Translations under genes and position numbers: made by a program
The notes under the pieces: generated by a model
Told to the model about the DNA's origin: nothing
Database searches by the model: none
The model's input: only the letters and a program-made list of their open reading frames with translations
NCBI RefSeq assembly: GCF_000633635.1
Contig: NZ_AYPQ01000001.1
Span: forward strand, 62,424-126,423
DNA: 64,000 bases
Direction: 5' to 3'
Source of the DNA: Enterococcus crotali
GTDB lineage: Bacteria > Bacillota > Bacilli > Lactobacillales > Enterococcaceae
Shown: piece by piece, positions 1-64,000 of the stretch
Numbering within the stretch: position 1 is the first letter of the stretch
How the letters are laid out: every line of letters begins with the position of its first letter

Positions 1-1658
1 TTGGCTGTGCCGTTTTGGCAGGTCTACTGGAGCTAGCTTTTCCAGTTGTTGTGAATCAAGTGATCGATAAAATCATGCCAAAAGGGAATTTTCGGTTGAT
101 TGCGCTTGCTTGTGTAGGATTGCTCTTATTTTATATACTTAACACATTTTTACAGTATATCGTGGTCTTTTTTGGTCATAAACTAGGGGTCAATATTGAA
201 ACAGATATGCGTCGAGAACTATACGGACACTTACAGACGCAGCCGTTTGAATATTATGACAATCAAAAAACAGGTAAATTGATGAGTCGTCTGACAACTG
301 ATTTATTTGAAATTTCTGAAGTTGCTCATCATGGACCGGAAGATGTATTTATCACAGTCATGACCTTGATCGGTTCATTTTATTTGATGCTTAGAATCCA
401 TGTACAATTGGCTTTAGCTACATTTATTGTTCTGCCGTTTATTACGGTTGCATTGGTTTTTTTCAATAAAAAAATGACCAAAGTCAATACTAAGATTTAT
501 GATAACTTGGGCGATTTTAATGCAGGCGTTGAAGCATCAGTCAGCGGGATTCGTGTGACACAGTCTTTCGCTAATGAGCCTTTTGAGCGTCAGCGTTTTG
601 AAGGATTGAATCAAGCGTATCGCCAATCAAAAATCTTGTTTTATAAAGTTATGGGAATTAGTTCTGCTTATAACTACTTTTTGATTCGCTTGATCAATTT
701 GTTTACATTGATATTTGGTGCATATTATACGATCAAAGGTGAAATTACTGATGGTCAATTTGTCGGTTTTATTCTATTATCAAATGTTTTCGTCCGCCCA
801 ATTGAAAAAGTCAATAATATGATTGAAAGCTATCCTAAAGGAATCGCTGGATTTAAGCGATTTACCGAAGAAATCGATAAGAAGCCTGCGATTCAAGATA
901 AGCCAGATGCAATAACAGTCGATCATTTACGTGGGGATATTATCTATGATGATGTAACATTTTCATATGCGGATTCGACAAAGGTTTTAAATCATATTGA
1001 TCTGCAAATCGTTCCGGGTGAAACTGTAGCGTTCGTTGGACAAAGCGGATCGGGAAAAACTACATTATGCAATCTATTACCTCGATTTTATGAAGTAACT
1101 GGAGGCGCAATTACGATTGATGGGATCAACGTTCAGGAGATGACACTTGCTTCTTTACGAAGTCAAATTGGGATTGTTCAGCAAGATGTTTTCTTGTTCC
1201 CAGGGACGATCCGAGACAATATTGCTTATGGAAAGCTAGATGCTACAGAAGCTGAAATTCAAAATGCGGTAAAATTAGCTCATCTAGAAAAAGTAGTCGA
1301 TCAAATGTCAGAAGGATTGGATACGATGATCGGTGAACGAGGAGTCAAGCTTTCCGGCGGTCAAAAACAACGAGTAGCGATTGCTAGAATGTTTCTAAAA
1401 AATCCGCCAATTTTAATTTTGGATGAAGCAACTTCTGCTTTGGATACTGAAACAGAACAAGTAATCCAAGAATCATTAAATTCATTGGCAGAAGGTAGAA
1501 CAACCTTAATCATCGCTCATCGCTTGGCAACGATTAAACATGCGACAAGAATCATTGTTGTCAGTGACAAAGGAATATTAGAAGAAGGAACACACGAGGA
1601 ATTACTTGCAAAAGGTGGACACTACCGCCGATTGCATGATGCTCAATTTAGAGACTAA
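1..1658 (+). CDS. ABC exporter (membrane domain fused to ATPase), 5' end outside window
   Basis: Half-transporter of the MsbA/BmrA-like exporter class, which moves lipids, drugs or peptides outward as a dimer. The frame is open through base 1, so the true start lies upstream; 547 residues follow the first possible TTG at 15. Several hydrophobic helices fill the first ~280 residues. The ATPase follows, with Walker A GQSGSGKTT near residue 342, signature LSGGQKQR near 446, Walker B ILILDEAT near 467 and the H-loop IIAHRLA near 500. The gene ends at a strong terminator shared with the convergent trpS. A partner half-transporter may lie upstream, out of view. The substrate cannot be told from sequence. 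Confidence 0.9.
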   Translation, partial: GCAVLAGLLELAFPVVVNQVIDKIMPKGNFRLIALACVGLLLFYILNTFLQYIVVFFGHKLGVNIETDMRRELYGHLQTQPFEYYDNQKTGKLMSRLTTDLFEISEVAHHGPEDVFITVMTLIGSFYLMLRIHVQLALATFIVLPFITVALVFFNKKMTKVNTKIYDNLGDFNAGVEASVSGIRVTQSFANEPFERQRFEGLNQAYRQSKILFYKVMGISSAYNYFLIRLINLFTLIFGAYYTIKGEITDGQFVGFILLSNVFVRPIEKVNNMIESYPKGIAGFKRFTEEIDKKPAIQDKPDAITVDHLRGDIIYDDVTFSYADSTKVLNHIDLQIVPGETVAFVGQSGSGKTTLCNLLPRFYEVTGGAITIDGINVQEMTLASLRSQIGIVQQDVFLFPGTIRDNIAYGKLDATEAEIQNAVKLAHLEKVVDQMSEGLDTMIGERGVKLSGGQKQRVAIARMFLKNPPILILDEATSALDTETEQVIQESLNSLAEGRTTLIIAHRLATIKHATRIIVVSDKGILEEGTHEELLAKGGHYRRLHDAQFRD

Positions 1659-1670
1659 ATAAGAAAAAAT

Positions 1671-1715
1671 AAAAGCATATAACTCCAAGGATCATTAGGA
1701 GTTATATGCTTTTTT
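1671..1715. terminator. Bidirectional terminator between ABC exporter and trpS
   Basis: A 16-bp near-perfect stem (AAAAGCATATAACTCC pairing with GGAGTTATATGCTTTT) with an 11-nt loop. It has a T-run on the right and an A-run on the left, so it can stop transcription from both convergent genes. Confidence 0.9.
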
Positions 1716-1747
1716 AATAATATTTGTTTAGAACGCGACCTTGATTG

Positions 1748-2779
<1,032 letters not shown>

Positions 2780-2805
2780 TCAATTAATAAAAAGTCATTG
2801 TTACC

Positions 2806-2811
2806 ATTATA
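2806..2811 (-). promoter_or_regulatory. -10 box of trpS promoter
   Basis: Perfect TATAAT on the minus strand about 42 bases upstream of the trpS start. The -35 at a 17-bp spacing is poor (CTGTTT), so only the -10 is claimed. Confidence 0.45.
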
Positions 2812-3127
2812 CAGCTAAAAATAAAAAAAAACAGGATTACTCCGAAAAAAATAAAATGTCAGAATTTTTAGACTAGTACAGTTATAGCAGATAATAATTA
2901 CTGTATCACTTTTGCTCATTTTGAAAACGTTATAATTTTATGTTGAAAAAAGCGATCTTTATTTCAATATTTTAAAAAAAACACGTAAAATAACGAAAAA
3001 GTATGATTTTTTTTGGAAAAAGAGCTAGTATTTTTATTAGAAGTTGGGTATACTAACATTAAATAGGAAAACAGAAAGCTTTCCTGTTTCAAAAAAGTGA
3101 CGAAAGTCGCAAAAAGGAGTGATGCAC
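2812..3127. other. AT-rich intergenic region upstream of spx
   Basis: No gene is seen. On the plus strand a TATAAT at 2931-2936 and a TATACT at 3049-3054 are candidate -10 boxes for spx, both with weak -35s. A hairpin with arms AAACAG/CTGTTT around a GAAAGCTTTC-like core (about 3068-3090) lies in the spx 5' leader. Multiple spx promoters are known in related Firmicutes, so more than one start would not be surprising. Confidence 0.4.
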
Positions 3128-3526
3128 ATGTTGACACTTTATACTTCCCCAAGTTGTACGTCTTGCCGTAAGGCTCGTGCATGGTTGCAAGAACACGAGA
3201 TTCCATTCAAAGAAAGAAATATTTTTTCAGAACCATTGAATATTTCTGAACTGAAGGCAATTTTACGAATGACAGAAGATGGAACAGAAGAGATTATCTC
3301 TACTCGTTCTAAGGTTTTCCAAAAACTTAATATGGATTTGGATGAACTTCCATTACAGGACTTACTGGAGTTAGTAAAAGAGAATCCTGGATTGTTGCGT
3401 CGACCAATAATGATTGATGAAAAAAGATTACAGGTTGGTTTTAATGAGGATGAAATTCGTCGTTTCTTGCCAAGAGGAGTAAGACAACTAGAGTTACGTC
3501 AAGCACAATTGATGGCAGGCTTATAA
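3128..3526 (+). CDS. spx: Redox/thiol-stress regulator Spx (ArsC family)
   Basis: Binds the RNA polymerase alpha C-terminal domain and redirects transcription under disulfide stress; degraded by ClpXP with the adaptor SpxH/YjbH, probably the gene at 7631-8281. The 132-residue protein has the redox CXXC (CTSC) at residues 10-13 and the RPI..D segment typical of Spx. The start at 3128 fits AAAAGGAG with an 8-base spacing; GTG 3119 overlaps that ribosome site and ATG 3122 is only two bases from it, so both are rejected. A terminator follows. mecA, another Clp adaptor gene, is next downstream. Confidence 0.96.
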
Positions 3527-3535
3527 AAGTATAAG

Positions 3536-3570
3536 GAGAACCTTTGTCCTTTGGGCAAAGGTTTTCTTTT
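3536..3570 (+). terminator. spx terminator
   Basis: Stem AACCTTTGTCC / GGCAAAGGTT with one G-T pair, followed by a T-rich tract, directly after the spx stop. Confidence 0.85.
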
Positions 3571-3707
3571 TCTATTAATCTTTACATAGTAATATAAGTT
3601 AATACTTTTTTTATATATATTTATGAAAAAAGTACATAGTGTAGTAGGGCAGGTTTTAAGGATTATACTAAGACAGCAGATTATTTAGGGATATTATTAC
3701 TTTTCCC

Positions 3708-3735
3708 TTTACATTTGGCGTGATTCCGCTACAAT
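3708..3735 (+). promoter_or_regulatory. mecA promoter
   Basis: TTTACA, 16-bp spacer, TACAAT; about 40 bases before the mecA ribosome site. Good match to a housekeeping sigma-70 promoter. Confidence 0.65.
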
Positions 3736-3782
3736 GTACGTAAGAATAAGTTTCCTGATTAGCAAAAGTGAGGTGTAGCGAC

Positions 3783-4433
3783 ATGGAAATGGAACATATC
3801 AATGAAAATACAATACGTGTGTTGATTGGCAATGAGGATTTGGCTGATAGAGGAATTACTTTTTTAGATTTACTCGGCAACCACAAAGAAGTAGAGAATT
3901 TTTTCTACAGTATTTTAGAAGAAGTTGATGTGGAAGATGAATTTCAAGGCAGTGAAGCTGTTACCTTTCAGGTTCTGCCGAAAAGTGATGGATTAGAACT
4001 ATTTATTAGTAAAAATGCATCAATCGATGAAGTATCAAATTTTGAAGGCTTCAACGATTTAAATTCAGAAGAAGTTAGTAATATAATTCGTAAACAAATC
4101 GAAGAAGATTTTGCTGATGAAGCACAAGATTTCACTGATAATACAGTGAAAAACTTAGTTTTTGAACTAAGTGATTTTGATACAATGGTACAATTAGCAA
4201 ATGAAGTATTCTTACAGTCTGTGATAGCGAATTTATATACATTTAAAGGAACATACTATCTACAAGTTGTTTTCTTATTGGATGAATTAGGAAAAAACAA
4301 TGTAGAAAATGAATTGGCTCAGTTACTAGAGTATGCGAATTTATCAGCTGTTACACCGGAAACATTGAATGAATACGGCACGTGCATCATGGAACGTAAC
4401 GCTTTAGAATTAACTAGATATTACTTTGAATAA
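3783..4433 (+). CDS. mecA: ClpC adaptor protein MecA
   Basis: Adaptor that delivers substrates to the ClpC-ClpP protease and promotes ClpC assembly. The 216 aa show the family layout: an N-terminal substrate-binding part (MEMEHINENTIRV, LADRGITFLDLLG) and a C-terminal ClpC-binding part from about residue 125. The middle is strongly acidic. ATG 3783 is chosen because GAGGTG lies 7 bases before it; the upstream in-frame GTG at 3768 is part of that same site. It has its own promoter and terminator. coiA lies just downstream, as in other enterococci, although MecA's competence role is best known in Bacillus. Confidence 0.95.
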   Translation: MEMEHINENTIRVLIGNEDLADRGITFLDLLGNHKEVENFFYSILEEVDVEDEFQGSEAVTFQVLPKSDGLELFISKNASIDEVSNFEGFNDLNSEEVSNIIRKQIEEDFADEAQDFTDNTVKNLVFELSDFDTMVQLANEVFLQSVIANLYTFKGTYYLQVVFLLDELGKNNVENELAQLLEYANLSAVTPETLNEYGTCIMERNALELTRYYFE

Positions 4434-4437
4434 GCAT

Positions 4438-4482
4438 AAAAAACTGAAACAAGCGAAGTTCGCTTTGTTTCAGTTTTTTGAT
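4438..4482 (+). terminator. mecA terminator
   Basis: Long stem of AAACTGAAACA(A)GCGAA with TTCGCTTTGTTTCAGTTT followed by a T-run. Confidence 0.88.
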
Positions 4483-4526
4483 GAATCGTAATCTATCTTG
4501 CGTATCTTAATTATGAGGTGAGATAA

Positions 4527-5717
4527 ATGTTCAATGCGTATTCAAAAGACAAAGAAGTTGTGACGCTACTCAATTTAACTAGAGAAAAAATCGAGAAAAT
4601 GAAGGGCAAACCATATTTTTGTCCGGCTTGTAATCATCCAGTTCGAATAAAAAATGGTAAAGTCAAGCTACCGCATTTTTCTCATTATAATCAAAGCTCG
4701 TGTGCTTTATACTCAGAAGGCGAGACAAGAGAACATTTGGCCTTGAAAGAAGTTTTTGCTACATGGTGCGAAAAAGAGACCATTCACTATGAATTAGAAA
4801 AATACTTACCAGAGTTGAATCAAAGACCAGATCTTTTAATAGGCAATATCGCAATTGAGATCCAGTGTAGTCCCATAAGTGTTAAAAGGTTGGTAGAAAG
4901 GACTAATAGCTATCAAAAACATGGCTATACGCCAATCTGGATTTGTGGAAGCAAACTATTTTCGAATCCTCAGACTTTAAGTGAACTAGTTAAGAACTTA
5001 TGCTATTATTCGGAGCGATTAGGCTTTTATCTCTGGTCAGCTGACTGGCAAAATAAAGAATTGAATGTGTATTTTCATCTTGAAGAAGATTGGAAGAAGC
5101 GAATCTATTCTTCAAAAAAAAGTTGGGCTTTTTATAGTGACTTATTGATGGAAATTCTAGATTTTCCCAGTAAATCTCATATTTACATTCAAAGAAAATT
5201 TAAAATTGGTGAACTGATCCAAGACTATTATTGGACGTTGAGGAAAAAATTATATACGAAAGATGAGCACACTAGAGTGATCCAATCTGTATTATATAAC
5301 AAGCGATATCATTTACTTTACTTGCCAAATTGGTTTTATTATCCTGGTCTACACCTCTTTTGTTGTAGGGGATCAGACTTGTTGTTGAAGGTTCAAATTT
5401 GGAAATGGGTACAGTTTTTTGATCAGAATGTTTTTGAGCTGGAGGACTTATTTTTACATTTCGACAGGGAGTTAGAAAAGTCGCTTGGATTATTTTACGA
5501 GCTCCCAAATATTCCTGTCGATGTTGTCAAAGAATACTGTATAAATCAGTTATTGATGAATTTAATTGCTTGTGATCATTTAGTCAAAAGCCGATCGGGG
5601 TGGAAAGTGTCAGCAAATACTACTGAACGAAGCATAGCGGATGTCGAGAAGTGGTTAAAAAGAATTGAAAATAAATGTTTAATCACTGCTACTCCATTTA
5701 AAAATGTGATAAGATAA
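4527..5717 (+). CDS. coiA: Competence protein CoiA family (nuclease-like)
   Basis: CoiA-family protein, 396 aa; in streptococci CoiA helps process incoming DNA during transformation. A zinc-knuckle-like segment CPAC...HFSH is at residues 32-53. A PD-(D/E)XK-type nuclease core follows near 100-116 (RPDLLIGNIAIEIQCS: D, then E-x-Q). The N-terminal MFNAY start and FNAYSKDK context match the family. It sits between mecA and pepF, with no clear terminator before pepF (36-base gap), so co-transcription is likely. Whether this organism is naturally competent cannot be judged here. Confidence 0.9.
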   Translation: MFNAYSKDKEVVTLLNLTREKIEKMKGKPYFCPACNHPVRIKNGKVKLPHFSHYNQSSCALYSEGETREHLALKEVFATWCEKETIHYELEKYLPELNQRPDLLIGNIAIEIQCSPISVKRLVERTNSYQKHGYTPIWICGSKLFSNPQTLSELVKNLCYYSERLGFYLWSADWQNKELNVYFHLEEDWKKRIYSSKKSWAFYSDLLMEILDFPSKSHIYIQRKFKIGELIQDYYWTLRKKLYTKDEHTRVIQSVLYNKRYHLLYLPNWFYYPGLHLFCCRGSDLLLKVQIWKWVQFFDQNVFELEDLFLHFDRELEKSLGLFYELPNIPVDVVKEYCINQLLMNLIACDHLVKSRSGWKVSANTTERSIADVEKWLKRIENKCLITATPFKNVIR

Positions 5718-5753
5718 GTCTATGTAAGAATAATTTGAAATGAGGTAGATATA

Positions 5754-7568
5754 ATGACTGAAGCGAAGCAATTACCAGAACGTTCGAGCTTACCAATCGA
5801 TCAGACTTGGGACTTAACTAAAATTTTTAAAGATGATCAAGCGTTTGATGAGGCTTTTCAAGCATTATCAGATGAGCTAAAAGAAGGGGCTCGTTTTAAA
5901 GGGACTTTAGGCAAAGACAGTACTACTTTTTTAGACAGTATAGAAAACTTGTTAAGCATTTACCGTAAAATCGAAGTGATCTATGTTTATGCTCATTTAA
6001 AAAATGATCAGGATACGACGAATACGACGTATCAGGCCATATATGCAAGAGCGAGTGCTCTATATGCTCAAGCCAGCGAAGCGGTCTCTTGGTTTGAACC
6101 AGAAGTTTTATCATTAAGTGATGAGAAGATTTGGGGTTACTTTGACGAAAATCCTAAGCTAGAGATCTATCGTCACTTTATTGAAAATATCTTGAGTGAA
6201 CGTCCTCATATCTTATCAGCAGATCAAGAAGCTTTATTAGCTGGTGCAGGTGAAATTTTTGAAGCATCCAGCAATACTTTTTCCATTTTGAATAATGCTG
6301 ATTTAAAATTTCCTGTAATCGAAGATGAAAATGGAGAAAAAATCCAATTGACTCATGGTGTTTACGGGCAGTTGATGGAAAATACAGATAGAAGAGTACG
6401 TGAGGAGGCATTTAAAGCTCTTTACACTGTTTATGACCAATTTAAAAATACCTTTGCGCAAACATTGAGTTCACATGTTAAAACGCATAATTATAAAGCA
6501 AAAATCAGAAATTATCCCTCTGCAAGAGCGGCTGCTTTGAGCGGTAATCATATTCCAGAAAGTGTTTATGATACTTTGGTAGATGTAGTAAATAAAAATT
6601 TGTCCTTGCTGCATCGTTATGTAGCCTTACGTAAACGTTTATTGAAGTTAGATGATCTTCATATGTATGATATGTATACGCCTATTTTAGGAGAAGCATC
6701 GATCAAATATACTTATGAGGATGCAAAAGAAAAAGCAATTGCAGCGTTAAACCCAATGGGCGATGAATACTTAGAGATAGTAAAAAATGCATTTAATGAC
6801 CGTTGGATCGATGTTGTAGAAAATCAAGGAAAACGAAGTGGTGCCTATTCATCTGGTGCTTACGATACAGCACCTTATATCCTTATGAACTGGCACGATA
6901 GCTTAGATCAATTATACACATTGGTGCATGAGATGGGTCATAGTGTTCACAGCTATTTTACTCGTAATAACCAGCCGTATGTATATGGAGATTATTCAAT
7001 TTTCTTAGCTGAGATCGCTTCGACAACGAATGAAAATCTTTTGACGGAGTATTTGCTTGAAACAGAGACAGATCCTCGGACTCGAGCATATGTTTTAAAT
7101 CATTATTTGGACGGATTTAAAGGAACGATTTTCCGTCAGACACAATTTGCTGAATTTGAACATTTTATTCACACCGAAGATGCCTTGGGAACGCCTTTAA
7201 CAAGTGAATATTTAAGTGATTACTATAGTGAATTGAATCAGAAGTATTATGGTCCTGAGGTGACAAAAGATTCAGAAATTGCATTAGAATGGTCAAGAAT
7301 TCCTCATTTTTATTACAATTATTATGTCTATCAGTATGCGACAGGCTTCTCTGCTGCATCAGCTTTAGCAAATAAAATGTTAGCAAAAGAGCCGCTTGCA
7401 TTAGATAAATACTTGACTTATTTGAAATCAGGTAGTAGTGATTTTCCGATTGAAGTGATGAAAAAAGCTGGTGTTGATATGACAAAACCAGAATATATCG
7501 AGGATGCTATGCGTATTTTTGAATTAAGGTTGAATGAATTAGAACAGCTTTTGGAATCCTTAGCATAA
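5754..7568 (+). CDS. pepF: Oligoendopeptidase F (M3B metallopeptidase)
   Basis: Cytoplasmic zinc peptidase cleaving oligopeptides of roughly 7-17 residues. The 604 aa match the M3B family length. The catalytic HEMGH motif (LVHEMGHSVHSYF) is near residue 392, with the third-ligand Glu region (SIFLAEIASTTNE) about 25 residues on. The start is ATG at 5754 after a GAGGTAG ribosome site. It follows coiA, the same order seen around competence loci in other lactic acid bacteria. A bidirectional terminator separates it from the convergent spxH. Confidence 0.96.
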   Translation: MTEAKQLPERSSLPIDQTWDLTKIFKDDQAFDEAFQALSDELKEGARFKGTLGKDSTTFLDSIENLLSIYRKIEVIYVYAHLKNDQDTTNTTYQAIYARASALYAQASEAVSWFEPEVLSLSDEKIWGYFDENPKLEIYRHFIENILSERPHILSADQEALLAGAGEIFEASSNTFSILNNADLKFPVIEDENGEKIQLTHGVYGQLMENTDRRVREEAFKALYTVYDQFKNTFAQTLSSHVKTHNYKAKIRNYPSARAAALSGNHIPESVYDTLVDVVNKNLSLLHRYVALRKRLLKLDDLHMYDMYTPILGEASIKYTYEDAKEKAIAALNPMGDEYLEIVKNAFNDRWIDVVENQGKRSGAYSSGAYDTAPYILMNWHDSLDQLYTLVHEMGHSVHSYFTRNNQPYVYGDYSIFLAEIASTTNENLLTEYLLETETDPRTRAYVLNHYLDGFKGTIFRQTQFAEFEHFIHTEDALGTPLTSEYLSDYYSELNQKYYGPEVTKDSEIALEWSRIPHFYYNYYVYQYATGFSAASALANKMLAKEPLALDKYLTYLKSGSSDFPIEVMKKAGVDMTKPEYIEDAMRIFELRLNELEQLLESLA

Positions 7569-7579
7569 AAGCCTAGCAC

Positions 7580-7618
7580 AAAAAAAGCACCCCTTTTTAA
7601 TAAAGAGGGTGCTTTTTT
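7580..7618. terminator. Bidirectional terminator between pepF and spxH
   Basis: Stem AAAAAAGCACCC / GGGTGCTTTTTT, with runs of A before and T after. Confidence 0.9.
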
Positions 7619-7630
7619 GCTAAATTTCAA

Positions 7631-8281
7631 CTAAAGCAAATGCAAATGTCCGTGTGGTACACGAGATTCATTGTAATGATTTAGTTCAAACTTTTCGTGA
7701 AAATACTGTAAATTATCTTCCGATGTTTCACAAAGTCTTTTGATTTCATCCATTGACTCACAATCTTCCACGAGTACACCAAAATCACGATCACATGTAT
7801 AGTTATAAACTACTGCGGATGGATGTTTTGCAATTCCCATTTCACGAGCAATTTGTTGATCTGTTTGAAAAGATTCTTTTACGAAATCAGATTGTCGATC
7901 CGCTTTGAACATATCTAAATCGCCGCCAGCTTCTACTACTAATTTCTCAGCTAATTCTAAAGAGTAAGGAACCTTTTCTACTGCTACCGCTTGTTGTAGA
8001 CCAAGCAATAAATGACGTCCTTTTTTCTTTCCTTGTAGTTGTGCTGCTTTATAATCTAATGCAGCTGAATAAATATCTTCAAACAATTGATTGCGTTGTT
8101 CAATATCATGTGATGGAATATCGAATAACTTTATAAGATGATTTATGGTCCGCATATTAACTAGCGGAATGAAACGAAATTGAATTTTTTTATTTTCAGT
8201 TTCAACCAATTTTAAAATATCCTTTTCTACGTTGAGACAAATGCCCCCCAAAGGATTAACGAACAGATAAATTTCAATCAT
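7631..8281 (-). CDS. spxH: DsbA-like ClpXP adaptor for Spx (SpxH/YjbH)
   Basis: Thioredoxin-fold DsbA-family protein; in Bacillus and Staphylococcus the orthologue YjbH binds Spx and speeds its ClpXP degradation. 216 aa. The N-terminus has beta-strand IEIYLFVNPLGGIC, where the usual CXXC is missing and only Cys15 remains, so thiol-disulfide exchange is unlikely; the adaptor role does not need it. A histidine-rich tail ends the protein (HGHLHLL). The second of two nearby ATGs is used because the first runs into a stop after three codons; GGAGG precedes it. The location 4 kb from spx strengthens the assignment, which is by family and context. Confidence 0.85.
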   Translation of the reverse strand: MIEIYLFVNPLGGICLNVEKDILKLVETENKKIQFRFIPLVNMRTINHLIKLFDIPSHDIEQRNQLFEDIYSAALDYKAAQLQGKKKGRHLLLGLQQAVAVEKVPYSLELAEKLVVEAGGDLDMFKADRQSDFVKESFQTDQQIAREMGIAKHPSAVVYNYTCDRDFGVLVEDCESMDEIKRLCETSEDNLQYFHEKFELNHYNESRVPHGHLHLL

Positions 8282-8398
8282 TCATACTTCCTCCAATTTG
8301 ACCCTTTTGCGACTAGACATCATTTCTCAACTAAGTGTCCCTAATTTATCAGAAAATCCGGGAAAAATGAAATGATATGTTTTTACCATTATAACTTC

Positions 8399-8983
8399 TT
8401 AATCTTTCTCTTTGGCACTTAGCATCATTCGCTGGATTTTGTTTGGTGCCGGCGATTCTTTGATGTTCAAAGTTTCCAACAAAGATAGAAAATCTGCTTT
8501 GCCATTTAGTGCGTTTTGCACTTCTAGTTCTAACTCAAAATCATGTTGCTTATTGTACCAACTTTCATCTAGCGCGAGTAAACCTTGGGGAAGTTTTATT
8601 TCTGCTCGTTTAGTTGTTAAGCTGCCGATTAAACGTAAATCATGAGTATTGATACCTAAATCAACCAATCTACTGTAAACATTTCCATAATCTGGAAGTG
8701 CAGCCGAGTCAACGATGTGCTGAGCTTCTGAAACAGAAAGCGCATCATTGATTTCCAATAAACCGACTTTTTCAGGAATTTTTAACGTGATTTCAGCATT
8801 ATTTGATAGTATACGAACTCTTAGACCGATGTGCCGTTTTTTTAATTGAAAATCAGCAGAATCAAAATAATAATTAACTTGCGTAAAAAAATGATTTTCA
8901 TTTAGCTGGAAATAATCAGTTGTACGCGAAAAATCCTCAATAGATAATAATGTTTTAAATTCTATTTCTATATTTTCGCTCAC
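8399..8983 (-). CDS. CYTH-domain triphosphatase-like protein
   Basis: CYTH (CyaB-thiamine triphosphatase) tunnel-fold protein, 194 aa. The signature ExExK appears as IEIEFK at residues 5-10, followed by alternating charged strands (GLRVRIL, AEITLKIPE, FELELEVQN) that line the catalytic tunnel and bind triphosphate with Mg2+. Its substrate is unknown; inorganic triphosphate or thiamine triphosphate are family precedents. GTG start after TAGGTGGG. It is divergent from relQ, a neighbour pairing common in Firmicutes. Confidence 0.88.
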   Translation of the reverse strand: MSENIEIEFKTLLSIEDFSRTTDYFQLNENHFFTQVNYYFDSADFQLKKRHIGLRVRILSNNAEITLKIPEKVGLLEINDALSVSEAQHIVDSAALPDYGNVYSRLVDLGINTHDLRLIGSLTTKRAEIKLPQGLLALDESWYNKQHDFELELEVQNALNGKADFLSLLETLNIKESPAPNKIQRMMLSAKEKD

Positions 8984-9130
8984 TAATTTTACCCACCTAA
9001 TTTTATTTTAATTCAATTTTTGCATACTTTACCCATTTACGTCAAGAAAAGTGAACTAGAAGTTAAAAAGTTCGCTATTGTTGAAAAAATTTATACAATT
9101 TCTCAAATTACCCTATTTTTCTCGGCTCTA

Positions 9131-9139
9131 TGGTAAAAT
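9131..9139 (+). promoter_or_regulatory. Extended -10 promoter of the relQ operon
   Basis: TATGGTAAAAT carries TG plus one base before the TAAAAT hexamer, an extended -10, about 40 bases before the relQ start. No good -35 is visible. Confidence 0.45.
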
Positions 9140-9177
9140 AAGCTGTGAATCAAATTCAAGGAAATTGAGGGATTAGG

Positions 9178-9858
9178 ATGGAGAAAGAGTGGGAGCTTTT
9201 TCTGGCACCGTATGAACAGGCTGTTGGAGAAATGAAAGTTAAGCTGCGCGGCATCCGTAAGCAGTTTCGAGAACAAAATAAACATACACCGATTGAGTTT
9301 GTAACAGGTCGAGTAAAACCAGTAGATAGCATTTTAACGAAAGCTGCATTGCGAAATATTCCTGTCGATCGTTTAGAAGAAGAAATGCAGGACATCGCTG
9401 GCCTTAGAATCATGTGTCAATTTGTTGAAGACATTCGTCAGGTCGTAGATATCATTCGCAATAGAAAAGATCTACAGATTATACAAGAACGAGATTACAT
9501 TACCAATAAAAAGGAAAGTGGGTACCGCTCGTATCATCTAGTAATCGAGTACCCAGTTCAATTGATTACTGGTGAGAAGAAGATTTTAGCAGAGATCCAA
9601 ATTCGTACATTAGCAATGAATTTTTGGGCTACGATTGAGCACTCATTAAATTATAAATACCAAGGAGCCTTTCCAGAAGAAATGAAAGAGCGACTTCAAA
9701 GAGCAGCTGAAGCTGCCTATCAGTTAGATGAAGAAATGTCTACGATCCGTGAAGAAATCCAAGAAGCACAGCATCTATTCTCGCATGGTCGAGGGAAGTC
9801 AAAAGATAGTTACTACAAAAGAATCAATGATAAAAAAGATGAGCTTAAGAAAGAATAG
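9178..9858 (+). CDS. relQ: Small alarmone synthetase RelQ
   Basis: Makes (p)ppGpp by pyrophosphate transfer from ATP to GDP/GTP (also GMP in E. faecalis RelQ); forms a tetramer. 226 aa with only a synthetase domain and no hydrolase domain. Visible signatures: AGLRIMCQF (nucleotide binding), KESGYRSYHLV and LAEIQIRTLAMNFWATIEHSLNYKY. The C-terminal ~40 residues are a charged helix. The stop is closely followed by the nadK ribosome site, so translation is probably coupled. First gene of a relQ-nadK-rluD-mgtE operon. Confidence 0.95.
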   Translation: MEKEWELFLAPYEQAVGEMKVKLRGIRKQFREQNKHTPIEFVTGRVKPVDSILTKAALRNIPVDRLEEEMQDIAGLRIMCQFVEDIRQVVDIIRNRKDLQIIQERDYITNKKESGYRSYHLVIEYPVQLITGEKKILAEIQIRTLAMNFWATIEHSLNYKYQGAFPEEMKERLQRAAEAAYQLDEEMSTIREEIQEAQHLFSHGRGKSKDSYYKRINDKKDELKKE

Positions 9859-9868
9859 GAGGGCTGAA

Positions 9869-10666
9869 ATGAGAGTAGCGATCGTTCATAATCATGAGCA
9901 CAAATCAACTGAAGTTACCCGTCAACTCCTCCTTCTTTTGAAAAAAAATAAGATCGAGATCGATGATCATCAGCCAGACCTTGTGATTTCTGTAGGAGGG
10001 GACGGTACATTACTATCTGCATTTCATCGATTTAGTCATCGATTAGATGAGGTAAGCTTCCTTGGTGTCCATACAGGGCACTTAGGTTTTTATACAGATT
10101 GGCGAGATTATGAGTTAGATGAACTTGTTCAAAGTCTTTTGGTCCATCAAGAAAAGAGTGTTAGTTATCCCTTGTTAGATGTAAAGATCAGTTTTCATGG
10201 AAATAAACCAGATAAACATTTCTTGGCATTGAATGAATCGACCATTAAGCGTGCTAATCGTACAATGGTCGCCGATGTTCTTATCAAAGATGAGCTATTT
10301 GAACGTTTTCGTGGAGATGGTTTGTCTGTTTCAACACCAACAGGTTCTACAGCATATAACAAGAGTATTGGCGGAGCGGTGCTGCATCCAAGTATCAATG
10401 CGTTTCAGCTTGCTGAGATTGCTTCACTGAATAATCGTGTTTTTAGAACGTTAGGGTCACCGATTGTAATTGCTCATACTGAATGGGTTGAAATCAAGTT
10501 GCAGGAAAGTAATGATTACTTGATTACGGTCGACCAGTTGGATATCTACCAAGACGACATCAAGTCGATTTATTATCGAATTGCGGATGAACGCATTCAT
10601 TTTGCTTCATACCGCCATATGCATTTTTGGCATCGAGTAAAAGATGCCTTTATTAGTGAGGATTAA
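9869..10666 (+). CDS. nadK: NAD kinase
   Basis: Phosphorylates NAD to NADP. 265 aa from ATG 9869, preceded by AGGAGGG at 5 bases; the frame is open further upstream inside relQ but that part has no ribosome site. Hallmarks: GGDGT (VGGDGTLLSAF) near residue 45 and the second conserved block DGLSVSTPTGSTAYNKS near 145. It lies 10 bases after relQ. The pairing of alarmone and NADP synthesis in one operon is widespread in Firmicutes. Confidence 0.96.
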   Translation: MRVAIVHNHEHKSTEVTRQLLLLLKKNKIEIDDHQPDLVISVGGDGTLLSAFHRFSHRLDEVSFLGVHTGHLGFYTDWRDYELDELVQSLLVHQEKSVSYPLLDVKISFHGNKPDKHFLALNESTIKRANRTMVADVLIKDELFERFRGDGLSVSTPTGSTAYNKSIGGAVLHPSINAFQLAEIASLNNRVFRTLGSPIVIAHTEWVEIKLQESNDYLITVDQLDIYQDDIKSIYYRIADERIHFASYRHMHFWHRVKDAFISED

Positions 10667-10673
10667 TACATTA

Positions 10674-11566
10674 ATGGAATTTAATTGGATAGTTGAAAAA
10701 GAAGAAACACAACAAGTCAAAGCTTTCTTAAAAGAGCAGGGAATCTCTAAAGGTCTTTTAGCGAAAATCAAATTTCAAGGGGGAAAAATCGAGGTCAATC
10801 AGTCGGTTGAGAATGTATTATATAAACTTTCTTTTGGCGACCAAGTCAAAATCACGATACCTGATGAAAAAGAACACGAGACCTTACTCGTTGATGATGT
10901 CCCAATCGAGATTGTTTTTGAAGATGAGCATTATTTAGTGGTCAATAAACCAGCGGGAATCGCATCGATTCCTGCCCAATATCATCCTAATGGAACCATG
11001 CTAATCGGGTGAAAGCCTATTTTAAAGCGCAAAACTATCTGGATCAGGTGATTCATGTGGTGACTCGCTTGGATCGAGATACGACAGGGTTGATGTTGTT
11101 TGCCAAACATGGTTTTGCTCATGCAATGTTGGATCAAGAATTACGAAAAAAAGAAGTGATCAAGATTTATCAGGCGTTAGTTGGTGGTGACGTATCGACT
11201 TTAAATGAGCATGGGAAAATCGAGCTTCCAATTGGGCGAGATCTGTCCTCTATATTAAAGCGGACAATAGTTGAAACAGGCCAACAGGCTAAAACAGAAT
11301 ACTGGCTAATGAAACGTAAGAATGATCAAGCATTAGTGAACATCCAACTTCATACTGGGAGAACACATCAGATCAGAGTGCATTTTGAGGCTCTGGGATG
11401 CCCTTTGTTGGGAGATGAGATGTACGGTGGTAAAATGGATAGTGGAATCGCTCGTCAAGCGCTACACTGCTGTAAATTGAGTTTTATCCATCCCTTTACC
11501 AAGCAAAGGCTAGAATTAACTTCACCTTTAGCGGCAGATATGAACAAAATCGTAGATCAACTTTAA
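10674..11566 (+). pseudogene. RluA/RluD-family pseudouridine synthase, frameshifted
   Basis: Isomerises uridine to pseudouridine in rRNA or tRNA. The frame breaks near 11003: the first part ends ...NGTMLIG and then stops, while the second frame continues VKAYFKAQNYL. Adding one A beside the AA at 11003-11004 gives NGTMLNRVKAYF, the expected family sequence, so a single base is missing. The catalytic block VTRLDRDTTGLMLFAK (catalytic Asp in RLDRDT) and HTGRTHQIRVH are intact in the second part. Restored length would be about 297 aa. ATG 10674 is the likely start; a GAGGAT site lies upstream. It overlaps neither neighbour and lies between nadK and mgtE. Sequencing error is as likely as decay. 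Confidence 0.85.
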
Positions 11567-11585
11567 ATTGAAAGGAGAGATTTTG

Positions 11586-12947
11586 ATGAATGAAGGACAA
11601 GAAATGGAAGAACATTTCTCCTTACTGTTGGAAAAGTTGAAAGAGCAACAAATGGCTGAATTTCGAGAGCTGTTTCTAGCACTTCATATTTATGAACAGG
11701 GACAATTTTATCAGTCGATCGATGAAACCGATAGAAAACAAATTTACAGTTATTTGTCACCAAAAGAATTAGCAGATATGTTTGATGTTATCGAAGAAGA
11801 TAATGAGAATATGAAAGACTATATTGCTGAGATGCGACCAAGTTATGCTGCTGAAATGCTATCAGAAATGTACACGGATAATGCAGTTGACTTGCTGAAC
11901 ATGCTTGATAAAAGTCAAAAAGCGAAATACCTTAGCTTGATGAGTACAGAAGATGCTGGCGAGATCAAGGAACTGTTGCATTATGAAGATGATACAGCAG
12001 GATCGATCATGACGACAGAATTTGTTTCTATCGTTGCCAATCAAACCGTTCGTTCCGCAATGTATGTGCTGAAAAATCAAGCAGATGTAGCTGAAACGAT
12101 TTACTATGTCTATGTCGTGGATCAAGAAAATCATTTAGTTGGAGTTATCTCATTGCGTGATTTGATCGTAAACGAGGATGATACAATGATTTCTGATGTC
12201 CTAAGTGAACGGGTGATCTCTGTCCATGTTGGAGATGATCAGGAAGATGTTGCTCAAACGATTCGAGATTATGATTTCTTGGCTCTGCCCGTGACAGATT
12301 ACGATGATCATCTGTTAGGGATCGTTACAGTTGATGATATCATTGATGTTATTGATGATGAGGCTGCAAGTGATTACTCTGGACTTGCTGGGGTCAACGT
12401 TGAAGAAGTCAGTGAAAATCCAATCAAGGCAGCATCAAAACGGCTCCCGTGGTTAATTACTTTATTATTTTTAGGAATGTCTACAGCAACATTAATCAGC
12501 CATTATGAAGAGTTAGTAAGTGAAGCAAGTATTTTGGCTGTATTCATTTCTTTGATCACAGGAACAGCTGGGAATGCCGGTACGCAATCATTAGCGGTTG
12601 CGGTTAGAAGGTTAGCGGTATCTGATGAAAAGGATAATAATTTTGGTCGTTTGATCATTAGTGAGGTATTAACAGGACTTGTAACTGGTGCTGTGACTGG
12701 TGTGGCGATTTTTGTCGTTGTTGGAGTCTGGCAGCATAATTTTCCTTTAGGGTTTGTGATCGGGATGGCAATGCTTTGCGCGATTACAGTGGCCAATTTA
12801 GCTGGAAGTTTGATTCCTATGCTGATGGATAAATTAGGCTTCGATCCAGCTGTGGCTAGTGGTCCCTTTATTACGACGCTAAGTGATCTAACAAGTGTTT
12901 TGATTTATTTTAATATTGCTAGTCTCTTTATGCAGTATTTTGTTTAA
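11586..12947 (+). CDS. mgtE: Magnesium transporter MgtE
   Basis: Mg2+-gated magnesium channel in the membrane. 453 aa: an N-terminal helical MgtE_N domain (about 1-130), two CBS domains (about 135-260, including DDTAGSIMTTEF), and five membrane helices from about 290 with the pore-type segment GTAGNAGTQS. The start is ATG 11586 after AAAGGAGAGA; an in-frame TTG 18 bases upstream overlaps that site. It is the last gene of the relQ operon and ends at a strong hairpin. No M-box riboswitch is seen, which fits its place inside an operon. Confidence 0.95.
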   Translation: MNEGQEMEEHFSLLLEKLKEQQMAEFRELFLALHIYEQGQFYQSIDETDRKQIYSYLSPKELADMFDVIEEDNENMKDYIAEMRPSYAAEMLSEMYTDNAVDLLNMLDKSQKAKYLSLMSTEDAGEIKELLHYEDDTAGSIMTTEFVSIVANQTVRSAMYVLKNQADVAETIYYVYVVDQENHLVGVISLRDLIVNEDDTMISDVLSERVISVHVGDDQEDVAQTIRDYDFLALPVTDYDDHLLGIVTVDDIIDVIDDEAASDYSGLAGVNVEEVSENPIKAASKRLPWLITLLFLGMSTATLISHYEELVSEASILAVFISLITGTAGNAGTQSLAVAVRRLAVSDEKDNNFGRLIISEVLTGLVTGAVTGVAIFVVVGVWQHNFPLGFVIGMAMLCAITVANLAGSLIPMLMDKLGFDPAVASGPFITTLSDLTSVLIYFNIASLFMQYFV

Positions 12948-12992
12948 TGGTGAATTTAAGACAAAGCTAGCGACACATATTTAAAGTATAAG

Positions 12993-13038
12993 TGAGTAAA
13001 TCGAAGCGATAATTGCTTTGGTTTACTCCATTTTTTGT
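12993..13038 (+). terminator. Terminator after mgtE
   Basis: Stem GAGTAAATCGAAGC / GCTTTGGTTTACTC (one mismatch) followed by CATTTTTT. Confidence 0.85.
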
Positions 13039-13066
13039 ATAAATCAAAAATATCATCAATGAAGAT

Positions 13067-13095
13067 TTGACAAAAAGAGCGCTTTTAGATATGAT
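13067..13095 (+). promoter_or_regulatory. tetR promoter
   Basis: TTGACA, exactly 17 bases, TATGAT. The -10 overlaps the first bases of the operator at 13094-13114, so self-repression is expected. Confidence 0.8.
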
Positions 13096-13114
13096 ACATA
13101 CTAACGGTATGTAT
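13094..13114. promoter_or_regulatory. TetR operator 1 (perfect inverted repeat)
   Basis: ATACATAC-TAACG-GTATGTAT: perfect 8-bp arms around 5 bases, covering the -10 edge and likely transcription start of tetR. The same site recurs in mirror orientation at 13796-13816. Confidence 0.8.
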
Positions 13115-13126
13115 GGAGGGAAGCTT

Positions 13127-13761
13127 ATGGCACGCAATAAGTATCCAGAGGAAACAGTAAAAAAAATATTAGATGTATCAGAACAGCTTTTTTTAGAAAA
13201 AGGCTATGATCATACGACCATTCAAGACATAGTCGATCATTTAGGTGGATTGACTAAAGGAGTAATCTATCATCATTTTAAATCAAAAGAGGAAATTTTT
13301 AATACGATACTAGAAAAAAGATATGCAATTGGTGTGATGAATCAAATCGAATCGATGAACGATATAAGTGGTTTTGAAAAAATCAGAAAAATCAATTCAA
13401 TGAGTTTGCGATCATTAGAGCATCAAAAACTCGCTTTTTCTGCAAAATCATTAATTACGAACCTAGAATTATTGGGGAATTGTATGCAGAAGCCTTCACA
13501 AATATTATCCCGTACATTAAAGCATTAGTAGAAGAAGGAATCAAAGACGGTTCTATAATCACTGATTATCCTCAAGAAATAGCTGAATTGATCGTACTTT
13601 CAACAAATATTTGGTTGGCTCCCTCATTTTATAAAATGGATGAAAAAGAGCTTTTAAACAAGCTTTCATTTTTCAAAATGTTATATGATGGCGTGAACTT
13701 TCCACTGATTGATGATGACTATATCAATGATGTAGTGACTATGTTTAGAGCGATCCAATAG
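13127..13761 (+). pseudogene. TetR/AcrR family repressor, frameshifted
   Basis: Small-molecule-responsive repressor with an N-terminal helix-turn-helix (TTIQDIVDHLGGLTKGVIYHHFKSKEEIF, residues ~29-57). ATG 13127 follows GGAGGG. The frame breaks near 13462: adding one C to the CC at 13462-13463 restores NPRIIGELYAEAF and joins the second frame, giving about 211 aa. The C-terminal half continues to 13761 with no other defect. The gene is bracketed by two copies of one inverted repeat, pointing to autoregulation and control of the ABC transporter remains downstream. If the missing base is a sequencing error, the repressor is intact. Confidence 0.85.
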
Positions 13762-13795
13762 TAAAAATGCTTAACTGCATTTTTATTTTTCAATG

Positions 13796-13816
13796 ATACA
13801 TACCGTTAGTATGTAA
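13796..13816. promoter_or_regulatory. TetR operator 2 (mirror copy)
   Basis: ATACATAC-CGTTA-GTATGTAA, the reverse complement of operator 1 except for the last base. It lies between tetR and the transporter remnant, where it would control the downstream genes. Confidence 0.75.
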
Positions 13817-13832
13817 ATGAGAAGTGTAGAGG

Positions 13833-13973
13833 ATTAAATTAAAAGGTGTTTATAAATCATATGGCAATAAAACTGTTTTAGCTAGTTGTAGTTTTGAGAT
13901 AAAAAGGGATGAAATCGAATTGTTGGAAACAAAGAACAAGTTATTGGAGGGAAATGATCTATCGTTTGAGTAG
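13833..13973 (+). pseudogene. Fragment of an ABC transporter ATPase
   Basis: The frame reads LKGVYKSYGNKTVLASCSFE and then IKRDEIELLETK, the recognisable first ~30 residues of an ABC ATPase up to where the Walker A glycines should be, then diverges and stops at 13971. Walker A and everything after it are missing. It sits right behind the second TetR operator, so an ABC efflux pump was probably the regulator's original target. Confidence 0.55.
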
Positions 13974-14270
13974 TAAGTTATTTTAACGAATCAGTTGTTT
14001 CAGAGTTAGTCGCTTTGATGATAGGAGAGATTTCTCTTGCTGTTGGGTTTAAATACGAATCAGTGATTTCAACAATTATAGCGTCATTGATTCTCTGTTT
14101 AATGTTGAGCAATGCTATGCAATTACAGAAGGGAGGTTTGTCTAGTCTTATTTACGGATTATTATTAGCTGTTTTTATCGGAGCAGTTATGAGTGTTATC
14201 AATAAAGTAAAACAAAATGGAAGTAGGACAAATCAAACCAATAACAAAACAATTATAGGAGGAAAACGAA
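13974..14270 (+). pseudogene. Possible remnant of ABC permease
   Basis: An open frame here reads NESVVSELVALMIGEISLAV and then about 60 residues with two hydrophobic stretches (VISTIIASLILCLML; LIYGLLLAVFIGAVMSVI). No ribosome site precedes it. It is continuous with the frame of the small protein at 14271, which has its own strong ribosome site. The hydrophobic character and position suggest a permease fragment, but this is a guess. Confidence 0.3.
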
Positions 14271-14518
14271 TGATCAATGAAATGAATGAGAAAATAAATA
14301 AACTGAACAAAAAATTAGGAGTAAATGTAAAATTGCCAAAAATGAACAGTCGCAGGTTGAACCAAAGTGCTACAATCAATTTGATTATTGGTGGAGGACT
14401 AACGAGTGCAGGTGTATTTTTTAAAAGAAATGAGTTGTTTATTTTAGGTAGTTTAGGTCTTCTTAGTAGTTTGGTCATGAGTATCGAGGCTAAAAAAATA
14501 GAAGATCAATCAAAGTGA
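14271..14518 (+). CDS. Small membrane protein, unknown function
   Basis: 82 aa starting at ATG 14271 directly after TATAGGAGGAAAACGA, a very good ribosome site. An N-terminal lysine/asparagine-rich amphipathic segment (MNEKINKLNKKLGVNVKLP) precedes two hydrophobic stretches (INLIIGGGLTSAGVFF; LFILGSLGLLSSLVMSI) and a charged tail. No family is recognised. The frame is open upstream to about 13974, so a longer product is possible, but the ribosome site favours this start. Last gene of the TetR-controlled stretch. Confidence 0.5.
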
Positions 14519-14589
14519 TTTAGTGGATGGGATAGAGAAAGATAGGAGACGATTCTAGTGAAATGAACCGTCTCCATGTTGCTTAAAGC

Positions 14590-15221
14590 TTATTCTACAA
14601 TTTTAGTTCCGTGAACTTCATTGACCCCTAAAGCATGTACCACGCCGTCAACATTTTTACTAGAAATTCCTCCACCTGGCAAGATAATGATCCGTTTATC
14701 AGCATAATCAATCAGCTCTTTCAGGTGTTCAAAATTATCCTCGATGGCACTTCCAGCAGGCCCACCATGTGTTAAAATCCGGTGAACATCATGTTCAGCT
14801 AACCAGTCGATTGCTTTAAATTGATTTTCTTTACTTAATACATCAAAAGCCATGTGGAAAGTAATCTGTAGCCCTTCAGCTGTCTCGATCAACAACTCCA
14901 ATGCTTCTTCATCTAACCAGCCATTTTCTGTTAGACAGCCTAAAACCACTCCATCGGTCCCGATTTTTTTGCTTCAATCAGATCAGTATGCATGATTTTA
15001 AGTTCGATATCATTGTAAACAAAATTCCCAGATCGAGGTCTGATGATCGTCATAACAGGAATCGATTTTTCACCGGCGTAAGCGACCACTTCTTCGATGA
15101 CACCAGTACTAGGTGTGGTGCCGCCTACAGCTAGATTGTCACACAATTCAATACGTCCAGCGCCATTACGAATAGCAGTAGGGATATTAGTGAAATTTTC
15201 AGCACAGAATTCTTTGATCAT
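14590..15221 (-). pseudogene. cutC: CutC family protein, frameshifted
   Basis: CutC-family TIM barrel, linked to copper homeostasis in older work and described in E. faecalis as a copper-binding protein. ATG at 15221 follows AAGGAG with good spacing; the frame is open a little further but unsupported. The frame breaks in a seven-T run at 14964-14970 (A-run on the coding strand): adding one base restores EAKKIGTDGVVLGCLTENGW, a conserved CutC stretch. Restored length is about 210 aa. Conserved GGTTPS and ILTHGG...LPGGGI are intact. A homopolymer sequencing error is quite likely. Confidence 0.85.
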
Positions 15222-15359
15222 TTGGTTCACTCCTTGTTTTTTCTTCACAGGCATTGTACCATAATTCTGGCTGTTGCCAAAGTCTTCTTCCCGTTGTAAG
15301 ATAAATAACGACAGTTTATCAGCTAGTATCAGAATTTATAGTGAATGGGATGAAACCTT

Positions 15360-16205
15360 ATGTTGAAAAAAATTGATTTTGCTCGTAATTTTTTAGAAAA
15401 ACACCAAGAACAATTTCGTTGTCCAGTATGTAACAAAGCATTTCAGTTAAATGACTATAGTTTGATTTGTGGAGAAAACCATCAATTTGATTTATCGAAA
15501 AAAGGCACTATTTATTTTCTGACGCATAGCATTCAGACAGAATATAATAAAAACATGTTGGTTCATAGAGGTAAAATGATTCAAAGTGGGATGTATCAGC
15601 CTCTACTAGAAAAAATGATCACTATAATGAATCCAGCTGGAAATACGTTAGATGTTGGCTGTGGCGAGGGGAGTTTTTTATCAGAGCTTTCTACTTTAGG
15701 TTTAGCTGGGGCAAAATTTGGCTTTGATATTTCTAAAGATGGCATCTACTTAGCCAGTAACCAAGCAATCGATGCTTTTTGGTGTGTGGCTGATTTAACG
15801 AATCTACCATTTGCTGATCAGTCGATGGATACTGTTTTGAATATTTTCTCTCCATCCCATTATCAGGAGTTTAAACGTGTTTTGAAAAAAGATGGGGCAG
15901 TAATCAAAGTAATACCGGAAGCTAATTACTTGAAAGAACTAAGAGCGGCTTTTTATCCAAATGATAAAAGTAAACAAATCTATTCAAATGAAAAAGTGTT
16001 AGCGAAATTCGCTAAAGAAATGGATGTTTTAGTGGATGAACGAGTAACCTTCACTTTTGCTGTACCAAAAGAATGTCGCTTGGATTTATTAGAGATGTCA
16101 CCACTTGAGTGGGGCGTTTCTGACCATGTAAAAGAAGCGGTTCAAAAAAATCCATTATCTGAAATCACAATTGACGTTCGCATGTTAAAAGGAAAGATAA
16201 GGTAA
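15360..16205 (+). CDS. rlmA: 23S rRNA guanine-N1 methyltransferase (RlmA type)
   Basis: SAM-dependent enzyme that methylates a guanine in 23S rRNA hairpin 35 (G745 or G748 depending on subtype). 281 aa with an N-terminal zinc finger (FRCPVCNKAF...ICGENHQFD, residues ~20-42) and a Rossmann methyltransferase domain with LDVGCGEGSFL near 98-108. NIFSPSHYQEFKRVLKKDG is the family's following motif. The Gram-positive subtype (RlmA-II, TlrB-like, G748) is the more likely one. The ribosome site is weak (GGGATGAAACC). It is divergent from cutC and followed by a structured intergenic RNA region. Confidence 0.88.
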   Translation: MLKKIDFARNFLEKHQEQFRCPVCNKAFQLNDYSLICGENHQFDLSKKGTIYFLTHSIQTEYNKNMLVHRGKMIQSGMYQPLLEKMITIMNPAGNTLDVGCGEGSFLSELSTLGLAGAKFGFDISKDGIYLASNQAIDAFWCVADLTNLPFADQSMDTVLNIFSPSHYQEFKRVLKKDGAVIKVIPEANYLKELRAAFYPNDKSKQIYSNEKVLAKFAKEMDVLVDERVTFTFAVPKECRLDLLEMSPLEWGVSDHVKEAVQKNPLSEITIDVRMLKGKIR

Positions 16206-16236
16206 CGCTTACATTTAGTTAATTTGCTAAAAGGTA

Positions 16237-16265
16237 TTGCAAAGCTCTGATAATGGTGTTATATT
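16237..16265 (+). promoter_or_regulatory. Promoter of the trmL leader
   Basis: TTGCAA, 17-bp spacer, TATATT. Transcription would start near 16272, leaving a ~175-base leader before trmL. Confidence 0.7.
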
Positions 16266-16271
16266 ACATAC

Positions 16272-16390
16272 AAGTTGTTTTTTCGTTGGTTTTTATCAGG
16301 TTCCTGTTCTGATAAAAGTTAGTGAAAAGAGCTTCACTAACGTAGCGACTCGCAGTGATTGACACCGAGGCGATACGTTTTTTTTATGTC
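16272..16390 (+). ncRNA. Structured leader or small RNA upstream of trmL, with terminator
   Basis: Three consecutive hairpins follow the promoter. The first is TTTTATCAG/CTGATAAAA (16291-16317). The second is a perfect GTTAGTGAA/TTCACTAAC (16318-16341). The third runs 16341-16377 (CGTA..CG/CG..TACG outer, CTCG/CGAG and GTG/CAC inner) and is followed at once by eight Ts, so it looks like an intrinsic terminator. It could be a stand-alone small RNA or an attenuator or riboswitch controlling trmL. It does not match a riboswitch class known to the annotator. Confidence 0.55.
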
Positions 16391-16447
16391 GATTTTAGTG
16401 AATAAAAAATAAATAATGTGTCATTCAATTGAAAGGAAACTGTAATC

Positions 16448-16954
16448 ATGACAAATCATATTGTATTATTTGAACCGCAAATTCCAGCAAATACAGGGAA
16501 TATTGCACGCACATGTGCAGCAACTAATTCGCCCTTACATCTCATCGAGCCGTTAGGTTTTTCGACAGATGATAAACATTTGAAAAGAGCTGGCTTGGAT
16601 TATTGGAATGACGTTAATATCATGTACCATAAGGATTTGGCTGCGTTTTTAACCTACTTAGAGGATCGTCCATTGTATTTGATTACAAAATTCGCAAATC
16701 AAACGTATAGCGAGATAGATTACACTGACAATCAAGACCGTTATTTTATGTTTGGCAAAGAAACAACAGGATTGCCTGAAGCGTTTATGCGAGATAATGA
16801 AGAAAAATGCCTGCGTATTCCGATGAATGATGAACATGTTCGTTCGTTGAATTTATCGAATACAGTCGCTTTGGTCGTTTATGAAGCTTTACGTCAACAA
16901 AATTTTCCAGCTTTAGAACTGAACCATCATTATGAGAATGATAAATTAGATTAA
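16448..16954 (+). CDS. trmL: tRNA (cytidine(34)-2'-O)-methyltransferase TrmL
   Basis: SPOUT (alpha/beta-knot) methyltransferase that 2'-O-methylates the wobble base of tRNA-Leu isoacceptors. 168 aa. Family signatures: [17 protein letters not shown] (residues 10-26), [11 protein letters not shown], and the knot [12 protein letters not shown]...RIPM...[24 protein letters not shown] precedes ATG 16448. It follows a strong terminator-like hairpin in its leader, so expression may depend on read-through. A terminator shared with the convergent VOC gene follows. Confidence 0.95.
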
Positions 16955-16965
16955 CTTCAATAACT

Positions 16966-17007
16966 AAAAAACTGTTTCCTTATTGTTGTAGGAAACAGTT
17001 TTTTTTA
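16966..17007. terminator. Bidirectional terminator after trmL
   Basis: Stem AAAAAACTGTTTCCT / AGGAAACAGTTTTTT; A-run on the left, T-run on the right. Confidence 0.9.
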
Positions 17008-17011
17008 CTAT

Positions 17012-17392
17012 TTATTCATGTAACTCTAACGGTAAACCATCTGGATCAAAGAAGAATGTCATTTTTTCACCAGTAAAGGTATCCGTTCGAATCGGTTCAC
17101 AGTCAATTTCTTTAGTGTTCAAAAAGGCAATGACCTTCTCAATATTTTCAACTTTAAAGGCTAAATGTCGTAAGCCTAGAGCTTCTGGGTAGGAAGGACG
17201 AATAGGTGCATCTGGGGAGACAAATAGCTCTAATTCATAATTGCCTAATCTTAGATCGATTTTAACGTCGTTTTTATCTTTGCGTTGATTTTCTCGAATT
17301 ATTTTAAAACCAAGTTTTTCTACGTAAAATTCTTTAGTTTTATCATAATCAGAACAATTAATCGCAATGTGATGAATATGCTCAAAGAACAA
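17012..17392 (-). CDS. VOC family protein (glyoxalase-like)
   Basis: Vicinal-oxygen-chelate fold, 126 aa, one domain made of two beta-alpha-beta-beta-beta modules. Metal-ligand candidates: His in HIHHIAIN near residue 5-8, Glu in LELFV, His in LRHLAFKV and Glu in the C-terminal LPLELHE. This is the YaeR/GloA2-like subgroup; a lactoylglutathione-lyase activity is possible but unproven. The start is TTG, chosen because AGGAGG lies 8 bases before it and no better codon fits. Confidence 0.85.
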   Translation of the reverse strand: MFFEHIHHIAINCSDYDKTKEFYVEKLGFKIIRENQRKDKNDVKIDLRLGNYELELFVSPDAPIRPSYPEALGLRHLAFKVENIEKVIAFLNTKEIDCEPIRTDTFTGEKMTFFFDPDGLPLELHE

Positions 17393-17599
17393 AGGGATTT
17401 CCTCCTAATATGGATGACGTACATGACTCACTTTCTTATTATAACCTACTTCTTTTTTTATAGATAATCAAACTGTTTGCCTGTTATCAACCTCTTAGTT
17501 CAATGGAATTTTCACTGCGAAAATGATACACTAGATAAGATAAATAAATGGAAATCAAGAAATAGACAATCAATAAATTAGAATCAAGGGAGCAAAAAC

Positions 17600-18229
17600 A
17601 TGAAATTATATTTTACTCGTCATGGAAAAACAGAATGGAATCAGGAACTGCGTTTTCAAGGAATGACAGGAGATTCACCACTGCTTCCAACAAGTTACGA
17701 AGAAATAAAATTATTAGGCCAAACGATCAAGGATATCCCGTTTGAAAAAATCTTTTCCAGTACTTCCCCCCGTGCAAGAAAAACAGCTGAAGGTATCAAT
17801 CAAGAATTAGAACAACCAGTAGAAATCATCTATACAGACGAACTGAAGGAACTGGGCTTGGGAGCCTTAGAGGGTCAGTCTATTGTTGAAATGAGAAAAA
17901 CATATGGACAGGAATTAGATCATATGCGTTATCAGCTAGATCGTTACAATCCAGAAGTGTTTCAAGGTGAACCGATCGATCAGGCGATTTCACGAATTTC
18001 TTCTGTAGTCAATTCCGCGGTTGCTAAAGGTGAAGGTCCATATCTTTTTGTAGGGCATGGGGCTTCATTAACAGCAGCAATCCAGTCACTTTCAGGTAAA
18101 GAGTTAGATGAGTTGCGTAGCATGGGTGGACTTAAAAATAACACTTTGTCGATCTTAGAAACAACAGAAGATGAACCCAACAAATCGTATACCTTAACAT
18201 TATGGAATGATGATTCTTTTTTACAATAA
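17600..18229 (+). CDS. Histidine phosphatase family protein
   Basis: Phosphoglycerate-mutase-like phosphatase, 209 aa. The RHG motif (FTRHGKTEWN) at residues 5-14 holds the phosphorylated His; other catalytic residues are Arg in SSTSPRARKTAE, Glu in LKELGLGALEGQ and His in FVGHGASL. The substrate is unknown; small phosphomonoesters are typical. The ATG follows AAGGGAG. It lies 30 bases before recD2 and is likely co-transcribed with it. Confidence 0.9.
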   Translation: MKLYFTRHGKTEWNQELRFQGMTGDSPLLPTSYEEIKLLGQTIKDIPFEKIFSSTSPRARKTAEGINQELEQPVEIIYTDELKELGLGALEGQSIVEMRKTYGQELDHMRYQLDRYNPEVFQGEPIDQAISRISSVVNSAVAKGEGPYLFVGHGASLTAAIQSLSGKELDELRSMGGLKNNTLSILETTEDEPNKSYTLTLWNDDSFLQ

Positions 18230-18260
18230 AATACTTTTTTGATAAAGCGAGGTGAAATCG

Positions 18261-20837
18261 ATGGATACATTGTTTGGAGATGGGGAAAAAGAATACGTGG
18301 TTGGGCAAGTTCAGGCAATCTTTTTTCAAAACCCCAGTAATTTTTATAAAGTTTTGTTAGTTAAAATTACAGATACGAATACGGATTATTTAGAAAAAGA
18401 AATTGTAACGACTGGAAGTTTCGGTCAAATTCAGGAAGAAGAAATGTATCGCTTTTTTGGACATTTCGTTGATCATCCTCGTTACGGCAAACAATTTCAA
18501 GTCGATAGCTATCAGCAGGAACGACCAACTTCTGCCAGCGGTGTTGTAAATTATCTTTCTAGTGAAAAATTTCCAGGGATAGGGAAGCGAACCGCTGAGA
18601 AAATCGTCGAAATTTTAGGTGAAGATGCAATCGATCGCATTATTGAAACACCAAATGTTCTCGAAGAAGTGCCACAATTAAATGAAAAAAAACGCCAAAC
18701 AATCATTGACACGATTCGCTTAAATCATGGGATGGAACAAGTGATTGTTGGTTTGAATCGCTATGGTTTTGGGAGTCAGCTCTCGTTTGCAATTTATCAG
18801 ACATATAAAGAAGAAACGTTGGATATTATCCATGAAAATCCATATCAATTAGTTGAAGACATTGAAGGGATTGGATTTAAACGGGCAGATAATATTGCAG
18901 AGCAACTTGGTATTGGCGCAGATTCAGACAAACGTGTACGAGCTGCAATCACGCATGAAATTTTCCAGCATTCTGTTCGCTCTGGAAATACTTATGTGGA
19001 AGCAGAAATGTTACTCAAAGAAACGATCAATACCTTAGAAGCCAGTCGTCCTGTGGAAATTTCCGTCGATCAGGTAGCAGAGCAGATCATTCATTTGGTA
19101 GAAGAAGCTAAAATCCAGCAAGAAGGGACAAAACTTTTTGAAAATAGTTTATATTTTTCAGAATGGGGAATTGGTACATCGATTCAGCGTTTGCTAACGC
19201 GAAAAAAAGAAATCAAGTACGATAAAAAAGAAATTGAAAAAAATATTCGCGGCGTTGAGAAACGATTAGGAATTCTATATGGCGATTCCCAGCAAGCGGC
19301 AATTGAAGAAGCAATCAAATCGCCATTATTCATTTTGACTGGTGGGCCAGGCACTGGGAAAACGACGGTCATCAACGGAATAGTTTCAGTCTTTGCTGAA
19401 TTAAATGGACTTTCTTTGGATATAAAGGATTATACACAAGAAATGTTCCCAATCCTATTGGCTGCGCCAACTGGACGTGCGGCAAAGCGGATGAATGAAA
19501 CAACAGGGCTACCAGCAAGTACGATCCATCGCCTCTTAGGATTAAGCGGACGAGAAAAAAATCCAAGCATGACAGCTAAAGAACTAGAAGGCGGCTTATT
19601 GATTGTCGATGAAATGTCGATGGTCGATACGTGGTTGGCAAATACTTTGTTTAAGGCTATTCCAACCAATATGCAAGTGATTTTCGTTGGCGATAAGGAT
19701 CAATTACCCTCTGTTGGGCCAGGTCAGGTTTTACATGATTTGATGCAAATCAATGAAATTCCACAAAGGGAACTAACGGAAATTTATCGACAAGGAGACG
19801 GCTCAAGTATTATTCCCTTAGCTCATGAAATTAAACAGGGGAAGCTACCGCAAGATTTTACGGTCAATCAAAAAGACCGTTCATTTTTTCCAAGCGATGT
19901 CTATCATATCGAAACCTATGTCCGTCAAATCGTAACTAAAGCCAAGGCAAAAGGCTTCTCTCCACAAGATATTCAATTACTAGCGCCGATGTACCGGGGA
20001 GCTGCTGGGATCGATGCTTTAAATAAAATGATGCAAGAGATTTTTAATCCTAATGATGGCACGAAAAAGGAAGTAAAGTGGAATGAATCTGTTTATCGGA
20101 TTGGAGATAAGGTCCTGCATCTAGTCAATACGCCAGAACTCAATGTGTTTAATGGTGATATGGGTGAGATCGTTGGAATCATCTTAGCTAAAGAATCAGA
20201 AGATAAAGTGGATGAGCTAGTGATTCAGTTTGATAATAATGAAGTCAGCTACAAACGAAATGAATGGAATAAAATCACACTTTCCTATTGTTGTTCGATT
20301 CATAAAGCTCAAGGTAGCGAGTTTAAAATGGTGATCTTGCCAATGGTGCACCAATATCATCGTATGCTGCAGCGCAATTTGCTTTATACCGCAGTTACTA
20401 GAAGTAAGGATATTCTTATCTTATTGGGGGAAGTTCAAGCGTTCAATACTTGCGTTGCCCATGAATCAGCTAGTCGCTTGACGATGCTGAAAGAACGAAT
20501 CACAAGTGCTGATGACATGTCTTTAACTACGAGAATGCAACTTGAAGCCTATGAAGAAGGGTTGAATAAAGAGGACCCATTTTCAGATACAACAGAAATG
20601 AAATCAGGGACATATGAAACGGTTAAAGAAGAGACTCCTGTAGTCGAAGAAGCAATAGTGCCGATAAGAACTAACCCTAAAACAGAAGAAATTTCGTTGT
20701 TTAGTGCACCTGTTCAAGAAACGAGTGAACAAATAGAAGCAGAGGTCGATCGTTTACTGACACCAAGTTTAGTTAGTGCCCAAACGATCGATCCGATGAT
20801 CGGAATGGGGCAGACAACACCAGCTGATTTTATGTAA
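18261..20837 (+). CDS. recD2: ATP-dependent DNA helicase RecD2
   Basis: SF1B 5'-to-3' helicase working without RecBC, in repair and replication-fork maintenance. 858 aa. N-terminal OB-like and helix-hairpin-helix regions (FPGIGKRTAEKIVEI near residue 110; IEGIGFKRADNIAEQLG), Walker A GGPGTGKTT near 361, DEMSMVD near 450, and the C-terminal helicase motif CSIHKAQGSEFK near 676. The last ~85 residues are acidic, Thr/Glu-rich and unlike the core. Start ATG 18261 is preferred over in-frame GTG 18252, which is part of the GAGGTG ribosome site. Confidence 0.95.
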   Translation: MDTLFGDGEKEYVVGQVQAIFFQNPSNFYKVLLVKITDTNTDYLEKEIVTTGSFGQIQEEEMYRFFGHFVDHPRYGKQFQVDSYQQERPTSASGVVNYLSSEKFPGIGKRTAEKIVEILGEDAIDRIIETPNVLEEVPQLNEKKRQTIIDTIRLNHGMEQVIVGLNRYGFGSQLSFAIYQTYKEETLDIIHENPYQLVEDIEGIGFKRADNIAEQLGIGADSDKRVRAAITHEIFQHSVRSGNTYVEAEMLLKETINTLEASRPVEISVDQVAEQIIHLVEEAKIQQEGTKLFENSLYFSEWGIGTSIQRLLTRKKEIKYDKKEIEKNIRGVEKRLGILYGDSQQAAIEEAIKSPLFILTGGPGTGKTTVINGIVSVFAELNGLSLDIKDYTQEMFPILLAAPTGRAAKRMNETTGLPASTIHRLLGLSGREKNPSMTAKELEGGLLIVDEMSMVDTWLANTLFKAIPTNMQVIFVGDKDQLPSVGPGQVLHDLMQINEIPQRELTEIYRQGDGSSIIPLAHEIKQGKLPQDFTVNQKDRSFFPSDVYHIETYVRQIVTKAKAKGFSPQDIQLLAPMYRGAAGIDALNKMMQEIFNPNDGTKKEVKWNESVYRIGDKVLHLVNTPELNVFNGDMGEIVGIILAKESEDKVDELVIQFDNNEVSYKRNEWNKITLSYCCSIHKAQGSEFKMVILPMVHQYHRMLQRNLLYTAVTRSKDILILLGEVQAFNTCVAHESASRLTMLKERITSADDMSLTTRMQLEAYEEGLNKEDPFSDTTEMKSGTYETVKEETPVVEEAIVPIRTNPKTEEISLFSAPVQETSEQIEAEVDRLLTPSLVSAQTIDPMIGMGQTTPADFM

Positions 20838-20918
20838 TAACAAACGAGTGGTGCAAAATAATTTTTCCAACCCTTATTCTCAAGCTTTAACCCTTTATGA
20901 TATAGACAGAACTATTAC

Positions 20919-20948
20919 TTGCTTTAAGAATCAGTCGATGTATATAAT
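20919..20948 (+). promoter_or_regulatory. Promoter of the trans-sulfuration gene
   Basis: TTGCTT, 18-bp spacer, TATAAT, about 70 bases before the start codon. No T-box or SAM-type leader structure is evident. Confidence 0.55.
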
Positions 20949-21016
20949 TGAAAGAACACGTAATTGTGTTGCATCATAAATGAAGTGGACTATTTTGGTA
21001 GAAATGAGGGAAGGTA

Positions 21017-22132
21017 ATGGAAAAACAAACAAAATCGGGAATGATTCAAACAGACACATTTTTGGCGCAAATAGGTAATCATCAAAATCCAGTGACTGGG
21101 TCGATCAATACGCCAATCTATTTTTCAACGACGTATGAACACCCAACCCTAGGAGAGTCGACGGGCTATGATTATACTAGAACTAAAAATCCAACAAGAG
21201 AAGTGGTTGAATCAGCATTGGCTGTCTTAGAAAATGGTGCGGTCGGGTTAGCGACTAGTTCAGGAATGAGTGCAGTTCAATTAGTATTCAGTCAATTTCC
21301 TGTAGGCAGCCAAATCGTGGCTTCTAGGGATTTATATGGCGGGAGTTATCGCTATTTTAAAGAGCTGGAACAACAAGGGATGTATCAGTTTCTCTATGTT
21401 GATGATGAGGCTGGATTTGAAAAGGCGATTACAAACCAAACGGCAGCTGTATTTGTCGAAACGCCCACTAATCCATTGATGAGTGAGGTTTCCATAGAAA
21501 AAATTGCCCTTTTAGCCAAACAATCAAATGCACAGCTGATTGTTGATAATACATTTTATACACCCTTGATTCAGCGACCATTAGATCTAGGAGCAGACAT
21601 TGTTGTGCATAGTGCGACTAAATATTTAGGTGGGCATAATGATTTATTGGCAGGCGCTGTGATCACGCGTTCGAAAGAACTGGGAGAGCAGCTAGCTTTT
21701 AGCTTGAACACTACAGGAGCAGTTTTGTCCCCATTTGACAGCTGGTTATTGATCAGAGGAATGAAAACTTTAGCGTTACGGATGGAAAGACATGAGAAAA
21801 ATGCTCAGGAAGTTGCCGCCTATTTGGAAACCTGTGATAAGGTCAAAGAAGTGTTCTATCCAGGACGAGGTGGGATGTTGAGTTTTAAAATCAGCAATCA
21901 AGAATGGATCAAAGATTTTTTACGAAATTTAACGATTTTCACTTTTGCAGAAAGTTTGGGTGGGGTAGAGAGTTTGATCACTTATCCAACAACGCAAACA
22001 CATGCGGACATTCCGCAAGAATTAAGAGAGTCATACGGATTAACGCCGGATCTACTAAGGATTTCAACAGGAATTGAGTCTAGTGAGGACTTAATCAACG
22101 ATTTAAGGCAAGCCTTTGAAACAGTAGGATAA
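21017..22132 (+). CDS. PLP-dependent cystathionine gamma-synthase/lyase family enzyme
   Basis: Cys/Met-metabolism PLP enzyme. 371 aa. PLP lysine in HSATKYLGGHNDLLAGA (near residue 200); phosphate-binding TSSGMSAVQ; active-site Tyr in YDYTRTKNPTR. Sequence alone does not separate gamma-synthase, gamma-lyase and homocysteine-forming relatives. Oddity: after VKEVFYPG the chain goes straight to RGGMLSFKI, whereas family members normally have about 15 more residues here (a HPxH...Q segment). This is an in-frame deletion that may weaken the enzyme. Own promoter upstream; a bidirectional terminator follows. Confidence 0.88.
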   Translation: MEKQTKSGMIQTDTFLAQIGNHQNPVTGSINTPIYFSTTYEHPTLGESTGYDYTRTKNPTREVVESALAVLENGAVGLATSSGMSAVQLVFSQFPVGSQIVASRDLYGGSYRYFKELEQQGMYQFLYVDDEAGFEKAITNQTAAVFVETPTNPLMSEVSIEKIALLAKQSNAQLIVDNTFYTPLIQRPLDLGADIVVHSATKYLGGHNDLLAGAVITRSKELGEQLAFSLNTTGAVLSPFDSWLLIRGMKTLALRMERHEKNAQEVAAYLETCDKVKEVFYPGRGGMLSFKISNQEWIKDFLRNLTIFTFAESLGGVESLITYPTTQTHADIPQELRESYGLTPDLLRISTGIESSEDLINDLRQAFETVG

Positions 22133-22141
22133 AAAGTAAGG

Positions 22142-22250
22142 GTGGTGAGGTTGGGACGGAAGTATTTAGTTCCGAAGCCTTTAAAACTTAGCACTTAGAA
22201 TGTAACGTGATCGAAGCGTTGTACCTTCTTCTGCTCCCATCCTTTACTCA
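22142..22250. repeat. Imperfect inverted-repeat element (MITE-like?)
   Basis: The ends read AGGTTGGGACGGAAG and, in reverse complement, AGGATGGGAGCAGAAG, framing ~105 bases with no open frame. An internal hairpin GGAAGTA...TAGTTCC is near the left end. It is similar in feel to the short intergenic repeats scattered in enterococcal genomes, but copy number cannot be tested here. Confidence 0.35.
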
Positions 22251-22255
22251 GCTTT

Positions 22256-22300
22256 AGAGCCCAAGACAAAACTGATTTTTAGTTTTGTCTTGGGCTCTTC
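22256..22300. terminator. Bidirectional terminator between the PLP enzyme and lipid kinase
   Basis: 18-bp perfect stem AGAGCCCAAGACAAAACT / AGTTTTGTCTTGGGCTCT around a T-rich loop. Confidence 0.88.
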
Positions 22301-22315
22301 TCTCTTACTTTTTAT

Positions 22316-23275
22316 TTAGAACCAGAAGTATCTACCTGATGTTCCAAACGTGAAATCTGTACTTCTTTTTCCTAAAATTTCACCATCTGCATGGATATAT
22401 TGAGGAACTGTTGAAACGATGCGTAGTTTACTAGATTGAATATGGTGAAAATATTTTGAATTCATCTGTCTTTTTTGAATCAATAATAAAATCAGCCAAA
22501 AAATCTTAAACATATTGACCCGTTCTACCAAAACAAAATCAAGGACAGGCTTGCGTGGATCAGCAACAGGAGCAATTGGAACACCACCGCCAAAATAAGG
22601 ATGTTTGGTCACGGTGCATAAGAAAGCTCGACTAAATTCAATCTTTTTTCCATTGACTTCAACTAGGATCGGAAATCCCTTTTGGGTGAATAATACCTTC
22701 AAAATCGAAAAAATATAAGACAAGGAACCCATATTAAATTTATTTAGTGCATTTTTTGAGGCCGATGTGTTGGCGGCGTTAACAATTGCGGCATCTAATC
22801 CGATACCAACATTATTGACTGCAAGACCTGTTTCTTCTTGAATAGATTCGGTATAGGTGATGACTTGAATTTCCTGAGGTGCTTCAGCTTTCAACAACTG
22901 GAAAAAGGCTTTTTCCGGCTGTCTAGCGATTCCCGAACCACGGGCGAAATCATTTCCGGAGCCACAAGGAATGTAGCCAATCGGTATTTGTGAGTCAAAT
23001 GGCAACAAGGCGTTAAGCACACTATGCAGCGTACCATCTCCACCTAAAACAACTAAAAGCGGGAAAGATTCTATTTCCAGATCAGAAGACCAAGGAATCA
23101 AAATATCTTGAGCTAAATTTTGCACGATTTCTGTTTCGTGACCAGCATAATCTGTATAAAAAGTCGTATAATCAATAGTGGCTGTCTGCAGCTGCTTGAT
23201 GATCTTTTCCGCGGCTTTTCGCCCCGTGCCGCTGCCAGCATTTTCATTGATGATAAGATAAAAATGTTTCTTCAT
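22316..23275 (-). CDS. Diacylglycerol kinase-like lipid kinase (YegS/DgkB family)
   Basis: Phosphorylates diacylglycerol or a related lipid, returning it to phospholipid synthesis. 319 aa from MKKHFYLI; AGGAGGAAA precedes that ATG, so upstream frame is not used. The catalytic GGDGT loop (VVLGGDGTLHSVLNAL) is near residue 83-98 and PCGSGNDFARG near 112-122, both diagnostic of DAGK_cat. C-terminal beta-sandwich with FGGGVPIAPVADP. It is divergent from queT. Confidence 0.9.
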   Translation of the reverse strand: MKKHFYLIINENAGSGTGRKAAEKIIKQLQTATIDYTTFYTDYAGHETEIVQNLAQDILIPWSSDLEIESFPLLVVLGGDGTLHSVLNALLPFDSQIPIGYIPCGSGNDFARGSGIARQPEKAFFQLLKAEAPQEIQVITYTESIQEETGLAVNNVGIGLDAAIVNAANTSASKNALNKFNMGSLSYIFSILKVLFTQKGFPILVEVNGKKIEFSRAFLCTVTKHPYFGGGVPIAPVADPRKPVLDFVLVERVNMFKIFWLILLLIQKRQMNSKYFHHIQSSKLRIVSTVPQYIHADGEILGKRSTDFTFGTSGRYFWF

Positions 23276-23392
23276 TTGTTTCCTCCTTGTACAAAGTCTT
23301 ATTATAACAGAGATAAGAAAATTTAAGAATGAGAGAAGCTTGAAAAAGAGCAAAGAAATGAATTTGAAAATGAAATTTTTATAAGAGCGATA

Positions 23393-23421
23393 TTGTTAAA
23401 TCATTGATTATGAGATATAAT
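23393..23421 (+). promoter_or_regulatory. queT promoter
   Basis: TTGTTA, 17-bp spacer, TATAAT. Transcription near 23428 leaves an ~80-base leader. Confidence 0.75.
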
Positions 23422-23456
23422 GCCTACGTATCATTTTTTGAGGATTCATTTCCTTA

Positions 23457-23493
23457 ACAAGGTTCATCAACCATCCCTTGTAAAAAAACTCGG
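23457..23493 (+). promoter_or_regulatory. Possible preQ1 riboswitch in queT leader
   Basis: Stem ACAAGG/CCTTGT encloses a 13-base loop starting TTC and ending in ATC, then an A-run and ACTCGG; this resembles a class I preQ1 aptamer (GGTTC...CC stem, then A-rich tail). The tail ends close to the GAAGGGG ribosome site, as needed for translation control. The pseudoknot pairing expected for the class is not convincing, so the call rests on partial shape plus the queT context. Confidence 0.45.
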
Positions 23494-23510
23494 AGAAAGA
23501 AGGGGAAACT

Positions 23511-24017
23511 ATGCAAAAAACTGTTACATCTAACAGTAATGTAAAAGCGATCACTATGAACGGTATTGTGATGGCATTGTATCTTGGCTTAACAATTTTA
23601 GTAGCACCGGTTTCGTCAGGACCGATCCAATTTAGGATTTCTGAAAGTTTGAATCATTTAGTTGTCTTTAATCGGAAATTGATGTGGGGCGTTTTAGGAG
23701 GAGTCGTTGTCTATAACTTTTTCTTTGGCTTTGGGGCCATAGATGCTTTATATGGGGGATTACAATCGTTTATCTCGCTGGGACTGACAGCCTTACTACA
23801 CAAAAGAGTGCCTAATGTCATGGCTCGTTTAGCATTGAATACGGTATTTTTCACTGCAACGATGTGTATCATTGCCTACATGCTTGCACCAAATGGCGGA
23901 GCCGCTTTTTGGGGTAATTATGCAACATTAGCACTTAGCGAGTTTGCAACAATGGCAGTAGCTGCACCAATCATGTACTGGATCAATAAATCCGTTCACT
24001 TTGAAAAGCGACTTTGA
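23511..24017 (+). CDS. queT: QueT queuosine-precursor transporter
   Basis: Membrane protein of the QueT family (COG4708), the substrate-binding S component of an ECF importer for preQ1 or another queuosine precursor. 168 aa with about five hydrophobic helices and the family block GPIQFRISESLNHLVVFN (residues ~38-55), which carries the conserved polar residues. The energising EcfAAT module is not in this window. A leader with a possible preQ1 switch precedes it, and a terminator follows. Confidence 0.92.
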   Translation: MQKTVTSNSNVKAITMNGIVMALYLGLTILVAPVSSGPIQFRISESLNHLVVFNRKLMWGVLGGVVVYNFFFGFGAIDALYGGLQSFISLGLTALLHKRVPNVMARLALNTVFFTATMCIIAYMLAPNGGAAFWGNYATLALSEFATMAVAAPIMYWINKSVHFEKRL

Positions 24018-24063
24018 CCATTAAAAAATTTCAATAAGTCTATCAATAAAACATACGAAGATT

Positions 24064-24104
24064 AGAGACTGAAACAAGACTGTAGTTGTTTTGATTCAGT
24101 CTCT
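24064..24104 (+). terminator. queT terminator
   Basis: Stem AGAGACTGAA..CAA / TTG..TTCAGTCTCT. The T-run is short, so strength is moderate. Confidence 0.6.
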
Positions 24105-24204
24105 TAAAGTTTTCTCACTATTTTCATGAAAAACTTTACTGTTCCTCTTCAATAAATTATGATATGGTAATACAGAAGCTAAAATGTAGAGGAGTTTTTT
24201 TAGA

Positions 24205-25410
24205 ATGTTTGAATTTAAAATTGGCATTGATGCCAAAGAACACGATAAATTTGTGGAAAACCATCCCTTATGTAATTTGTTGCAATCATCGGACTGGGCT
24301 AAAGTGAAGGACAATTGGGGCTCAGAAATTGTTGGTGTTTATGAAGATGGACACTTAGTTGCATCTAGCTTAGTACTGATTAGACCATTGCCAATGAAAT
24401 TTACAATGTTGTATACACCAAGAGGACCAATCATGGATTATACGAATTCAGAGCTTGTAAACTTCTTTTTAAAAGAGTTGAAGCAATTTGGTAAGAAAAA
24501 AAGAGCCTTATTTGTCAAGATGGATCCAACGGTTCATTATAAAGATTTTCATTTAGGGGAAGAACAAATAATCGATCCTAAAGCTCAATCAATCATTGAA
24601 AATATTATTGCAAGTGGCGCGAAGCACCAAGGCTTGACGATGGCGATGGATGCCACGATCCAACCGCGATTTCAGGCAAATATTTATAAAGAAGATTTCA
24701 GTGAAGAGCAATTATCAAAAAGTACGAAGAAAATGATGAAACAAGCACAGAAAAAAGGCGTCACTGTTAAAATGGGGCATACTGAATTAGTAAAAGACTT
24801 TGCTAAAGTTATCGAATTAACAACGGAACGCCAAAATATCTCGCTTAGAAATAGCGATTATTTTGAAAAATTATTAACCATTTACCCTGAAAATTCGTTT
24901 ATCATGTTGGCGCAAGTGAATTTAAAGGAGCGCTTTGAAGAAACAAAACAACGCTTTGATAAAAATAAAGAAGACCTAGCAAATTTAAAAGAAAACCAAG
25001 TGAAAAAGCGTCACAATCTTGAAGAACTCGATTTTTCTCTAACACGTGAGATGACAGAACTTGAAGAAAATATTGCCCATTCTGGTGATATTGCTGTAGT
25101 TGCTGGGGCCTTGGCAATCACTTTTGGTTCGACTAGTGAAATTCTTTACGCTGGGATGGACGACCGTTATAAACGATATATGCCAGCGTATCTAACTTGG
25201 TTTGATGCAATCAGCGAATGCTTTGAGCGCAGCTGTACATCTTGTAACATGGGTGGTTTGGAAGGTAGCTTGAGTGATGGGCTGATCAAGTTTAAAGCTA
25301 ACTTTAACCCAACCGTAAATGAATTTATTGGTGAATTTGATTTACCTGTTAACGGCTTACTTTTCAAAGCAAGTGAGTACGCTTATAAATTGAAGAAACA
25401 AAAAAAATAA
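24205..25410 (+). CDS. FemABX-family aminoacyltransferase (peptidoglycan cross-bridge)
   Basis: Transfers amino acids from aminoacyl-tRNA to the lysine of peptidoglycan precursors; in E. faecalis BppA1/BppA2 of this family add L-Ala. 401 aa with two GNAT-like halves. The first has LLQSSDWAKVKDNWG and MLYTPRGPIMDY. A charged antiparallel coiled coil follows at about residues 232-295 (FEETKQRFDKNKEDLANLKE onward), the tRNA-binding arm typical of FemA proteins. NMGGLEGSLSDGL...FNPTVNEFIGEFDLP is the conserved end. Which cross-bridge position it fills is not decidable. Terminator downstream. Confidence 0.9.
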   Translation: MFEFKIGIDAKEHDKFVENHPLCNLLQSSDWAKVKDNWGSEIVGVYEDGHLVASSLVLIRPLPMKFTMLYTPRGPIMDYTNSELVNFFLKELKQFGKKKRALFVKMDPTVHYKDFHLGEEQIIDPKAQSIIENIIASGAKHQGLTMAMDATIQPRFQANIYKEDFSEEQLSKSTKKMMKQAQKKGVTVKMGHTELVKDFAKVIELTTERQNISLRNSDYFEKLLTIYPENSFIMLAQVNLKERFEETKQRFDKNKEDLANLKENQVKKRHNLEELDFSLTREMTELEENIAHSGDIAVVAGALAITFGSTSEILYAGMDDRYKRYMPAYLTWFDAISECFERSCTSCNMGGLEGSLSDGLIKFKANFNPTVNEFIGEFDLPVNGLLFKASEYAYKLKKQKK

Positions 25411-25421
25411 AAAAGATCAAG

Positions 25422-25473
25422 AAAAAGTAGTTCGTTCCGAGAAGTTGAAGTGCTCGGAACAAACTACTTTTAT
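25422..25473. terminator. Bidirectional terminator between FemABX gene and ECF S component
   Basis: Long stem AAAAGTAGTT(C)GTTCCGAG / CTCGGAAC(A)AACTACTTTT. Confidence 0.88.
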
Positions 25474-25482
25474 TTAGGCTCT

Positions 25483-26127
25483 TTAGAGTTTTTGCGTAGC
25501 ATTGTTTTTCACTAAACGCAGCAATACTGAAGTGACTCCGACTGTGGCAATTGCCGCAACAAGTGCTTCAACAATTCCACTAGTAAAGATAACAGTCAAG
25601 ATTGCTGTATAAACTGCTGCACCATTGGCACCGATACTTTGCGCATAGGAATCCTTAAATAGAAAATAAATCAGATTCATTACTAAAATCGTATTTGTGG
25701 CTGAACCTAGAAAACCTGCAATAAACAAACTGGTTGTTTGCGATGTAGGCTTATTTTTCGTTAGCTTTTTTAGACCTATAAAGGCAAAATATGGCACGAT
25801 GCCGATCAGAATTCTTGGAAGCAGCGCAACGACGATTGCTTTCCAACTCCCTTGATTTGTTCCAATCACCGGGATAAAAGGTGAAAAAACAAAAGATAAC
25901 GGGGACAGAACCACTGTGCTGCGGATCATACTGATAATACCAAAGACGCCGCCTAAAAAAGCGCCGATTCTAGGACCTAAGACAATCGAAGCAATAATTA
26001 CAGGAATATGCATCGTTGTGGCATTGATTGGCCCGATTGGAATAAATCCTAAAAATGGAACAGCAGATAATAGAATCAGGATTGCTAAGAACATGGCCGT
26101 TAATGTGAACGTTTTTGTATTTTTCAT
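25483..26127 (-). CDS. ECF transporter S component, probably pantothenate (PanT-like)
   Basis: Substrate-binding membrane subunit of an ECF vitamin importer. 214 aa, about six hydrophobic helices; the N-terminal helix reads TLTAMFLAILILLSAVPFLG and is followed by PIGPINATTMHIPVIIASIVLG, which matches the PanT/YpaA-like ECF layout. It is downstream of coaB and coaC on the same strand (17-base gap). Those enzymes make CoA from pantothenate, hence the substrate assignment by context. The shared EcfAAT module is elsewhere. Confidence 0.82.
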   Translation of the reverse strand: MKNTKTFTLTAMFLAILILLSAVPFLGFIPIGPINATTMHIPVIIASIVLGPRIGAFLGGVFGIISMIRSTVVLSPLSFVFSPFIPVIGTNQGSWKAIVVALLPRILIGIVPYFAFIGLKKLTKNKPTSQTTSLFIAGFLGSATNTILVMNLIYFLFKDSYAQSIGANGAAVYTAILTVIFTSGIVEALVAAIATVGVTSVLLRLVKNNATQKL

Positions 26128-26144
26128 AAATGACTCCTCAAAAA

Positions 26145-26687
26145 TTATTTCGCCAAAACTTCATTTGTTTTAGCAACGATCTCCTCGACTGTAGCAAGAG
26201 CGCCTCGACCAAAATCACCACAAGCCAGTAGTGCTTCCCGTGGTTCGATTTCATGATACCCAACTTCTTTCAAGGTTGCCAAATTACGCTGAGTGATTGG
26301 ATTTTGATACATATAGGTATTCATCGCAGGGGCAATGAGTTTTGGTACATCTTCTTTTAATGCTAAGGCAACCGTAGAAAGCATATCATCCGCGATACCA
26401 TTGGCTAGTTTTGCCAAAATATTAGCAGATGCAGGTGCAATTAGGAAAAGATCAGCCTTTTTAGCTAATTCGATATGATTGATTTTGTCAGGTGCGATTT
26501 CTTCCATAACATTTGTGTGCACTGGATTTTTTGATAAAGACTGCAAGGTTAAAGGCGTGATAAATTTAGTGCTGTTAGTCGTCATAATAACGTCAACATT
26601 ATAACCAAGTTTTGTAAGTTGACTTGTGATATCTGCTGCTTTATAAGCGGAAATACTACCAGAAATACCTAACAATATTGATTTCAT
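26145..26687 (-). CDS. coaC: Phosphopantothenoylcysteine decarboxylase
   Basis: Flavoprotein that decarboxylates 4'-phosphopantothenoylcysteine in CoA synthesis. 180 aa from MKSILLGISGSISAYKA; active-site His in KINHIELAKKADL, conserved PAMNTYMYQNP, and ALLACGDFGRGAL with the substrate-recognition Cys. Two ATGs are adjacent; the first (26690) overlaps the coaB stop as TAATG, so translation is coupled either way. Here CoaC and CoaB are separate proteins, as in streptococci and enterococci, not one fused CoaBC. Confidence 0.93.
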   Translation of the reverse strand: MKSILLGISGSISAYKAADITSQLTKLGYNVDVIMTTNSTKFITPLTLQSLSKNPVHTNVMEEIAPDKINHIELAKKADLFLIAPASANILAKLANGIADDMLSTVALALKEDVPKLIAPAMNTYMYQNPITQRNLATLKEVGYHEIEPREALLACGDFGRGALATVEEIVAKTNEVLAK

Positions 26688-26689
26688 CA

Positions 26690-27456
26690 TTAGTTCCTCC
26701 ATTTTTCTTCAACCTTAGTAACAATTAGTTGAGCGATTTTACTCTTAGTTTGAGCTGTTTCTGTGTGTCCTTTTGTATCAATCAAAATTCCTTTATGTTG
26801 ATCCTCGTGTATTTCTTCAAGATCATTTGCTAAAATGAAATCACAATCATTTTTAGCTAGGATCGAGCGACCAACACGAATCAATTCTTCTGTAGAAACA
26901 CCAACTAAAAGCTTAAAACCAACAAGGATAGCTTTTGGTTGTTGTTCTCGAAGCATTGCAATTATTTTAGGGTTTTTCTTCAAAAAAAGCAAGAGACGAT
27001 CTGTTCCAGAAGGTATTTTTTTTGATTGCTGAACTGTTTGGCCAATCTCATCCAAGCTGTGGTAAAGTGTTTCAGTTAAATTAGTTAAATCAGCTAAATC
27101 TCCCTCTGTTGTTAATTTAGCAGCAAGTTTCTCGATAAAAAGATCTTCTGATAAGGTAGTTTCTGTTGTAAAATCACTGACAGCATGCTGTGAATAATGC
27201 TATCAAATGTTTGTTGCTTAAACAAAGTAAGTAAAGCTGATTCCAAGTCTTTTGTTGTCTCGATTTCAATGAGTGCTAAATGTAAATTATTCGTTGGATG
27301 AACAGCTTGGGGCGTAGTCACATAGGTTACTTGATGCCCTTGAGCTAGGAACATTTCGGCAATTGCTTTTCCTAAACGTCCAGTTGAATGATTGGTGATT
27401 GAACGAACATTATCGATTTTCTCGGAAGTTCCTCCAGCTGTGATTAAGATATTCAT
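26690..27456 (-). pseudogene. coaB: Phosphopantothenate-cysteine ligase, frameshifted
   Basis: Joins phosphopantothenate to cysteine (CTP-dependent in bacteria) in CoA synthesis. N-terminal MNILITAGGTSEKIDNVRSI...STGRLG and C-terminal LVGFKLL...CDFILANDLEEI...DQHKG are typical CoaB blocks. Near 27184 the frame shifts: one extra G on the coding strand changes HSMLSVILQ to HSMAVSDFTTETTL and joins both parts into about 255 aa. Because CoA synthesis is essential unless bypassed, a sequencing error is the more likely reading. It forms an operon with coaC and the S component. Confidence 0.85.
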
Positions 27457-27471
27457 TTATAAATCACTCCT

Positions 27472-28464
27472 TTATTTCATTTTAACGATAGTCCGACCAA
27501 TATGCGTACCAGATTGTAATTGCTCTAAGCTATTCGATAGATCTATTAAGTCGATTTCATTGGTCAGCTCATGACGGCTTACATTCAAGTCTGTTGCTAA
27601 ACGTTGCCAAATAGCGACACGTTGCTTCATCGGGACATTGACTGAATCAATTCCTAAAAGGTTTGTCCCTCTTAAAATGAAAGGCAAGACTGTGGTGTTT
27701 AATTGAATTCCTGCTGCATTTCCACAAATTGCGATGCTGCCGCCATAACTCAATTGTGATAAAAGGGCAGAAGTTACGTCTCCACCAACAGTATCGATAA
27801 CAAAATCAATTGTTTGTTTAGCTAAAGGTTTAATTTTTTCAGGCAGAAATTCGTCTAGTAATACAACATTGGTTGCGCCAATTTTTTTCAATGAATCAAC
27901 CGCTGATTTTTTGCGGCTCAAGGCTGTAATATTTTGATATCCTAGTTGTTTCAGCATAGCAATCGCTAAACTTCCAACACCGCCAGAGGCTCCTGTAATT
28001 AAAATAGTAGCTGCTTTATTTTGGGATAAACCATGATTTTCAAGCGCTTGAACAGATAAAGCGGCAGTGAAACCTGCAGTACCGAAAACCATTGCATCTC
28101 GAAGACTTAGGGCATTAGGCAATGGTACGATCCAGTCTCCTGGCACACGAGCGAACTCAGCAAAACCACCTGTATGAGAAACACCTAATCCGTAACCAGT
28201 TACTAAAACGTGCTGGCCTTCTTTAAAACGTGGATCTTCACTGGCAATCACCGTTCCACTTAAATCGATACCAGGGATCATTGGATAGTCACGAATGACA
28301 CCACCGTTTTGCTTTATAGCCAATGAATCTTTATAGTTTATCGAAGAGTAGGCAATTTCAATTAGAACGTCTCCTTTAGACAACTCATCTAGGCTTAGCT
28401 TCTCTATAGATGTAGTGACTGATTCATCCACTTTTTTTACCTGAAAACCCGAAAACTCTTTCAT
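27472..28464 (-). CDS. Zinc-free quinone oxidoreductase (YhdH/YhfP family)
   Basis: Medium-chain dehydrogenase/reductase, 330 aa, NADPH-dependent; family members reduce acrylyl-CoA or quinones. GroES-like N-terminal domain with INYKDSLAI and PMIPGIDLSGTV; Rossmann motif ITGASGGVGSLA near residue 155-166; no zinc ligands. Starts ATG after AGGAG. It lies 15 bases upstream of coaB on the same strand, so it may be the first gene of that operon, but no functional link to CoA synthesis is known. Confidence 0.88.
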   Translation of the reverse strand: MKEFSGFQVKKVDESVTTSIEKLSLDELSKGDVLIEIAYSSINYKDSLAIKQNGGVIRDYPMIPGIDLSGTVIASEDPRFKEGQHVLVTGYGLGVSHTGGFAEFARVPGDWIVPLPNALSLRDAMVFGTAGFTAALSVQALENHGLSQNKAATILITGASGGVGSLAIAMLKQLGYQNITALSRKKSAVDSLKKIGATNVVLLDEFLPEKIKPLAKQTIDFVIDTVGGDVTSALLSQLSYGGSIAICGNAAGIQLNTTVLPFILRGTNLLGIDSVNVPMKQRVAIWQRLATDLNVSRHELTNEIDLIDLSNSLEQLQSGTHIGRTIVKMK

Positions 28465-28659
28465 AAATAGTCTCCTTTAAATTTAATTAGTTTTATCGTT
28501 ACTATCATAACATATTCTCTTTTTATCTTTACCAAATTCTTCTTGAACATCTCTTCATAATAGAAGAAAAATAAGTTAAAATAGAAGATGATGTTTTTTA
28601 TTGGACAATAAGAAATAATAATTAGTCATATGTTTATTAAACGGTGAAAGGAATCTAGT

Positions 28660-29181
28660 TTGTTGAAATTTAAAATTGGAATGCGAACATTTAAAACAGG
28701 GTTGAGTGTCTTTTTTTGTATTTTAGTTAGTATTTTATTAAAACGAGAAACGTATGTAGTTGCGGCAATCACAACAGTTTTTACATTGAGGGAAGATATG
28801 GAAAATACAGTGAGATATGGGAAGCATCGTATCATTGGAAACGTGATGGGAGCCTTGATGTCGGTTGTTGTGATTGCTGTTTTCAATTTGTTGGGTAGAA
28901 CAGAATTGGTACAATTGATTTTTATTCCTGTGATTATAACCCTGATGATTGCATTATTGGCAGGGTTAGGTTACCACGAAGGAACAGTTGGTGCGTGTGC
29001 AACTTTGTTGACGATTGTCTTTATGATTCCTGCCAATCGTTCTTATGGTTATGCATTTGCCAGAGTTGTAGATAGCTTTATTGGAATGGGCATTGCTTTA
29101 TTAGTAAATTATTTTATTCCGTTAAAAATTGGTAAAAAAAGAATCGTGCCCCCTGTAGAAAGTGAAGAAGTGTCTGAATAA
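28660..29181 (+). CDS. Aromatic acid exporter / FUSC-like membrane protein
   Basis: 173-aa integral membrane protein of the aromatic acid exporter (ArAE_1, DUF939) family, with about five hydrophobic helices (GLSVFFCILVSILL; ALMSVVVIAVFNLLG; ...). The family core RETYVVAAITTVFTLREDMENTVRYGKHRIIGNVMGA is present. It lacks the cytoplasmic C-terminal half of longer relatives. TTG start after GAAAGGAA. Function in enterococci is unknown. Monocistronic and divergent from the oxidoreductase. Confidence 0.8.
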   Translation: MLKFKIGMRTFKTGLSVFFCILVSILLKRETYVVAAITTVFTLREDMENTVRYGKHRIIGNVMGALMSVVVIAVFNLLGRTELVQLIFIPVIITLMIALLAGLGYHEGTVGACATLLTIVFMIPANRSYGYAFARVVDSFIGMGIALLVNYFIPLKIGKKRIVPPVESEEVSE

Positions 29182-29276
29182 TAGACGCTTTTTTATTTTG
29201 TTAAAATACGTCGATCAGTGCTAGTATAAAAGTATGAGATGTAACTAAAAAAAATAAATTTTATTGCTAAAATTTG

Positions 29277-29304
29277 TTGCTATTTTTTGAAAAATTTGTA
29301 TACT
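29277..29304 (+). promoter_or_regulatory. Promoter of the XRE/cupin regulator
   Basis: TTGCTA, 16-bp spacer, TATACT; about 75 bases before the start codon. Confidence 0.55.
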
Positions 29305-29383
29305 AGAAAAGGTAAAATTAAACTTCTAGTTTAGTATGAGCAAACTTTTATATGTTTTTTATAGATTGAAATGGGGTGGTCAG

Positions 29384-29926
29384 ATGGAAATTGGTGAGAA
29401 GTTGCGGAATTTACGTGTACAAAAGAACTTAACACAAGAAGAATTAGGCGAGCGAACTGATTTAACAAAAGGGTATATTTCTCAGTTGGAGCGCGATTTG
29501 AGCTCCCCTTCAATGGAAACATTTTTTAATATTTTAGAAGTGTTGGGTATTACACCAGAACAATTTTTTAGTGAGGGAACATCAGAGCAAAAAATTGTTT
29601 ATAAAGATGAAGATAGTACACTTTATTATGATGAAGAGAATGGCTATGAATTAAAATGGTTGATTCCTGAATCAAATGAAAAGGAAATGGAACCGATTGT
29701 TTTGACCTTTGATAAAAATGGTCAGTATAAGACTTTTGAGCCCTCACTATCTGAAACGTTCATCTTTGTGATCGATGGATCTGTCTCATTGATATTAGGT
29801 GAAATGACTTACTCTGCCAAAAAAGGAGAAGCAATGTATTACCAAGCGACAGAACGTCATCAGCTGATCAATCATTCAAAAGGAAAAAGTCGAGTGCTGA
29901 TCGTAGCGACAGAGTCATATTTATAA
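29384..29926 (+). CDS. XRE-cupin transcriptional regulator of the pot operon
   Basis: 180 aa: N-terminal helix-turn-helix (LRNLRVQKNLTQEELGERTDLTKGYISQLERDLSSPS, residues ~7-43) and a C-terminal cupin beta-barrel (about 105-175, ETFIFVIDGSVSLILGEM...AMYYQATERHQLIN). This arrangement matches PuuR-like regulators, in which the cupin senses a small ligand. It sits 140 bases before potA in the same direction, the usual place for the polyamine-uptake regulator in Firmicutes. ATG 29384 is chosen because GGGGTGG precedes it; the upstream open frame has no ribosome site. Confidence 0.88.
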   Translation: MEIGEKLRNLRVQKNLTQEELGERTDLTKGYISQLERDLSSPSMETFFNILEVLGITPEQFFSEGTSEQKIVYKDEDSTLYYDEENGYELKWLIPESNEKEMEPIVLTFDKNGQYKTFEPSLSETFIFVIDGSVSLILGEMTYSAKKGEAMYYQATERHQLINHSKGKSRVLIVATESYL

Positions 29927-30063
29927 TGGTTGGTGTTCTGAGCTAGCTCTTTGGAAAAAAGATAAATTATAAATGAGTTAAAAAGTACGTTAGTTATATT
30001 TTCCTATTCTTCAAACAGAGCCGAATAAGCTCAGTACAATTTTAATAGAGGAGGTATCAGTGG

Positions 30064-31149
30064 GTGAAGAAAAATATTATTACGTTTGAGAACGTTGTGA
30101 AACAATATGAAGATGAAAAAGTACTAAAGAATGTTAGTTTTGAAATTGAGCAAGGAAAGTTTTATACATTGCTGGGTCCTTCAGGATGTGGAAAAACAAC
30201 GATTTTGCGCATTTTAGCGGGATTTGCAGATGCGACAGAAGGGGATATTTACTTTGATGGACAGCGAATCAATGATATTCCGGCCAATAAACGTCAAGTG
30301 AATACTGTGTTTCAAGATTATGCGTTGTTTCCTCATATGAATGTGTTTGATAATGTAGCATTTGGGTTGAAAATCAAAAAAATTCAAAAGAAAGAAATTG
30401 AAAAAAAAGTCAAAGATGCTTTGCGGATGGTTCAGTTACCGGGCTATGAAACGCGAGAAATCAGTGAGATGTCTGGTGGTCAGCGTCAACGTGTAGCAAT
30501 TGCTCGAGCAATCGTCAATGAACCAAAAGTATTGCTGTTAGACGAGCCTTTATCTGCATTGGATTTGAAGTTGCGAACAGATATGCAGTATGAATTACGT
30601 GAATTGCAGCAACGTTTAGGCATTACATTTATTTTTGTCACACATGATCAAGAAGAGGCTTTAGCGATGAGTGATGAAATTTTTGTTATGAACAAAGGAC
30701 ACATCGTGCAAAGTGGGACGCCTGTAGATATTTATGATGAACCAATCAATCATTTTGTGGCTGATTTTGTGGGTGAAAGTAACATTGTCAATGGCACGAT
30801 GATCGAAGATAATTTAGTTGAATTTGTTGGAAAACGTTTTGAATGTGTGGATGGCGGGATGCGTCAGGCAGAACCTGTTGAAATCATGTTGCGTCCTGAA
30901 GATTTGACGATCACAACAGCGGATAAAGGGAAATTAGTTGTTACGGTGGATACACAATTATTCCGCGGCGTGCACTATGAAATCATCTGTCATGATGAGG
31001 ATCACAATGAGTGGATGGTTCATTCAACTAGAAAAGCAACAGAAGGTGCTAAAGTTGGTCTATTTTTTGAACCAGAGGATATTCATGTTATGCGTTTCAA
31101 TGAGTCAGAAGAGGACTTTGATGCTCGTTTAGAAAGCTACGAGGAATAG
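30064..31149 (+). CDS. potA: Spermidine/putrescine ABC transporter ATPase
   Basis: ATPase of the PotABCD polyamine importer. 361 aa: Walker [10 protein letters not shown] near residue 38-46, signature [14 protein letters not shown] near 138-151, Walker [12 protein letters not shown], and a C-terminal TOBE-type domain (about 280-350, [10 protein letters not shown]). GTG start after GAGGAGGT. potB starts 12 bases downstream, and potB-potC-potD overlap by 4 bases each, so one transcript is certain. Confidence 0.96.
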
Positions 31150-31160
31150 GAGGAATAATA

Positions 31161-31970
31161 ATGAAAACAATGCGTCGGATTTATTCGATTCCTTATATGA
31201 TGTGGCTGTTATTGTTTGTGATTGCGCCAGTTTTGATGATTGTTTATCAGTCATTTTTTGATATGAACGGACAGTTTACTTTAGACAACTACCAAACATA
31301 CTTTACTTCTGGCACTTATTTGAGCATGACGTTGAATTCGGTTTGGTATGCGTTTTTGATCACGTTGTTTACGTTTTTGATCAGTTATCCGACAGCCTAC
31401 TTTCTAACAAAGTTAAAGCATAAGCAATTATGGTTGATGTTGGTGATTTTACCGACATGGGTGAATCTCTTACTGAAAGCTTATGCCTTTATCGGAATTT
31501 TTAGTATACATGGCAATGTAAATCAGTTTTTAAGTTTTCTTGGAATCGGTCCACATCAAATTTTATTTACGGATTTTAGTTTTTTATTTGTCGCAACATA
31601 TATTGAAATTCCTTTTATGATTTTGCCGATTTTTAACGCTTTAGAGGAACTAAATCCTTCTTTGATCAGTGCTAGTCGTGATCTTGGTGCTAATAGTGTT
31701 GAAACGTTTCAGCGTGTGATTTTTCCACTATCACTGAATGGCGTGAAAAGTGGTGTTCAAGCGGTCTTTATTCCATCACTATCATTATTCATGTTGACTC
31801 GTTTGATTGGTGGAAATCGAGTGATTACACTTGGAACTGCCATCGAAGAGCATTTTATGGTAACACAAAATTGGGGCATGGGTTCAACGATCGGTGTGAT
31901 TTTGATCGTTGCGATGTTTATCGTGATGCTATTGACAGGTGAGAAGAAGAAAAAGGGGCGGGTGAAATGA
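31161..31970 (+). CDS. potB: Spermidine/putrescine ABC transporter permease PotB
   Basis: Inner-membrane permease, 269 aa, six predicted helices, with the EAA-type loop that contacts PotA (LISASRDLGANSVETFQRVIFPLS, near residue 175-198). Its stop overlaps the potC start (ATGA), implying translational coupling. Confidence 0.95.
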   Translation: MKTMRRIYSIPYMMWLLLFVIAPVLMIVYQSFFDMNGQFTLDNYQTYFTSGTYLSMTLNSVWYAFLITLFTFLISYPTAYFLTKLKHKQLWLMLVILPTWVNLLLKAYAFIGIFSIHGNVNQFLSFLGIGPHQILFTDFSFLFVATYIEIPFMILPIFNALEELNPSLISASRDLGANSVETFQRVIFPLSLNGVKSGVQAVFIPSLSLFMLTRLIGGNRVITLGTAIEEHFMVTQNWGMGSTIGVILIVAMFIVMLLTGEKKKKGRVK

Positions 31971-32803
31971 CAAAGAAAAAATTTAAATGGTCTTATGTAT
32001 ATCTGATCATCGTTTTTGCTTTATTGTATGCGCCGATTTTTTATCTGATTTTCTACTCGTTCAATGATACAGATACAATGAATAAATTTACGGGCTTCAC
32101 TCTTGCAAATTATACAGCAGTCTTTGAAGATACGCGCCTATTGATCATCGTGTTGAATACGTTTTTGTTAGCTTTTTTGTCGGCTTTGCTAGCTACGATC
32201 ATCGGAACATTTGGTGCAATGGGAATCTATTATACTAGACGTAGAAAAACTAGGACCACTTTAATGAGTTTTAACAATATTTTGCTTGTCTCTCCAGATG
32301 TTATTATCGGTGCTAGCTTTTTGATATTTTTTACAGCGGTCGGTTTTATTAGCTTAGGATTTACTAGTGTGTTATTGTCTCATATTGCCTTTAGTATTCC
32401 GATCGTTGTGTTGATGGTACTACCGAAATTGCAGGAAATGAATGACTCAATGGTAGATGCAGCTCGTGATCTTGGAGCTAATAATGTACAAGTGATCAAA
32501 AATATTATCTTGCCGTTTTTATCACCAGGCATTATCGCAGGCTATTTCATGGCATTCACATACTCGCTAGATGATTTTGCTGTCACCTTTTTCGTGACAG
32601 GTAATGGATTCTCAACACTTTCAGTTGAAATCTATTCCAGAGCTAGACAAGGAATCAGTTTAGAAATCAATGCTTTAAGTGCCCTAGTCTTTATTTTTTC
32701 TATGATTTTAGTCATCGGCTACTATTTTATCAGCCAAGATAATACGTCGAAACGGATGAAAAAATTGCGTCGTGAACAAAGTGAGGTGGCGAATCTTAAA
32801 TGA
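31967..32803 (+). CDS. potC: Spermidine/putrescine ABC transporter permease PotC
   Basis: Second permease, 278 aa, six helices, with the EAA loop MVDAARDLGANNVQVIKNIILPFL near residue 164-187. It starts with ATG overlapping the potB stop and ends overlapping potD. The C-terminus is basic (KRMKKLRREQ). Confidence 0.95.
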   Translation: MTKKKFKWSYVYLIIVFALLYAPIFYLIFYSFNDTDTMNKFTGFTLANYTAVFEDTRLLIIVLNTFLLAFLSALLATIIGTFGAMGIYYTRRRKTRTTLMSFNNILLVSPDVIIGASFLIFFTAVGFISLGFTSVLLSHIAFSIPIVVLMVLPKLQEMNDSMVDAARDLGANNVQVIKNIILPFLSPGIIAGYFMAFTYSLDDFAVTFFVTGNGFSTLSVEIYSRARQGISLEINALSALVFIFSMILVIGYYFISQDNTSKRMKKLRREQSEVANLK

Positions 32804-33873
32804 AAAAACTACAATCTTTGCTTATTGGTATTTTAGCGATCATTCTGATTTTATTTTTCGGGGTTCATCAATTAGAAAAAGCTAGCGGAATGGCTGGTGC
32901 TGATACCTTGACGATTTACAATTGGGGTGATTATATCGATCCTGATTTATTACGTAAATTTGAAAAAGAATCAGGCTATAAGGTCAATTATGAAACCTTT
33001 GACTCAAATGAAGCGATGTTCACTAAAATTCAGCAAGGTGGAACGGCCTATGATATTACGATTCCGTCTGAATATATGATCCAAAAAATGATGAAAGAAA
33101 AAATGCTATTACCAATCGATCACTCTAAATTAAAAGGTCTGGAAAATATTGATGAACGATTTTTGAATCTTGATTTTGATCCGCAAAATAACTATTCGGT
33201 TCCTTATTTTTGGGGAACATTAGGGATCATTTACAATGATAAATTTGTTGAGGAAGGTCAAATTCAGCATTGGGATGATTTATGGAAACCCGAATTAAAA
33301 GATAATGTGATGTTGATCGATGGGGCTCGTGAAGTAATGGGCCTTTCACTGAATAGCTTAGGTTATTCTTTAAACAGTAAAAACAATCAAGAACTACGTG
33401 AAGCAACGGATAAGCTAAACAAGCTTACTACAAATGTCAAAGCAATCGTTGCTGACGAAATAAAAATGTATATGATCAACGAAGAGAGTGCGGTAGCTGT
33501 TACATTTTCTGGTGAAGCCTCTGAGATGCTGGATAACAATGAGCACCTACATTATGTGATTCCATCAGAAGGATCGAATCTATGGTTTGATAATATTGTG
33601 ATTCCTAAGACTGCGAAAAATATCAAAGGCTCTTACGAATTTATCAATTTTATGTTACGACCTGAAAATGCTGCTCAAAATGCAGAGTATATAGGGTATT
33701 CGACACCAAATAAAGTAGCCAAAAAGTTATTACCTAAGGAAATTTCTAGTGACGAACAGTTTTATCCAAGTGATGAAGTGATTAAGCATTTAGAAGTTTA
33801 TGAAGATTTAGGGGCGAAATATTTGGGGATTTATAATGATTTGTTTTTAGAGTTTAAGATGTATCGTAAGTGA
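32800..33873 (+). CDS. potD: Spermidine/putrescine-binding protein PotD
   Basis: Extracellular solute-binding protein, 357 aa. An N-terminal hydrophobic stretch (LLIGILAIILILFFGVHQLE, residues 6-25) lacks a lipobox cysteine, so it is probably membrane-anchored by an uncleaved or normally cleaved signal segment rather than being a lipoprotein. Polyamine-site features: LTIYNWGDYIDPDLL, YDITIPSEYMI, NNYSVPYFWGTLGIIYN. Last gene of potABCD. Confidence 0.95.
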   Translation: MKKLQSLLIGILAIILILFFGVHQLEKASGMAGADTLTIYNWGDYIDPDLLRKFEKESGYKVNYETFDSNEAMFTKIQQGGTAYDITIPSEYMIQKMMKEKMLLPIDHSKLKGLENIDERFLNLDFDPQNNYSVPYFWGTLGIIYNDKFVEEGQIQHWDDLWKPELKDNVMLIDGAREVMGLSLNSLGYSLNSKNNQELREATDKLNKLTTNVKAIVADEIKMYMINEESAVAVTFSGEASEMLDNNEHLHYVIPSEGSNLWFDNIVIPKTAKNIKGSYEFINFMLRPENAAQNAEYIGYSTPNKVAKKLLPKEISSDEQFYPSDEVIKHLEVYEDLGAKYLGIYNDLFLEFKMYRK

Positions 33874-33884
33874 TTGGAGTACCT

Positions 33885-33990
33885 AGTAAAAACACCATAA
33901 GTCAACAAATATTCAGGAGAATAAGCTAGTGTTTTTACTGTTAGTTTTCCAAAATTCTATCAAAAGCGACGAAATTGTCGCTTTTTTTTG
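33885..33990 (+). terminator. Terminator region after potD
   Basis: A first hairpin pairs AGTAAAAACAC with GTGTTTTTACT (about 33888-33940). A second, at 33963-33990, pairs AAAAGCGAC with GTCGCTTTT and runs into Ts; the second is the canonical terminator. 33991-34256 holds no gene. Confidence 0.75.
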
Positions 33991-34256
33991 TTTAAATGAA
34001 GCGTTTATTTATATAGAACAATACACTTGAGTAGTGGGTGAAGGAATTGAATTTGAAAAACTGTATAGTGGAGAAGAGATAAAAGAGAATAGACTTTAAT
34101 GTGTCTTTCAGTTTAATTCTCAAACTGCTAGAATCGGCTAATTAAGTACAACATTGTATTACCTTATTTTATATATCTTAAATTTGTCTATAGACTTTCT
34201 TTTTTATTCAAATTTTTGCTACAATATTAAATATATTCATGACAAGGAGGATTACT

Positions 34257-34817
34257 ATGAGTAAAAATTATTTTAAGATGCAGATTGAGGATAATCTATG
34301 TCTTGTTTATCCTGAAATAAGAATGGCAAAAGAGTTATTCGAGTTAATCGATTCCGACAGAAAACATCTACGACAATTTTTGGATTTCGTAGATGGAACT
34401 ATTGATTATACAAATCAAGAAGACTATTTCAAGATGAAATTGGAAGGTATTTCTAAGCAAACAGATGCTTTATTTTTTATAGCAGTAGACGATAAACTAA
34501 TTGGATGCGCCGATTTTCATGGAATAAATTTAACTAACCGGCAAGCAGAGATTGGCTATTGGATTCATTCAAAATATAAAAATCAAGGAATTACCTCTAA
34601 AGTAGTCAAAAAATTATGTGAATATGCTTTTGAAAGTTTAGAACTAAATCGATTAACTATCGTAGCTGATATTGAAAATGTACCAAGTAATAAAGTAGCG
34701 TTAAAAAATGGCTTCACCCTTGTAGGAACCCAAAAAGAAGAAAGACTCATGTATGATAAACTTAGAGATATGAATCACTATTACTTGTTGAAAAGAGACT
34801 TTCTTAATAATCAATAG
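34257..34817 (+). CDS. GNAT acetyltransferase (RimL/RimJ-like)
   Basis: 186-aa acetyl-CoA-dependent N-acetyltransferase. Acetyl-CoA loop region IGYWIHSKYKNQGITSKVVK (residues ~102-121), then LNRLTIVADIENVPSNKVALKNGFTLVG, characteristic of ribosomal-protein Ala acetyltransferase relatives. The acceptor is unknown. ATG 34257 follows AAGGAGG; the in-frame upstream codon lies in that site. A lone gene in an otherwise degraded stretch. Confidence 0.85.
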   Translation: MSKNYFKMQIEDNLCLVYPEIRMAKELFELIDSDRKHLRQFLDFVDGTIDYTNQEDYFKMKLEGISKQTDALFFIAVDDKLIGCADFHGINLTNRQAEIGYWIHSKYKNQGITSKVVKKLCEYAFESLELNRLTIVADIENVPSNKVALKNGFTLVGTQKEERLMYDKLRDMNHYYLLKRDFLNNQ

Positions 34818-35184
34818 TTAGTAGCTTAAGGTATCATTGAAAAAGAGAAAATCAAGCTGGAAACCTCGCTATTAAAAAAACTGACAAAAGAAGTGAGGCA
34901 AGAAGGAATAACCTATGATATTGATTTTATTAAAGAGGTTTACTGAGCTTTTTTAAGAACTGAAAAATCGAAATGCTGGCTCTTTAAATCAAGAATACCC
35001 AATGTTTAATTTTAGTAAGTAGGATTTACTGTATAAATAAGAGTTTTCCTCTATAGTCACCATAAATTGTCAACTTTGTGCCCAAATAATGAATTTTTGA
35101 GGAAAGTTTATTACTTTTTGAGTTAAGTAGAAGATTTTAGCTGCTACGTATGGTAAAATAAGTTCAACTTATAGAAGGTTAAAT
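34818..35184. other. Intergenic stretch with a gene remnant
   Basis: An open frame at about 34839-34946 reads IEKEKIKLETSLLKKLTKEV and RQEGITYDIDFIKEVY before a stop, but has no start codon or ribosome site, so it looks like the tail of a lost gene. The rest has no coding signal. TGGTAAAAT at 35151-35159 is an extended -10 that could serve the small ORF after it. Confidence 0.35.
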
Positions 35185-35361
35185 GTGATTTTTAGAGATA
35201 TGAGGCAGGTGGATATATGGAGAAAACTCAAAAGAAATCCAGAGTCAATAAGGGATTCATGGTACTCCTATGCTCAGGATGCTTTACTGATTGGAATTGA
35301 TGAAAGTCAGTGTTTTAAAAATGATGACAAGGTTGCCTTAATGCTTAAGATCCAAAAGTAA
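35185..35361 (+). CDS. Small hypothetical protein (58 aa)
   Basis: GTG start with GAAGGTT just before it and an extended -10 (TGGTAAAAT) about 30 bases upstream. The product begins MIFRDMRQVDIWRKLKRNPE and ends KNDDKVALMLKIQK; soluble, charged, with WYSYAQDALLIGIDES in the middle. No family recognised. It may be a real small protein or the end of a degraded one. It lies just before the peptidoglycan hydrolase gene. Confidence 0.35.
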   Translation: MIFRDMRQVDIWRKLKRNPESIRDSWYSYAQDALLIGIDESQCFKNDDKVALMLKIQK

Positions 35362-35446
35362 AAGGGGATCAGCCTGAAAAATGAGTGAAAGATTCTAAAA
35401 ATCCAGTATTAGAGTCTTTAATTACGTGTGAGAGGAATTAAAATGA

Positions 35447-36757
35447 ATGAAGCGAAAACTTTTATCACTCCAGATGATTTGCGTGCTACTTGGTGTTAAT
35501 TTTGTACCAGTAATTAGTTATGCAGACGAATTAACTCAGTCGGATTCAGAGGTTGTCGAAGAAACGCCAACAGAATCAACTGAAAATTCGTCGACTGAAG
35601 AGACGCCAACAACGACAGATTCATCCTCTTCTGAAGTAGAAACTGGTACAACAGAAACAACCGATACCAGTACAGGATCTTCAGAAGAACCACAACCTCC
35701 TGCAAATAGTCATGAGGAAGTGCCAGTAGCGCCACAGCCAAGTGCGCCAGTTGATGAAACAGCACCAGAACAGCCTGTTCAGCCAACGAGCGATCACGCA
35801 CCTACTGAAGCGCAATTGGATCAAAATATCAAGGTTGTAAAAAATGAACCAACAGAAACATTTATTCGCCGAATTGGTGAAAAAGCGCGTGCTGTAGGTC
35901 AAAAAAATGATTTATATGCGTCTGTTATGATTGCCCAAGCGATTTTAGAGACCGGCTCGGGTAATAGTGATTTAAGCCAACAACCCTATCATAATCTATT
36001 TGGAATCAAGGGTGAGTATAAAGGCGAGAAGGTTGTCTTCTCTACACAAGAAGATGACGGTTCAGGCAATTGGTACACGATTGATGCTGCTTTTAAAAAA
36101 TACCCTGGCTACAAAGAATCATTTGAGGATTACGCTAAGTTGATGAAAGAAGGTATTGATTCAAACAAAGCGATCTATTCAGGTACTTGGAAAGAAAATG
36201 CTGTTAGCTATCGCGAAGCGACAAAAGCTTTAACAGGCGTATATGCAACGGATACTAGCTATGACCAAAAACTGAATGCATTTATCGAAGAATATGATTT
36301 AACAGAATATGATAAGGAAAAACCTTCTACATCAACAAGTGGAATCATTGTTTCTGATAGCCACCCTGATAGTGATTTCAAAGACTATTCTGGAGAAACT
36401 TATTCTGGTTCAGAAGCGTATGCAGCAGGAAACTGTACGCAATATGTTTATAATCGTATCGTTCAACTAGATGGTTATGTTGAAACAACGATGGGTAATG
36501 GAATGGACTGGGGCACAACAGGTAAAGCCAATGGCTATGAAGTAACAAGTAAGCCAAAAGCAGGAACAGCTGTCAGCTTCCAACCAACCGTTGCTGGAGC
36601 GGATGGAACGTATGGACATGTAGCGTTTGTTGAACATGTTTATGATGATGGGTCTATTCTAATTTCAGAAATGAATGTTGCTGGTTTAGGTATGGTTTCA
36701 TTTAGAGTAATCGATAAAGATACAGCGAATACTTTAGCATATGTAACTCCTAAATAA
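35447..36757 (+). CDS. Secreted peptidoglycan hydrolase, glucosaminidase plus CHAP
   Basis: 436 aa. Signal peptide residues 1-26 (cleavage near SYA-DE); Ser/Thr/Glu/Pro-rich spacer to about 120; GH73 glucosaminidase domain about 130-285 (ASVMIAQAILETGSGNSDLS carries the catalytic Glu; HNLFGIKG); CHAP amidase/endopeptidase domain about 330-436 with catalytic Cys in AAGNCTQYVYNR and His in YGHVAFVEHV. Two hydrolase activities in one chain suggest a role in cell separation or remodelling. ATG 35447 gives the signal peptide; ATG 35443 is out of frame. Own terminator. Confidence 0.92.
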   Translation: MKRKLLSLQMICVLLGVNFVPVISYADELTQSDSEVVEETPTESTENSSTEETPTTTDSSSSEVETGTTETTDTSTGSSEEPQPPANSHEEVPVAPQPSAPVDETAPEQPVQPTSDHAPTEAQLDQNIKVVKNEPTETFIRRIGEKARAVGQKNDLYASVMIAQAILETGSGNSDLSQQPYHNLFGIKGEYKGEKVVFSTQEDDGSGNWYTIDAAFKKYPGYKESFEDYAKLMKEGIDSNKAIYSGTWKENAVSYREATKALTGVYATDTSYDQKLNAFIEEYDLTEYDKEKPSTSTSGIIVSDSHPDSDFKDYSGETYSGSEAYAAGNCTQYVYNRIVQLDGYVETTMGNGMDWGTTGKANGYEVTSKPKAGTAVSFQPTVAGADGTYGHVAFVEHVYDDGSILISEMNVAGLGMVSFRVIDKDTANTLAYVTPK

Positions 36758-36764
36758 AAAAGAT

Positions 36765-36818
36765 AAGTCAATGATACTGTTGAACCTAGCCGTTCAACAA
36801 TGTCATTGACTTTTTTTA
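36765..36818 (+). terminator. Terminator of the peptidoglycan hydrolase gene
   Basis: AAGTCAATGA..TGTTGAAC pairs with GTTCAACA..TCATTGACTT around a 6-base loop, with a T-run. Confidence 0.88.
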
Positions 36819-36977
36819 TTTAAGGTCTATTTACTCTTTCTTAATGATTCTATAGAAAACCTAAATGATTTAGGCATAGTTTCTTCAAATCTTCCCGTTA
36901 TTATTAACTCATACCCAATAACAAACCCAAACAAAACACTTTTTCATTTTTACTCCTCAAGTAAAAAGAACTCCTTG

Positions 36978-37009
36978 CCACCGCCTACCCAGCGGTGGTT
37001 ATTTTTTTA
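36978..37009 (+). terminator. Stand-alone terminator, possible small RNA end
   Basis: Perfect stem CCACCGC/GCGGTGG with loop CTACCCA and TTATTTTTTTAT after it. No plus-strand gene precedes it (36819-36977), so it may end a short RNA. On the minus strand a GAGGAG site and ATG encode only 12 residues (MKKCFVWVCYWV). Confidence 0.5.
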
Positions 37010-37079
37010 TGATAAGTAAGGACAATTGCTGGTAATATGCAAGTGTTTTACAAAATAATAAAAGGAGTGCTTGCCACGA

Positions 37080-37676
37080 TTAAACAAACGAATTTAAATA
37101 TTCATATGAATCGGCCATTTTCTCAGTGATTAATTGTTTTAATTGAGATAGTTGCTCTTGACTTAATTTTTTCTTTGAAATCAATAAAATAGATGTTGAA
37201 TTCAATAGTAAAGCAAGATCATTGTCTGTTTCGATGCAATTTATAAATATTGGCCATTCATAAGTTGAAACTGATAGCGACGTGATTACTTCGATCTTTT
37301 CGTTGGTTATAATAAACTCTTTTTCAGTAAAAAAAGAACGATTTGAAGGATTTTTCAACATTCGTTTTATCCTAAAATCAATTCCTTTATAGTAGATCAG
37401 CAATAATTCAATACCTACAATGAAAAAAAGAAGTGCGCTATAAAAATCAATTGGACAATAATGAATGATTTCTGCAAAGCTAACGGATAACAGAGAGAAT
37501 GAATCTTTTTGGAAGAAATTCCAAATTTTGTAGATAGAGTAGAAGAACATAAAGAAACTTATGATGGAGATGCTTAAAAGAAGCTGCCGTCTACGTTTAT
37601 TTTTTTCTTTCATATAAATTCTATTAAACTCTAACCAATTTTCTTGAGTCAAAGTCTGTTTGAATCTTAACACCAT
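37080..37676 (-). CDS. YcxB-like membrane protein
   Basis: 198 aa, function unknown. Two hydrophobic helices (LLLSISIISFFMFFYSIYKIW, ~33-53; FYSALLFFIVGIELLLIYY, ~77-95) followed by a C-terminal soluble domain of the YcxB type (FIITNEKIEVITSLSVSTYEWPIFINCIETDNDLALLL...LLISKKKL). GGAGGCGATAAA precedes the ATG. Isolated gene. Confidence 0.7.
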   Translation of the reverse strand: MVLRFKQTLTQENWLEFNRIYMKEKNKRRRQLLLSISIISFFMFFYSIYKIWNFFQKDSFSLLSVSFAEIIHYCPIDFYSALLFFIVGIELLLIYYKGIDFRIKRMLKNPSNRSFFTEKEFIITNEKIEVITSLSVSTYEWPIFINCIETDNDLALLLNSTSILLISKKKLSQEQLSQLKQLITEKMADSYEYLNSFV

Positions 37677-37850
37677 TTTATCGCCTCCTGCTTCAAATTA
37701 TAGCTTTTACTCGCTTAGAAATAAAGAAATAGAAATAATTTGTTTTCATGTAAATAGTGCAAAATGAAGCAAATATACATAAAAAACGTTGACTCTTTGA
37801 AATAAAAGGTTAACCAATTTTATTTTTTGCACTAAATGCGTAAAAAATAT

Positions 37851-37885
37851 GACTGAGGCGTAACTTTTAAAGTTACGCCTCAGTC
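37851..37885 (-). terminator. opuA operon terminator
   Basis: 17-bp stem GACTGAGGCGTAACTTT / AAAGTTACGCCTCAGTC; on the minus strand a T-run (ATATTTTTTA) follows. Confidence 0.88.
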
Positions 37886-37948
37886 ACTTAACATTTGAAT
37901 AAACGGTAGAAACAGAAGCAATCCCTTCTGTCCCAAACTAAGTTTTTA

Positions 37949-39664
37949 CTATTTTTTCCACTCAGCAACTTCTTTTGAGTGGCTATCGATCCAATCTCTT
38001 GCTGCTTGTGTAGGATCTGTTCCATTATTGATTTCTAACATAACAGATTCCATATCTTCTTTCGTCCAATGGAAGTTTTTCAAGATATTATAAGCTTCAG
38101 GATTTTCTTTTTCTAATCCCTTTTTAGCCATCGTGTGAATGGATTCTTCACTACCCATTGTGCCTTTTGGATCTTCTAAATATTTAAGATCGTATTTCGC
38201 GAACATCCAATGAGGAGACCAACCAGTGATTACGATCTCTTCTTTGTTTTTGATGGCTTGTCCAAGAGCGACAGTCATAGCACCAGAAGAAGAGGTTTCG
38301 ACTGACCAGTCAGATAAATTGCTATATGCTTTTTGTGTTTTCTCAGCAGCAGCTACGACACCGGCACCTGGTTCGATTCCAGTGATTTTTTTACCTGCTT
38401 GATCTTTCAACTCTTCAATTGAATTGACATCCATATATTGTGGAACGACGATGCCAAGTTTGGCACCTTTTAAGTTTTCACCTAAATCATCCACTTTGTC
38501 TTTGTATTGTTTGTATTGCTCGCCGTGAGTACCAGGAAGCCATGCAGCAACCATTGCATCGGTTTCACCTTTTGAAATCGATTCCCACATAATGGCATTA
38601 TCCAACGGTGTTAGTGAGACATTGTAACCAGCATCTTTTAATACTTCTCCGACGACATGTGTTGAAGCAACTTCTGTATCCCACTCTACATATGAAAGAG
38701 AGATGTTTTTTTCTTCATTTTTAGCAGAAGAGAAAAGTGTTGAGCCGCCAATCAATGCGATGATTGCTACAACGGCAATCACAGTTCCACCGATCTTTTG
38801 TTTTTTAGATAATTTTGATTTACTTGGAGTAGTTTTTTTCTTATTTAAATTTTGCGTAAAACGATCGATGATAATGGCTAGGATAACTAACGCAACCCCA
38901 TTAACAAAGCCATTTCCCACTTGAGCACGTTGTAAGGCAGAAAGAACGCCGCGACCAAGACCAGGAGCTCCGATCATTGATGCGATAACTACCATAGAAA
39001 GTGCAAGCATAGTTGTTTGATTGACGCCTGCCATGATCGTATTTTTAGCTAAAGGTAATTCAAGTTTGAATAATTTTTGCCATCCAGTACTACCAAATGA
39101 ATCGGAAGCTTCAACGAGTTCTTTCGGTACTTGTCGAATCCCAAGATTGGTAAAACGAACAGTCGGAGGTAAAGCAAAGATCACTGAGGCAAACACCCCT
39201 GGAACCATCCCGATTCCGAAAAATGCAACAGCAGGAATCAAATAAACGAACCCAGGCATCGTCTGCATGAAATCTAAGATAGGCGTAATAATACTTTGTG
39301 CTTTATTACTTTTTGCCATTAAAATCCCAAGTGGCACACCGATCACGATGGAAACCACACTAGAAAGTAAAACTAAAGTCACGGTACTCATCAGATCTGT
39401 CCAAAGATTTTGATTATAAATGAAAAGTAACCCAATCAATGTAAACAGACTTAAACCAATTTTCTTATTTGAAATAAAGAATGCAATGGCTGTTAAAATA
39501 ATAATAAATAGTACAGGCGGAATCGCAACTAACAGAGAAGTAATTCCATCCATTAAACTTTGACCCGTTGTTTGGAAGAAACTGAACACACCTGAAAAGG
39601 TATTTGTCATCCATTCTGTGATTGTTTCTACCCAATCTGCTACTGGTAATTGATAATTATTCAT
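37949..39664 (-). CDS. opuABC: Glycine betaine ABC transporter permease/substrate-binding fusion
   Basis: Permease fused to its binding protein, as in Lactococcus OpuA. 571 aa: about six membrane helices to residue ~275 with the EAA loop [25 protein letters not shown], another helix near 290-310 linking to the outside, then an extracellular OpuAC domain (about 325-571; [40 protein letters not shown] with aromatic-cage candidate Trp residues). Imports compatible solute when medium osmolarity rises. The start overlaps the end of the ATPase gene by 8 bases. Confidence 0.95.
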
Positions 39665-40847
39665 TAATGCTCACCTCTGTTTCTGCTAGTGCTTCAAGAA
39701 CGCTGCCTCGAATAACGACACCAAGCAATTTATTGTTGTCCGTTACGGCAACCGGTGTAGGTGAATCATAGATGATCGGGAAAATATCGTTGACGAGCAT
39801 ATCTTTATCGATAGAAGTAATATCTGTATCCACATAATCAGTTAACGGTTTACCAGCTTTACGTGCTTCAAGAGCTCGCTCAGCTCGAACGACACCTTTT
39901 AGCTGACGTTTTTTATCAACAGCTAAAAGCATACTAACTTCTTCTTGGCGCATCCGCGTCAAAGCAACTGTTGGACCATCGATTTCGATATTCGTTGTTA
40001 GTGCTGGAACCATGATGTTTTGCGCTGTTAAGACTTTAGAACGGTCCACATCTTCAACGAAGGTACGTACATAATCGTTGGCTGGATTGGTTAGAATTTC
40101 TTCACCAGTCCCGATTTGCATGATTTGTCCATCTTTCATCAAAGCGATGCGATCACCAATACGTAAAGCTTCATTTAAATCATGGGTGATAAAGATGATC
40201 GTCTTTTTCACATTTTCTTGTAAATCAACTAATTCATCTTGCATTTCCCGACGAATCAATGGATCAAGAGCTGAGAAGGCTTCGTCCATCAATAGAATTT
40301 CTGGATCATTAGCTAAAGCTCTAGCTAAGCCCACACGTTGTTGCATCCCACCAGACAACTGATTAGGAAACTGATCTTTAAAAGCCAACAGACTTGAGTT
40401 TTCTAACGCTTGTTCGGCTTTTGTTGTTCGTTCTTCTTTAGGAACACCACGAACCTCTAAACCATACTCCGTATTTTCTAAAATTGTACGGTGTGGGAAG
40501 AGACCAAAATTTTGAAAGACCATGCTCATCTTATTCCGACGAACTTCTCTAAGGCCTTCTTTATCCAATTTTGAGATGTCTTGATTATCGATAAAAATAT
40601 TTCCAGAAGTGGGTTCGATCAAACGATTCAAAAGACGAATCAAAGTAGATTTACCACTACCAGAAAGTCCCATGATTACGAAAATTTCTCCTTCTTCAAC
40701 CTCGAAATTGACATCATAAACGCCGACTGTAGCACCAGTCTTTTTCAAGATTTCGGTTTTATCTTTGTTTTCCTTGATCATATCCAGTGCTTGCTTTGAT
40801 CTTTTACCGAATATTTTTGTTAAATGCGAAACTTTTACTTTGGGCAA
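39657..40847 (-). CDS. opuAA: Glycine betaine ABC transporter ATPase with CBS domains
   Basis: 396 aa: Walker [11 protein letters not shown] near residue 60-69, signature [15 protein letters not shown] near 163-177, Walker [15 protein letters not shown], then two CBS domains (about 275-395). In Lactococcus OpuA these CBS domains bind c-di-AMP and help gate the transporter. TTG start after AGGAGG (9 bases). A long upstream region with three tandem repeats precedes it, and busR lies about 2.2 kb further on. Confidence 0.95.
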
Positions 40848-40861
40848 AACAAAATTCCTCC

Positions 40862-41215
40862 TTATTTTAAAAGCTGAGCAGGCTCGTCCAACTCCGACTG
40901 AAAAATAGAAAAATCAGAGGGTGGCGTTTTTTTGCCACAATCGGATTTTATCTTTTTTCCGAGGAGTTAGCCTGCGAAGCTAGATAACACTAAAAGCAAA
41001 ACGAGCTCGTTCAGTCTCGACAGGAAAATAGGAAAATCAGAGGGTGGCGTTTTTTGCCACAATCGGATTTTATCTTTTTTCCGAGGAGTTAGCCTGCGAA
41101 GCTAGATAACACTAAAAGCAAAACGAGCTCGTTCAGTCTCGACAAGAAAATAGGAAAATCAGAGGGTGGTGTTTTCTGCCACAATCGGATTTTATCTTTT
41201 TCTATTAGAGTTAGC
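40862..41215. repeat. Three ~122-bp tandem repeats in the opuA leader
   Basis: Units align from the GTGGCG block at 40921, 41044 and 41166 (periods 123 and 122, differing by one T in a run). Copies 1 and 2 are nearly identical in GCCACAATCGGATTTTATC...GAGGAGTTAGCCTGCGAAGCTAG; copies 2 and 3 are also close. The ends of the array are diverged. Each copy has a GTGGC-GCCAC hairpin inside a wider AAAATC/GATTTT pairing. They lie between the putative opuA promoter and its start codon, so they would be in the transcript as a ~450-base leader. Confidence 0.85.
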
Positions 41216-41307
41216 ATACAAAACTAAACAGCAACAAATGCTATTTTTATCAGCTACAGAGCTAAAACTTATTCACATGTAAAGAAAATCATTTTCTTTT
41301 CTGTAAA

Positions 41308-41345
41308 AAAGTGACCATTCTAGGTTAACATCGTGTAGTCACTTT
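41308..41345. promoter_or_regulatory. busR box: Putative BusR operator
   Basis: AAAGTGAC and GTCACTTT as inverted half-sites, with exactly 22 bases between the hexamers AGTGAC and GTCACT. This widely spaced palindrome matches the kind of site described for BusR of Lactococcus and Streptococcus. It overlaps the candidate opuA promoter, and busR is 1.7 kb away. Confidence 0.75.
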
Positions 41346-41350
41346 GTCAA
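41322..41350 (-). promoter_or_regulatory. Putative opuA promoter
   Basis: Minus-strand TTGACA (41345-41350), 17 bases, then TAACCT preceded by TGT (extended -10). The -10 is poor, but the whole core lies between the two BusR half-sites, which would explain repression. Confidence 0.5.
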
Positions 41351-41429
41351 ATATACAACTTATATAGGAAGATGAATAAAATTGATTAGATTAGTAAAAG
41401 AAGGATTAAATAAAGCGCAGAGCATGCGT

Positions 41430-41475
41430 AAAACCGTTACAAACATTCTCTAATAAGAAGAACGGTAACGGTTTT
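41430..41475 (-). terminator. Terminator after the GyrI-like gene
   Basis: AAAACCGTTAC pairs with GTAACGGTTTT around a ~23-base loop; symmetrical enough to act on the minus strand. Confidence 0.6.
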
Positions 41476-41485
41476 TATGAAGAGG

Positions 41486-41989
41486 TTAATTGGTGGTAGT
41501 TGTTGCTATTTTTGAGACAGGAATCCAGACCTCTTCTTGAGCATTTAAATCATAAGGATGATAATTTTCATCTAAAACTTCAAATTGTTCTCTAGATAAA
41601 TCTATTTGGTAACCTGATTGAGGTAAGGTTTCACTAATAACCTTGAAAAATATGGGTGGAAAATTCTGCGCAGGTCCTGTAAATGTAAATACAGCGTAAT
41701 GACCGCCAGTTAAGATAGTCGAAACTAATGGTTTTTCTATGGTGTAAAAATCAGTTACTTCTACAGCAGCCCATTTTTGATAGGTACTTTTTGAATCCTG
41801 AAAAGAAAAGTGGGCATCCGTTATTTTTATTGATAAGCTGTTTTGATTTAATTGGTTTTGGATTGTCGCTCTTTTACTCATAAAATCTTGCCAAAGCTGG
41901 CTAGTTACTTCAGAATCTTTTTCTAAAGATGTAGTGATTGATAGACCAATTATTTTTTTGGGTGGTAGTGTTGTAAAAGTTATATCCAT
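41486..41989 (-). CDS. GyrI-like / AraC effector-binding domain protein
   Basis: 167-aa stand-alone effector-binding domain (AraC_E_bind/GyrI-like fold), which binds small hydrophobic compounds in BmrR-type regulators. Blocks: LPPKKIIGLSITT (residues 7-20), ILTGGHYAVFTFTGPAQNFP and a C-terminal EVWIPVSKI. No DNA-binding region. AGGAGG precedes the ATG. Its partner is probably the adjacent AraC-family gene, which carries a related domain. Confidence 0.82.
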   Translation of the reverse strand: MDITFTTLPPKKIIGLSITTSLEKDSEVTSQLWQDFMSKRATIQNQLNQNSLSIKITDAHFSFQDSKSTYQKWAAVEVTDFYTIEKPLVSTILTGGHYAVFTFTGPAQNFPPIFFKVISETLPQSGYQIDLSREQFEVLDENYHPYDLNAQEEVWIPVSKIATTTTN

Positions 41990-42142
41990 ATTGAATTTCC
42001 TCCTAAAAGATTAGATTATGTGTAGTGAAATGTGAATTTCTCCAATGAATTTCGTGCTATTACTTTTTTGTGTGAAGCGTTCAAGTTCTGGCAAACCAGA
42101 GGGTAAAAAATCAAGTGAAGAGTGAGTAGTGAGTAATTGTTC

Positions 42143-42850
42143 CTATACATAACGAACTTGACTCAATTCATCTACTTCAAAAGAAAAAATCGCCCAGTTT
42201 GCACTGGGAATGATAAACTCTTTAAAGTTACTGTTTTTTGGTAATTGATACTGTTCAGATGCTTTCGAGGCCACGAAAAAGTTAAAAGTAGTTGAATAAA
42301 CAGTGCGACATCCGTGATAGATTTCTAAGGGAGTAGTGACTGCATTTGAAAATTCTGATTTCAACTTTTGAATCATAACTTGAGAAACTTTAGGTATCTG
42401 ATCAAGTGTGACGCTCATTTTTTGTCCGATAAGCTTAAATGAACCTTTAGACACAATCTGATAATGCAGTGTTCTATTTTGAGTAACTGACATATTGAAT
42501 CTGATTTTAGGATACAAAATTAACTGACATTTTTCTTTACGAGCTTTTGAAGGCGTTACTCCATGCATTGATTTAAAAGCTCTCGTAAAAGAAGTAGATG
42601 ATTCATATTGATAGTCTAAAGCAAGAGAAAGGATCGTTTTGGAACTACTTTGCAGCTCTGTACCTGCCTCGGATATTCTACGTTTACGGATATATTGTTT
42701 GAGTGAGATTCCAAAAATCAATGAGAATAGTCGTTGAAAATCATTAGCAGAACAATGCATAAATGCAGCTAGCTCTTGTAATTCGATTGTTTTTTTCAGA
42801 TTATTTTCAATATAGTTCAGTACTTTTTCCATTGAATTTGAAAAGTTCAT
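42143..42850 (-). CDS. AraC family regulator, cut short by in-frame TAG
   Basis: 235 aa to the stop: N-terminal AraC double helix-turn-helix (LQELAAFMHCSANDFQRLFSLIFGISLKQYIRKRRI..., residues ~20-105; ALDYQYESSTSFTRAFKSMHGVTPS) and an effector-binding domain from ~120. The frame runs on in phase past TAG 42145-42143 for 43 more codons to 42011, including SSLDFLPSGLPELERF, which matches the normal end of this domain; RYV-stop-EQLL would read RYVWEQLL if TGG had become TAG. The intact gene would be ~279 aa. The truncated protein could still bind DNA. Confidence 0.85.
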   Translation of the reverse strand: MNFSNSMEKVLNYIENNLKKTIELQELAAFMHCSANDFQRLFSLIFGISLKQYIRKRRISEAGTELQSSSKTILSLALDYQYESSTSFTRAFKSMHGVTPSKARKEKCQLILYPKIRFNMSVTQNRTLHYQIVSKGSFKLIGQKMSVTLDQIPKVSQVMIQKLKSEFSNAVTTPLEIYHGCRTVYSTTFNFFVASKASEQYQLPKNSNFKEFIIPSANWAIFSFEVDELSQVRYV

Positions 42851-42998
42851 CTTTATTCCTCCACATAAAAAATAATAGCAAAAGGTTGAATGGAAATAGC
42901 GACAATTCTTGTGCAGGAATTGTCATTATTCACGTTTAAGATAGAAAAAAACGGACAATTTTGCCCGTTTATATAGAACTAAAAGATTTTTAACAAAT

Positions 42999-43634
42999 TT
43001 ATGAGTTCGGATAGAAAAAATTCTGAACTCGTTGCAAGGTTGATTCGTGACCAACAAAATAAATCGTATCGCCAGCAGTCAGTTTTGCATACGGACCAGG
43101 GGAGACAAGCAATTCATCACCATGTCTGATTGCAATCAAGGTAGCAGAAGTACTTTGCCATAAATTTAGTTCACTGATGGTCATTTCAAGGTGTGAGGCA
43201 TCAGTTGTTAAGGTAAAGGTTACTGGATTTAACGGATTGAACGAATCAAAGCGTTTAGTCTGATCGACAAGCTTATCTAGAATTTCAGAGAAATGACTTA
43301 ATTCTTCTTTTTGTTTTTTTACACTATCAATCAGATCATCTTTTAAATCATGAATAGATTGGACATCCTGGTATTGATCGACGAAGAGTTTGGCTTTCTC
43401 CATCGAATGAACATAAAAACCGCTGCCGTGTTTTGCTTGAACGATCTCTAAATCAACCAACACGCTGATTGCCTTACGAGCTGTTTCGGGAGAAACGCTG
43501 TATTTGTTTGCAAGAGTAGAACGTGCATGAATTTTATCGCCAACTTGAAATGTCTGGTCAACGATTTTTGCTGCTACATCCACTGCAATCTGCTGATACT
43601 TTGGTTTCGTCACATTCATACGTTTTGAAGTCAT
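42999..43634 (-). CDS. busR: BusR, c-di-AMP-responsive repressor of betaine uptake
   Basis: 211 aa: GntR-type winged helix (residues ~10-78; STLANKYSVSPETARKAISVLVDLEIVQAKHGSGFYV), a coiled-coil linker (~85-120) and a C-terminal RCK_C/TrkA_C domain (~130-210; LIAIRHGDELLVSPGPYAKLTAGDTIYFVG) that binds c-di-AMP in characterised BusR proteins. The GntR+RCK_C pairing is diagnostic. With c-di-AMP bound it should repress opuA, for which a matching operator is present at 41308-41345. Located just downstream of an ABC-F gene, 21 bases apart on the same strand. Confidence 0.9.
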   Translation of the reverse strand: MTSKRMNVTKPKYQQIAVDVAAKIVDQTFQVGDKIHARSTLANKYSVSPETARKAISVLVDLEIVQAKHGSGFYVHSMEKAKLFVDQYQDVQSIHDLKDDLIDSVKKQKEELSHFSEILDKLVDQTKRFDSFNPLNPVTFTLTTDASHLEMTISELNLWQSTSATLIAIRHGDELLVSPGPYAKLTAGDTIYFVGHESTLQRVQNFFYPNS

Positions 43635-43654
43635 GTTTGACCGCCTTTCGTCAG

Positions 43655-45595
43655 TTAGTTATCTTCTAATTCTTCAAGTTCTAAACTAAGATTTTCCCAA
43701 TCAGATAGTAATTGTTCTTGTTGCATTCTTTGTGATTCAAGTTCTTCATTTAATGACATAAGTTTCACATGATCATCAACAAGAGAAGGATCGCTCATAG
43801 ATTTTTCCAACCGTGCAATGGTTGTATCTAAGTTCGCTAAGTTTTCTTCGATTTGAGTAATTTTCCGACTTAAATTACGCAGGATTTTTTGTTGTTCTTT
43901 ATTTTGATAGAAATTATTTTTGGGTTTGGCGTGTTCTGTTTGTTGCTGAGTGGTATCTTCAGCCAACAATGCGGCTAATTCTTCCTCTTCTTTTTTCTTT
44001 TCTAAGTAATAATCGTAATCACCTAAGTATAATTTACTACCGTTTTCAGAAAGTTCAATGACTTTGGTCGCGATTCGATTGATAAAGTAACGATCATGGG
44101 AAACAAATAATAATGTTCCTTCATAATCGATCAGAGCATTTTCTAAGACCTCTTTATTATCAATATCTAAATGGTTAGTTGGCTCATCCAGAATCAAGAA
44201 ATTTTCCTTATCCATAGACAATTTTGCTAAAGCAACGCGTGCTTTTTCACCACCGCTTAAAAGCGGAATTGTTTTTTCTACATCATTTCCGCTAAATAAG
44301 AAGCTGCCTAGAATATTGCGAATATCCTTTTCTGGCGTCGTCGGATGTTCATCCCAAAGCTCGGCTAAGACGGTTTTTGTTCCATGAAGGTTCGCTTGTT
44401 CTTGGTCATAATACCCGATCTGAACATTGGTTCCAAGCGTTGCTGTCCCTTTTATGAAGGGGATATTTCCAATAATCGATTTTAGCAACGTAGATTTCCC
44501 GATTCCATTTGGTCCAACAAGAGCGATGGCTTCTTGTCTACGGATATCTAAGGAAACTTGCTCAGATAAAATCCGCTCATCATATCCAATCGCAGCATCT
44601 TCCACTTGTAAAACAACATTTCCAGAAGTTTTTTCGATAGCGAATAGGAAATTAGCTGATTTCTCGTCTCCTTGAGGTCGATCTAAACGTTCTATCTTTT
44701 CGAGTGTTTTTCTACGGCTTTGGGCGCGCTTAGTGGTTGACGCTCTAACTAAATTGCGGGCAACAAAGTCTTCAAGTTTATTGATTTCAGTTTGTTGTTT
44801 TTCATATGCTTTCCATTCGCTGGTTAACTGCTCAGCTTTTAACTCTAAATATTTTGAGTAGTTTCCCTTGTAATATCGCATTTTATGACGACTGATTTCA
44901 TAGACTTCTGTAACGACTTTATCCAGAAAATATCGATCATGTGAGACAATTAAAAGGGCGCCTGAATAACTTGGTAAGTAATTTTCTAACCAAGAAAGTG
45001 TGTCGATATCCAAATGGTTGGTTGGTTCATCGAGAATCAAGATATCCGGCTTTTGTAGTAACATGCGAGCTAGAGCTAAACGTGTTTTTTGCCCACCAGA
45101 CAAAGTACTGATTTGTTTTGAGTAAAAGTCTTCCTTAAATCCGAAGCCATGTAAGACAGAACGAATTTCATTTTCATAGCCATAACCATTTTTTTCTGAG
45201 AAATCATGTTGCAACCGATCATATTCTTTCATGACCGATTCATAATTTACCGCATTAGGCAACAGTTCACTAATGATCAGTTCTAGTTCACGCATTCGTT
45301 TTTCCATTGTGATAACATCGACAAATGCTTCAAGCATTTCATCCCAAACGGTTTTATCAGAATCAAGGCCAGTATCTTGGGCTAAGTAACCAAGACTAGC
45401 TGTTTTATTTTTTGCAATCGTGCCAGCATCGGGTGCATCGATCCCAGCGATTATTTTTAAAAGAGTAGATTTACCAGCGCCATTACGACCGACTAATGCG
45501 ATCCGACTGTTTGTGCTGATCTCCATTTGTATGTTTTCAAACAAAGTGTCTGCGCCAAAATATCGGGCGATTTGGTTTGCTTGGAGTAAAATCAT
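43655..45595 (-). CDS. ABC-F ATPase (YdiF-like)
   Basis: Ribosome-associated ABC-F protein with two ATPase domains and no membrane helices, 646 aa. Walker A at residues ~36-43 (GRNGAGKST) and near 360 (GPNGIGKST); two signatures, LSGGQKTRLALARM and LSGGEKARVALAKL. The linker between domains is the charged P-site tRNA-interacting arm (KQQTEINKLEDFVARNLVRAS). A C-terminal coiled coil starts near 560. Family members relieve stalled ribosomes; some give antibiotic resistance, but the short linker does not suggest that here. It is divergent from rex, as in Bacillus (ydiF near rex). Confidence 0.92.
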   Translation of the reverse strand: MILLQANQIARYFGADTLFENIQMEISTNSRIALVGRNGAGKSTLLKIIAGIDAPDAGTIAKNKTASLGYLAQDTGLDSDKTVWDEMLEAFVDVITMEKRMRELELIISELLPNAVNYESVMKEYDRLQHDFSEKNGYGYENEIRSVLHGFGFKEDFYSKQISTLSGGQKTRLALARMLLQKPDILILDEPTNHLDIDTLSWLENYLPSYSGALLIVSHDRYFLDKVVTEVYEISRHKMRYYKGNYSKYLELKAEQLTSEWKAYEKQQTEINKLEDFVARNLVRASTTKRAQSRRKTLEKIERLDRPQGDEKSANFLFAIEKTSGNVVLQVEDAAIGYDERILSEQVSLDIRRQEAIALVGPNGIGKSTLLKSIIGNIPFIKGTATLGTNVQIGYYDQEQANLHGTKTVLAELWDEHPTTPEKDIRNILGSFLFSGNDVEKTIPLLSGGEKARVALAKLSMDKENFLILDEPTNHLDIDNKEVLENALIDYEGTLLFVSHDRYFINRIATKVIELSENGSKLYLGDYDYYLEKKKEEEELAALLAEDTTQQQTEHAKPKNNFYQNKEQQKILRNLSRKITQIEENLANLDTTIARLEKSMSDPSLVDDHVKLMSLNEELESQRMQQEQLLSDWENLSLELEELEDN

Positions 45596-45656
45596 GGGGC
45601 ATCCTCATTTCTATTTCAATGGCTTTAGTGTAGCATAAAATGAGTCAAAATAGCAC

Positions 45657-45674
45657 ACTTACTATATAGTGAGT
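45657..45674. promoter_or_regulatory. Palindrome between ABC-F and rex
   Basis: ACTTACTATATAGTGAGT, a palindrome with one mismatched pair, in the divergent intergenic region. It does not match the Rex consensus (TTGTGAA-N4-TTCACAA), so the binding protein is unknown. Confidence 0.35.
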
Positions 45675-45812
45675 TGATAAAAATCGCAAGAAGCTTTAAG
45701 AAAAACTGAAAAAAAGGAGTTTCTTGAGCTGTAAGATTGCTTTTTGTCTGGAACAACTGCTATTATGATTAAGTGGATATTTGTCTATATTTAAAGTATT
45801 GGAGGTACGATT

Positions 45813-46478
45813 GTGAAAGACCAAATTATTCCAAAAGCAACGGCGAGACGCCTTCCCCTATATTATCGTTATTTGAGAATCCTGCATGATGCAGGCAAAA
45901 ATAAAGTTTCATCTACTGAACTAAGTGAAGCAGTACAAGTAGATAGCGCAACGATTCGACGAGATTTTTCTTATTTCGGTGAATTAGGTAAGCGCGGATA
46001 TGGCTATGATGTGGAGAACTTGATGAACTTCTTCGCAAAGACATTGAATGATGATGAACTAACCAATGTAGCCTTGATTGGTGTAGGTAACTTAGGAAGT
46101 GCCTTACTGAAATATAAATTTCATCAAAGTAACAGTATTCGTGTTAGCTGTGCATTTGATGTCAATGATGATATTGTTGGCAGAATCGTTGATGGAATTC
46201 CAGTGTATCCAATGACGGATATGATGGAACAGATTCGAGTACAGCAAATCGAAGTAGCGATTCTAACCTTACCGGCAAGAAAAGCGCAAGAAGTTGTCAG
46301 TCAGTTAGCTGATGCTGGTGTTAAGGGAATTTTAAACTTTACGGCAGCGCGTTTAGTTGCCCCAGCAGATGTTTTAATTCAAAACGTAGATTTGACGAAC
46401 GAATTACAAACATTGATTTATTTCCTTCATCACGACAGTGAGTTAGCGGAAGCAGAAATCGAAGACGAAAAAGAATAA
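45813..46478 (+). CDS. rex: Redox-sensing repressor Rex
   Basis: Represses fermentation and anaerobic genes; released from DNA when the NADH/NAD ratio rises. 221 aa: N-terminal winged helix (residues ~5-80; [53 protein letters not shown]) and Rossmann domain with [10 protein letters not shown] near 90-99. GTG start after GGAGGT. Followed by a strong bidirectional terminator. Confidence 0.96.
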
Positions 46479-46480
46479 TA

Positions 46481-46532
46481 AAAAAACCTTGTGATTGCAG
46501 ATTTTAAGAAATCTGCGATCTCAAGGTTTTTA
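46481..46532. terminator. Bidirectional terminator between rex and CPBP gene
   Basis: AAAAACCTTG(T)GAT(T)GCAGATTT pairs with AAATCTGC(G)ATC(T)CAAGGTTTTT around TAAG. Confidence 0.9.
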
Positions 46533-46543
46533 TTGTAGATTAT

Positions 46544-47224
46544 TTATTTAGGCAGTTCAATATTTGCATAATGTAGTACAAGTTGAGCGATCACGACCAT
46601 GGTATTCATTCCACAGTGGGCAATAATAGAGGTCCAGATTCGTCCAGTCATCTTATACAGTAAAGCAAAGAAAAAACCCATGAAAAAATAAACAAAGAAA
46701 TGACCATCTTGGTGTATAACTGAAAATAAAGAGGAACTAATGATAGCTGAAATCCAAAAGCCCGTATAAGTTTCAGTTAAACCGATCAAAGAACGGCGAA
46801 ATACAAATTCTTCCATAATCGGCCCGCCAATCGTCGTTGCTAAGATAAATAAGGGATTGGCCAAAATAACAGCAATAATATTTTGGGTATTTTGTGAGCT
46901 AGGTTCAACTCCTGTAATGGCCGTTTCAATACTAAAAACAATGGCTTGAATAATCATCGCGATAAAAATACCACTGATGCCAAGTAATAGGGTAAAAACT
47001 GGAGATGTCAATTTGGCCTCTTTTTCAACGATTGTAGTAGCAGAACGTTTATTTTTGAGATAAAGCCAGATCATCAATCCAGCGCCAAGAATATAAGTGG
47101 CAGTTGTTCCGGCAATGATAATATCTGGTGGAAAAGGTTTGAATAGAAATGGAGAAAAAAATACAAGTACATATAAAAGAATCGTGATTAAACTGATTTT
47201 TTTAATAGAAAAATTGCTAGGCAT
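46544..47224 (-). CDS. CPBP family intramembrane glutamic protease
   Basis: 226 aa with about six to seven hydrophobic helices. The protease motif EExxxR (MEEFVFRRSL) is near residue 142-147, and the later histidine motifs include FSVIHQDGHF and the C-terminal IAHCGMNT. Family members cleave prenylated proteins in eukaryotes or give bacteriocin self-immunity; YdiL sits at this place in Bacillus. The role here is unknown. Confidence 0.88.
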   Translation of the reverse strand: MPSNFSIKKISLITILLYVLVFFSPFLFKPFPPDIIIAGTTATYILGAGLMIWLYLKNKRSATTIVEKEAKLTSPVFTLLLGISGIFIAMIIQAIVFSIETAITGVEPSSQNTQNIIAVILANPLFILATTIGGPIMEEFVFRRSLIGLTETYTGFWISAIISSSLFSVIHQDGHFFVYFFMGFFFALLYKMTGRIWTSIIAHCGMNTMVVIAQLVLHYANIELPK

Positions 47225-47301
47225 GGAAACAAAAGACTCCTTTCAAGAATGACAGAATAAAAAAAGTATACCATAGCTTTGAGTTGATCTGCCTAAATAA
47301 T

Positions 47302-47484
47302 TTATTTTTTGTGATTGTTGCGATAGCCTAGTAAGAGAAAAATGAATAGGAAGAAAAAAGCAGCCTCCCATAAAGTGGTTGTCCAGTCTAAGCGTCTATT
47401 CATACCAAAAAAGAAGTTGCCGACATTGGCAATAAGCAAGTACACTCCGGTTGCTATCAAAGCTCCCGTAATTCGTTGTTTCAT
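47302..47484 (-). CDS. Small membrane protein, YdiK-like position
   Basis: 60 aa with two hydrophobic helices (ITGALIATGVYLLIANVGNFFFG; TTLWEAAFFFLFIFLLLGY) and a short basic tail. It holds the position and size of Bacillus YdiK (DUF4305), between the CPBP protease and groES, but sequence identity was not checked. GAGAGGCG precedes the ATG. Confidence 0.6.
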   Translation of the reverse strand: MKQRITGALIATGVYLLIANVGNFFFGMNRRLDWTTTLWEAAFFFLFIFLLLGYRNNHKK

Positions 47485-47614
47485 TTTAATCGCCTCTCTT
47501 TCTGATTTTATTTTACCATGAAATGGATGAGAACGAGAGAATCTAGTGATATCCGTAAAAAAATTTTTTATAAAATCGAAGGGAGAAATTATTAAAAAAA
47601 AATAGTCAAAAGAC

Positions 47615-47643
47615 TTGCATTATGAAGGTGAAATGAGTATTAT
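47615..47643 (+). promoter_or_regulatory. groESL promoter
   Basis: TTGCAT, 17-bp spacer, TATTAT, immediately upstream of the CIRCE element. Confidence 0.7.
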
Positions 47644-47655
47644 AAATAGTGTGAG

Positions 47656-47682
47656 TTAGCACTCTGTAACTAAGAGTGCTAA
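47656..47682. promoter_or_regulatory. CIRCE operator (HrcA binding site)
   Basis: TTAGCACTC-N9-GAGTGCTAA, a perfect match to CIRCE, so groESL is repressed by HrcA and induced by heat. Confidence 0.97.
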
Positions 47683-47715
47683 AAATGATAAATATTTTTT
47701 ATGGAGGGATTTATT

Positions 47716-48000
47716 GTGTTAAAACCATTAAGCGATCGCGTCATTATTGAAGTCGCGAAAGAAGAAGAAAAAACAGTAGGCGGCATCGTGTTAGCATCAG
47801 CAGCTCAAGAAAAACCGCAAACAGGAAAAGTCATCGCAGTCGGTGAAGGCCGAGTTTTAGATAACGGTACAAAAGTTCCTGCCGATGTAAAAGAAGGCGA
47901 TACAGTAATGTTTGAAAAATACTCAGGTACTGAAGTCAAATATGAAGGCAACGATTACTTGATTGTCTCTGGAAAAGACATCATTGCAATCGTTGAGTAA
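47716..48000 (+). CDS. groES: Co-chaperonin GroES
   Basis: Seven-membered lid of the GroEL chamber. 94 aa from GTG 47716, which is 7 bases after GGAGGGA; the upstream in-frame ATG overlaps the ribosome site. Mobile loop region [20 protein letters not shown] (residues ~15-34); conserved GKVIAVGEG. Operon with groEL, controlled by CIRCE. Confidence 0.97.
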
Positions 48001-48045
48001 TTGTTAAGAAAAACAACTTTAATATAGAAAAAATAAAAATTTTGA

Positions 48046-49686
<1,641 letters not shown>

Positions 49687-49696
49687 GAAAAGATTG

Positions 49697-49727
49697 AGAA
49701 CCTTGAAATTTCAAGGTTCTTTTTTTG
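49697..49727 (+). terminator. groESL terminator
   Basis: Perfect palindromic stem GAACCTTGAAA/TTTCAAGGTTC followed by seven or more Ts. Confidence 0.92.
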
Positions 49728-49827
49728 TGGAAAGATCAGCTGCTATGGAGAGCATTGATATTGAGCAATTGAGATATGTCTTGTATTTTAGATTATTGTT
49801 TTGTTTAAGATTCATAATAGTAGTTAA

Positions 49828-49882
49828 AGACACATGTGAAAAGGAAATCGCTCAATGAGTCAGGTCCTAATCACATGTGTCT
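49828..49882. repeat. 12-bp inverted repeat downstream of the HEPN gene
   Basis: AGACACATGTGA and TCACATGTGTCT, 31 bases apart, perfect pairing but without a strong T-run. It may be a weak terminator for the minus-strand gene or a protein site. Confidence 0.5.
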
Positions 49883-49941
49883 AAATAATGCTCTTATTTC
49901 TTTTCTAATTTTGAATGTAACGTTTATAGTATAACTTTTCC

Positions 49942-51380
49942 TCAGAGTAGTTGATCGAACCTAGCTATGATTTCAAAAAAATTTTCTCCTTTAAGATAAG
50001 AAACCAGATGAGCAAATAGAATCATCAATTCCTCAAAGAAAATTTTATAGTCATCATCACAATAGTCATTTTCTGAACCATGGGCTAGATTATTTCTTAT
50101 TTTAGCCAATTTATTCATCTTATTTAGTATCAATGATTCTAAGCTACATTCATTTCCAAGTTTTTTACTAAAATCCTCTACTTTACCGAAGTTTCCGTCT
50201 GAACAGAATTCTAACTGAATATATAGTCTTATAATATCTCTTAATTTGTCATTAATTAAGTCCCTTTGATCATTGCAAAGGCCGTTATAAATTCTAATAT
50301 ACCATTGTAAATTATTTTCAAAAGAATAATTTGAAAAATCTAGCTCTATTTCATTCAAAAAAAACTGTATTACATCGACGTTATTTGCGTCGTGATAGCT
50401 ATAATAAAGCTCTTTTATAAATATTTTAAGTTTCTCTTTTAAATGAAAAATAATTGTTTCTATCAAAGATTCAAAAGAAACAAATCCAAGCAAGAATGCG
50501 GTTCTGAAATTGTTAGAGTTATAGCTTTTATAAGCTTGAACAAGATAAAATTCCCACATTTCATTACCTAAATAGATTGTTACATCGACTTCTAAGCATA
50601 AATCTCCGATCACTCCATAAGAACAATTGTAGTTATCATAATCGAACATCATCACATAGCTTTCATTTGAGCCATGTACTGGAGAAACCTCAAAATTGCT
50701 GACTACGTCATTTGTAGTGAAAGAATCATGTAAACCTTCATCAGTGATCAATAAAATATTTTGAAAACTTGAAGTAATGACTTTATTATAGTCTATTGAG
50801 GGATTTTTTAATGGTTTATTTTCTAGCTCTTCATACTCATATGAATAGGTATAACCTTGTTTTAGTTCATTTGATTTTATTATATCGGATTTACCCCAAA
50901 ACTTTAATTTTTCCTTGTATTGATCTGTAAATACGTTCTCTGAAGGCGCATAATAATATTTTTTTACCGTTGTGGAAACGAGTAATTCTTCGATGATATC
51001 ATTAACAAAATTTTTATTCTCCAAATTGTTTTCGAAAAGTAAAATTCTGTTCACTAGCTTATTTAGCGCTAGCTGTTTAATTTCTTCCTCTTCTAAATTC
51101 TTGGTGTTAATTTTCAATTCTTTATTTAAATAAACACTTCTTATATTTTTATATTCGTCTTTACTGATTTCATTTCCTTTTAGAAAATCCCAAAAACAAT
51201 CATAATCTTTGCTATTGTTTTTTCAAAGTCATAATAAAAGGTGTCGTATAAAATATCACAGATTCTATCAACTGACAAATCGTTGTAAACAAGTCTATCA
51301 GAGAATAATGACTTGAAGTAGTTCAACATTTTTCTATGCTCAATAACACTAGTTTTTTCATCATCAGTAATATTCTTCAT
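49942..51380 (-). pseudogene. HEPN-domain protein, frameshifted; possible defence gene
   Basis: Not a recognised named gene. Two frames join if one base is added to the six-T run at 51218-51223: FEKNNSKDYDCFWDFLKGNE replaces a stop, giving ~479 aa. The C-terminal third is helical and ends with KIRNNLAHG (near residue 442 of the joined chain), the RNxxxH motif of HEPN RNases, preceded by a FESLIETIIFHLKEKLK helix. The size and layout (N-terminal beta-rich unknown part, C-terminal HEPN) recall ApeA-type anti-phage proteins. Gene alone, AT-rich, between core genes, consistent with horizontal gain. Activity is unproven. Confidence 0.6.
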
Positions 51381-51476
51381 TAGTAAATTTCCTTTCGCTC
51401 GAATTTATAACCGTCAAAATATAAAATAATATTAACATAAATGGTGAACTTTGCAATAAGGAAAATGAATCATTTT

Positions 51477-52219
51477 TCAATTTAAATAAGGCAAGACCAA
51501 ATACTCCTGAATACCGTACAACACGAGTAAATGAACTGGATAAAACCAATAAAAAAAGTACTTCCATTGTTTACCACGCTGACCATTGTAAAAATAAATC
51601 GGTACAAACGCTAGAACCCCAAACAAGCTGTTTTGTAGAAGAATCAAGCTCCTGCAATACATTTTATTAGGCCTTCTTTTCTAAGGAGATAGAATGACAC
51701 AATGAGCAACACACCGATCCAACCACCGTAATCTGTCTGCAACCATTCTGCACAAAAAATCCCAGTACCAATTACTATCGTAGCAAGAAGTCCACTCTTT
51801 AATGAATGAACCTGTATTTTTTTCAAACCGATAATAACAATTAGACCAATCAACAAAGTGAAAAATACATTTTGACTTTTTAAATCAATGAATTGGTGCG
51901 AAAAAGCTAAGTCATAAGGAACTTCAGCAATTAAAGCAAATATGGTCAGGCGTAACAGGTATTTTTTTGGATTTGATGTATGGATAAACCCTTCAACAAG
52001 TAAAAAACAGAAGATAGGAAAAGCTAATCTTCCGATCATAATAAATAGAGGGAAGATGATTTGAGTATAAGTGAGCAAGGTATTTGGTTCAGCGGCATAG
52101 GGCACTAATGCCATTGTAGATGGTTGGAACGAAATGATCTTTGCAGTATGATCTAGCAACATAGCGAATATTGCTAGCCACTTCAATTGACTTCCCGAAA
52201 AATAAGGCTTTGTTTCCAA
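51477..52219 (-). pseudogene. TraX family membrane protein, frameshifted
   Basis: TraX-like acyltransferase-family membrane protein (TraX of F plasmid acetylates pilin; chromosomal Firmicute relatives have no known role). METKPYFSGSQLKWLAIFAMLLDHTAKI is the family start with Asp-His (LLDHTAK). About eight hydrophobic segments. The frame breaks near 51646: one added base turns GA-stop into [15 protein letters not shown] and joins the last part, ending [17 protein letters not shown], a typical TraX C-terminus. Restored length ~247 aa. Probably a sequencing error in a short run. Confidence 0.8.
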
Positions 52220-52258
52220 TAAGAGGACTCCTTTACATTAAGCGTAGTCTAATACACT

Positions 52259-52289
52259 ATTTTAGCATAGACCACCATTTTTTATTCAA
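52259..52289 (-). promoter_or_regulatory. traX promoter
   Basis: Minus-strand TTGAAT (52284-52289), 19-bp spacer, TAAAAT (52259-52264). Lies outside the invertible segment. Confidence 0.4.
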
Positions 52290-52362
52290 AAAAATGAGAA
52301 AAGACTAGCTTATTTACATACGAACACGCCAAATGAAATGTTTTTTTCCTGCTAGCTCTGAG

Positions 52363-52420
52363 AATAAAATAAAACTACTAAGAAAACTTGTTGTCGTTTT
52401 TCTCGGTAGTTTTTATTTTT
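52363..52420. terminator. Hairpin terminator left of the invertible segment
   Basis: AATAAAACTACTAAGAAAA pairs with TTTTTCT(CGG)TAGTTTTTATT; T-rich on both strands. It would insulate traX from the recombinase region. Confidence 0.6.
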
Positions 52421-52520
52421 TAAATATAAAATAAATGATTTAATTTTTAGTAAATAAATATAATGGTGAAAAATATGAGATATATTGTTATAATGAAATT
52501 GGGTTTAAACGATAATAAAA
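52421..52520. other. AT-rich stretch left of IR-L with outward candidate promoter
   Basis: TGTTATAAT at about 52488-52496 (extended -10) with GTGAAA 17 bases before the TATAAT points rightward through IR-L into the segment. No coding frame. Confidence 0.35.
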
Positions 52521-52550
52521 TTTTTCTTGAATGTAGCAGTTACAAGAAAA
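52521..52550 (+). repeat. IR-L, recombinase core-type site
   Basis: 30 bp: a leading T, arm TTTTCTTGAAT, spacer GTAGCAG, arm TTACAAGAAAA. Exact reverse complement of IR-R. Confidence 0.9.
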
Positions 52551-52761
52551 TAATGAATAGAAGGCATGTAGAATCAATCCTTCATTTCAACTACTAATTC
52601 ATTCTATATCAAAGTTAAGCAAGAGTCTATAAGGAAAAGTTTATTTTTTTATCATATTTTTATCTAATTTTATAAAAAAGTGAGAAAAACTAGATGTTAA
52701 TTAGCGTTTATAATAAATATTCGTTGAGTCTTATTGTAAAATATCTTGTGTTAAATTATGT

Positions 52762-52790
52762 TTGGCAGTCTTTAACGTTGTTACTATATA
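52762..52790 (+). promoter_or_regulatory. Recombinase promoter
   Basis: TTGGCA, 17-bp spacer, TATATA, about 70 bases before the gene and inside the segment, so it would invert with it. Confidence 0.55.
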
Positions 52791-52815
52791 TTAAAAAAAG
52801 AGGTTCATATTTTTT

Positions 52816-52837
52816 AGCCGTCAAATAAGCCGTCAAT
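52816..52837 (+). repeat. Left pair of AGCCGTCA direct repeats
   Basis: AGCCGTCA at 52816 and again at 52828, 12 bases apart, between the recombinase promoter and gene. A similar pair with the same spacing is at 54119 and 54131. Confidence 0.6.
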
Positions 52838-52860
52838 TTTTTTGGAAAGGGTGTCAGGTT

Positions 52861-53987
52861 TTGAGTAGAAAAGGTGAGAATATATACAAAAGGAAGGATG
52901 GCCGTTGGGAAGGGCGGTACGTAAAAGCCAGAAACGAACAGGGGAAAATTATTTATGGCTATATTTATGGAAAACGTTATGCATCTGTAAAAGAAAAACT
53001 TGCTAAACTGAAAGTTCAATATTCTTTTACTCATAAGTGTATTAATTCATATGAAGGGACGGTTCAAAATTGGTTAAACTATTGGCTAGACATATTGATG
53101 CGAAAAAAAATCAAAATTTCTACCTATTCAAGTTATCGGTTACGTATCGATAAATACATTGTTCCATTTCTAGGTGCAAAAAAATAACCCAATTAAAAAG
53201 TCAGGAAGTGGAAGAATTTGTCAATTATTTAACTAGTTTGGATTTGTCACCTTCAACCGTTCATTCGATTGTCACTGTTTTGAAAAGTGCCTTGAACAAA
53301 GCCTGCATGGAAAACTATATTCTTTATAATCCTTGTAATAACTTATCATTATCAGCTAATACTCTCAATGAAATATCAGCACTAAGCATGAAAGAACAAG
53401 GGAAAATAGAACAAGTTGCGTTGAAAGAAACAGAGTGTTCTGCTGTGATTTTAGCACTGTATACGGGCTTGAGAATTGGTGAAATCAGCGGTCTAAAATG
53501 GTCTGATATCGATTTTGAAAAAGATATTATTCATGTAAGAAGAACTGTATACAGGATCTCTAGTACTGAAAAAAGTAAAAAAACAGAGGTCATTATGGCT
53601 GAGCCTAAAACAAAAAGCTCCAAACGAGCTATTCCTTTAGCCAAAAATTTGAAAAATTACCTATTAGATAAGAAGCAAGTGGCTACCTCTGAATATGTTA
53701 TTTGTTGTAAAGACAGTTTCGCTGAGCCACGTGTAATCAGTTATCGATTTAAAAAAAGCATTGAGCAAGCGAAAATCAGACCCATTCATTTTCATGTCTT
53801 GCGTCATACGTTTGCCACAAGATGTGTAGAACGTGGTATCGATATTGCAACTCTAAGTAAATTATTAGGTCACGCGTCGATAAAATTGACCTTGGATACT
53901 TATACAGATTCACTTTGGGAAAATAGAAAAGCTGCTGTTTCAGTCCTTGATGATCAACTTGGGCTGCAGCAGTTATCCTCGAAATAA
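52861..53987 (+). pseudogene. Tyrosine recombinase/integrase, frameshifted
   Basis: Site-specific recombinase. TTG start after GGAAAGGGTG. N-terminal AP2-like DNA-binding part (MSRKGENIYKRKDGRWEGRY), SAM-like core-binding region (WLNYWLDILMRKKIKISTYS onward), then catalytic domain with Arg in ALYTGLRIGEISGLKW, His-x-x-Arg in HVLRHTFATR, His in KLLGHASI and nucleophile Tyr in LTLDTYTDS. The frame breaks in a seven-A run near 53178-53184; one added A gives FLGAKKITQLKSQEVEEF and ~376 aa. All catalytic residues are then present, so it is probably functional if the missing base is a sequencing error. The flanking inverted sites suggest it inverts its own gene. Confidence 0.88.
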
Positions 53988-54005
53988 TTAAAGGAACTAG
54001 CAGTA

Positions 54006-54074
54006 AAAATAAATAGAAAAAGGTCAAGGGCATAATTTAACTGATTATGTCCTTGACCTTTTTCTATTTATTTT
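54006..54074. terminator. Strong bidirectional terminator inside the invertible segment
   Basis: 24-bp stem beginning AAAATAAATAGAAAAAGGTC and mirrored at 54051-54074; T-rich on both strands. In the present orientation it blocks read-through from the recombinase gene into the WxL regulator; after inversion it would face traX instead. Confidence 0.92.
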
Positions 54075-54117
54075 GCTAAAAAACACTATTGTCAATTTTT
54101 TGATCAGTTTATCTTTT

Positions 54118-54140
54118 AAGCCGTCATAGAATCGTCAACT
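54118..54140 (+). repeat. Right pair of AGCCGTCA-like direct repeats
   Basis: AAGCCGTCATAG followed by AATCGTCAACT, with the same 12-base spacing as the left pair and the same strand orientation. Confidence 0.5.
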
Positions 54141-54178
54141 ACTGCATAAATTTCAAGAAGATTAACAAAAAAACGACT

Positions 54179-54208
54179 TTTTCTTGTAACTGCTACATTC
54201 AAGAAAAA
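54179..54208 (-). repeat. IR-R, recombinase core-type site
   Basis: Exact reverse complement of IR-L over 30 bp, including the asymmetric 7-base spacer, so the two sites are in inverted orientation. Confidence 0.9.
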
Positions 54209-54253
54209 ACCGAAACAAATATTTTTGTGCCATCGTTAACTATTTAAGCATTA

Positions 54254-54276
54254 AATAGAGATATCTCTATTATAAT
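54254..54276 (+). promoter_or_regulatory. Promoter and operator of the WxL regulator
   Basis: Perfect 18-bp palindrome AATAGAGATATCTCTATT (54254-54271) touches TATAAT (54271-54276). No good -35 is present, which suggests activator dependence or repression by a dimer at the palindrome. It lies just outside IR-R. Confidence 0.6.
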
Positions 54277-54374
54277 CGGAAGTCTCGAATTTCTAAACTC
54301 TAAAGACTTCTAATGATTAACTAAAGTGCAAATGTACCGAATGGCTGACAATATGATGAGGAGGGATTTTAATT

Positions 54375-55094
54375 ATGTATACAATTGGTTATGTTTCGCT
54401 TGAAGGGAAAGCAAGTGAAAGTCATAAAGAATTATTTGCACCACTTCAATCTCATATTCAAATTATTGAAAATGAGCAAGTACGTCAAATAGTTGAAAAT
54501 GATGGCGAGATTTTACATCAAATAGATACGTTAGTAATTGAACATTCTGACTTGAACGATCTTAATTTGATTTGCGAGCTAATCATGAATATACGAAAAC
54601 AGGCCAATGTGCCACTTTGGATTTTGGCTTCATCCAAAAATGTGAATCGAACAAATCGAATTGTTTATTTACAACTAGGTGCAGATGGCATTATCGATCA
54701 AGCGGATGAGACCGATGAATCGATATTGATGATGAGAAATCTAATGAGACGCTTTCGAAACCGAGAACATCATGAAGTACTTAAAGAAGTGCCAAAAAGT
54801 AAAACATTTGATTTTAAATTGATCCCACAGAATTTGAGTGTTTGTTTAGAAAATGGAAAAGAAGTCAATTTAACAAAATTAGAATTTCTTACAATTGAGT
54901 ATTTACATAAGCATGCACGCAAGACAATGACATATGAAGAAATTTATCAAAATGTTTGGAACGATATTTATCTTGATCGGAAATATCGAGTGTCCAATTT
55001 GATTTTTCATTTAAGACAAAAACTTGAAATTGATGTCGAAAAACCCAAATACATTAAAACTGTCCGTTCCAAAGGCTACATGCTGAATGTTTAA
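54375..55094 (+). CDS. OmpR-type winged-helix regulator with degenerate receiver domain
   Basis: 239 aa. The C-terminal Trans_reg_C winged helix (~150-239) has LTKLEFLTIEYLHKHARKTM, YRVSNLIFHLRQKL and KYIKTVRSKGYML, typical OmpR/PhoB features. The N-terminal ~120 residues keep a receiver-like pattern (DTLVIEHSDLND; PLWILASS; LQLGADGIIDQ), but the phospho-acceptor Asp strand reads LVIEHS, so ordinary phosphorylation is doubtful and no histidine kinase is adjacent. GAGGAGGG precedes the ATG. It lies between the invertible segment and the WxL genes and is the obvious candidate regulator of them. Confidence 0.82.
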   Translation: MYTIGYVSLEGKASESHKELFAPLQSHIQIIENEQVRQIVENDGEILHQIDTLVIEHSDLNDLNLICELIMNIRKQANVPLWILASSKNVNRTNRIVYLQLGADGIIDQADETDESILMMRNLMRRFRNREHHEVLKEVPKSKTFDFKLIPQNLSVCLENGKEVNLTKLEFLTIEYLHKHARKTMTYEEIYQNVWNDIYLDRKYRVSNLIFHLRQKLEIDVEKPKYIKTVRSKGYMLNV

Positions 55095-55103
55095 AGTAGA
55101 AAG

Positions 55104-55133
55104 TTGTTAAAACGAAACGAATAAAAGTATAAG
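55104..55133 (+). promoter_or_regulatory. Candidate promoter of the WxL operon
   Basis: TTGTTA, 18-bp spacer, TATAAG, shortly after the regulator's stop. It would leave a ~315-base leader before the first secreted protein. Confidence 0.5.
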
Positions 55134-55309
55134 ACTGAGAATCGGCTGATCGAAAGAAGCAGGGAAAAAATCATTTCAACCAACCCACTCGCTTATTCGT
55201 ATTCCTAGTACTTGGGAACTACTTTAAAGAGTACAATCTCCAAGGCAAGGGAAAATCTGCTCAGTGACTATAAAAACCACTTTAATTCAACGAAACAGGA
55301 GGGAAACCT

Positions 55310-55360
55310 ATGCCACAACAATTGATTTCAGTCGAACAGGCCATGTACGAAACTGGTTAG
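55310..55360 (+). CDS. 16-aa leader ORF in the WxL operon 5' region
   Basis: ATG with a textbook ribosome site (AACAGGAGGGAAACCT) encodes MPQQLISVEQAMYETG. A second strong Shine-Dalgarno (AAAGGAGGGGG, ~55400) lies further on with no start after it, and a GAAACGTTTC palindrome is at 55415-55424. It could be a translated leader peptide controlling the operon or a remnant. Confidence 0.4.
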   Translation: MPQQLISVEQAMYETG

Positions 55361-55456
55361 AAATAGCGGGTGGAGTAAGTATTTGCTCGTTTTTCTGGAA
55401 AGGAGGGGGAGTAAGAAACGTTTCGACAATCACACACATTTTAGGAGGAATAGAAA

Positions 55457-56791
55457 TTGAAAAAAACACAAGTATTAAAAAGAGGGCTACTGACATTAGC
55501 TGCAACTGCTGCATTAGGAGCCGTTGTACTATCAGTTCCAGCACCATTTTCAGGTGAATCAGTTGTTGCCTATGCAGCAACAGAAACGGCTGAAGTTTCA
55601 TCGATCGAAGAATTTGAAGCGGCGTTGAAAAATCCAGCTATTACTGTAATCAATGTAAACCAAAGTATTCAATTTAAGAAAAACATTACTAACATTCCAA
55701 ACCGCGATTTAACAATCAATGGTAATGCAGATAAAGGTGTTGTGATCAATTCTGGACACAATTCTATCTATGGTAAACAAAATACAAAAGGCAAAAACCT
55801 TGTAACAATTACGAAGGCTACTATCGTTGGTGCTGACAGTGATGGACGCTTCTTCACAGGTGGCTCTGGTAATGGTCCTTCAAGTTATGGTTGGGATGTA
55901 TTAGCAAAAGATGTAACGTATACTGGTGCTCGTTTTGTTCACCTTAGCGAAGGGAAATTAACATTTGATGGAACAAATAATATCACAACTCGTGCTGAAA
56001 ATGCTTGGGTACATGATTTAGAATTCAAAGCAGGTTCTACGTACAACGGAGTTGCTGCTAATAAAGACCACGGTCAATTCTCAGCTTTCTACTTCAATGG
56101 TGCGCTTATCAAAGGTAAAGCAACAGGTGAGGCAATCATTGGCGATAATGCAAAAGTAAACGTAAAAATTGGACCACAAAGTACTGTGAACCATTATTAC
56201 CCAGTATTTTATGACAAAGTACAAAAGGTTGACGTTGGTGCTGGTGCTACTTTTGATGTAGATGCAGCTGGTGTTGCTTTCCAATTTATTCCGCGCGCTG
56301 ATTATGTAAATAAAATCCCTACATTAAATATTGCAAACGATAGCCATGTAAAATTTAATGGCCGTGGTGGCGGTAACTACGCGACTATGAAACTTCAGTA
56401 TTATGGATCAGAAGTAAATGTATCAGAGGGTGCTGAATTAGTAATCACTGGTAACAGTACAAAAGCAGTTATCGAAAGTGAATATAAAGGCGCTGTTATT
56501 AATTTAAATGCGCCAGAAAACTTTGAAATCGCAAATAAAAAAGCGGGTAGTAAATTATTCTATTCTACAAACACAACAATCAATGGTACTGATATTGGAG
56601 CGATTTCTACTTGGAACCAAATCGGTGGCGAGTATACTGAAAATCCAGTAAGTGAGTTTGATGGCGGTAATTTTGCTGTTAACTTTGGTAAAATCTGCAA
56701 CAGCAAAACGTTATCTGTAACAGGAGATCTATCTCAACAATTTAAAATGGAAAACTATGGAAAAATTTCTTTGACATCAGGTGGTATCTAA
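55457..56791 (+). CDS. Secreted pectate-lyase-like (parallel beta-helix) adhesin-like protein
   Basis: 444 aa with a signal peptide (residues 1-40, AAATEAYA-type end: VVAYA-ATETAE). The mature part has short beta repeats rich in Asn, Gly and Val (DLTINGNADKGVVINSG; NVKIGPQSTVNHYYP; VDVGAGATFDVDAAG), consistent with a pectate-lyase-like beta-helix adhesive domain often found in enterococcal WxL clusters. No LPxTG motif. No WxL motif at the C-terminus (ends FKMENYGKISLTSGGI), so the anchor is unclear. TTG start after GGAGG. First structural gene of the cluster. Confidence 0.78.
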   Translation: MKKTQVLKRGLLTLAATAALGAVVLSVPAPFSGESVVAYAATETAEVSSIEEFEAALKNPAITVINVNQSIQFKKNITNIPNRDLTINGNADKGVVINSGHNSIYGKQNTKGKNLVTITKATIVGADSDGRFFTGGSGNGPSSYGWDVLAKDVTYTGARFVHLSEGKLTFDGTNNITTRAENAWVHDLEFKAGSTYNGVAANKDHGQFSAFYFNGALIKGKATGEAIIGDNAKVNVKIGPQSTVNHYYPVFYDKVQKVDVGAGATFDVDAAGVAFQFIPRADYVNKIPTLNIANDSHVKFNGRGGGNYATMKLQYYGSEVNVSEGAELVITGNSTKAVIESEYKGAVINLNAPENFEIANKKAGSKLFYSTNTTINGTDIGAISTWNQIGGEYTENPVSEFDGGNFAVNFGKICNSKTLSVTGDLSQQFKMENYGKISLTSGGI

Positions 56792-56891
56792 TTTAACCAA
56801 TTTAGTTAGAAATCTTCAGGATAAAAGAAAGAGTTGTTAAGAGGCAGAATAAACAGTGAAAGAAGAAGCAAACTCTAGTAGGTAAAGTGGT

Positions 56892-56988
56892 CAGTATAGA
56901 AGCATTTATCTGGTTATCCAGAATAATCTTTTTCTTTATTGCTTTTCATGATCAAATGTTCAATAAAGAAAAGTTTGTTTCTATACTG
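56892..56988. repeat. Nested inverted repeats between the first two cluster genes
   Basis: Outer arms CAGTATAGAA/TTTCTATACTG and inner arms TTTTTCTTTATTG/CAATAAAGAAAA form one long hairpin of ~97 bases in the 258-base gap 56792-57049. It is not followed by a T-run, so processing or mRNA stability control is more likely than termination. Confidence 0.6.
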
Positions 56989-57049
56989 CCATTTTATGTA
57001 AATGTTTTTAATGAGTTTACAAAGAATAATGGAGAAAGGGGGAATGATT

Positions 57050-59539
57050 ATGTGGAAAGTAAAGAAGTATTTTGTTGTTTCTATTTTAGCCGTATTAGCT
57101 TGTTCTGTTTACTATTTTATAAATAACGGGCAGTCAATTTTAGCGAGCACACCAGCAGGATATAGTGATCTGTCTCAAGCAGAAAATATAAATTTAGAAG
57201 ATGATTCAAAAGGTGCTTCAGTTGAGATTCCAGGTGAATATGGATTTATGTTTAAATTGACCGACAAAGTCAAGTATAGAGGATTTGGAGAGTCTAATAT
57301 CGTTAAAGGAATTAGAGGATCGAACTCTGATGGGTATCAGTTTAATCCAATTGATAAAGATAAGTATCCTGAACGAGGTGTTTGGGTTGAAAATGCCGGT
57401 GTATACAATGGACGAAGTGTTGATTTGAAACTAGTGATCGACAATATGGCTTTTAGAGAAGTTGAAGGTCAATCGGGCGTCTATCCTAATTTTAATTTCA
57501 TTGCAGTTGATCCGTTAGATAAATACTCACAAGCAAACAAACCCGTGACTCAGATGAATACATGGAATGATCTTTATTTAATGGTCGGAAGTACTTCAAT
57601 TAGTTCAGCTGGTACTAGCGATAAGTATCACATTGGAGATACGGTTGATTATCATTATGAATTTTATGATAGTGAAACAAAGGAAAAAATTGTCCTTCTA
57701 GGCGCTTGGAACTTTAATAATATCAACAATTTGAAAGCAACAAGTATCCCGTTTGCTAATGATTTCAGTAAAATGTATGGATTAGCAGGTACTGCAGAAG
57801 CGGATTCTAAAATGGATATTGGGTATAAATTAGATACGCCGACTCCTGGTTATATGGAAATGTATGGCGGGAACAATAAAGTAAACAAAAAAAGTGGGCG
57901 TTTAACACATCTGTTTGAAAAGGACAGCTATAAAGTGAAGATGGAACGACGATATGGAAATGCTTCTAATACGCCACCTCCAAACCCAGACACCAATACA
58001 GGGAATATGGGCATACTTTATATGACGGAATCCATCGCAAGAATTGCTCCAGCGAGACCTATTGTATTTGGTGAACGCAATAGTGCAACGCACAACGATC
58101 CAAAATATAGAGAGCTGAGCTATTCTATTCTTCAAAATATTGCTGATAACACAAAATTAAATAGAGATAGTAGTTTCACATTAGAAACGGAAGTTCCTAG
58201 TTACTATTCTATTGATTTGGATTCAGTGAAAATTTTTGAATATGGAACAACCGAAGAGTATACCAGTATTTTTAATATTACCAAAAGCCCTGAATCAGAT
58301 TCTAAAGTAATTATATCAGCAAAAGATCCAACTGCAGACTTAGATCCTTTAAATCCTGACTCTAAAGTATTTAATGCGCATGTATTTGATATAAAAATAG
58401 TTGCCAGACCAAATAGCTCCTTCAATTTTGATCCGGACACATACAATTATAGTAATGATGCGAATGTACCAGACGACAATGGTTTTATGAGTTTTGAACA
58501 AGCAGGTGTTAAAACTAAAATGTCTTATGTTTATAAGGAACCTTCTGGTCAAGAGAAATTTAAAGACACTTTAGAAGCAAAAGTCATTGACAAGCAAACA
58601 ATGTCTAAAGTGTTATATGAAGGAGTTCCAGATGGTGATCCTAAAGCAAATATTACATTCTCAAAAGGAACAGATTTCTCTAAAGTGGATGTGCAAACAG
58701 CTTATCTGGAAAACGTAAGAGTTGATACGAAAAATAAGATCGATGAACCTATCTCTGTTACCTATAAAAATGGTGTACAGCCTGATTCTTCGATTTTAGG
58801 TGAGCAAGAGGTCACGTTGATTTTAACAACTGCCAAAGGAGTTACTACTGAGAAGGTTGTAACTATTATGATCACAGATGTAAGTACCTCCCTAACGATT
58901 CAATTTGTTGGCGAAGATAGCAATGAGATTCATACACCGGTAGTTTTAGATGGCAATACAACTGACAACGTTGATTTGACGAATCAGACAATTGTTCAAG
59001 GGATTATATCCGATTTAGTTTCAAAGGGCTATACACAGTTGGCTTGGGACAATCCCTTCCCAGAAAATAAGACACCCTATAGCGCAGGGACAGTTACTTA
59101 TAAATTTCAAGGGAATCTTGCGTTGGATTCTGTTCCGAAAACATTAAATTTTGGAAACTTAACCTATGATGCTAAAGACCAACGGGTAGAGAATCCGACA
59201 TTCAAAGAGAAGTTAGTTATTTCGGATACTCGTGCTAATCCTAGCCAAGGATGGCATTTAACCGCTGAATTAGCTGATCCGATGAAAAATGATAAGGGAC
59301 AAGAATTAGTTAATGCGCTTCGTTATGTAGACAAAGGAAAAGAATCAATACTTGATTCGAATGCTCAAGTAGTATATGCCAATACTGAAGGAAAAGATGG
59401 GAAATTTGTGGTCAGTGATCAATGGGGGACAACTCAAGGCACTGATGGAATCAAGCTTCAAATAAATTCTTCTGACACAGTATATACAGGTGAGTATATT
59501 GGCGTTATTACTTGGAAGATCATGGCTGGACAACCATAA
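57050..59539 (+). CDS. Large WxL-domain surface protein
   Basis: 829 aa. N-terminal signal/anchor helix (YFVVSILAVLACSVYYFI). A lectin-like jelly-roll fills ~30-300 (GYSDLSQAENINLED, MAFREVEG...WNDLYLMVG), then Ig-like or MucBP-like repeats (~560-690; TSLTIQFVGEDSNEI). The C-terminal WxL domain (~690-829) has LNFGNLTYD, GWHLTAELADP and the ending ITWKIMAGQP, the two tryptophan motifs that bind peptidoglycan non-covalently. ATG 57050 is chosen; an ATG 6 bases upstream sits too close to the GAAAGGGGG site. Cell-surface adhesion is the likely role. Confidence 0.85.
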   Translation: MWKVKKYFVVSILAVLACSVYYFINNGQSILASTPAGYSDLSQAENINLEDDSKGASVEIPGEYGFMFKLTDKVKYRGFGESNIVKGIRGSNSDGYQFNPIDKDKYPERGVWVENAGVYNGRSVDLKLVIDNMAFREVEGQSGVYPNFNFIAVDPLDKYSQANKPVTQMNTWNDLYLMVGSTSISSAGTSDKYHIGDTVDYHYEFYDSETKEKIVLLGAWNFNNINNLKATSIPFANDFSKMYGLAGTAEADSKMDIGYKLDTPTPGYMEMYGGNNKVNKKSGRLTHLFEKDSYKVKMERRYGNASNTPPPNPDTNTGNMGILYMTESIARIAPARPIVFGERNSATHNDPKYRELSYSILQNIADNTKLNRDSSFTLETEVPSYYSIDLDSVKIFEYGTTEEYTSIFNITKSPESDSKVIISAKDPTADLDPLNPDSKVFNAHVFDIKIVARPNSSFNFDPDTYNYSNDANVPDDNGFMSFEQAGVKTKMSYVYKEPSGQEKFKDTLEAKVIDKQTMSKVLYEGVPDGDPKANITFSKGTDFSKVDVQTAYLENVRVDTKNKIDEPISVTYKNGVQPDSSILGEQEVTLILTTAKGVTTEKVVTIMITDVSTSLTIQFVGEDSNEIHTPVVLDGNTTDNVDLTNQTIVQGIISDLVSKGYTQLAWDNPFPENKTPYSAGTVTYKFQGNLALDSVPKTLNFGNLTYDAKDQRVENPTFKEKLVISDTRANPSQGWHLTAELADPMKNDKGQELVNALRYVDKGKESILDSNAQVVYANTEGKDGKFVVSDQWGTTQGTDGIKLQINSSDTVYTGEYIGVITWKIMAGQP

Positions 59540-59555
59540 GAGAGGGAGAAAGAAT

Positions 59556-59909
59556 ATGAAAAAGAAAAAGAATTTTATCTTATCCCTCCTTATAGTTGCG
59601 TGCTTAGGTTTGATTGGATTGGTTGGTTTAAATTCTAATCAAGTTGAAGCCTCACAAGGCGGTGGCGGACAAGTAATCAGAGGCGGTAAAATCACGTTTT
59701 ATGAAGAAAGCAGCTCATCAATAGATGCAAGTTCTTCCACAGAACCAAGTGTTTCAGAGTCTTCCGATTTGGTTACAGAAAAGCCTAAAGGGAGATTGCC
59801 TAGTACAGGAGAGTTGATCAAGCGATATGGCTGGATTGGTGGAGCAATATTATTACTAAGTGCTTTCCTTTTATTTATGCGAAAACATAAAAAGGAGGAG
59901 CAGCAATGA
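59556..59909 (+). CDS. Small LPxTG-anchored protein
   Basis: 117 aa: signal peptide (FILSLLIVACLGLIGLVGL, ends VEA-S), a 45-residue Ser/Glu-rich spacer with polyserine (ESSSSIDASSST), LPSTGE at ~81-86, a hydrophobic helix (WIGGAILLLSAFLLFM) and a basic tail (RKHKKEEQQ). A sortase substrate, found in most WxL clusters; a sortase gene is not in the window. GAGGGAGAAAG precedes the ATG. Its stop overlaps the next start by 4 bases. Confidence 0.9.
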   Translation: MKKKKNFILSLLIVACLGLIGLVGLNSNQVEASQGGGGQVIRGGKITFYEESSSSIDASSSTEPSVSESSDLVTEKPKGRLPSTGELIKRYGWIGGAILLLSAFLLFMRKHKKEEQQ

Positions 59910-60718
59910 TGAGATTGAAGATTCCTTTTCAGTTAACGATAGTCGCTGTAGCTTGTCTTATTTCAGTCAGTTTTAAACAAGAGATAAGTTTTGCAACAGC
60001 AGATTCCTTTGATGGATCTGGGAGTGTCACAGTTACAGGAAATGATCATACAAAACCGATCGATCCTGAAAATCCTGAAACACCCGTAGATCCTGGTGAA
60101 AGTCCATATACAACCGGGCCGCTAAGAATTGATTATGTTTCTGCTTTGAATTTTAACAAGGCAATAATCAAAAAGAAAGAGCGAACTTATGAAGCATTGG
60201 CACAACAATTTTTCGATGAGACAGAGCCTAGAGGAAGCTATATTCAAATTACAGATCAGCGTGGTTCATCATCAGGTTGGACACTTCAGGTGAAACAGAA
60301 TACACAATTTCACAACTCTGTGATTCAAAAACAAGAAGAACAAACTTTAGTTGGCGCTTACCTTTCCTTGGACAAAGGCTGGGCAAACTCTAGTGGTGAT
60401 AGTCAAGCACCAACTGTGACAAGAGAAACGATAGGATTAAATGCGATAAATACTGCATATGAAGTCGCAACGGCGTCTCCTGGAACAGGTAGAGGAGTCT
60501 GGACAATTGCTTTTGGAGCATCAGAAGCAAATTCGAACCAGCAAGCAGCAACATTAAAACCACTCAAAGATAGTGACGGGAAAGCAGTGATGGATGAGGT
60601 TTATAACAAACCAGCTTATACCAATTCTGCAGTTAGCCTAACAATACCCGAATCAACAAAGATTTATCCGGTACAATACGAAACGGAGATAACTTGGATA
60701 TTAGCCAAGTTGCCTTAA
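59906..60718 (+). CDS. WxL-domain surface protein
   Basis: 270 aa with a signal peptide (LTIVAVACLISVSF...SFATA). N-terminal Asp/Pro linker (PIDPENPETPVDPGESPYTT), then a WxL domain across nearly the whole rest: LRIDYVSALNFN, ITDQRGSSSGWTLQV (near 125) and the terminal TEITWILAKLP. Both tryptophan motifs are present. It is probably bound non-covalently to peptidoglycan or to its DUF916 partner. Translation coupled to the LPxTG gene. Confidence 0.92.
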   Translation: MMRLKIPFQLTIVAVACLISVSFKQEISFATADSFDGSGSVTVTGNDHTKPIDPENPETPVDPGESPYTTGPLRIDYVSALNFNKAIIKKKERTYEALAQQFFDETEPRGSYIQITDQRGSSSGWTLQVKQNTQFHNSVIQKQEEQTLVGAYLSLDKGWANSSGDSQAPTVTRETIGLNAINTAYEVATASPGTGRGVWTIAFGASEANSNQQAATLKPLKDSDGKAVMDEVYNKPAYTNSAVSLTIPESTKIYPVQYETEITWILAKLP

Positions 60719-60755
60719 TAAATGATAAACAAAAAAAGAGAGGAAGTTAATACAA

Positions 60756-61556
60756 ATGAAATTAAGAAGTTTATGTACAGCAGCATTAGTCGCAGGAGTT
60801 TTAGTAGCATCAACAGGAGGAGCAGCACAAGCATTTGCAGCTCCAGGAGAACTAGATTCAACAGGAACGGTAACAGTTGATGAAGGTGGTACGAACGGGA
60901 AAGATAAAACACCCGATCCAGAAAAACCAGATGAAAAACTACCTGAACACCCAGAAATTCCAACAAACCCAGATGCTGGTGCCTTAATAATCGACCAAGT
61001 TTCAAACTTGAGTTTTGGCAATATTAGTACAGATTCTAAAGAAATCAAAAAATATGCAGCAGCTATTGACTTATCAAAAGCAACACCAGCTGGAACTGGT
61101 ACTCGTGGAGCAATCGTTGGTTGGACCGATGTTCGTGGTGGTGCAACAGTTGGGTATACAGTAACAGCAGAATTAACACAACAATTTACAGGATCAGCTA
61201 CAAATGCAACAACACTTGCAAATTCAACGATTACTTATTCAAACGGAATGGCTGTACCAGACGGTGCCAACAAAAATACTGTGCCATCTAATGTTTTAAA
61301 CGGATTTGAATTAGCATACCAAGGCGGAGCTAAAACAGTTGTAACTGCTGATAAAGCCAATAAAGAAGGTAAAGGTACCTATGTATTAGAATTTGGACAA
61401 AGTGCTGACTACAAACCAGGAACAGGCGCTCCAGCTGGCGCACCTGGAACAGATGCAAAATCTGTGGAATTAACAGTTCCTGCAACAACTGCATCAAATA
61501 TGGTTCTTGACACATATACAGCTAAAGTAACTTGGAAAATCGTTGCAGCAGCGTAA
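60756..61556 (+). CDS. WxL-domain surface protein (variant motif)
   Basis: 266 aa, signal peptide ending AQAFA. Pro/Asp/Glu linker (TPDPEKPDEKLPEHPEIPTN) then a WxL-type domain: LIIDQVSNLSFGNI, IVGWTDVRGGATVGYTVTAEL and a terminal KVTWKIVAAA. The first motif lacks its usual Trp-x-Leu (GYTVT), so binding may differ from its neighbour. GAGGAAG ribosome site. Followed by a terminator, so it ends a transcription unit or attenuates the genes after it. Confidence 0.9.
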   Translation: MKLRSLCTAALVAGVLVASTGGAAQAFAAPGELDSTGTVTVDEGGTNGKDKTPDPEKPDEKLPEHPEIPTNPDAGALIIDQVSNLSFGNISTDSKEIKKYAAAIDLSKATPAGTGTRGAIVGWTDVRGGATVGYTVTAELTQQFTGSATNATTLANSTITYSNGMAVPDGANKNTVPSNVLNGFELAYQGGAKTVVTADKANKEGKGTYVLEFGQSADYKPGTGAPAGAPGTDAKSVELTVPATTASNMVLDTYTAKVTWKIVAAA

Positions 61557-61573
61557 GTAATTAATTCTGAGGT

Positions 61574-61606
61574 AAGCTGATGATGATTTCTCATCAGCTT
61601 GCTTTT
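61574..61606 (+). terminator. Terminator after the third WxL gene
   Basis: Stem AAGCTGATGA/TCATCAGCTT, then GCTTTTTCC. Moderate T-run; the DUF916 gene follows 63 bases later, so partial read-through is possible. Confidence 0.75.
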
Positions 61607-61668
61607 TCCATGTTTTTTTATTGTATACATACTGAATAAGAGTGGTAATTATAAATATGAGGTGAATT

Positions 61669-62805
61669 ATGAAAAACGAAATGAAGAAAAAACTATTGCT
61701 GACTTTATTCGGTCTATTTGGACTACTAGTTACATCAATGACTGCAAATGTTCAACATGTAAATGCAAATAAAGACCCAGGTGGTGCAACTGGATTTACA
61801 TATAAAGTTTCTTATCCAGAAAATCAAATGGAAGACAATCTAGGTTATTATAAATTGAAAATGAATCCAAATGATCAGCAAGTAATCAAAATAGCATTGA
61901 CAAATCCAGGGTCAGAAAAGCTTACGGTAAATGTTCATTTAAATGGCGCTAAAACGAATCAAAATGGTGTCATTGAATACGGAGACTCGATCATTGAAAA
62001 TGATTCCTCTTTAAAAATAGATTTTAAAGACATTGTAACAGCGCCAAAAACGGTGGAGTTAGGAGCAGGAGAAACAAAAGACCTTGATTTGACCATTAAA
62101 ATGCCCGAAATCGCTTTTGATGGTACTTTAGCTGGTGGTGTTCAACTAATGCGTGCAGACCAAGGGGAAAAAGATAAAAAAGCTGGTTCTCAAATCATTA
62201 ATCAATACGCGTATATCGTTGGAATCTTGTTACAAGAAACAGACAAAGTTATAGAACCTAAATTGGAACTGAATAGTGTAAAAGCAGATCAAGATAACGC
62301 CAGAAATGCGATTTTTGTGAATGTTTCAAACATAGAAGCTGCTTATTTAAACGATATTACAGCAGAGGTACAAATAACAGAGAAAGATAACGACGCTATA
62401 CTGTATGAACGAAAACAGACTGCTATGCGTATGGCACCCAATTCATTTATCAATTTTCCTGTAAGTATGAATGGCGAAAAAATGAAAGCAGGGAAATACA
62501 AAGCGAAAATCTTGATGACTTCAGGGGATAAGAAATGGTCATGGGACCAAGAGTTTGAAATCAAGCAAAAAGATGCAGACCGATTTAATGAACGAGATGT
62601 CGGCTTGGTTCAGGAAAAAGGAATCGATTGGCGATCGATTGGATTAATTGTTGGCGGCATAGTACTCGTTATTATGATCGTCTTTGGGATACTTGTATTT
62701 TTCCGTAAACGTAATAATCGTAAACGTCCAAATAATTCTCCTAAAAAAAAGAGTGGAAGACCACAATCATCTAATAAACCTAAAAAAAAGAAACAAGATA
62801 GTTAG
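61669..62805 (+). CDS. DUF916/DUF3324 WxL-interacting protein
   Basis: 378 aa: signal peptide (~1-34), DUF916 peptidoglycan-binding domain (~42-160; FTYKVSYPENQ, LGYYKLKMNPNDQQVIKI), DUF3324 (~172-300; YAYIVGILLQETDK...PNSFINFPVSMNGEKMKAGKY), one membrane helix (~322-345) and a Lys/Asn-rich cytoplasmic tail (RKRNNRKRPN, KKKSGRPQSS). It is the standard WxL-cluster partner that holds WxL proteins at the wall (WxLIP). GAGGTG precedes the ATG. Begins the second part of the cluster. Confidence 0.93.
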   Translation: MKNEMKKKLLLTLFGLFGLLVTSMTANVQHVNANKDPGGATGFTYKVSYPENQMEDNLGYYKLKMNPNDQQVIKIALTNPGSEKLTVNVHLNGAKTNQNGVIEYGDSIIENDSSLKIDFKDIVTAPKTVELGAGETKDLDLTIKMPEIAFDGTLAGGVQLMRADQGEKDKKAGSQIINQYAYIVGILLQETDKVIEPKLELNSVKADQDNARNAIFVNVSNIEAAYLNDITAEVQITEKDNDAILYERKQTAMRMAPNSFINFPVSMNGEKMKAGKYKAKILMTSGDKKWSWDQEFEIKQKDADRFNERDVGLVQEKGIDWRSIGLIVGGIVLVIMIVFGILVFFRKRNNRKRPNNSPKKKSGRPQSSNKPKKKKQDS

Positions 62806-62816
62806 GGGCTGAAAAA

Positions 62817-63485
62817 ATGACTATTCTGGATCGGCTATTTATAGGTGGCGTGGCCGTAGCTATTGTCTTATTTCTTCTTGCTCTTTATTATTTGATACAA
62901 GTTATAAGAACCCAAACTAAATTGTCTAGTTTGCCAAAGAAAAGACTTAAAAATAGGAAGAAAAATAAACGAATCGCTAAACAAAAAGTACAATTAAAAA
63001 AAGCAAAGAAGAAGCAACTTACTTCAATGTTTGTTTCCGTTATCTTTGCTAGTTTATTAGTTGTCGGTATGAGGTATCTGTCTTACTATCAGTCAATGAA
63101 TTTATCATCCGATGATTCTGATATAGTCGTTAAATCTTATTACCTGTTAGAAGATTTTGAAAAAGAGTTAGAAATTGCAAAAAATAAAGAGGACGATGAA
63201 GAAAAAGTTCGGCAAAATATTCGTTATTTAGCTACATCGATGACGTCTCAGGGAATAAAAAAAGCAAGTGGAATCAACACGGAAGAAGGTCAAATAATCT
63301 TAAACCGCTACTACAATTCAGTGAAACAGTTGGGAATGAATGCTAGTACTCAAACATATAATTTTTATGGGAATGCACAGTTAGTAGACAACTTTTTAGA
63401 AGATATCCAAAAGATAAAAGAGTATGAAAAAGCTGCCTTTACTTATTATAAAGTCGATGAGTCTGCACTGAGCAAAGAAAAGTAA
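62817..63485 (+). CDS. Hypothetical membrane protein of the WxL cluster
   Basis: 222 aa, unrecognised. Helix 1 (GGVAVAIVLFLLALYYLIQVI, ~9-29), a strongly basic loop rich in Lys/Arg (~38-66), helix 2 (MFVSVIFASLLVVGMRYL), then an extracellular alpha-helical domain of ~135 residues that is acidic and charged (EKELEIAKNKEDDEEKVRQN). It lies 11 bases after the DUF916 gene and 11 bases before the signal-peptidase-like gene, so it is part of the same unit, perhaps an assembly factor. Confidence 0.7.
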   Translation: MTILDRLFIGGVAVAIVLFLLALYYLIQVIRTQTKLSSLPKKRLKNRKKNKRIAKQKVQLKKAKKKQLTSMFVSVIFASLLVVGMRYLSYYQSMNLSSDDSDIVVKSYYLLEDFEKELEIAKNKEDDEEKVRQNIRYLATSMTSQGIKKASGINTEEGQIILNRYYNSVKQLGMNASTQTYNFYGNAQLVDNFLEDIQKIKEYEKAAFTYYKVDESALSKEK

Positions 63486-63496
63486 GCAGGAAATTT

Positions 63497-64000
63497 ATGG
63501 TTAAAAAGAAGCGCCAAAAAAACAAGAAAAGAGTCAAAATAAAGAAGAAAGTTATTTTTCTTTATTTAAAGGATCTATTAATTGCTTGTGGGATCGTTTT
63601 ATTTTTATTGATGATGGTCAGTAGTTTCTATTTTAAGGGGATAAAAGTTGAAGGTTATGGAATGATGCCTACTTTACGTGATAAGGATATTGTGTTAGCG
63701 AAAAAAACAAAAGAGATTAATCGCTTTGATCTCGTTGTTCTTAAAATCGGAAATAAGCAGCAAGTACGACGAGTGATTGGGCTAGCTGATGAACTTGTTC
63801 AATATAAGGATGACGTACTACTTATTGATGGCGCGCCCGTCGACGAAAAATTCATTATGGATGAAATCAATGAAAGTCAGCATAGTGGTCGATCGTTTAC
63901 AGAAGACTTTTCAAGTGGTGGTGTTAGTGGGTTAAGCCGTATTCCAAAAGGCTATTATCTAGTTTTAGGAGACAATCGACCGTATGCGACAGATAGTCGC
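63497..64000 (+). CDS. Signal peptidase I-like protein lacking catalytic residues, 3' end outside window
   Basis: 168 residues visible, frame open at the window end. Basic N-terminus (MVKKKRQKNKKRVKIKKK), one membrane helix (LLIACGIVLFLLMMVSSFYF), then the signal peptidase I fold: box B reads VEGYGMMPTL where active enzymes have Ser in GxSMxPTL; box D reads VRRVIGLADE where the general-base Lys (KRVIGLPGD) should be, here Arg; box E LVLGDNRPYATDSR is normal. Loss of both Ser and Lys suggests an inactive, scaffold-type protein, as for SipA of streptococcal pilus loci. Alternatively it may cleave by another arrangement, which is less likely. Confidence 0.85.
   Translation, partial: MVKKKRQKNKKRVKIKKKVIFLYLKDLLIACGIVLFLLMMVSSFYFKGIKVEGYGMMPTLRDKDIVLAKKTKEINRFDLVVLKIGNKQQVRRVIGLADELVQYKDDVLLIDGAPVDEKFIMDEINESQHSGRSFTEDFSSGGVSGLSRIPKGYYLVLGDNRPYATDSR

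Follow-up and report, generated by a model that had tools for sequence, protein, structure and literature searches.

Upstream of a regulator gene and a cluster of WxL surface-protein genes in Enterococcus crotali, a recombinase gene lies between two inverted 30-bp sites. Does this segment work as a DNA inversion switch, and what would it switch? We analysed the locus in a 64,000-nucleotide stretch of DNA, here called the window, and compared it with homologous loci in related genomes. The initial annotation had proposed that a recombinase flips its own gene beside a WxL regulator. This proposal was strongly supported for relatives of the window locus, but the recombinase gene of the window strain itself is interrupted. 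It is highly probable that the segment is a self-encoded invertible promoter that switches the regulator of the WxL operon and whose recombinase is an integrase with arm sites.

The segment ends in two sites:
52521..52550, + strand: left recombination site (core-type), TTTTTCTTGAAT GTAGCAG TTACAAGAAAA; aligned in 13 of 13 orthologous loci
54179..54208, - strand: right recombination site, a perfect inverted copy of the left site

As first described, the sites are identical in reverse orientation; the 30-nucleotide arms are 100% complementary with 1628 nucleotides between them. The proposed core layout, 11-bp arms around a 7-base asymmetric centre, also agreed with the sequence. This pair is the sole exact inverted repeat of at least 22 bp in the 64-kb window (arms more than 100 bp apart). 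We also considered that the 30-bp copies might be a dispersed repeat. A 29-base core pattern gave exactly two matches in the 3.9-Mb assembly with up to three mismatches, one per strand, and the reversed control gave none.

The recombinase is encoded as follows:
52861..53187, + strand: recombinase gene, first piece; 108 aa, TTG start; presumed arm-binding region and start of the SAM-like domain
53178..53184, + strand: A7 run at which the frame breaks; A AAA AAA in the upstream frame, then TAA
53208..53987, + strand: recombinase gene, second piece; 259 aa, remainder of the core-binding region and catalytic domain; Phage_integrase (PF00589), 2.4e-28

One tyrosine recombinase gene had been annotated between the sites. 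A tyrosine recombinase is indeed encoded there, but not by a single gene: the window strain has no single open reading frame for it, and the coding sequence is split at the A7 run into two ORFs in different frames, which separately match Phage_int_SAM_3 (integrase SAM-like) and Phage_integrase. Residues R205, K250, H312, R315, H338 and Y348, which we take to be the catalytic R-K-H-R-H-Y residues of tyrosine recombinases, were invariant in 16 homologues, and the N-terminus was conserved among 16 homologues as well (KGENIYKRKDGRWEGRY). The PHROG_1 integrase profile aligns to the recombinase from residue 8. A Pfam scan of an intact orthologue gave no match in the N-terminal region where an arm-binding domain was presumed, and a PDB sequence search with the N-terminus alone returned no relevant match. 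The nearest solved structures by sequence are the Int proteins 6en0, 6emy and 6emz, presumably Tn1549 Int. Homologues of the recombinase are phage- and ICE-type integrases, and its closest named relatives, from Enterococcus ureasiticus, E. ureilyticus, E. caccae and E. termitis, are 76-80% identical. PADLOC gave no match for the recombinase and none for the regulator.

All 22 Enterococcus genomes that we compared contain recombinase homologues, with 198 matches at E 1e-20 or better. We examined 152 of these (121, then 31 more), leaving 46 weaker matches outside the counts; the 152 loci represent 151 distinct ones, as one locus of genome G021 is present in two copies. An inverted repeat qualified if its ungapped score was at least 17 and its arms were 1300-2200 bp apart. 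Such repeats, about 1.5 kb apart, enclosed 121 of the 152 recombinase loci, and every one of the 22 genomes had two or more loci of this kind; the locus counts are not independent because the genomes are related. Repeats were found at 87 of the 96 loci with at least 48% identity and at 34 of the 56 below that value. A control in which the sequence on the right was reversed and not complemented gave a qualifying repeat at 0 of 121 and 0 of 31 loci, and a direct-repeat control reached the threshold at 16 of 152. Segments of the family span about 1.36-2.1 kb. A regulator homologue was found within 1 kb downstream and co-oriented at 102 of the 121 repeat-bearing loci, divergent at 2 and not found at 17. 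Loci lacking a qualifying repeat number 31. Six of them carry an arm pair (described below) on each side, 5 of these with a regulator within 1 kb; at the remaining 25 neither arm pair nor regulator was found.

Two of the related genomes provide evidence of inversion. The two ends of contig C1 of G021 are the same sequence over ~40 kb (99.9-100%, apart from small indels). This repeat runs to the very last base of the contig on one side and stops at most one base short on the other, the pattern of a circular contig left untrimmed. In a comparison of the overlapping ends that omits about 130 bases at one border, the only rearrangement is a 1560-bp segment, sites included, that is inverted in one copy. 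The 28-bp sites of this segment are imperfect. They read TTTCTTAT..CTTGTAGGAAAA and TTTCGTAT..CTTATAAGAAAA in one copy, and in the other copy the outer and inner site halves are exchanged reciprocally. Strands must then have been exchanged in the central stretch, which is what site-specific recombination would predict. This inversion is known from the assembly, in which a wrong join at the repeats could in principle mimic it. In G006 a segment is inverted relative to its counterparts in G013 and G020 (84-85% identical), and its nearest flanks on both sides are colinear with those two genomes at about 81-82%. The comparison of orientation among related genomes that the initial annotation had called for bears out inversion at the level of the family, with both orientations found for two of its members; the window copy itself showed no change of orientation.

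It is doubtful that the window copy still flips, given the break in its recombinase gene. In this strain the switch may be dead and locked, the family being invertible and the recombinase here lost by frameshift so that the segment stays in its present, predicted OFF orientation. We give this explanation an even chance, and a dead and a live copy appear about equally probable. The two-frame gene is unusual: among 103 inverted-repeat loci a truncated frame was found only at the window locus and at L189, a stop was flagged within the aligned range at 5 further loci, and 96 have neither. The other 12 orthologues of the window locus have a frame without truncation. Help from a paralogue is also unlikely, since the core sites of 8 switches in the same genome differ from each other (best matches of 10-18 letters for sites of 20-31 letters). 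On the other hand, both sites, both arm pairs and the promoter-like element described below are intact, and the break could stem from an error in the sequence or from a change in homopolymer length that can revert. Moreover, A AAA AAA stands in register before the stop, a form known to allow slippage, so some full-length product could be made.

The genes beyond the right site are the presumed objects of control:
54375..55094, + strand: regulator with a winged-helix domain (Trans_reg_C), on which the switch would act
55457..56791, + strand: protein with a pectate-lyase-like adhesive domain (domain match)
57002..59539, + strand: large WxL-domain protein (domain match)
59490..59909, + strand: small LPSTG-motif surface protein (motif by eye; true start probably further in)
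59906..60718, + strand: WxL protein (domain match)
60756..61556, + strand: WxL protein (match G000:C1:123269-123970)
61669..62805, + strand: WxL-interacting (WxLIP) membrane protein (domain match)

The start codon of the regulator is 166 bp beyond the right site. Gene types follow the order of the E. faecalis elrR-elrABCDE locus (regulator, WxL, small LPXTG, WxL, WxL, DUF916-type), as given in the available text of PMC4522977, and the window has in addition the protein with a pectate-lyase-like adhesive domain after the regulator. According to the same text, elrR acts positively on the elr WxL operon and expression of elrA in vitro is poor; no invertible segment is mentioned there (PMC4522977). 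Between the right site and the regulator (54209-54374), orthologues share conserved ATTATAA and TTTCTAAACTcTAAAG-like blocks, which suggest a second, regulated promoter. On the far side of the segment, a 391-aa reading frame at 49942-51117 (- strand) gave no Pfam or NCBIfam match.

We derived the anatomy of the segment interior from an alignment of the 13 orthologous loci and five paralogue groups (30 loci). The window copy contains:
52601..52629, - strand: P_out, outward promoter-like element, TAGACT-N17-TAGAAT, reading leftward out of the segment
52640..52695, no strand: conserved imperfect inverted repeat, AT-rich, immediately upstream of P_out; seen by eye in alignments
52816..52836, + strand: left arm-type pair, AGCCGTCAAATAAGCCGTCAA; a left pair is present in 107 of 121 family loci
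54006..54074, no strand: terminator-like hairpin between the recombinase and the right site; called terminator-like on the + strand at 54017-54063
54120..54138, + strand: right arm-type pair, GCCGTCATAGAATCGTCAA; a right pair is present in 105 of 121 family loci

From the left, the common order is core site, outward promoter-like element, AT-rich imperfect inverted repeat, arm pair and recombinase, followed in the right half by, often, a terminator-like hairpin, then a second CCGTCA-type pair, the core site and the regulator. The AT-rich repeat upstream of P_out recurs across paralogue groups. The left arm pair consists of two direct CCGTCA-type repeats (CCGTCA..GTCA) 11-12 bp apart, just before the recombinase, and the distance of the right pair from its core site has a median of 60 bp over 105 loci, with a 5-95% range of 56-62. 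The arm and promoter patterns were written after viewing six groups of aligned loci; 77 held-out loci had no part in forming them. Arm pairs were found in these on the left at 64 and on the right at 63. Opposite-strand controls gave 0 of 103 and, for the left end of the held-out loci, 0 of 77, and a coding control gave 0 of 103.

The P_out pattern with its 17-bp spacer is present in 13 of 13 orthologues. Its family-wide form, T(A/T)GACT-N17-TA..T, points outward at 90 of 121 loci and inward at 3, and 31 lack the pattern. In the first 103 loci it was outward at 83, whereas 50 shuffles of these loci averaged 5.0 and never exceeded 9. The result was weaker in the 77 held-out loci than in the full set (48 outward, 2 inward). 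A pattern-independent sigma-70 consensus score, applied to 77 loci, was higher in the outward direction at 55, equal at 14 and higher inward at 8. In the window alone, a generic sigma-70 scan found 11 candidates where 10.7 were expected, no excess, and did not single out P_out; the element was noticed because it is conserved across loci.

A strong bidirectional terminator had been placed inside one end of the segment. The hairpin is there and was called on the + strand; the - strand is symmetrical but gave no call. Terminator-like hairpins were found inside the right end at 41 of the 102 co-oriented loci (2 of 102 shuffled), between the right site and the regulator at 1 of 102 (0 of 102 shuffled) and, reading outward, within 300 bp left of the segment at 25 of 102 (2 of 102 shuffled), the control being one mononucleotide shuffle per locus. 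Left of the window segment, a hairpin was seen by eye near 52370-52425 and was not called by the terminator scan.

We propose that the integrase-type tyrosine recombinase would bind the paired arm-type repeats inside both ends, and that strand exchange in the centre of the inverted core sites would turn the 1.6-kb segment together with the recombinase gene itself. In the present orientation P_out (52629 to 52601, - strand) would read left, away from the WxL operon and toward the hairpin near 52370-52425, and the right-end terminator would insulate the regulator from transcription of the recombinase gene. After inversion, transcription from the promoter would cross the right site and enter the gene of the regulator, which would then activate the WxL operon. 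We predict that the window state is OFF and the flipped state ON because P_out points left and because the elr system has a positive regulator and shows poor expression of elrA in vitro. The initial annotation had attributed the change in transcription reaching the regulator to the position of the terminator. An insulating role for the terminator fits the model, but the decisive element is probably the conserved outward promoter-like element rather than the terminator alone.

Among the 104 loci with a regulator within 1 kb, 102 are in the predicted OFF orientation and 2 are flipped, one of the two being the second copy of a locus also counted in the other orientation. This ratio fits a strong OFF bias in culture and could also mean that flipping is rare. 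In the flipped copies, L144 and L151, the promoter-like element lies upstream of the regulator, and no terminator-like hairpin was found on the way.

These results bear on the possibility that inversion controls the recombinase, or insulates genes, and does not drive the regulator from P_out. Hairpins inside the right end and left of the segment would suit such a role, and P_out is a promoter predicted by sequence alone. However, the promoter-like element points outward, mostly with a 17-bp spacer, a hairpin stands between right site and regulator at just one of the 102 co-oriented loci, and the arrangement in L144 and L151 would leave the regulator open to the element. We therefore regard this explanation as unlikely, and retain the reading in which P_out drives the regulator.

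Could the segment be an insertion-sequence-like mobile element with the 30-bp sites as its terminal inverted repeats? An integrase-like gene between inverted repeats, homologues of phage and ICE type, and related cassettes on Enterococcus plasmids would be consistent with this. Its genomic position argues otherwise: the window locus precedes the orthologous regulator in 13 genomes, regulator and then adhesin genes follow downstream in 5 of 5 named relatives, and a traX-like gene keeps its place to the left in 4 of 5, the fifth being cut by a contig end. Further, site sequences are specific to each paralogue group, and the two rearrangements seen are pure inversions. An insertion sequence was rejected as a candidate, as the same terminal repeats did not recur at several places in a genome and only one pair was found. 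The inverted sites enclose the recombinase gene alone, unlike att sites with a mobile element moving between them. Taken together, a mobile element of this kind is distinctly improbable. A decayed phage or ICE integrase remnant with coincidental repeats, which the frameshifted gene and the integrase-like family might suggest, is very unlikely and close to negligible because inversion was seen in G021 and G006, and chance repeats and a prophage remnant were rejected in view of that inversion and of the inverted repeats around 121 of 152 homologues, which the reversed control never produced, as well as the predominance of frames without truncation or flagged stop.

The invertible-promoter reading may extend beyond the window locus. 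The E. crotali genome (G000) contains 12 strong recombinase homologues and one weak one, together with 61 WxL-domain matches in 24 clusters (4 of the matches below the Pfam cut-off). Nine of the 12 strong homologues lie 3.0-5.1 kb upstream of a WxL cluster and are co-oriented with it; stretches of 7 kb upstream of WxL clusters would cover 4.3% of the genome. It appears rather likely that an entire Enterococcus clade carries about two to ten self-encoded inversion switches per genome that work independently of one another, each with an integrase that would use shared arm-type sites and its own core site, placed before regulators of WxL operons or, in E. raffinosus, of an accessory-Sec operon.

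Some recombinases in these genomes have a different setting. Those at L196 (G000:C1:351737), L203, L195, L204 and L103 are 52-55% identical to that of the window, have no qualifying repeats, arm pairs or nearby regulator, and lie ~10 kb from the repeat-bearing switches L218, L221, L214, L210 and L213. In G000, the repeat-less L196 recombinase is beyond the same WxL cluster as the nearby switch.

Invertible promoters controlling surface regulators are a known class. The fim switch of Escherichia coli is an invertible promoter between short inverted repeats that is turned by tyrosine recombinases; it differs in that the element is much shorter and the recombinases are encoded outside it and lack an arm-binding domain. 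The recombinase of the Clostridioides difficile cmrRST switch, RecV, is encoded elsewhere, whereas the window recombinase lies inside the invertible segment and has arm-type repeats. PsrA of Streptococcus pneumoniae is encoded in the locus that it rearranges, and we know of no promoter switching of a WxL regulator by it. The available text on the cmrRST response-regulator operon describes it as phase-variable, with orientations of the invertible element determined by qPCR (PMC6837544); there, as proposed here, phase variation acts on regulators, which set a whole surface and motility programme. RecV is also named, in the part of the source at hand, for the C. difficile flagellar switch (PMC8890394). 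The hsdS inversions by PsrA are likewise the work of a Gram-positive tyrosine recombinase acting at inverted repeats, going by the available text (PMC7096588, PMC4948785). PsrA, unlike the window switch, rearranges hsdS coding regions according to that text (PMC7096588), and the terms 'arm-binding' and 'SAM-like' are absent from its main text.

By sequence and domain order, with an N-terminal region before the SAM-like domain, the window recombinase resembles the IntTn916 subgroup as outlined in the available part of PMC8138268. Members of that subgroup are described there as integrating mobile elements, whereas the gene of the window enzyme stands alone between inverted sites, and the arm-binding domain is described as essential for mobility (PMC8138268). 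The system suggests an integrase of the arm-binding type that works in place as an invertase.

A survey of site-specific inversion lists, in the text available, 15 positive Firmicutes species, only one of them in Bacilli, and enterococci are absent from that main text (PMC5903667). A dense multi-switch system in Enterococcus would fill this gap in Bacilli. Among the matches listed in the open-licence PMC literature, no title or opening of an abstract described WxL phase variation by inversion. As far as searches of that literature reach, what is new is an arm-site integrase within its own invertible segment, multiplied across one genus. OFF-biased inversion switches before WxL regulators, if real, would offer a reason for poor in vitro expression such as that described for elr, and they can be tested by simple PCR. 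If the switches are independent, each genome could adopt combinatorial ON/OFF surface states, and arm-site integrases would have been domesticated as invertases in which the arm code is conserved while the core code diversifies and so keeps one switch separate from another. The family also offers many matched sets of core, arm and recombinase for the study of how site specificity diverges.

At the family level, 37 of 105 genomes and 4 of 17 genera gave a match at E 1e-45. Nine loci outside the genus-level set, from E. raffinosus, E. gilvus, E. malodoratus and an E. faecalis plasmid, have arm pairs on the left in 7 cases and on the right in 9, and the promoter pattern in 2. On an E. raffinosus plasmid (L266) an arm-pair cassette stands in front of a gene for a helix-turn-helix protein and of secA2, secY2 and asp1, which belong to the accessory Sec system. 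At L263, another E. raffinosus locus, WxL genes follow a recombinase whose repeats are weaker; the inverted repeat is weak (score 15) at both L263 and L264. No orientation difference was found within either of the E. raffinosus plasmid pairs L263/L264 and L266/L267. The megaplasmid loci L266 and L267, from two strains, agree to 98.6% on the left side of the switch but to only 79% inside it and 89% to the right, as if switch and target had been exchanged as a unit. The E. faecalis plasmid (LR962555.1, L269), of a mobilizable type, carries a cassette at 5403-6897 with inverted repeats and arm pairs at both ends; beside it there is no ORF of at least 60 aa between about 6750 and 7650.

Among 64 relatives from outside Enterococcus (L019-L082), 22 of the 56 with enough flanking sequence carry inverted repeats with a score of at least 16, one of which is equalled by a direct repeat. 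Within L019-L054, from Clostridia and other MAGs and isolates, 22 relatives that are 34-47% identical have repeats scoring 17-29 at a distance of 1.28-1.47 kb. In a scan of ten neighbouring proteins from some of these loci and from the E. raffinosus loci, at least two of the distant relatives were found to adjoin TnpB-like genes.
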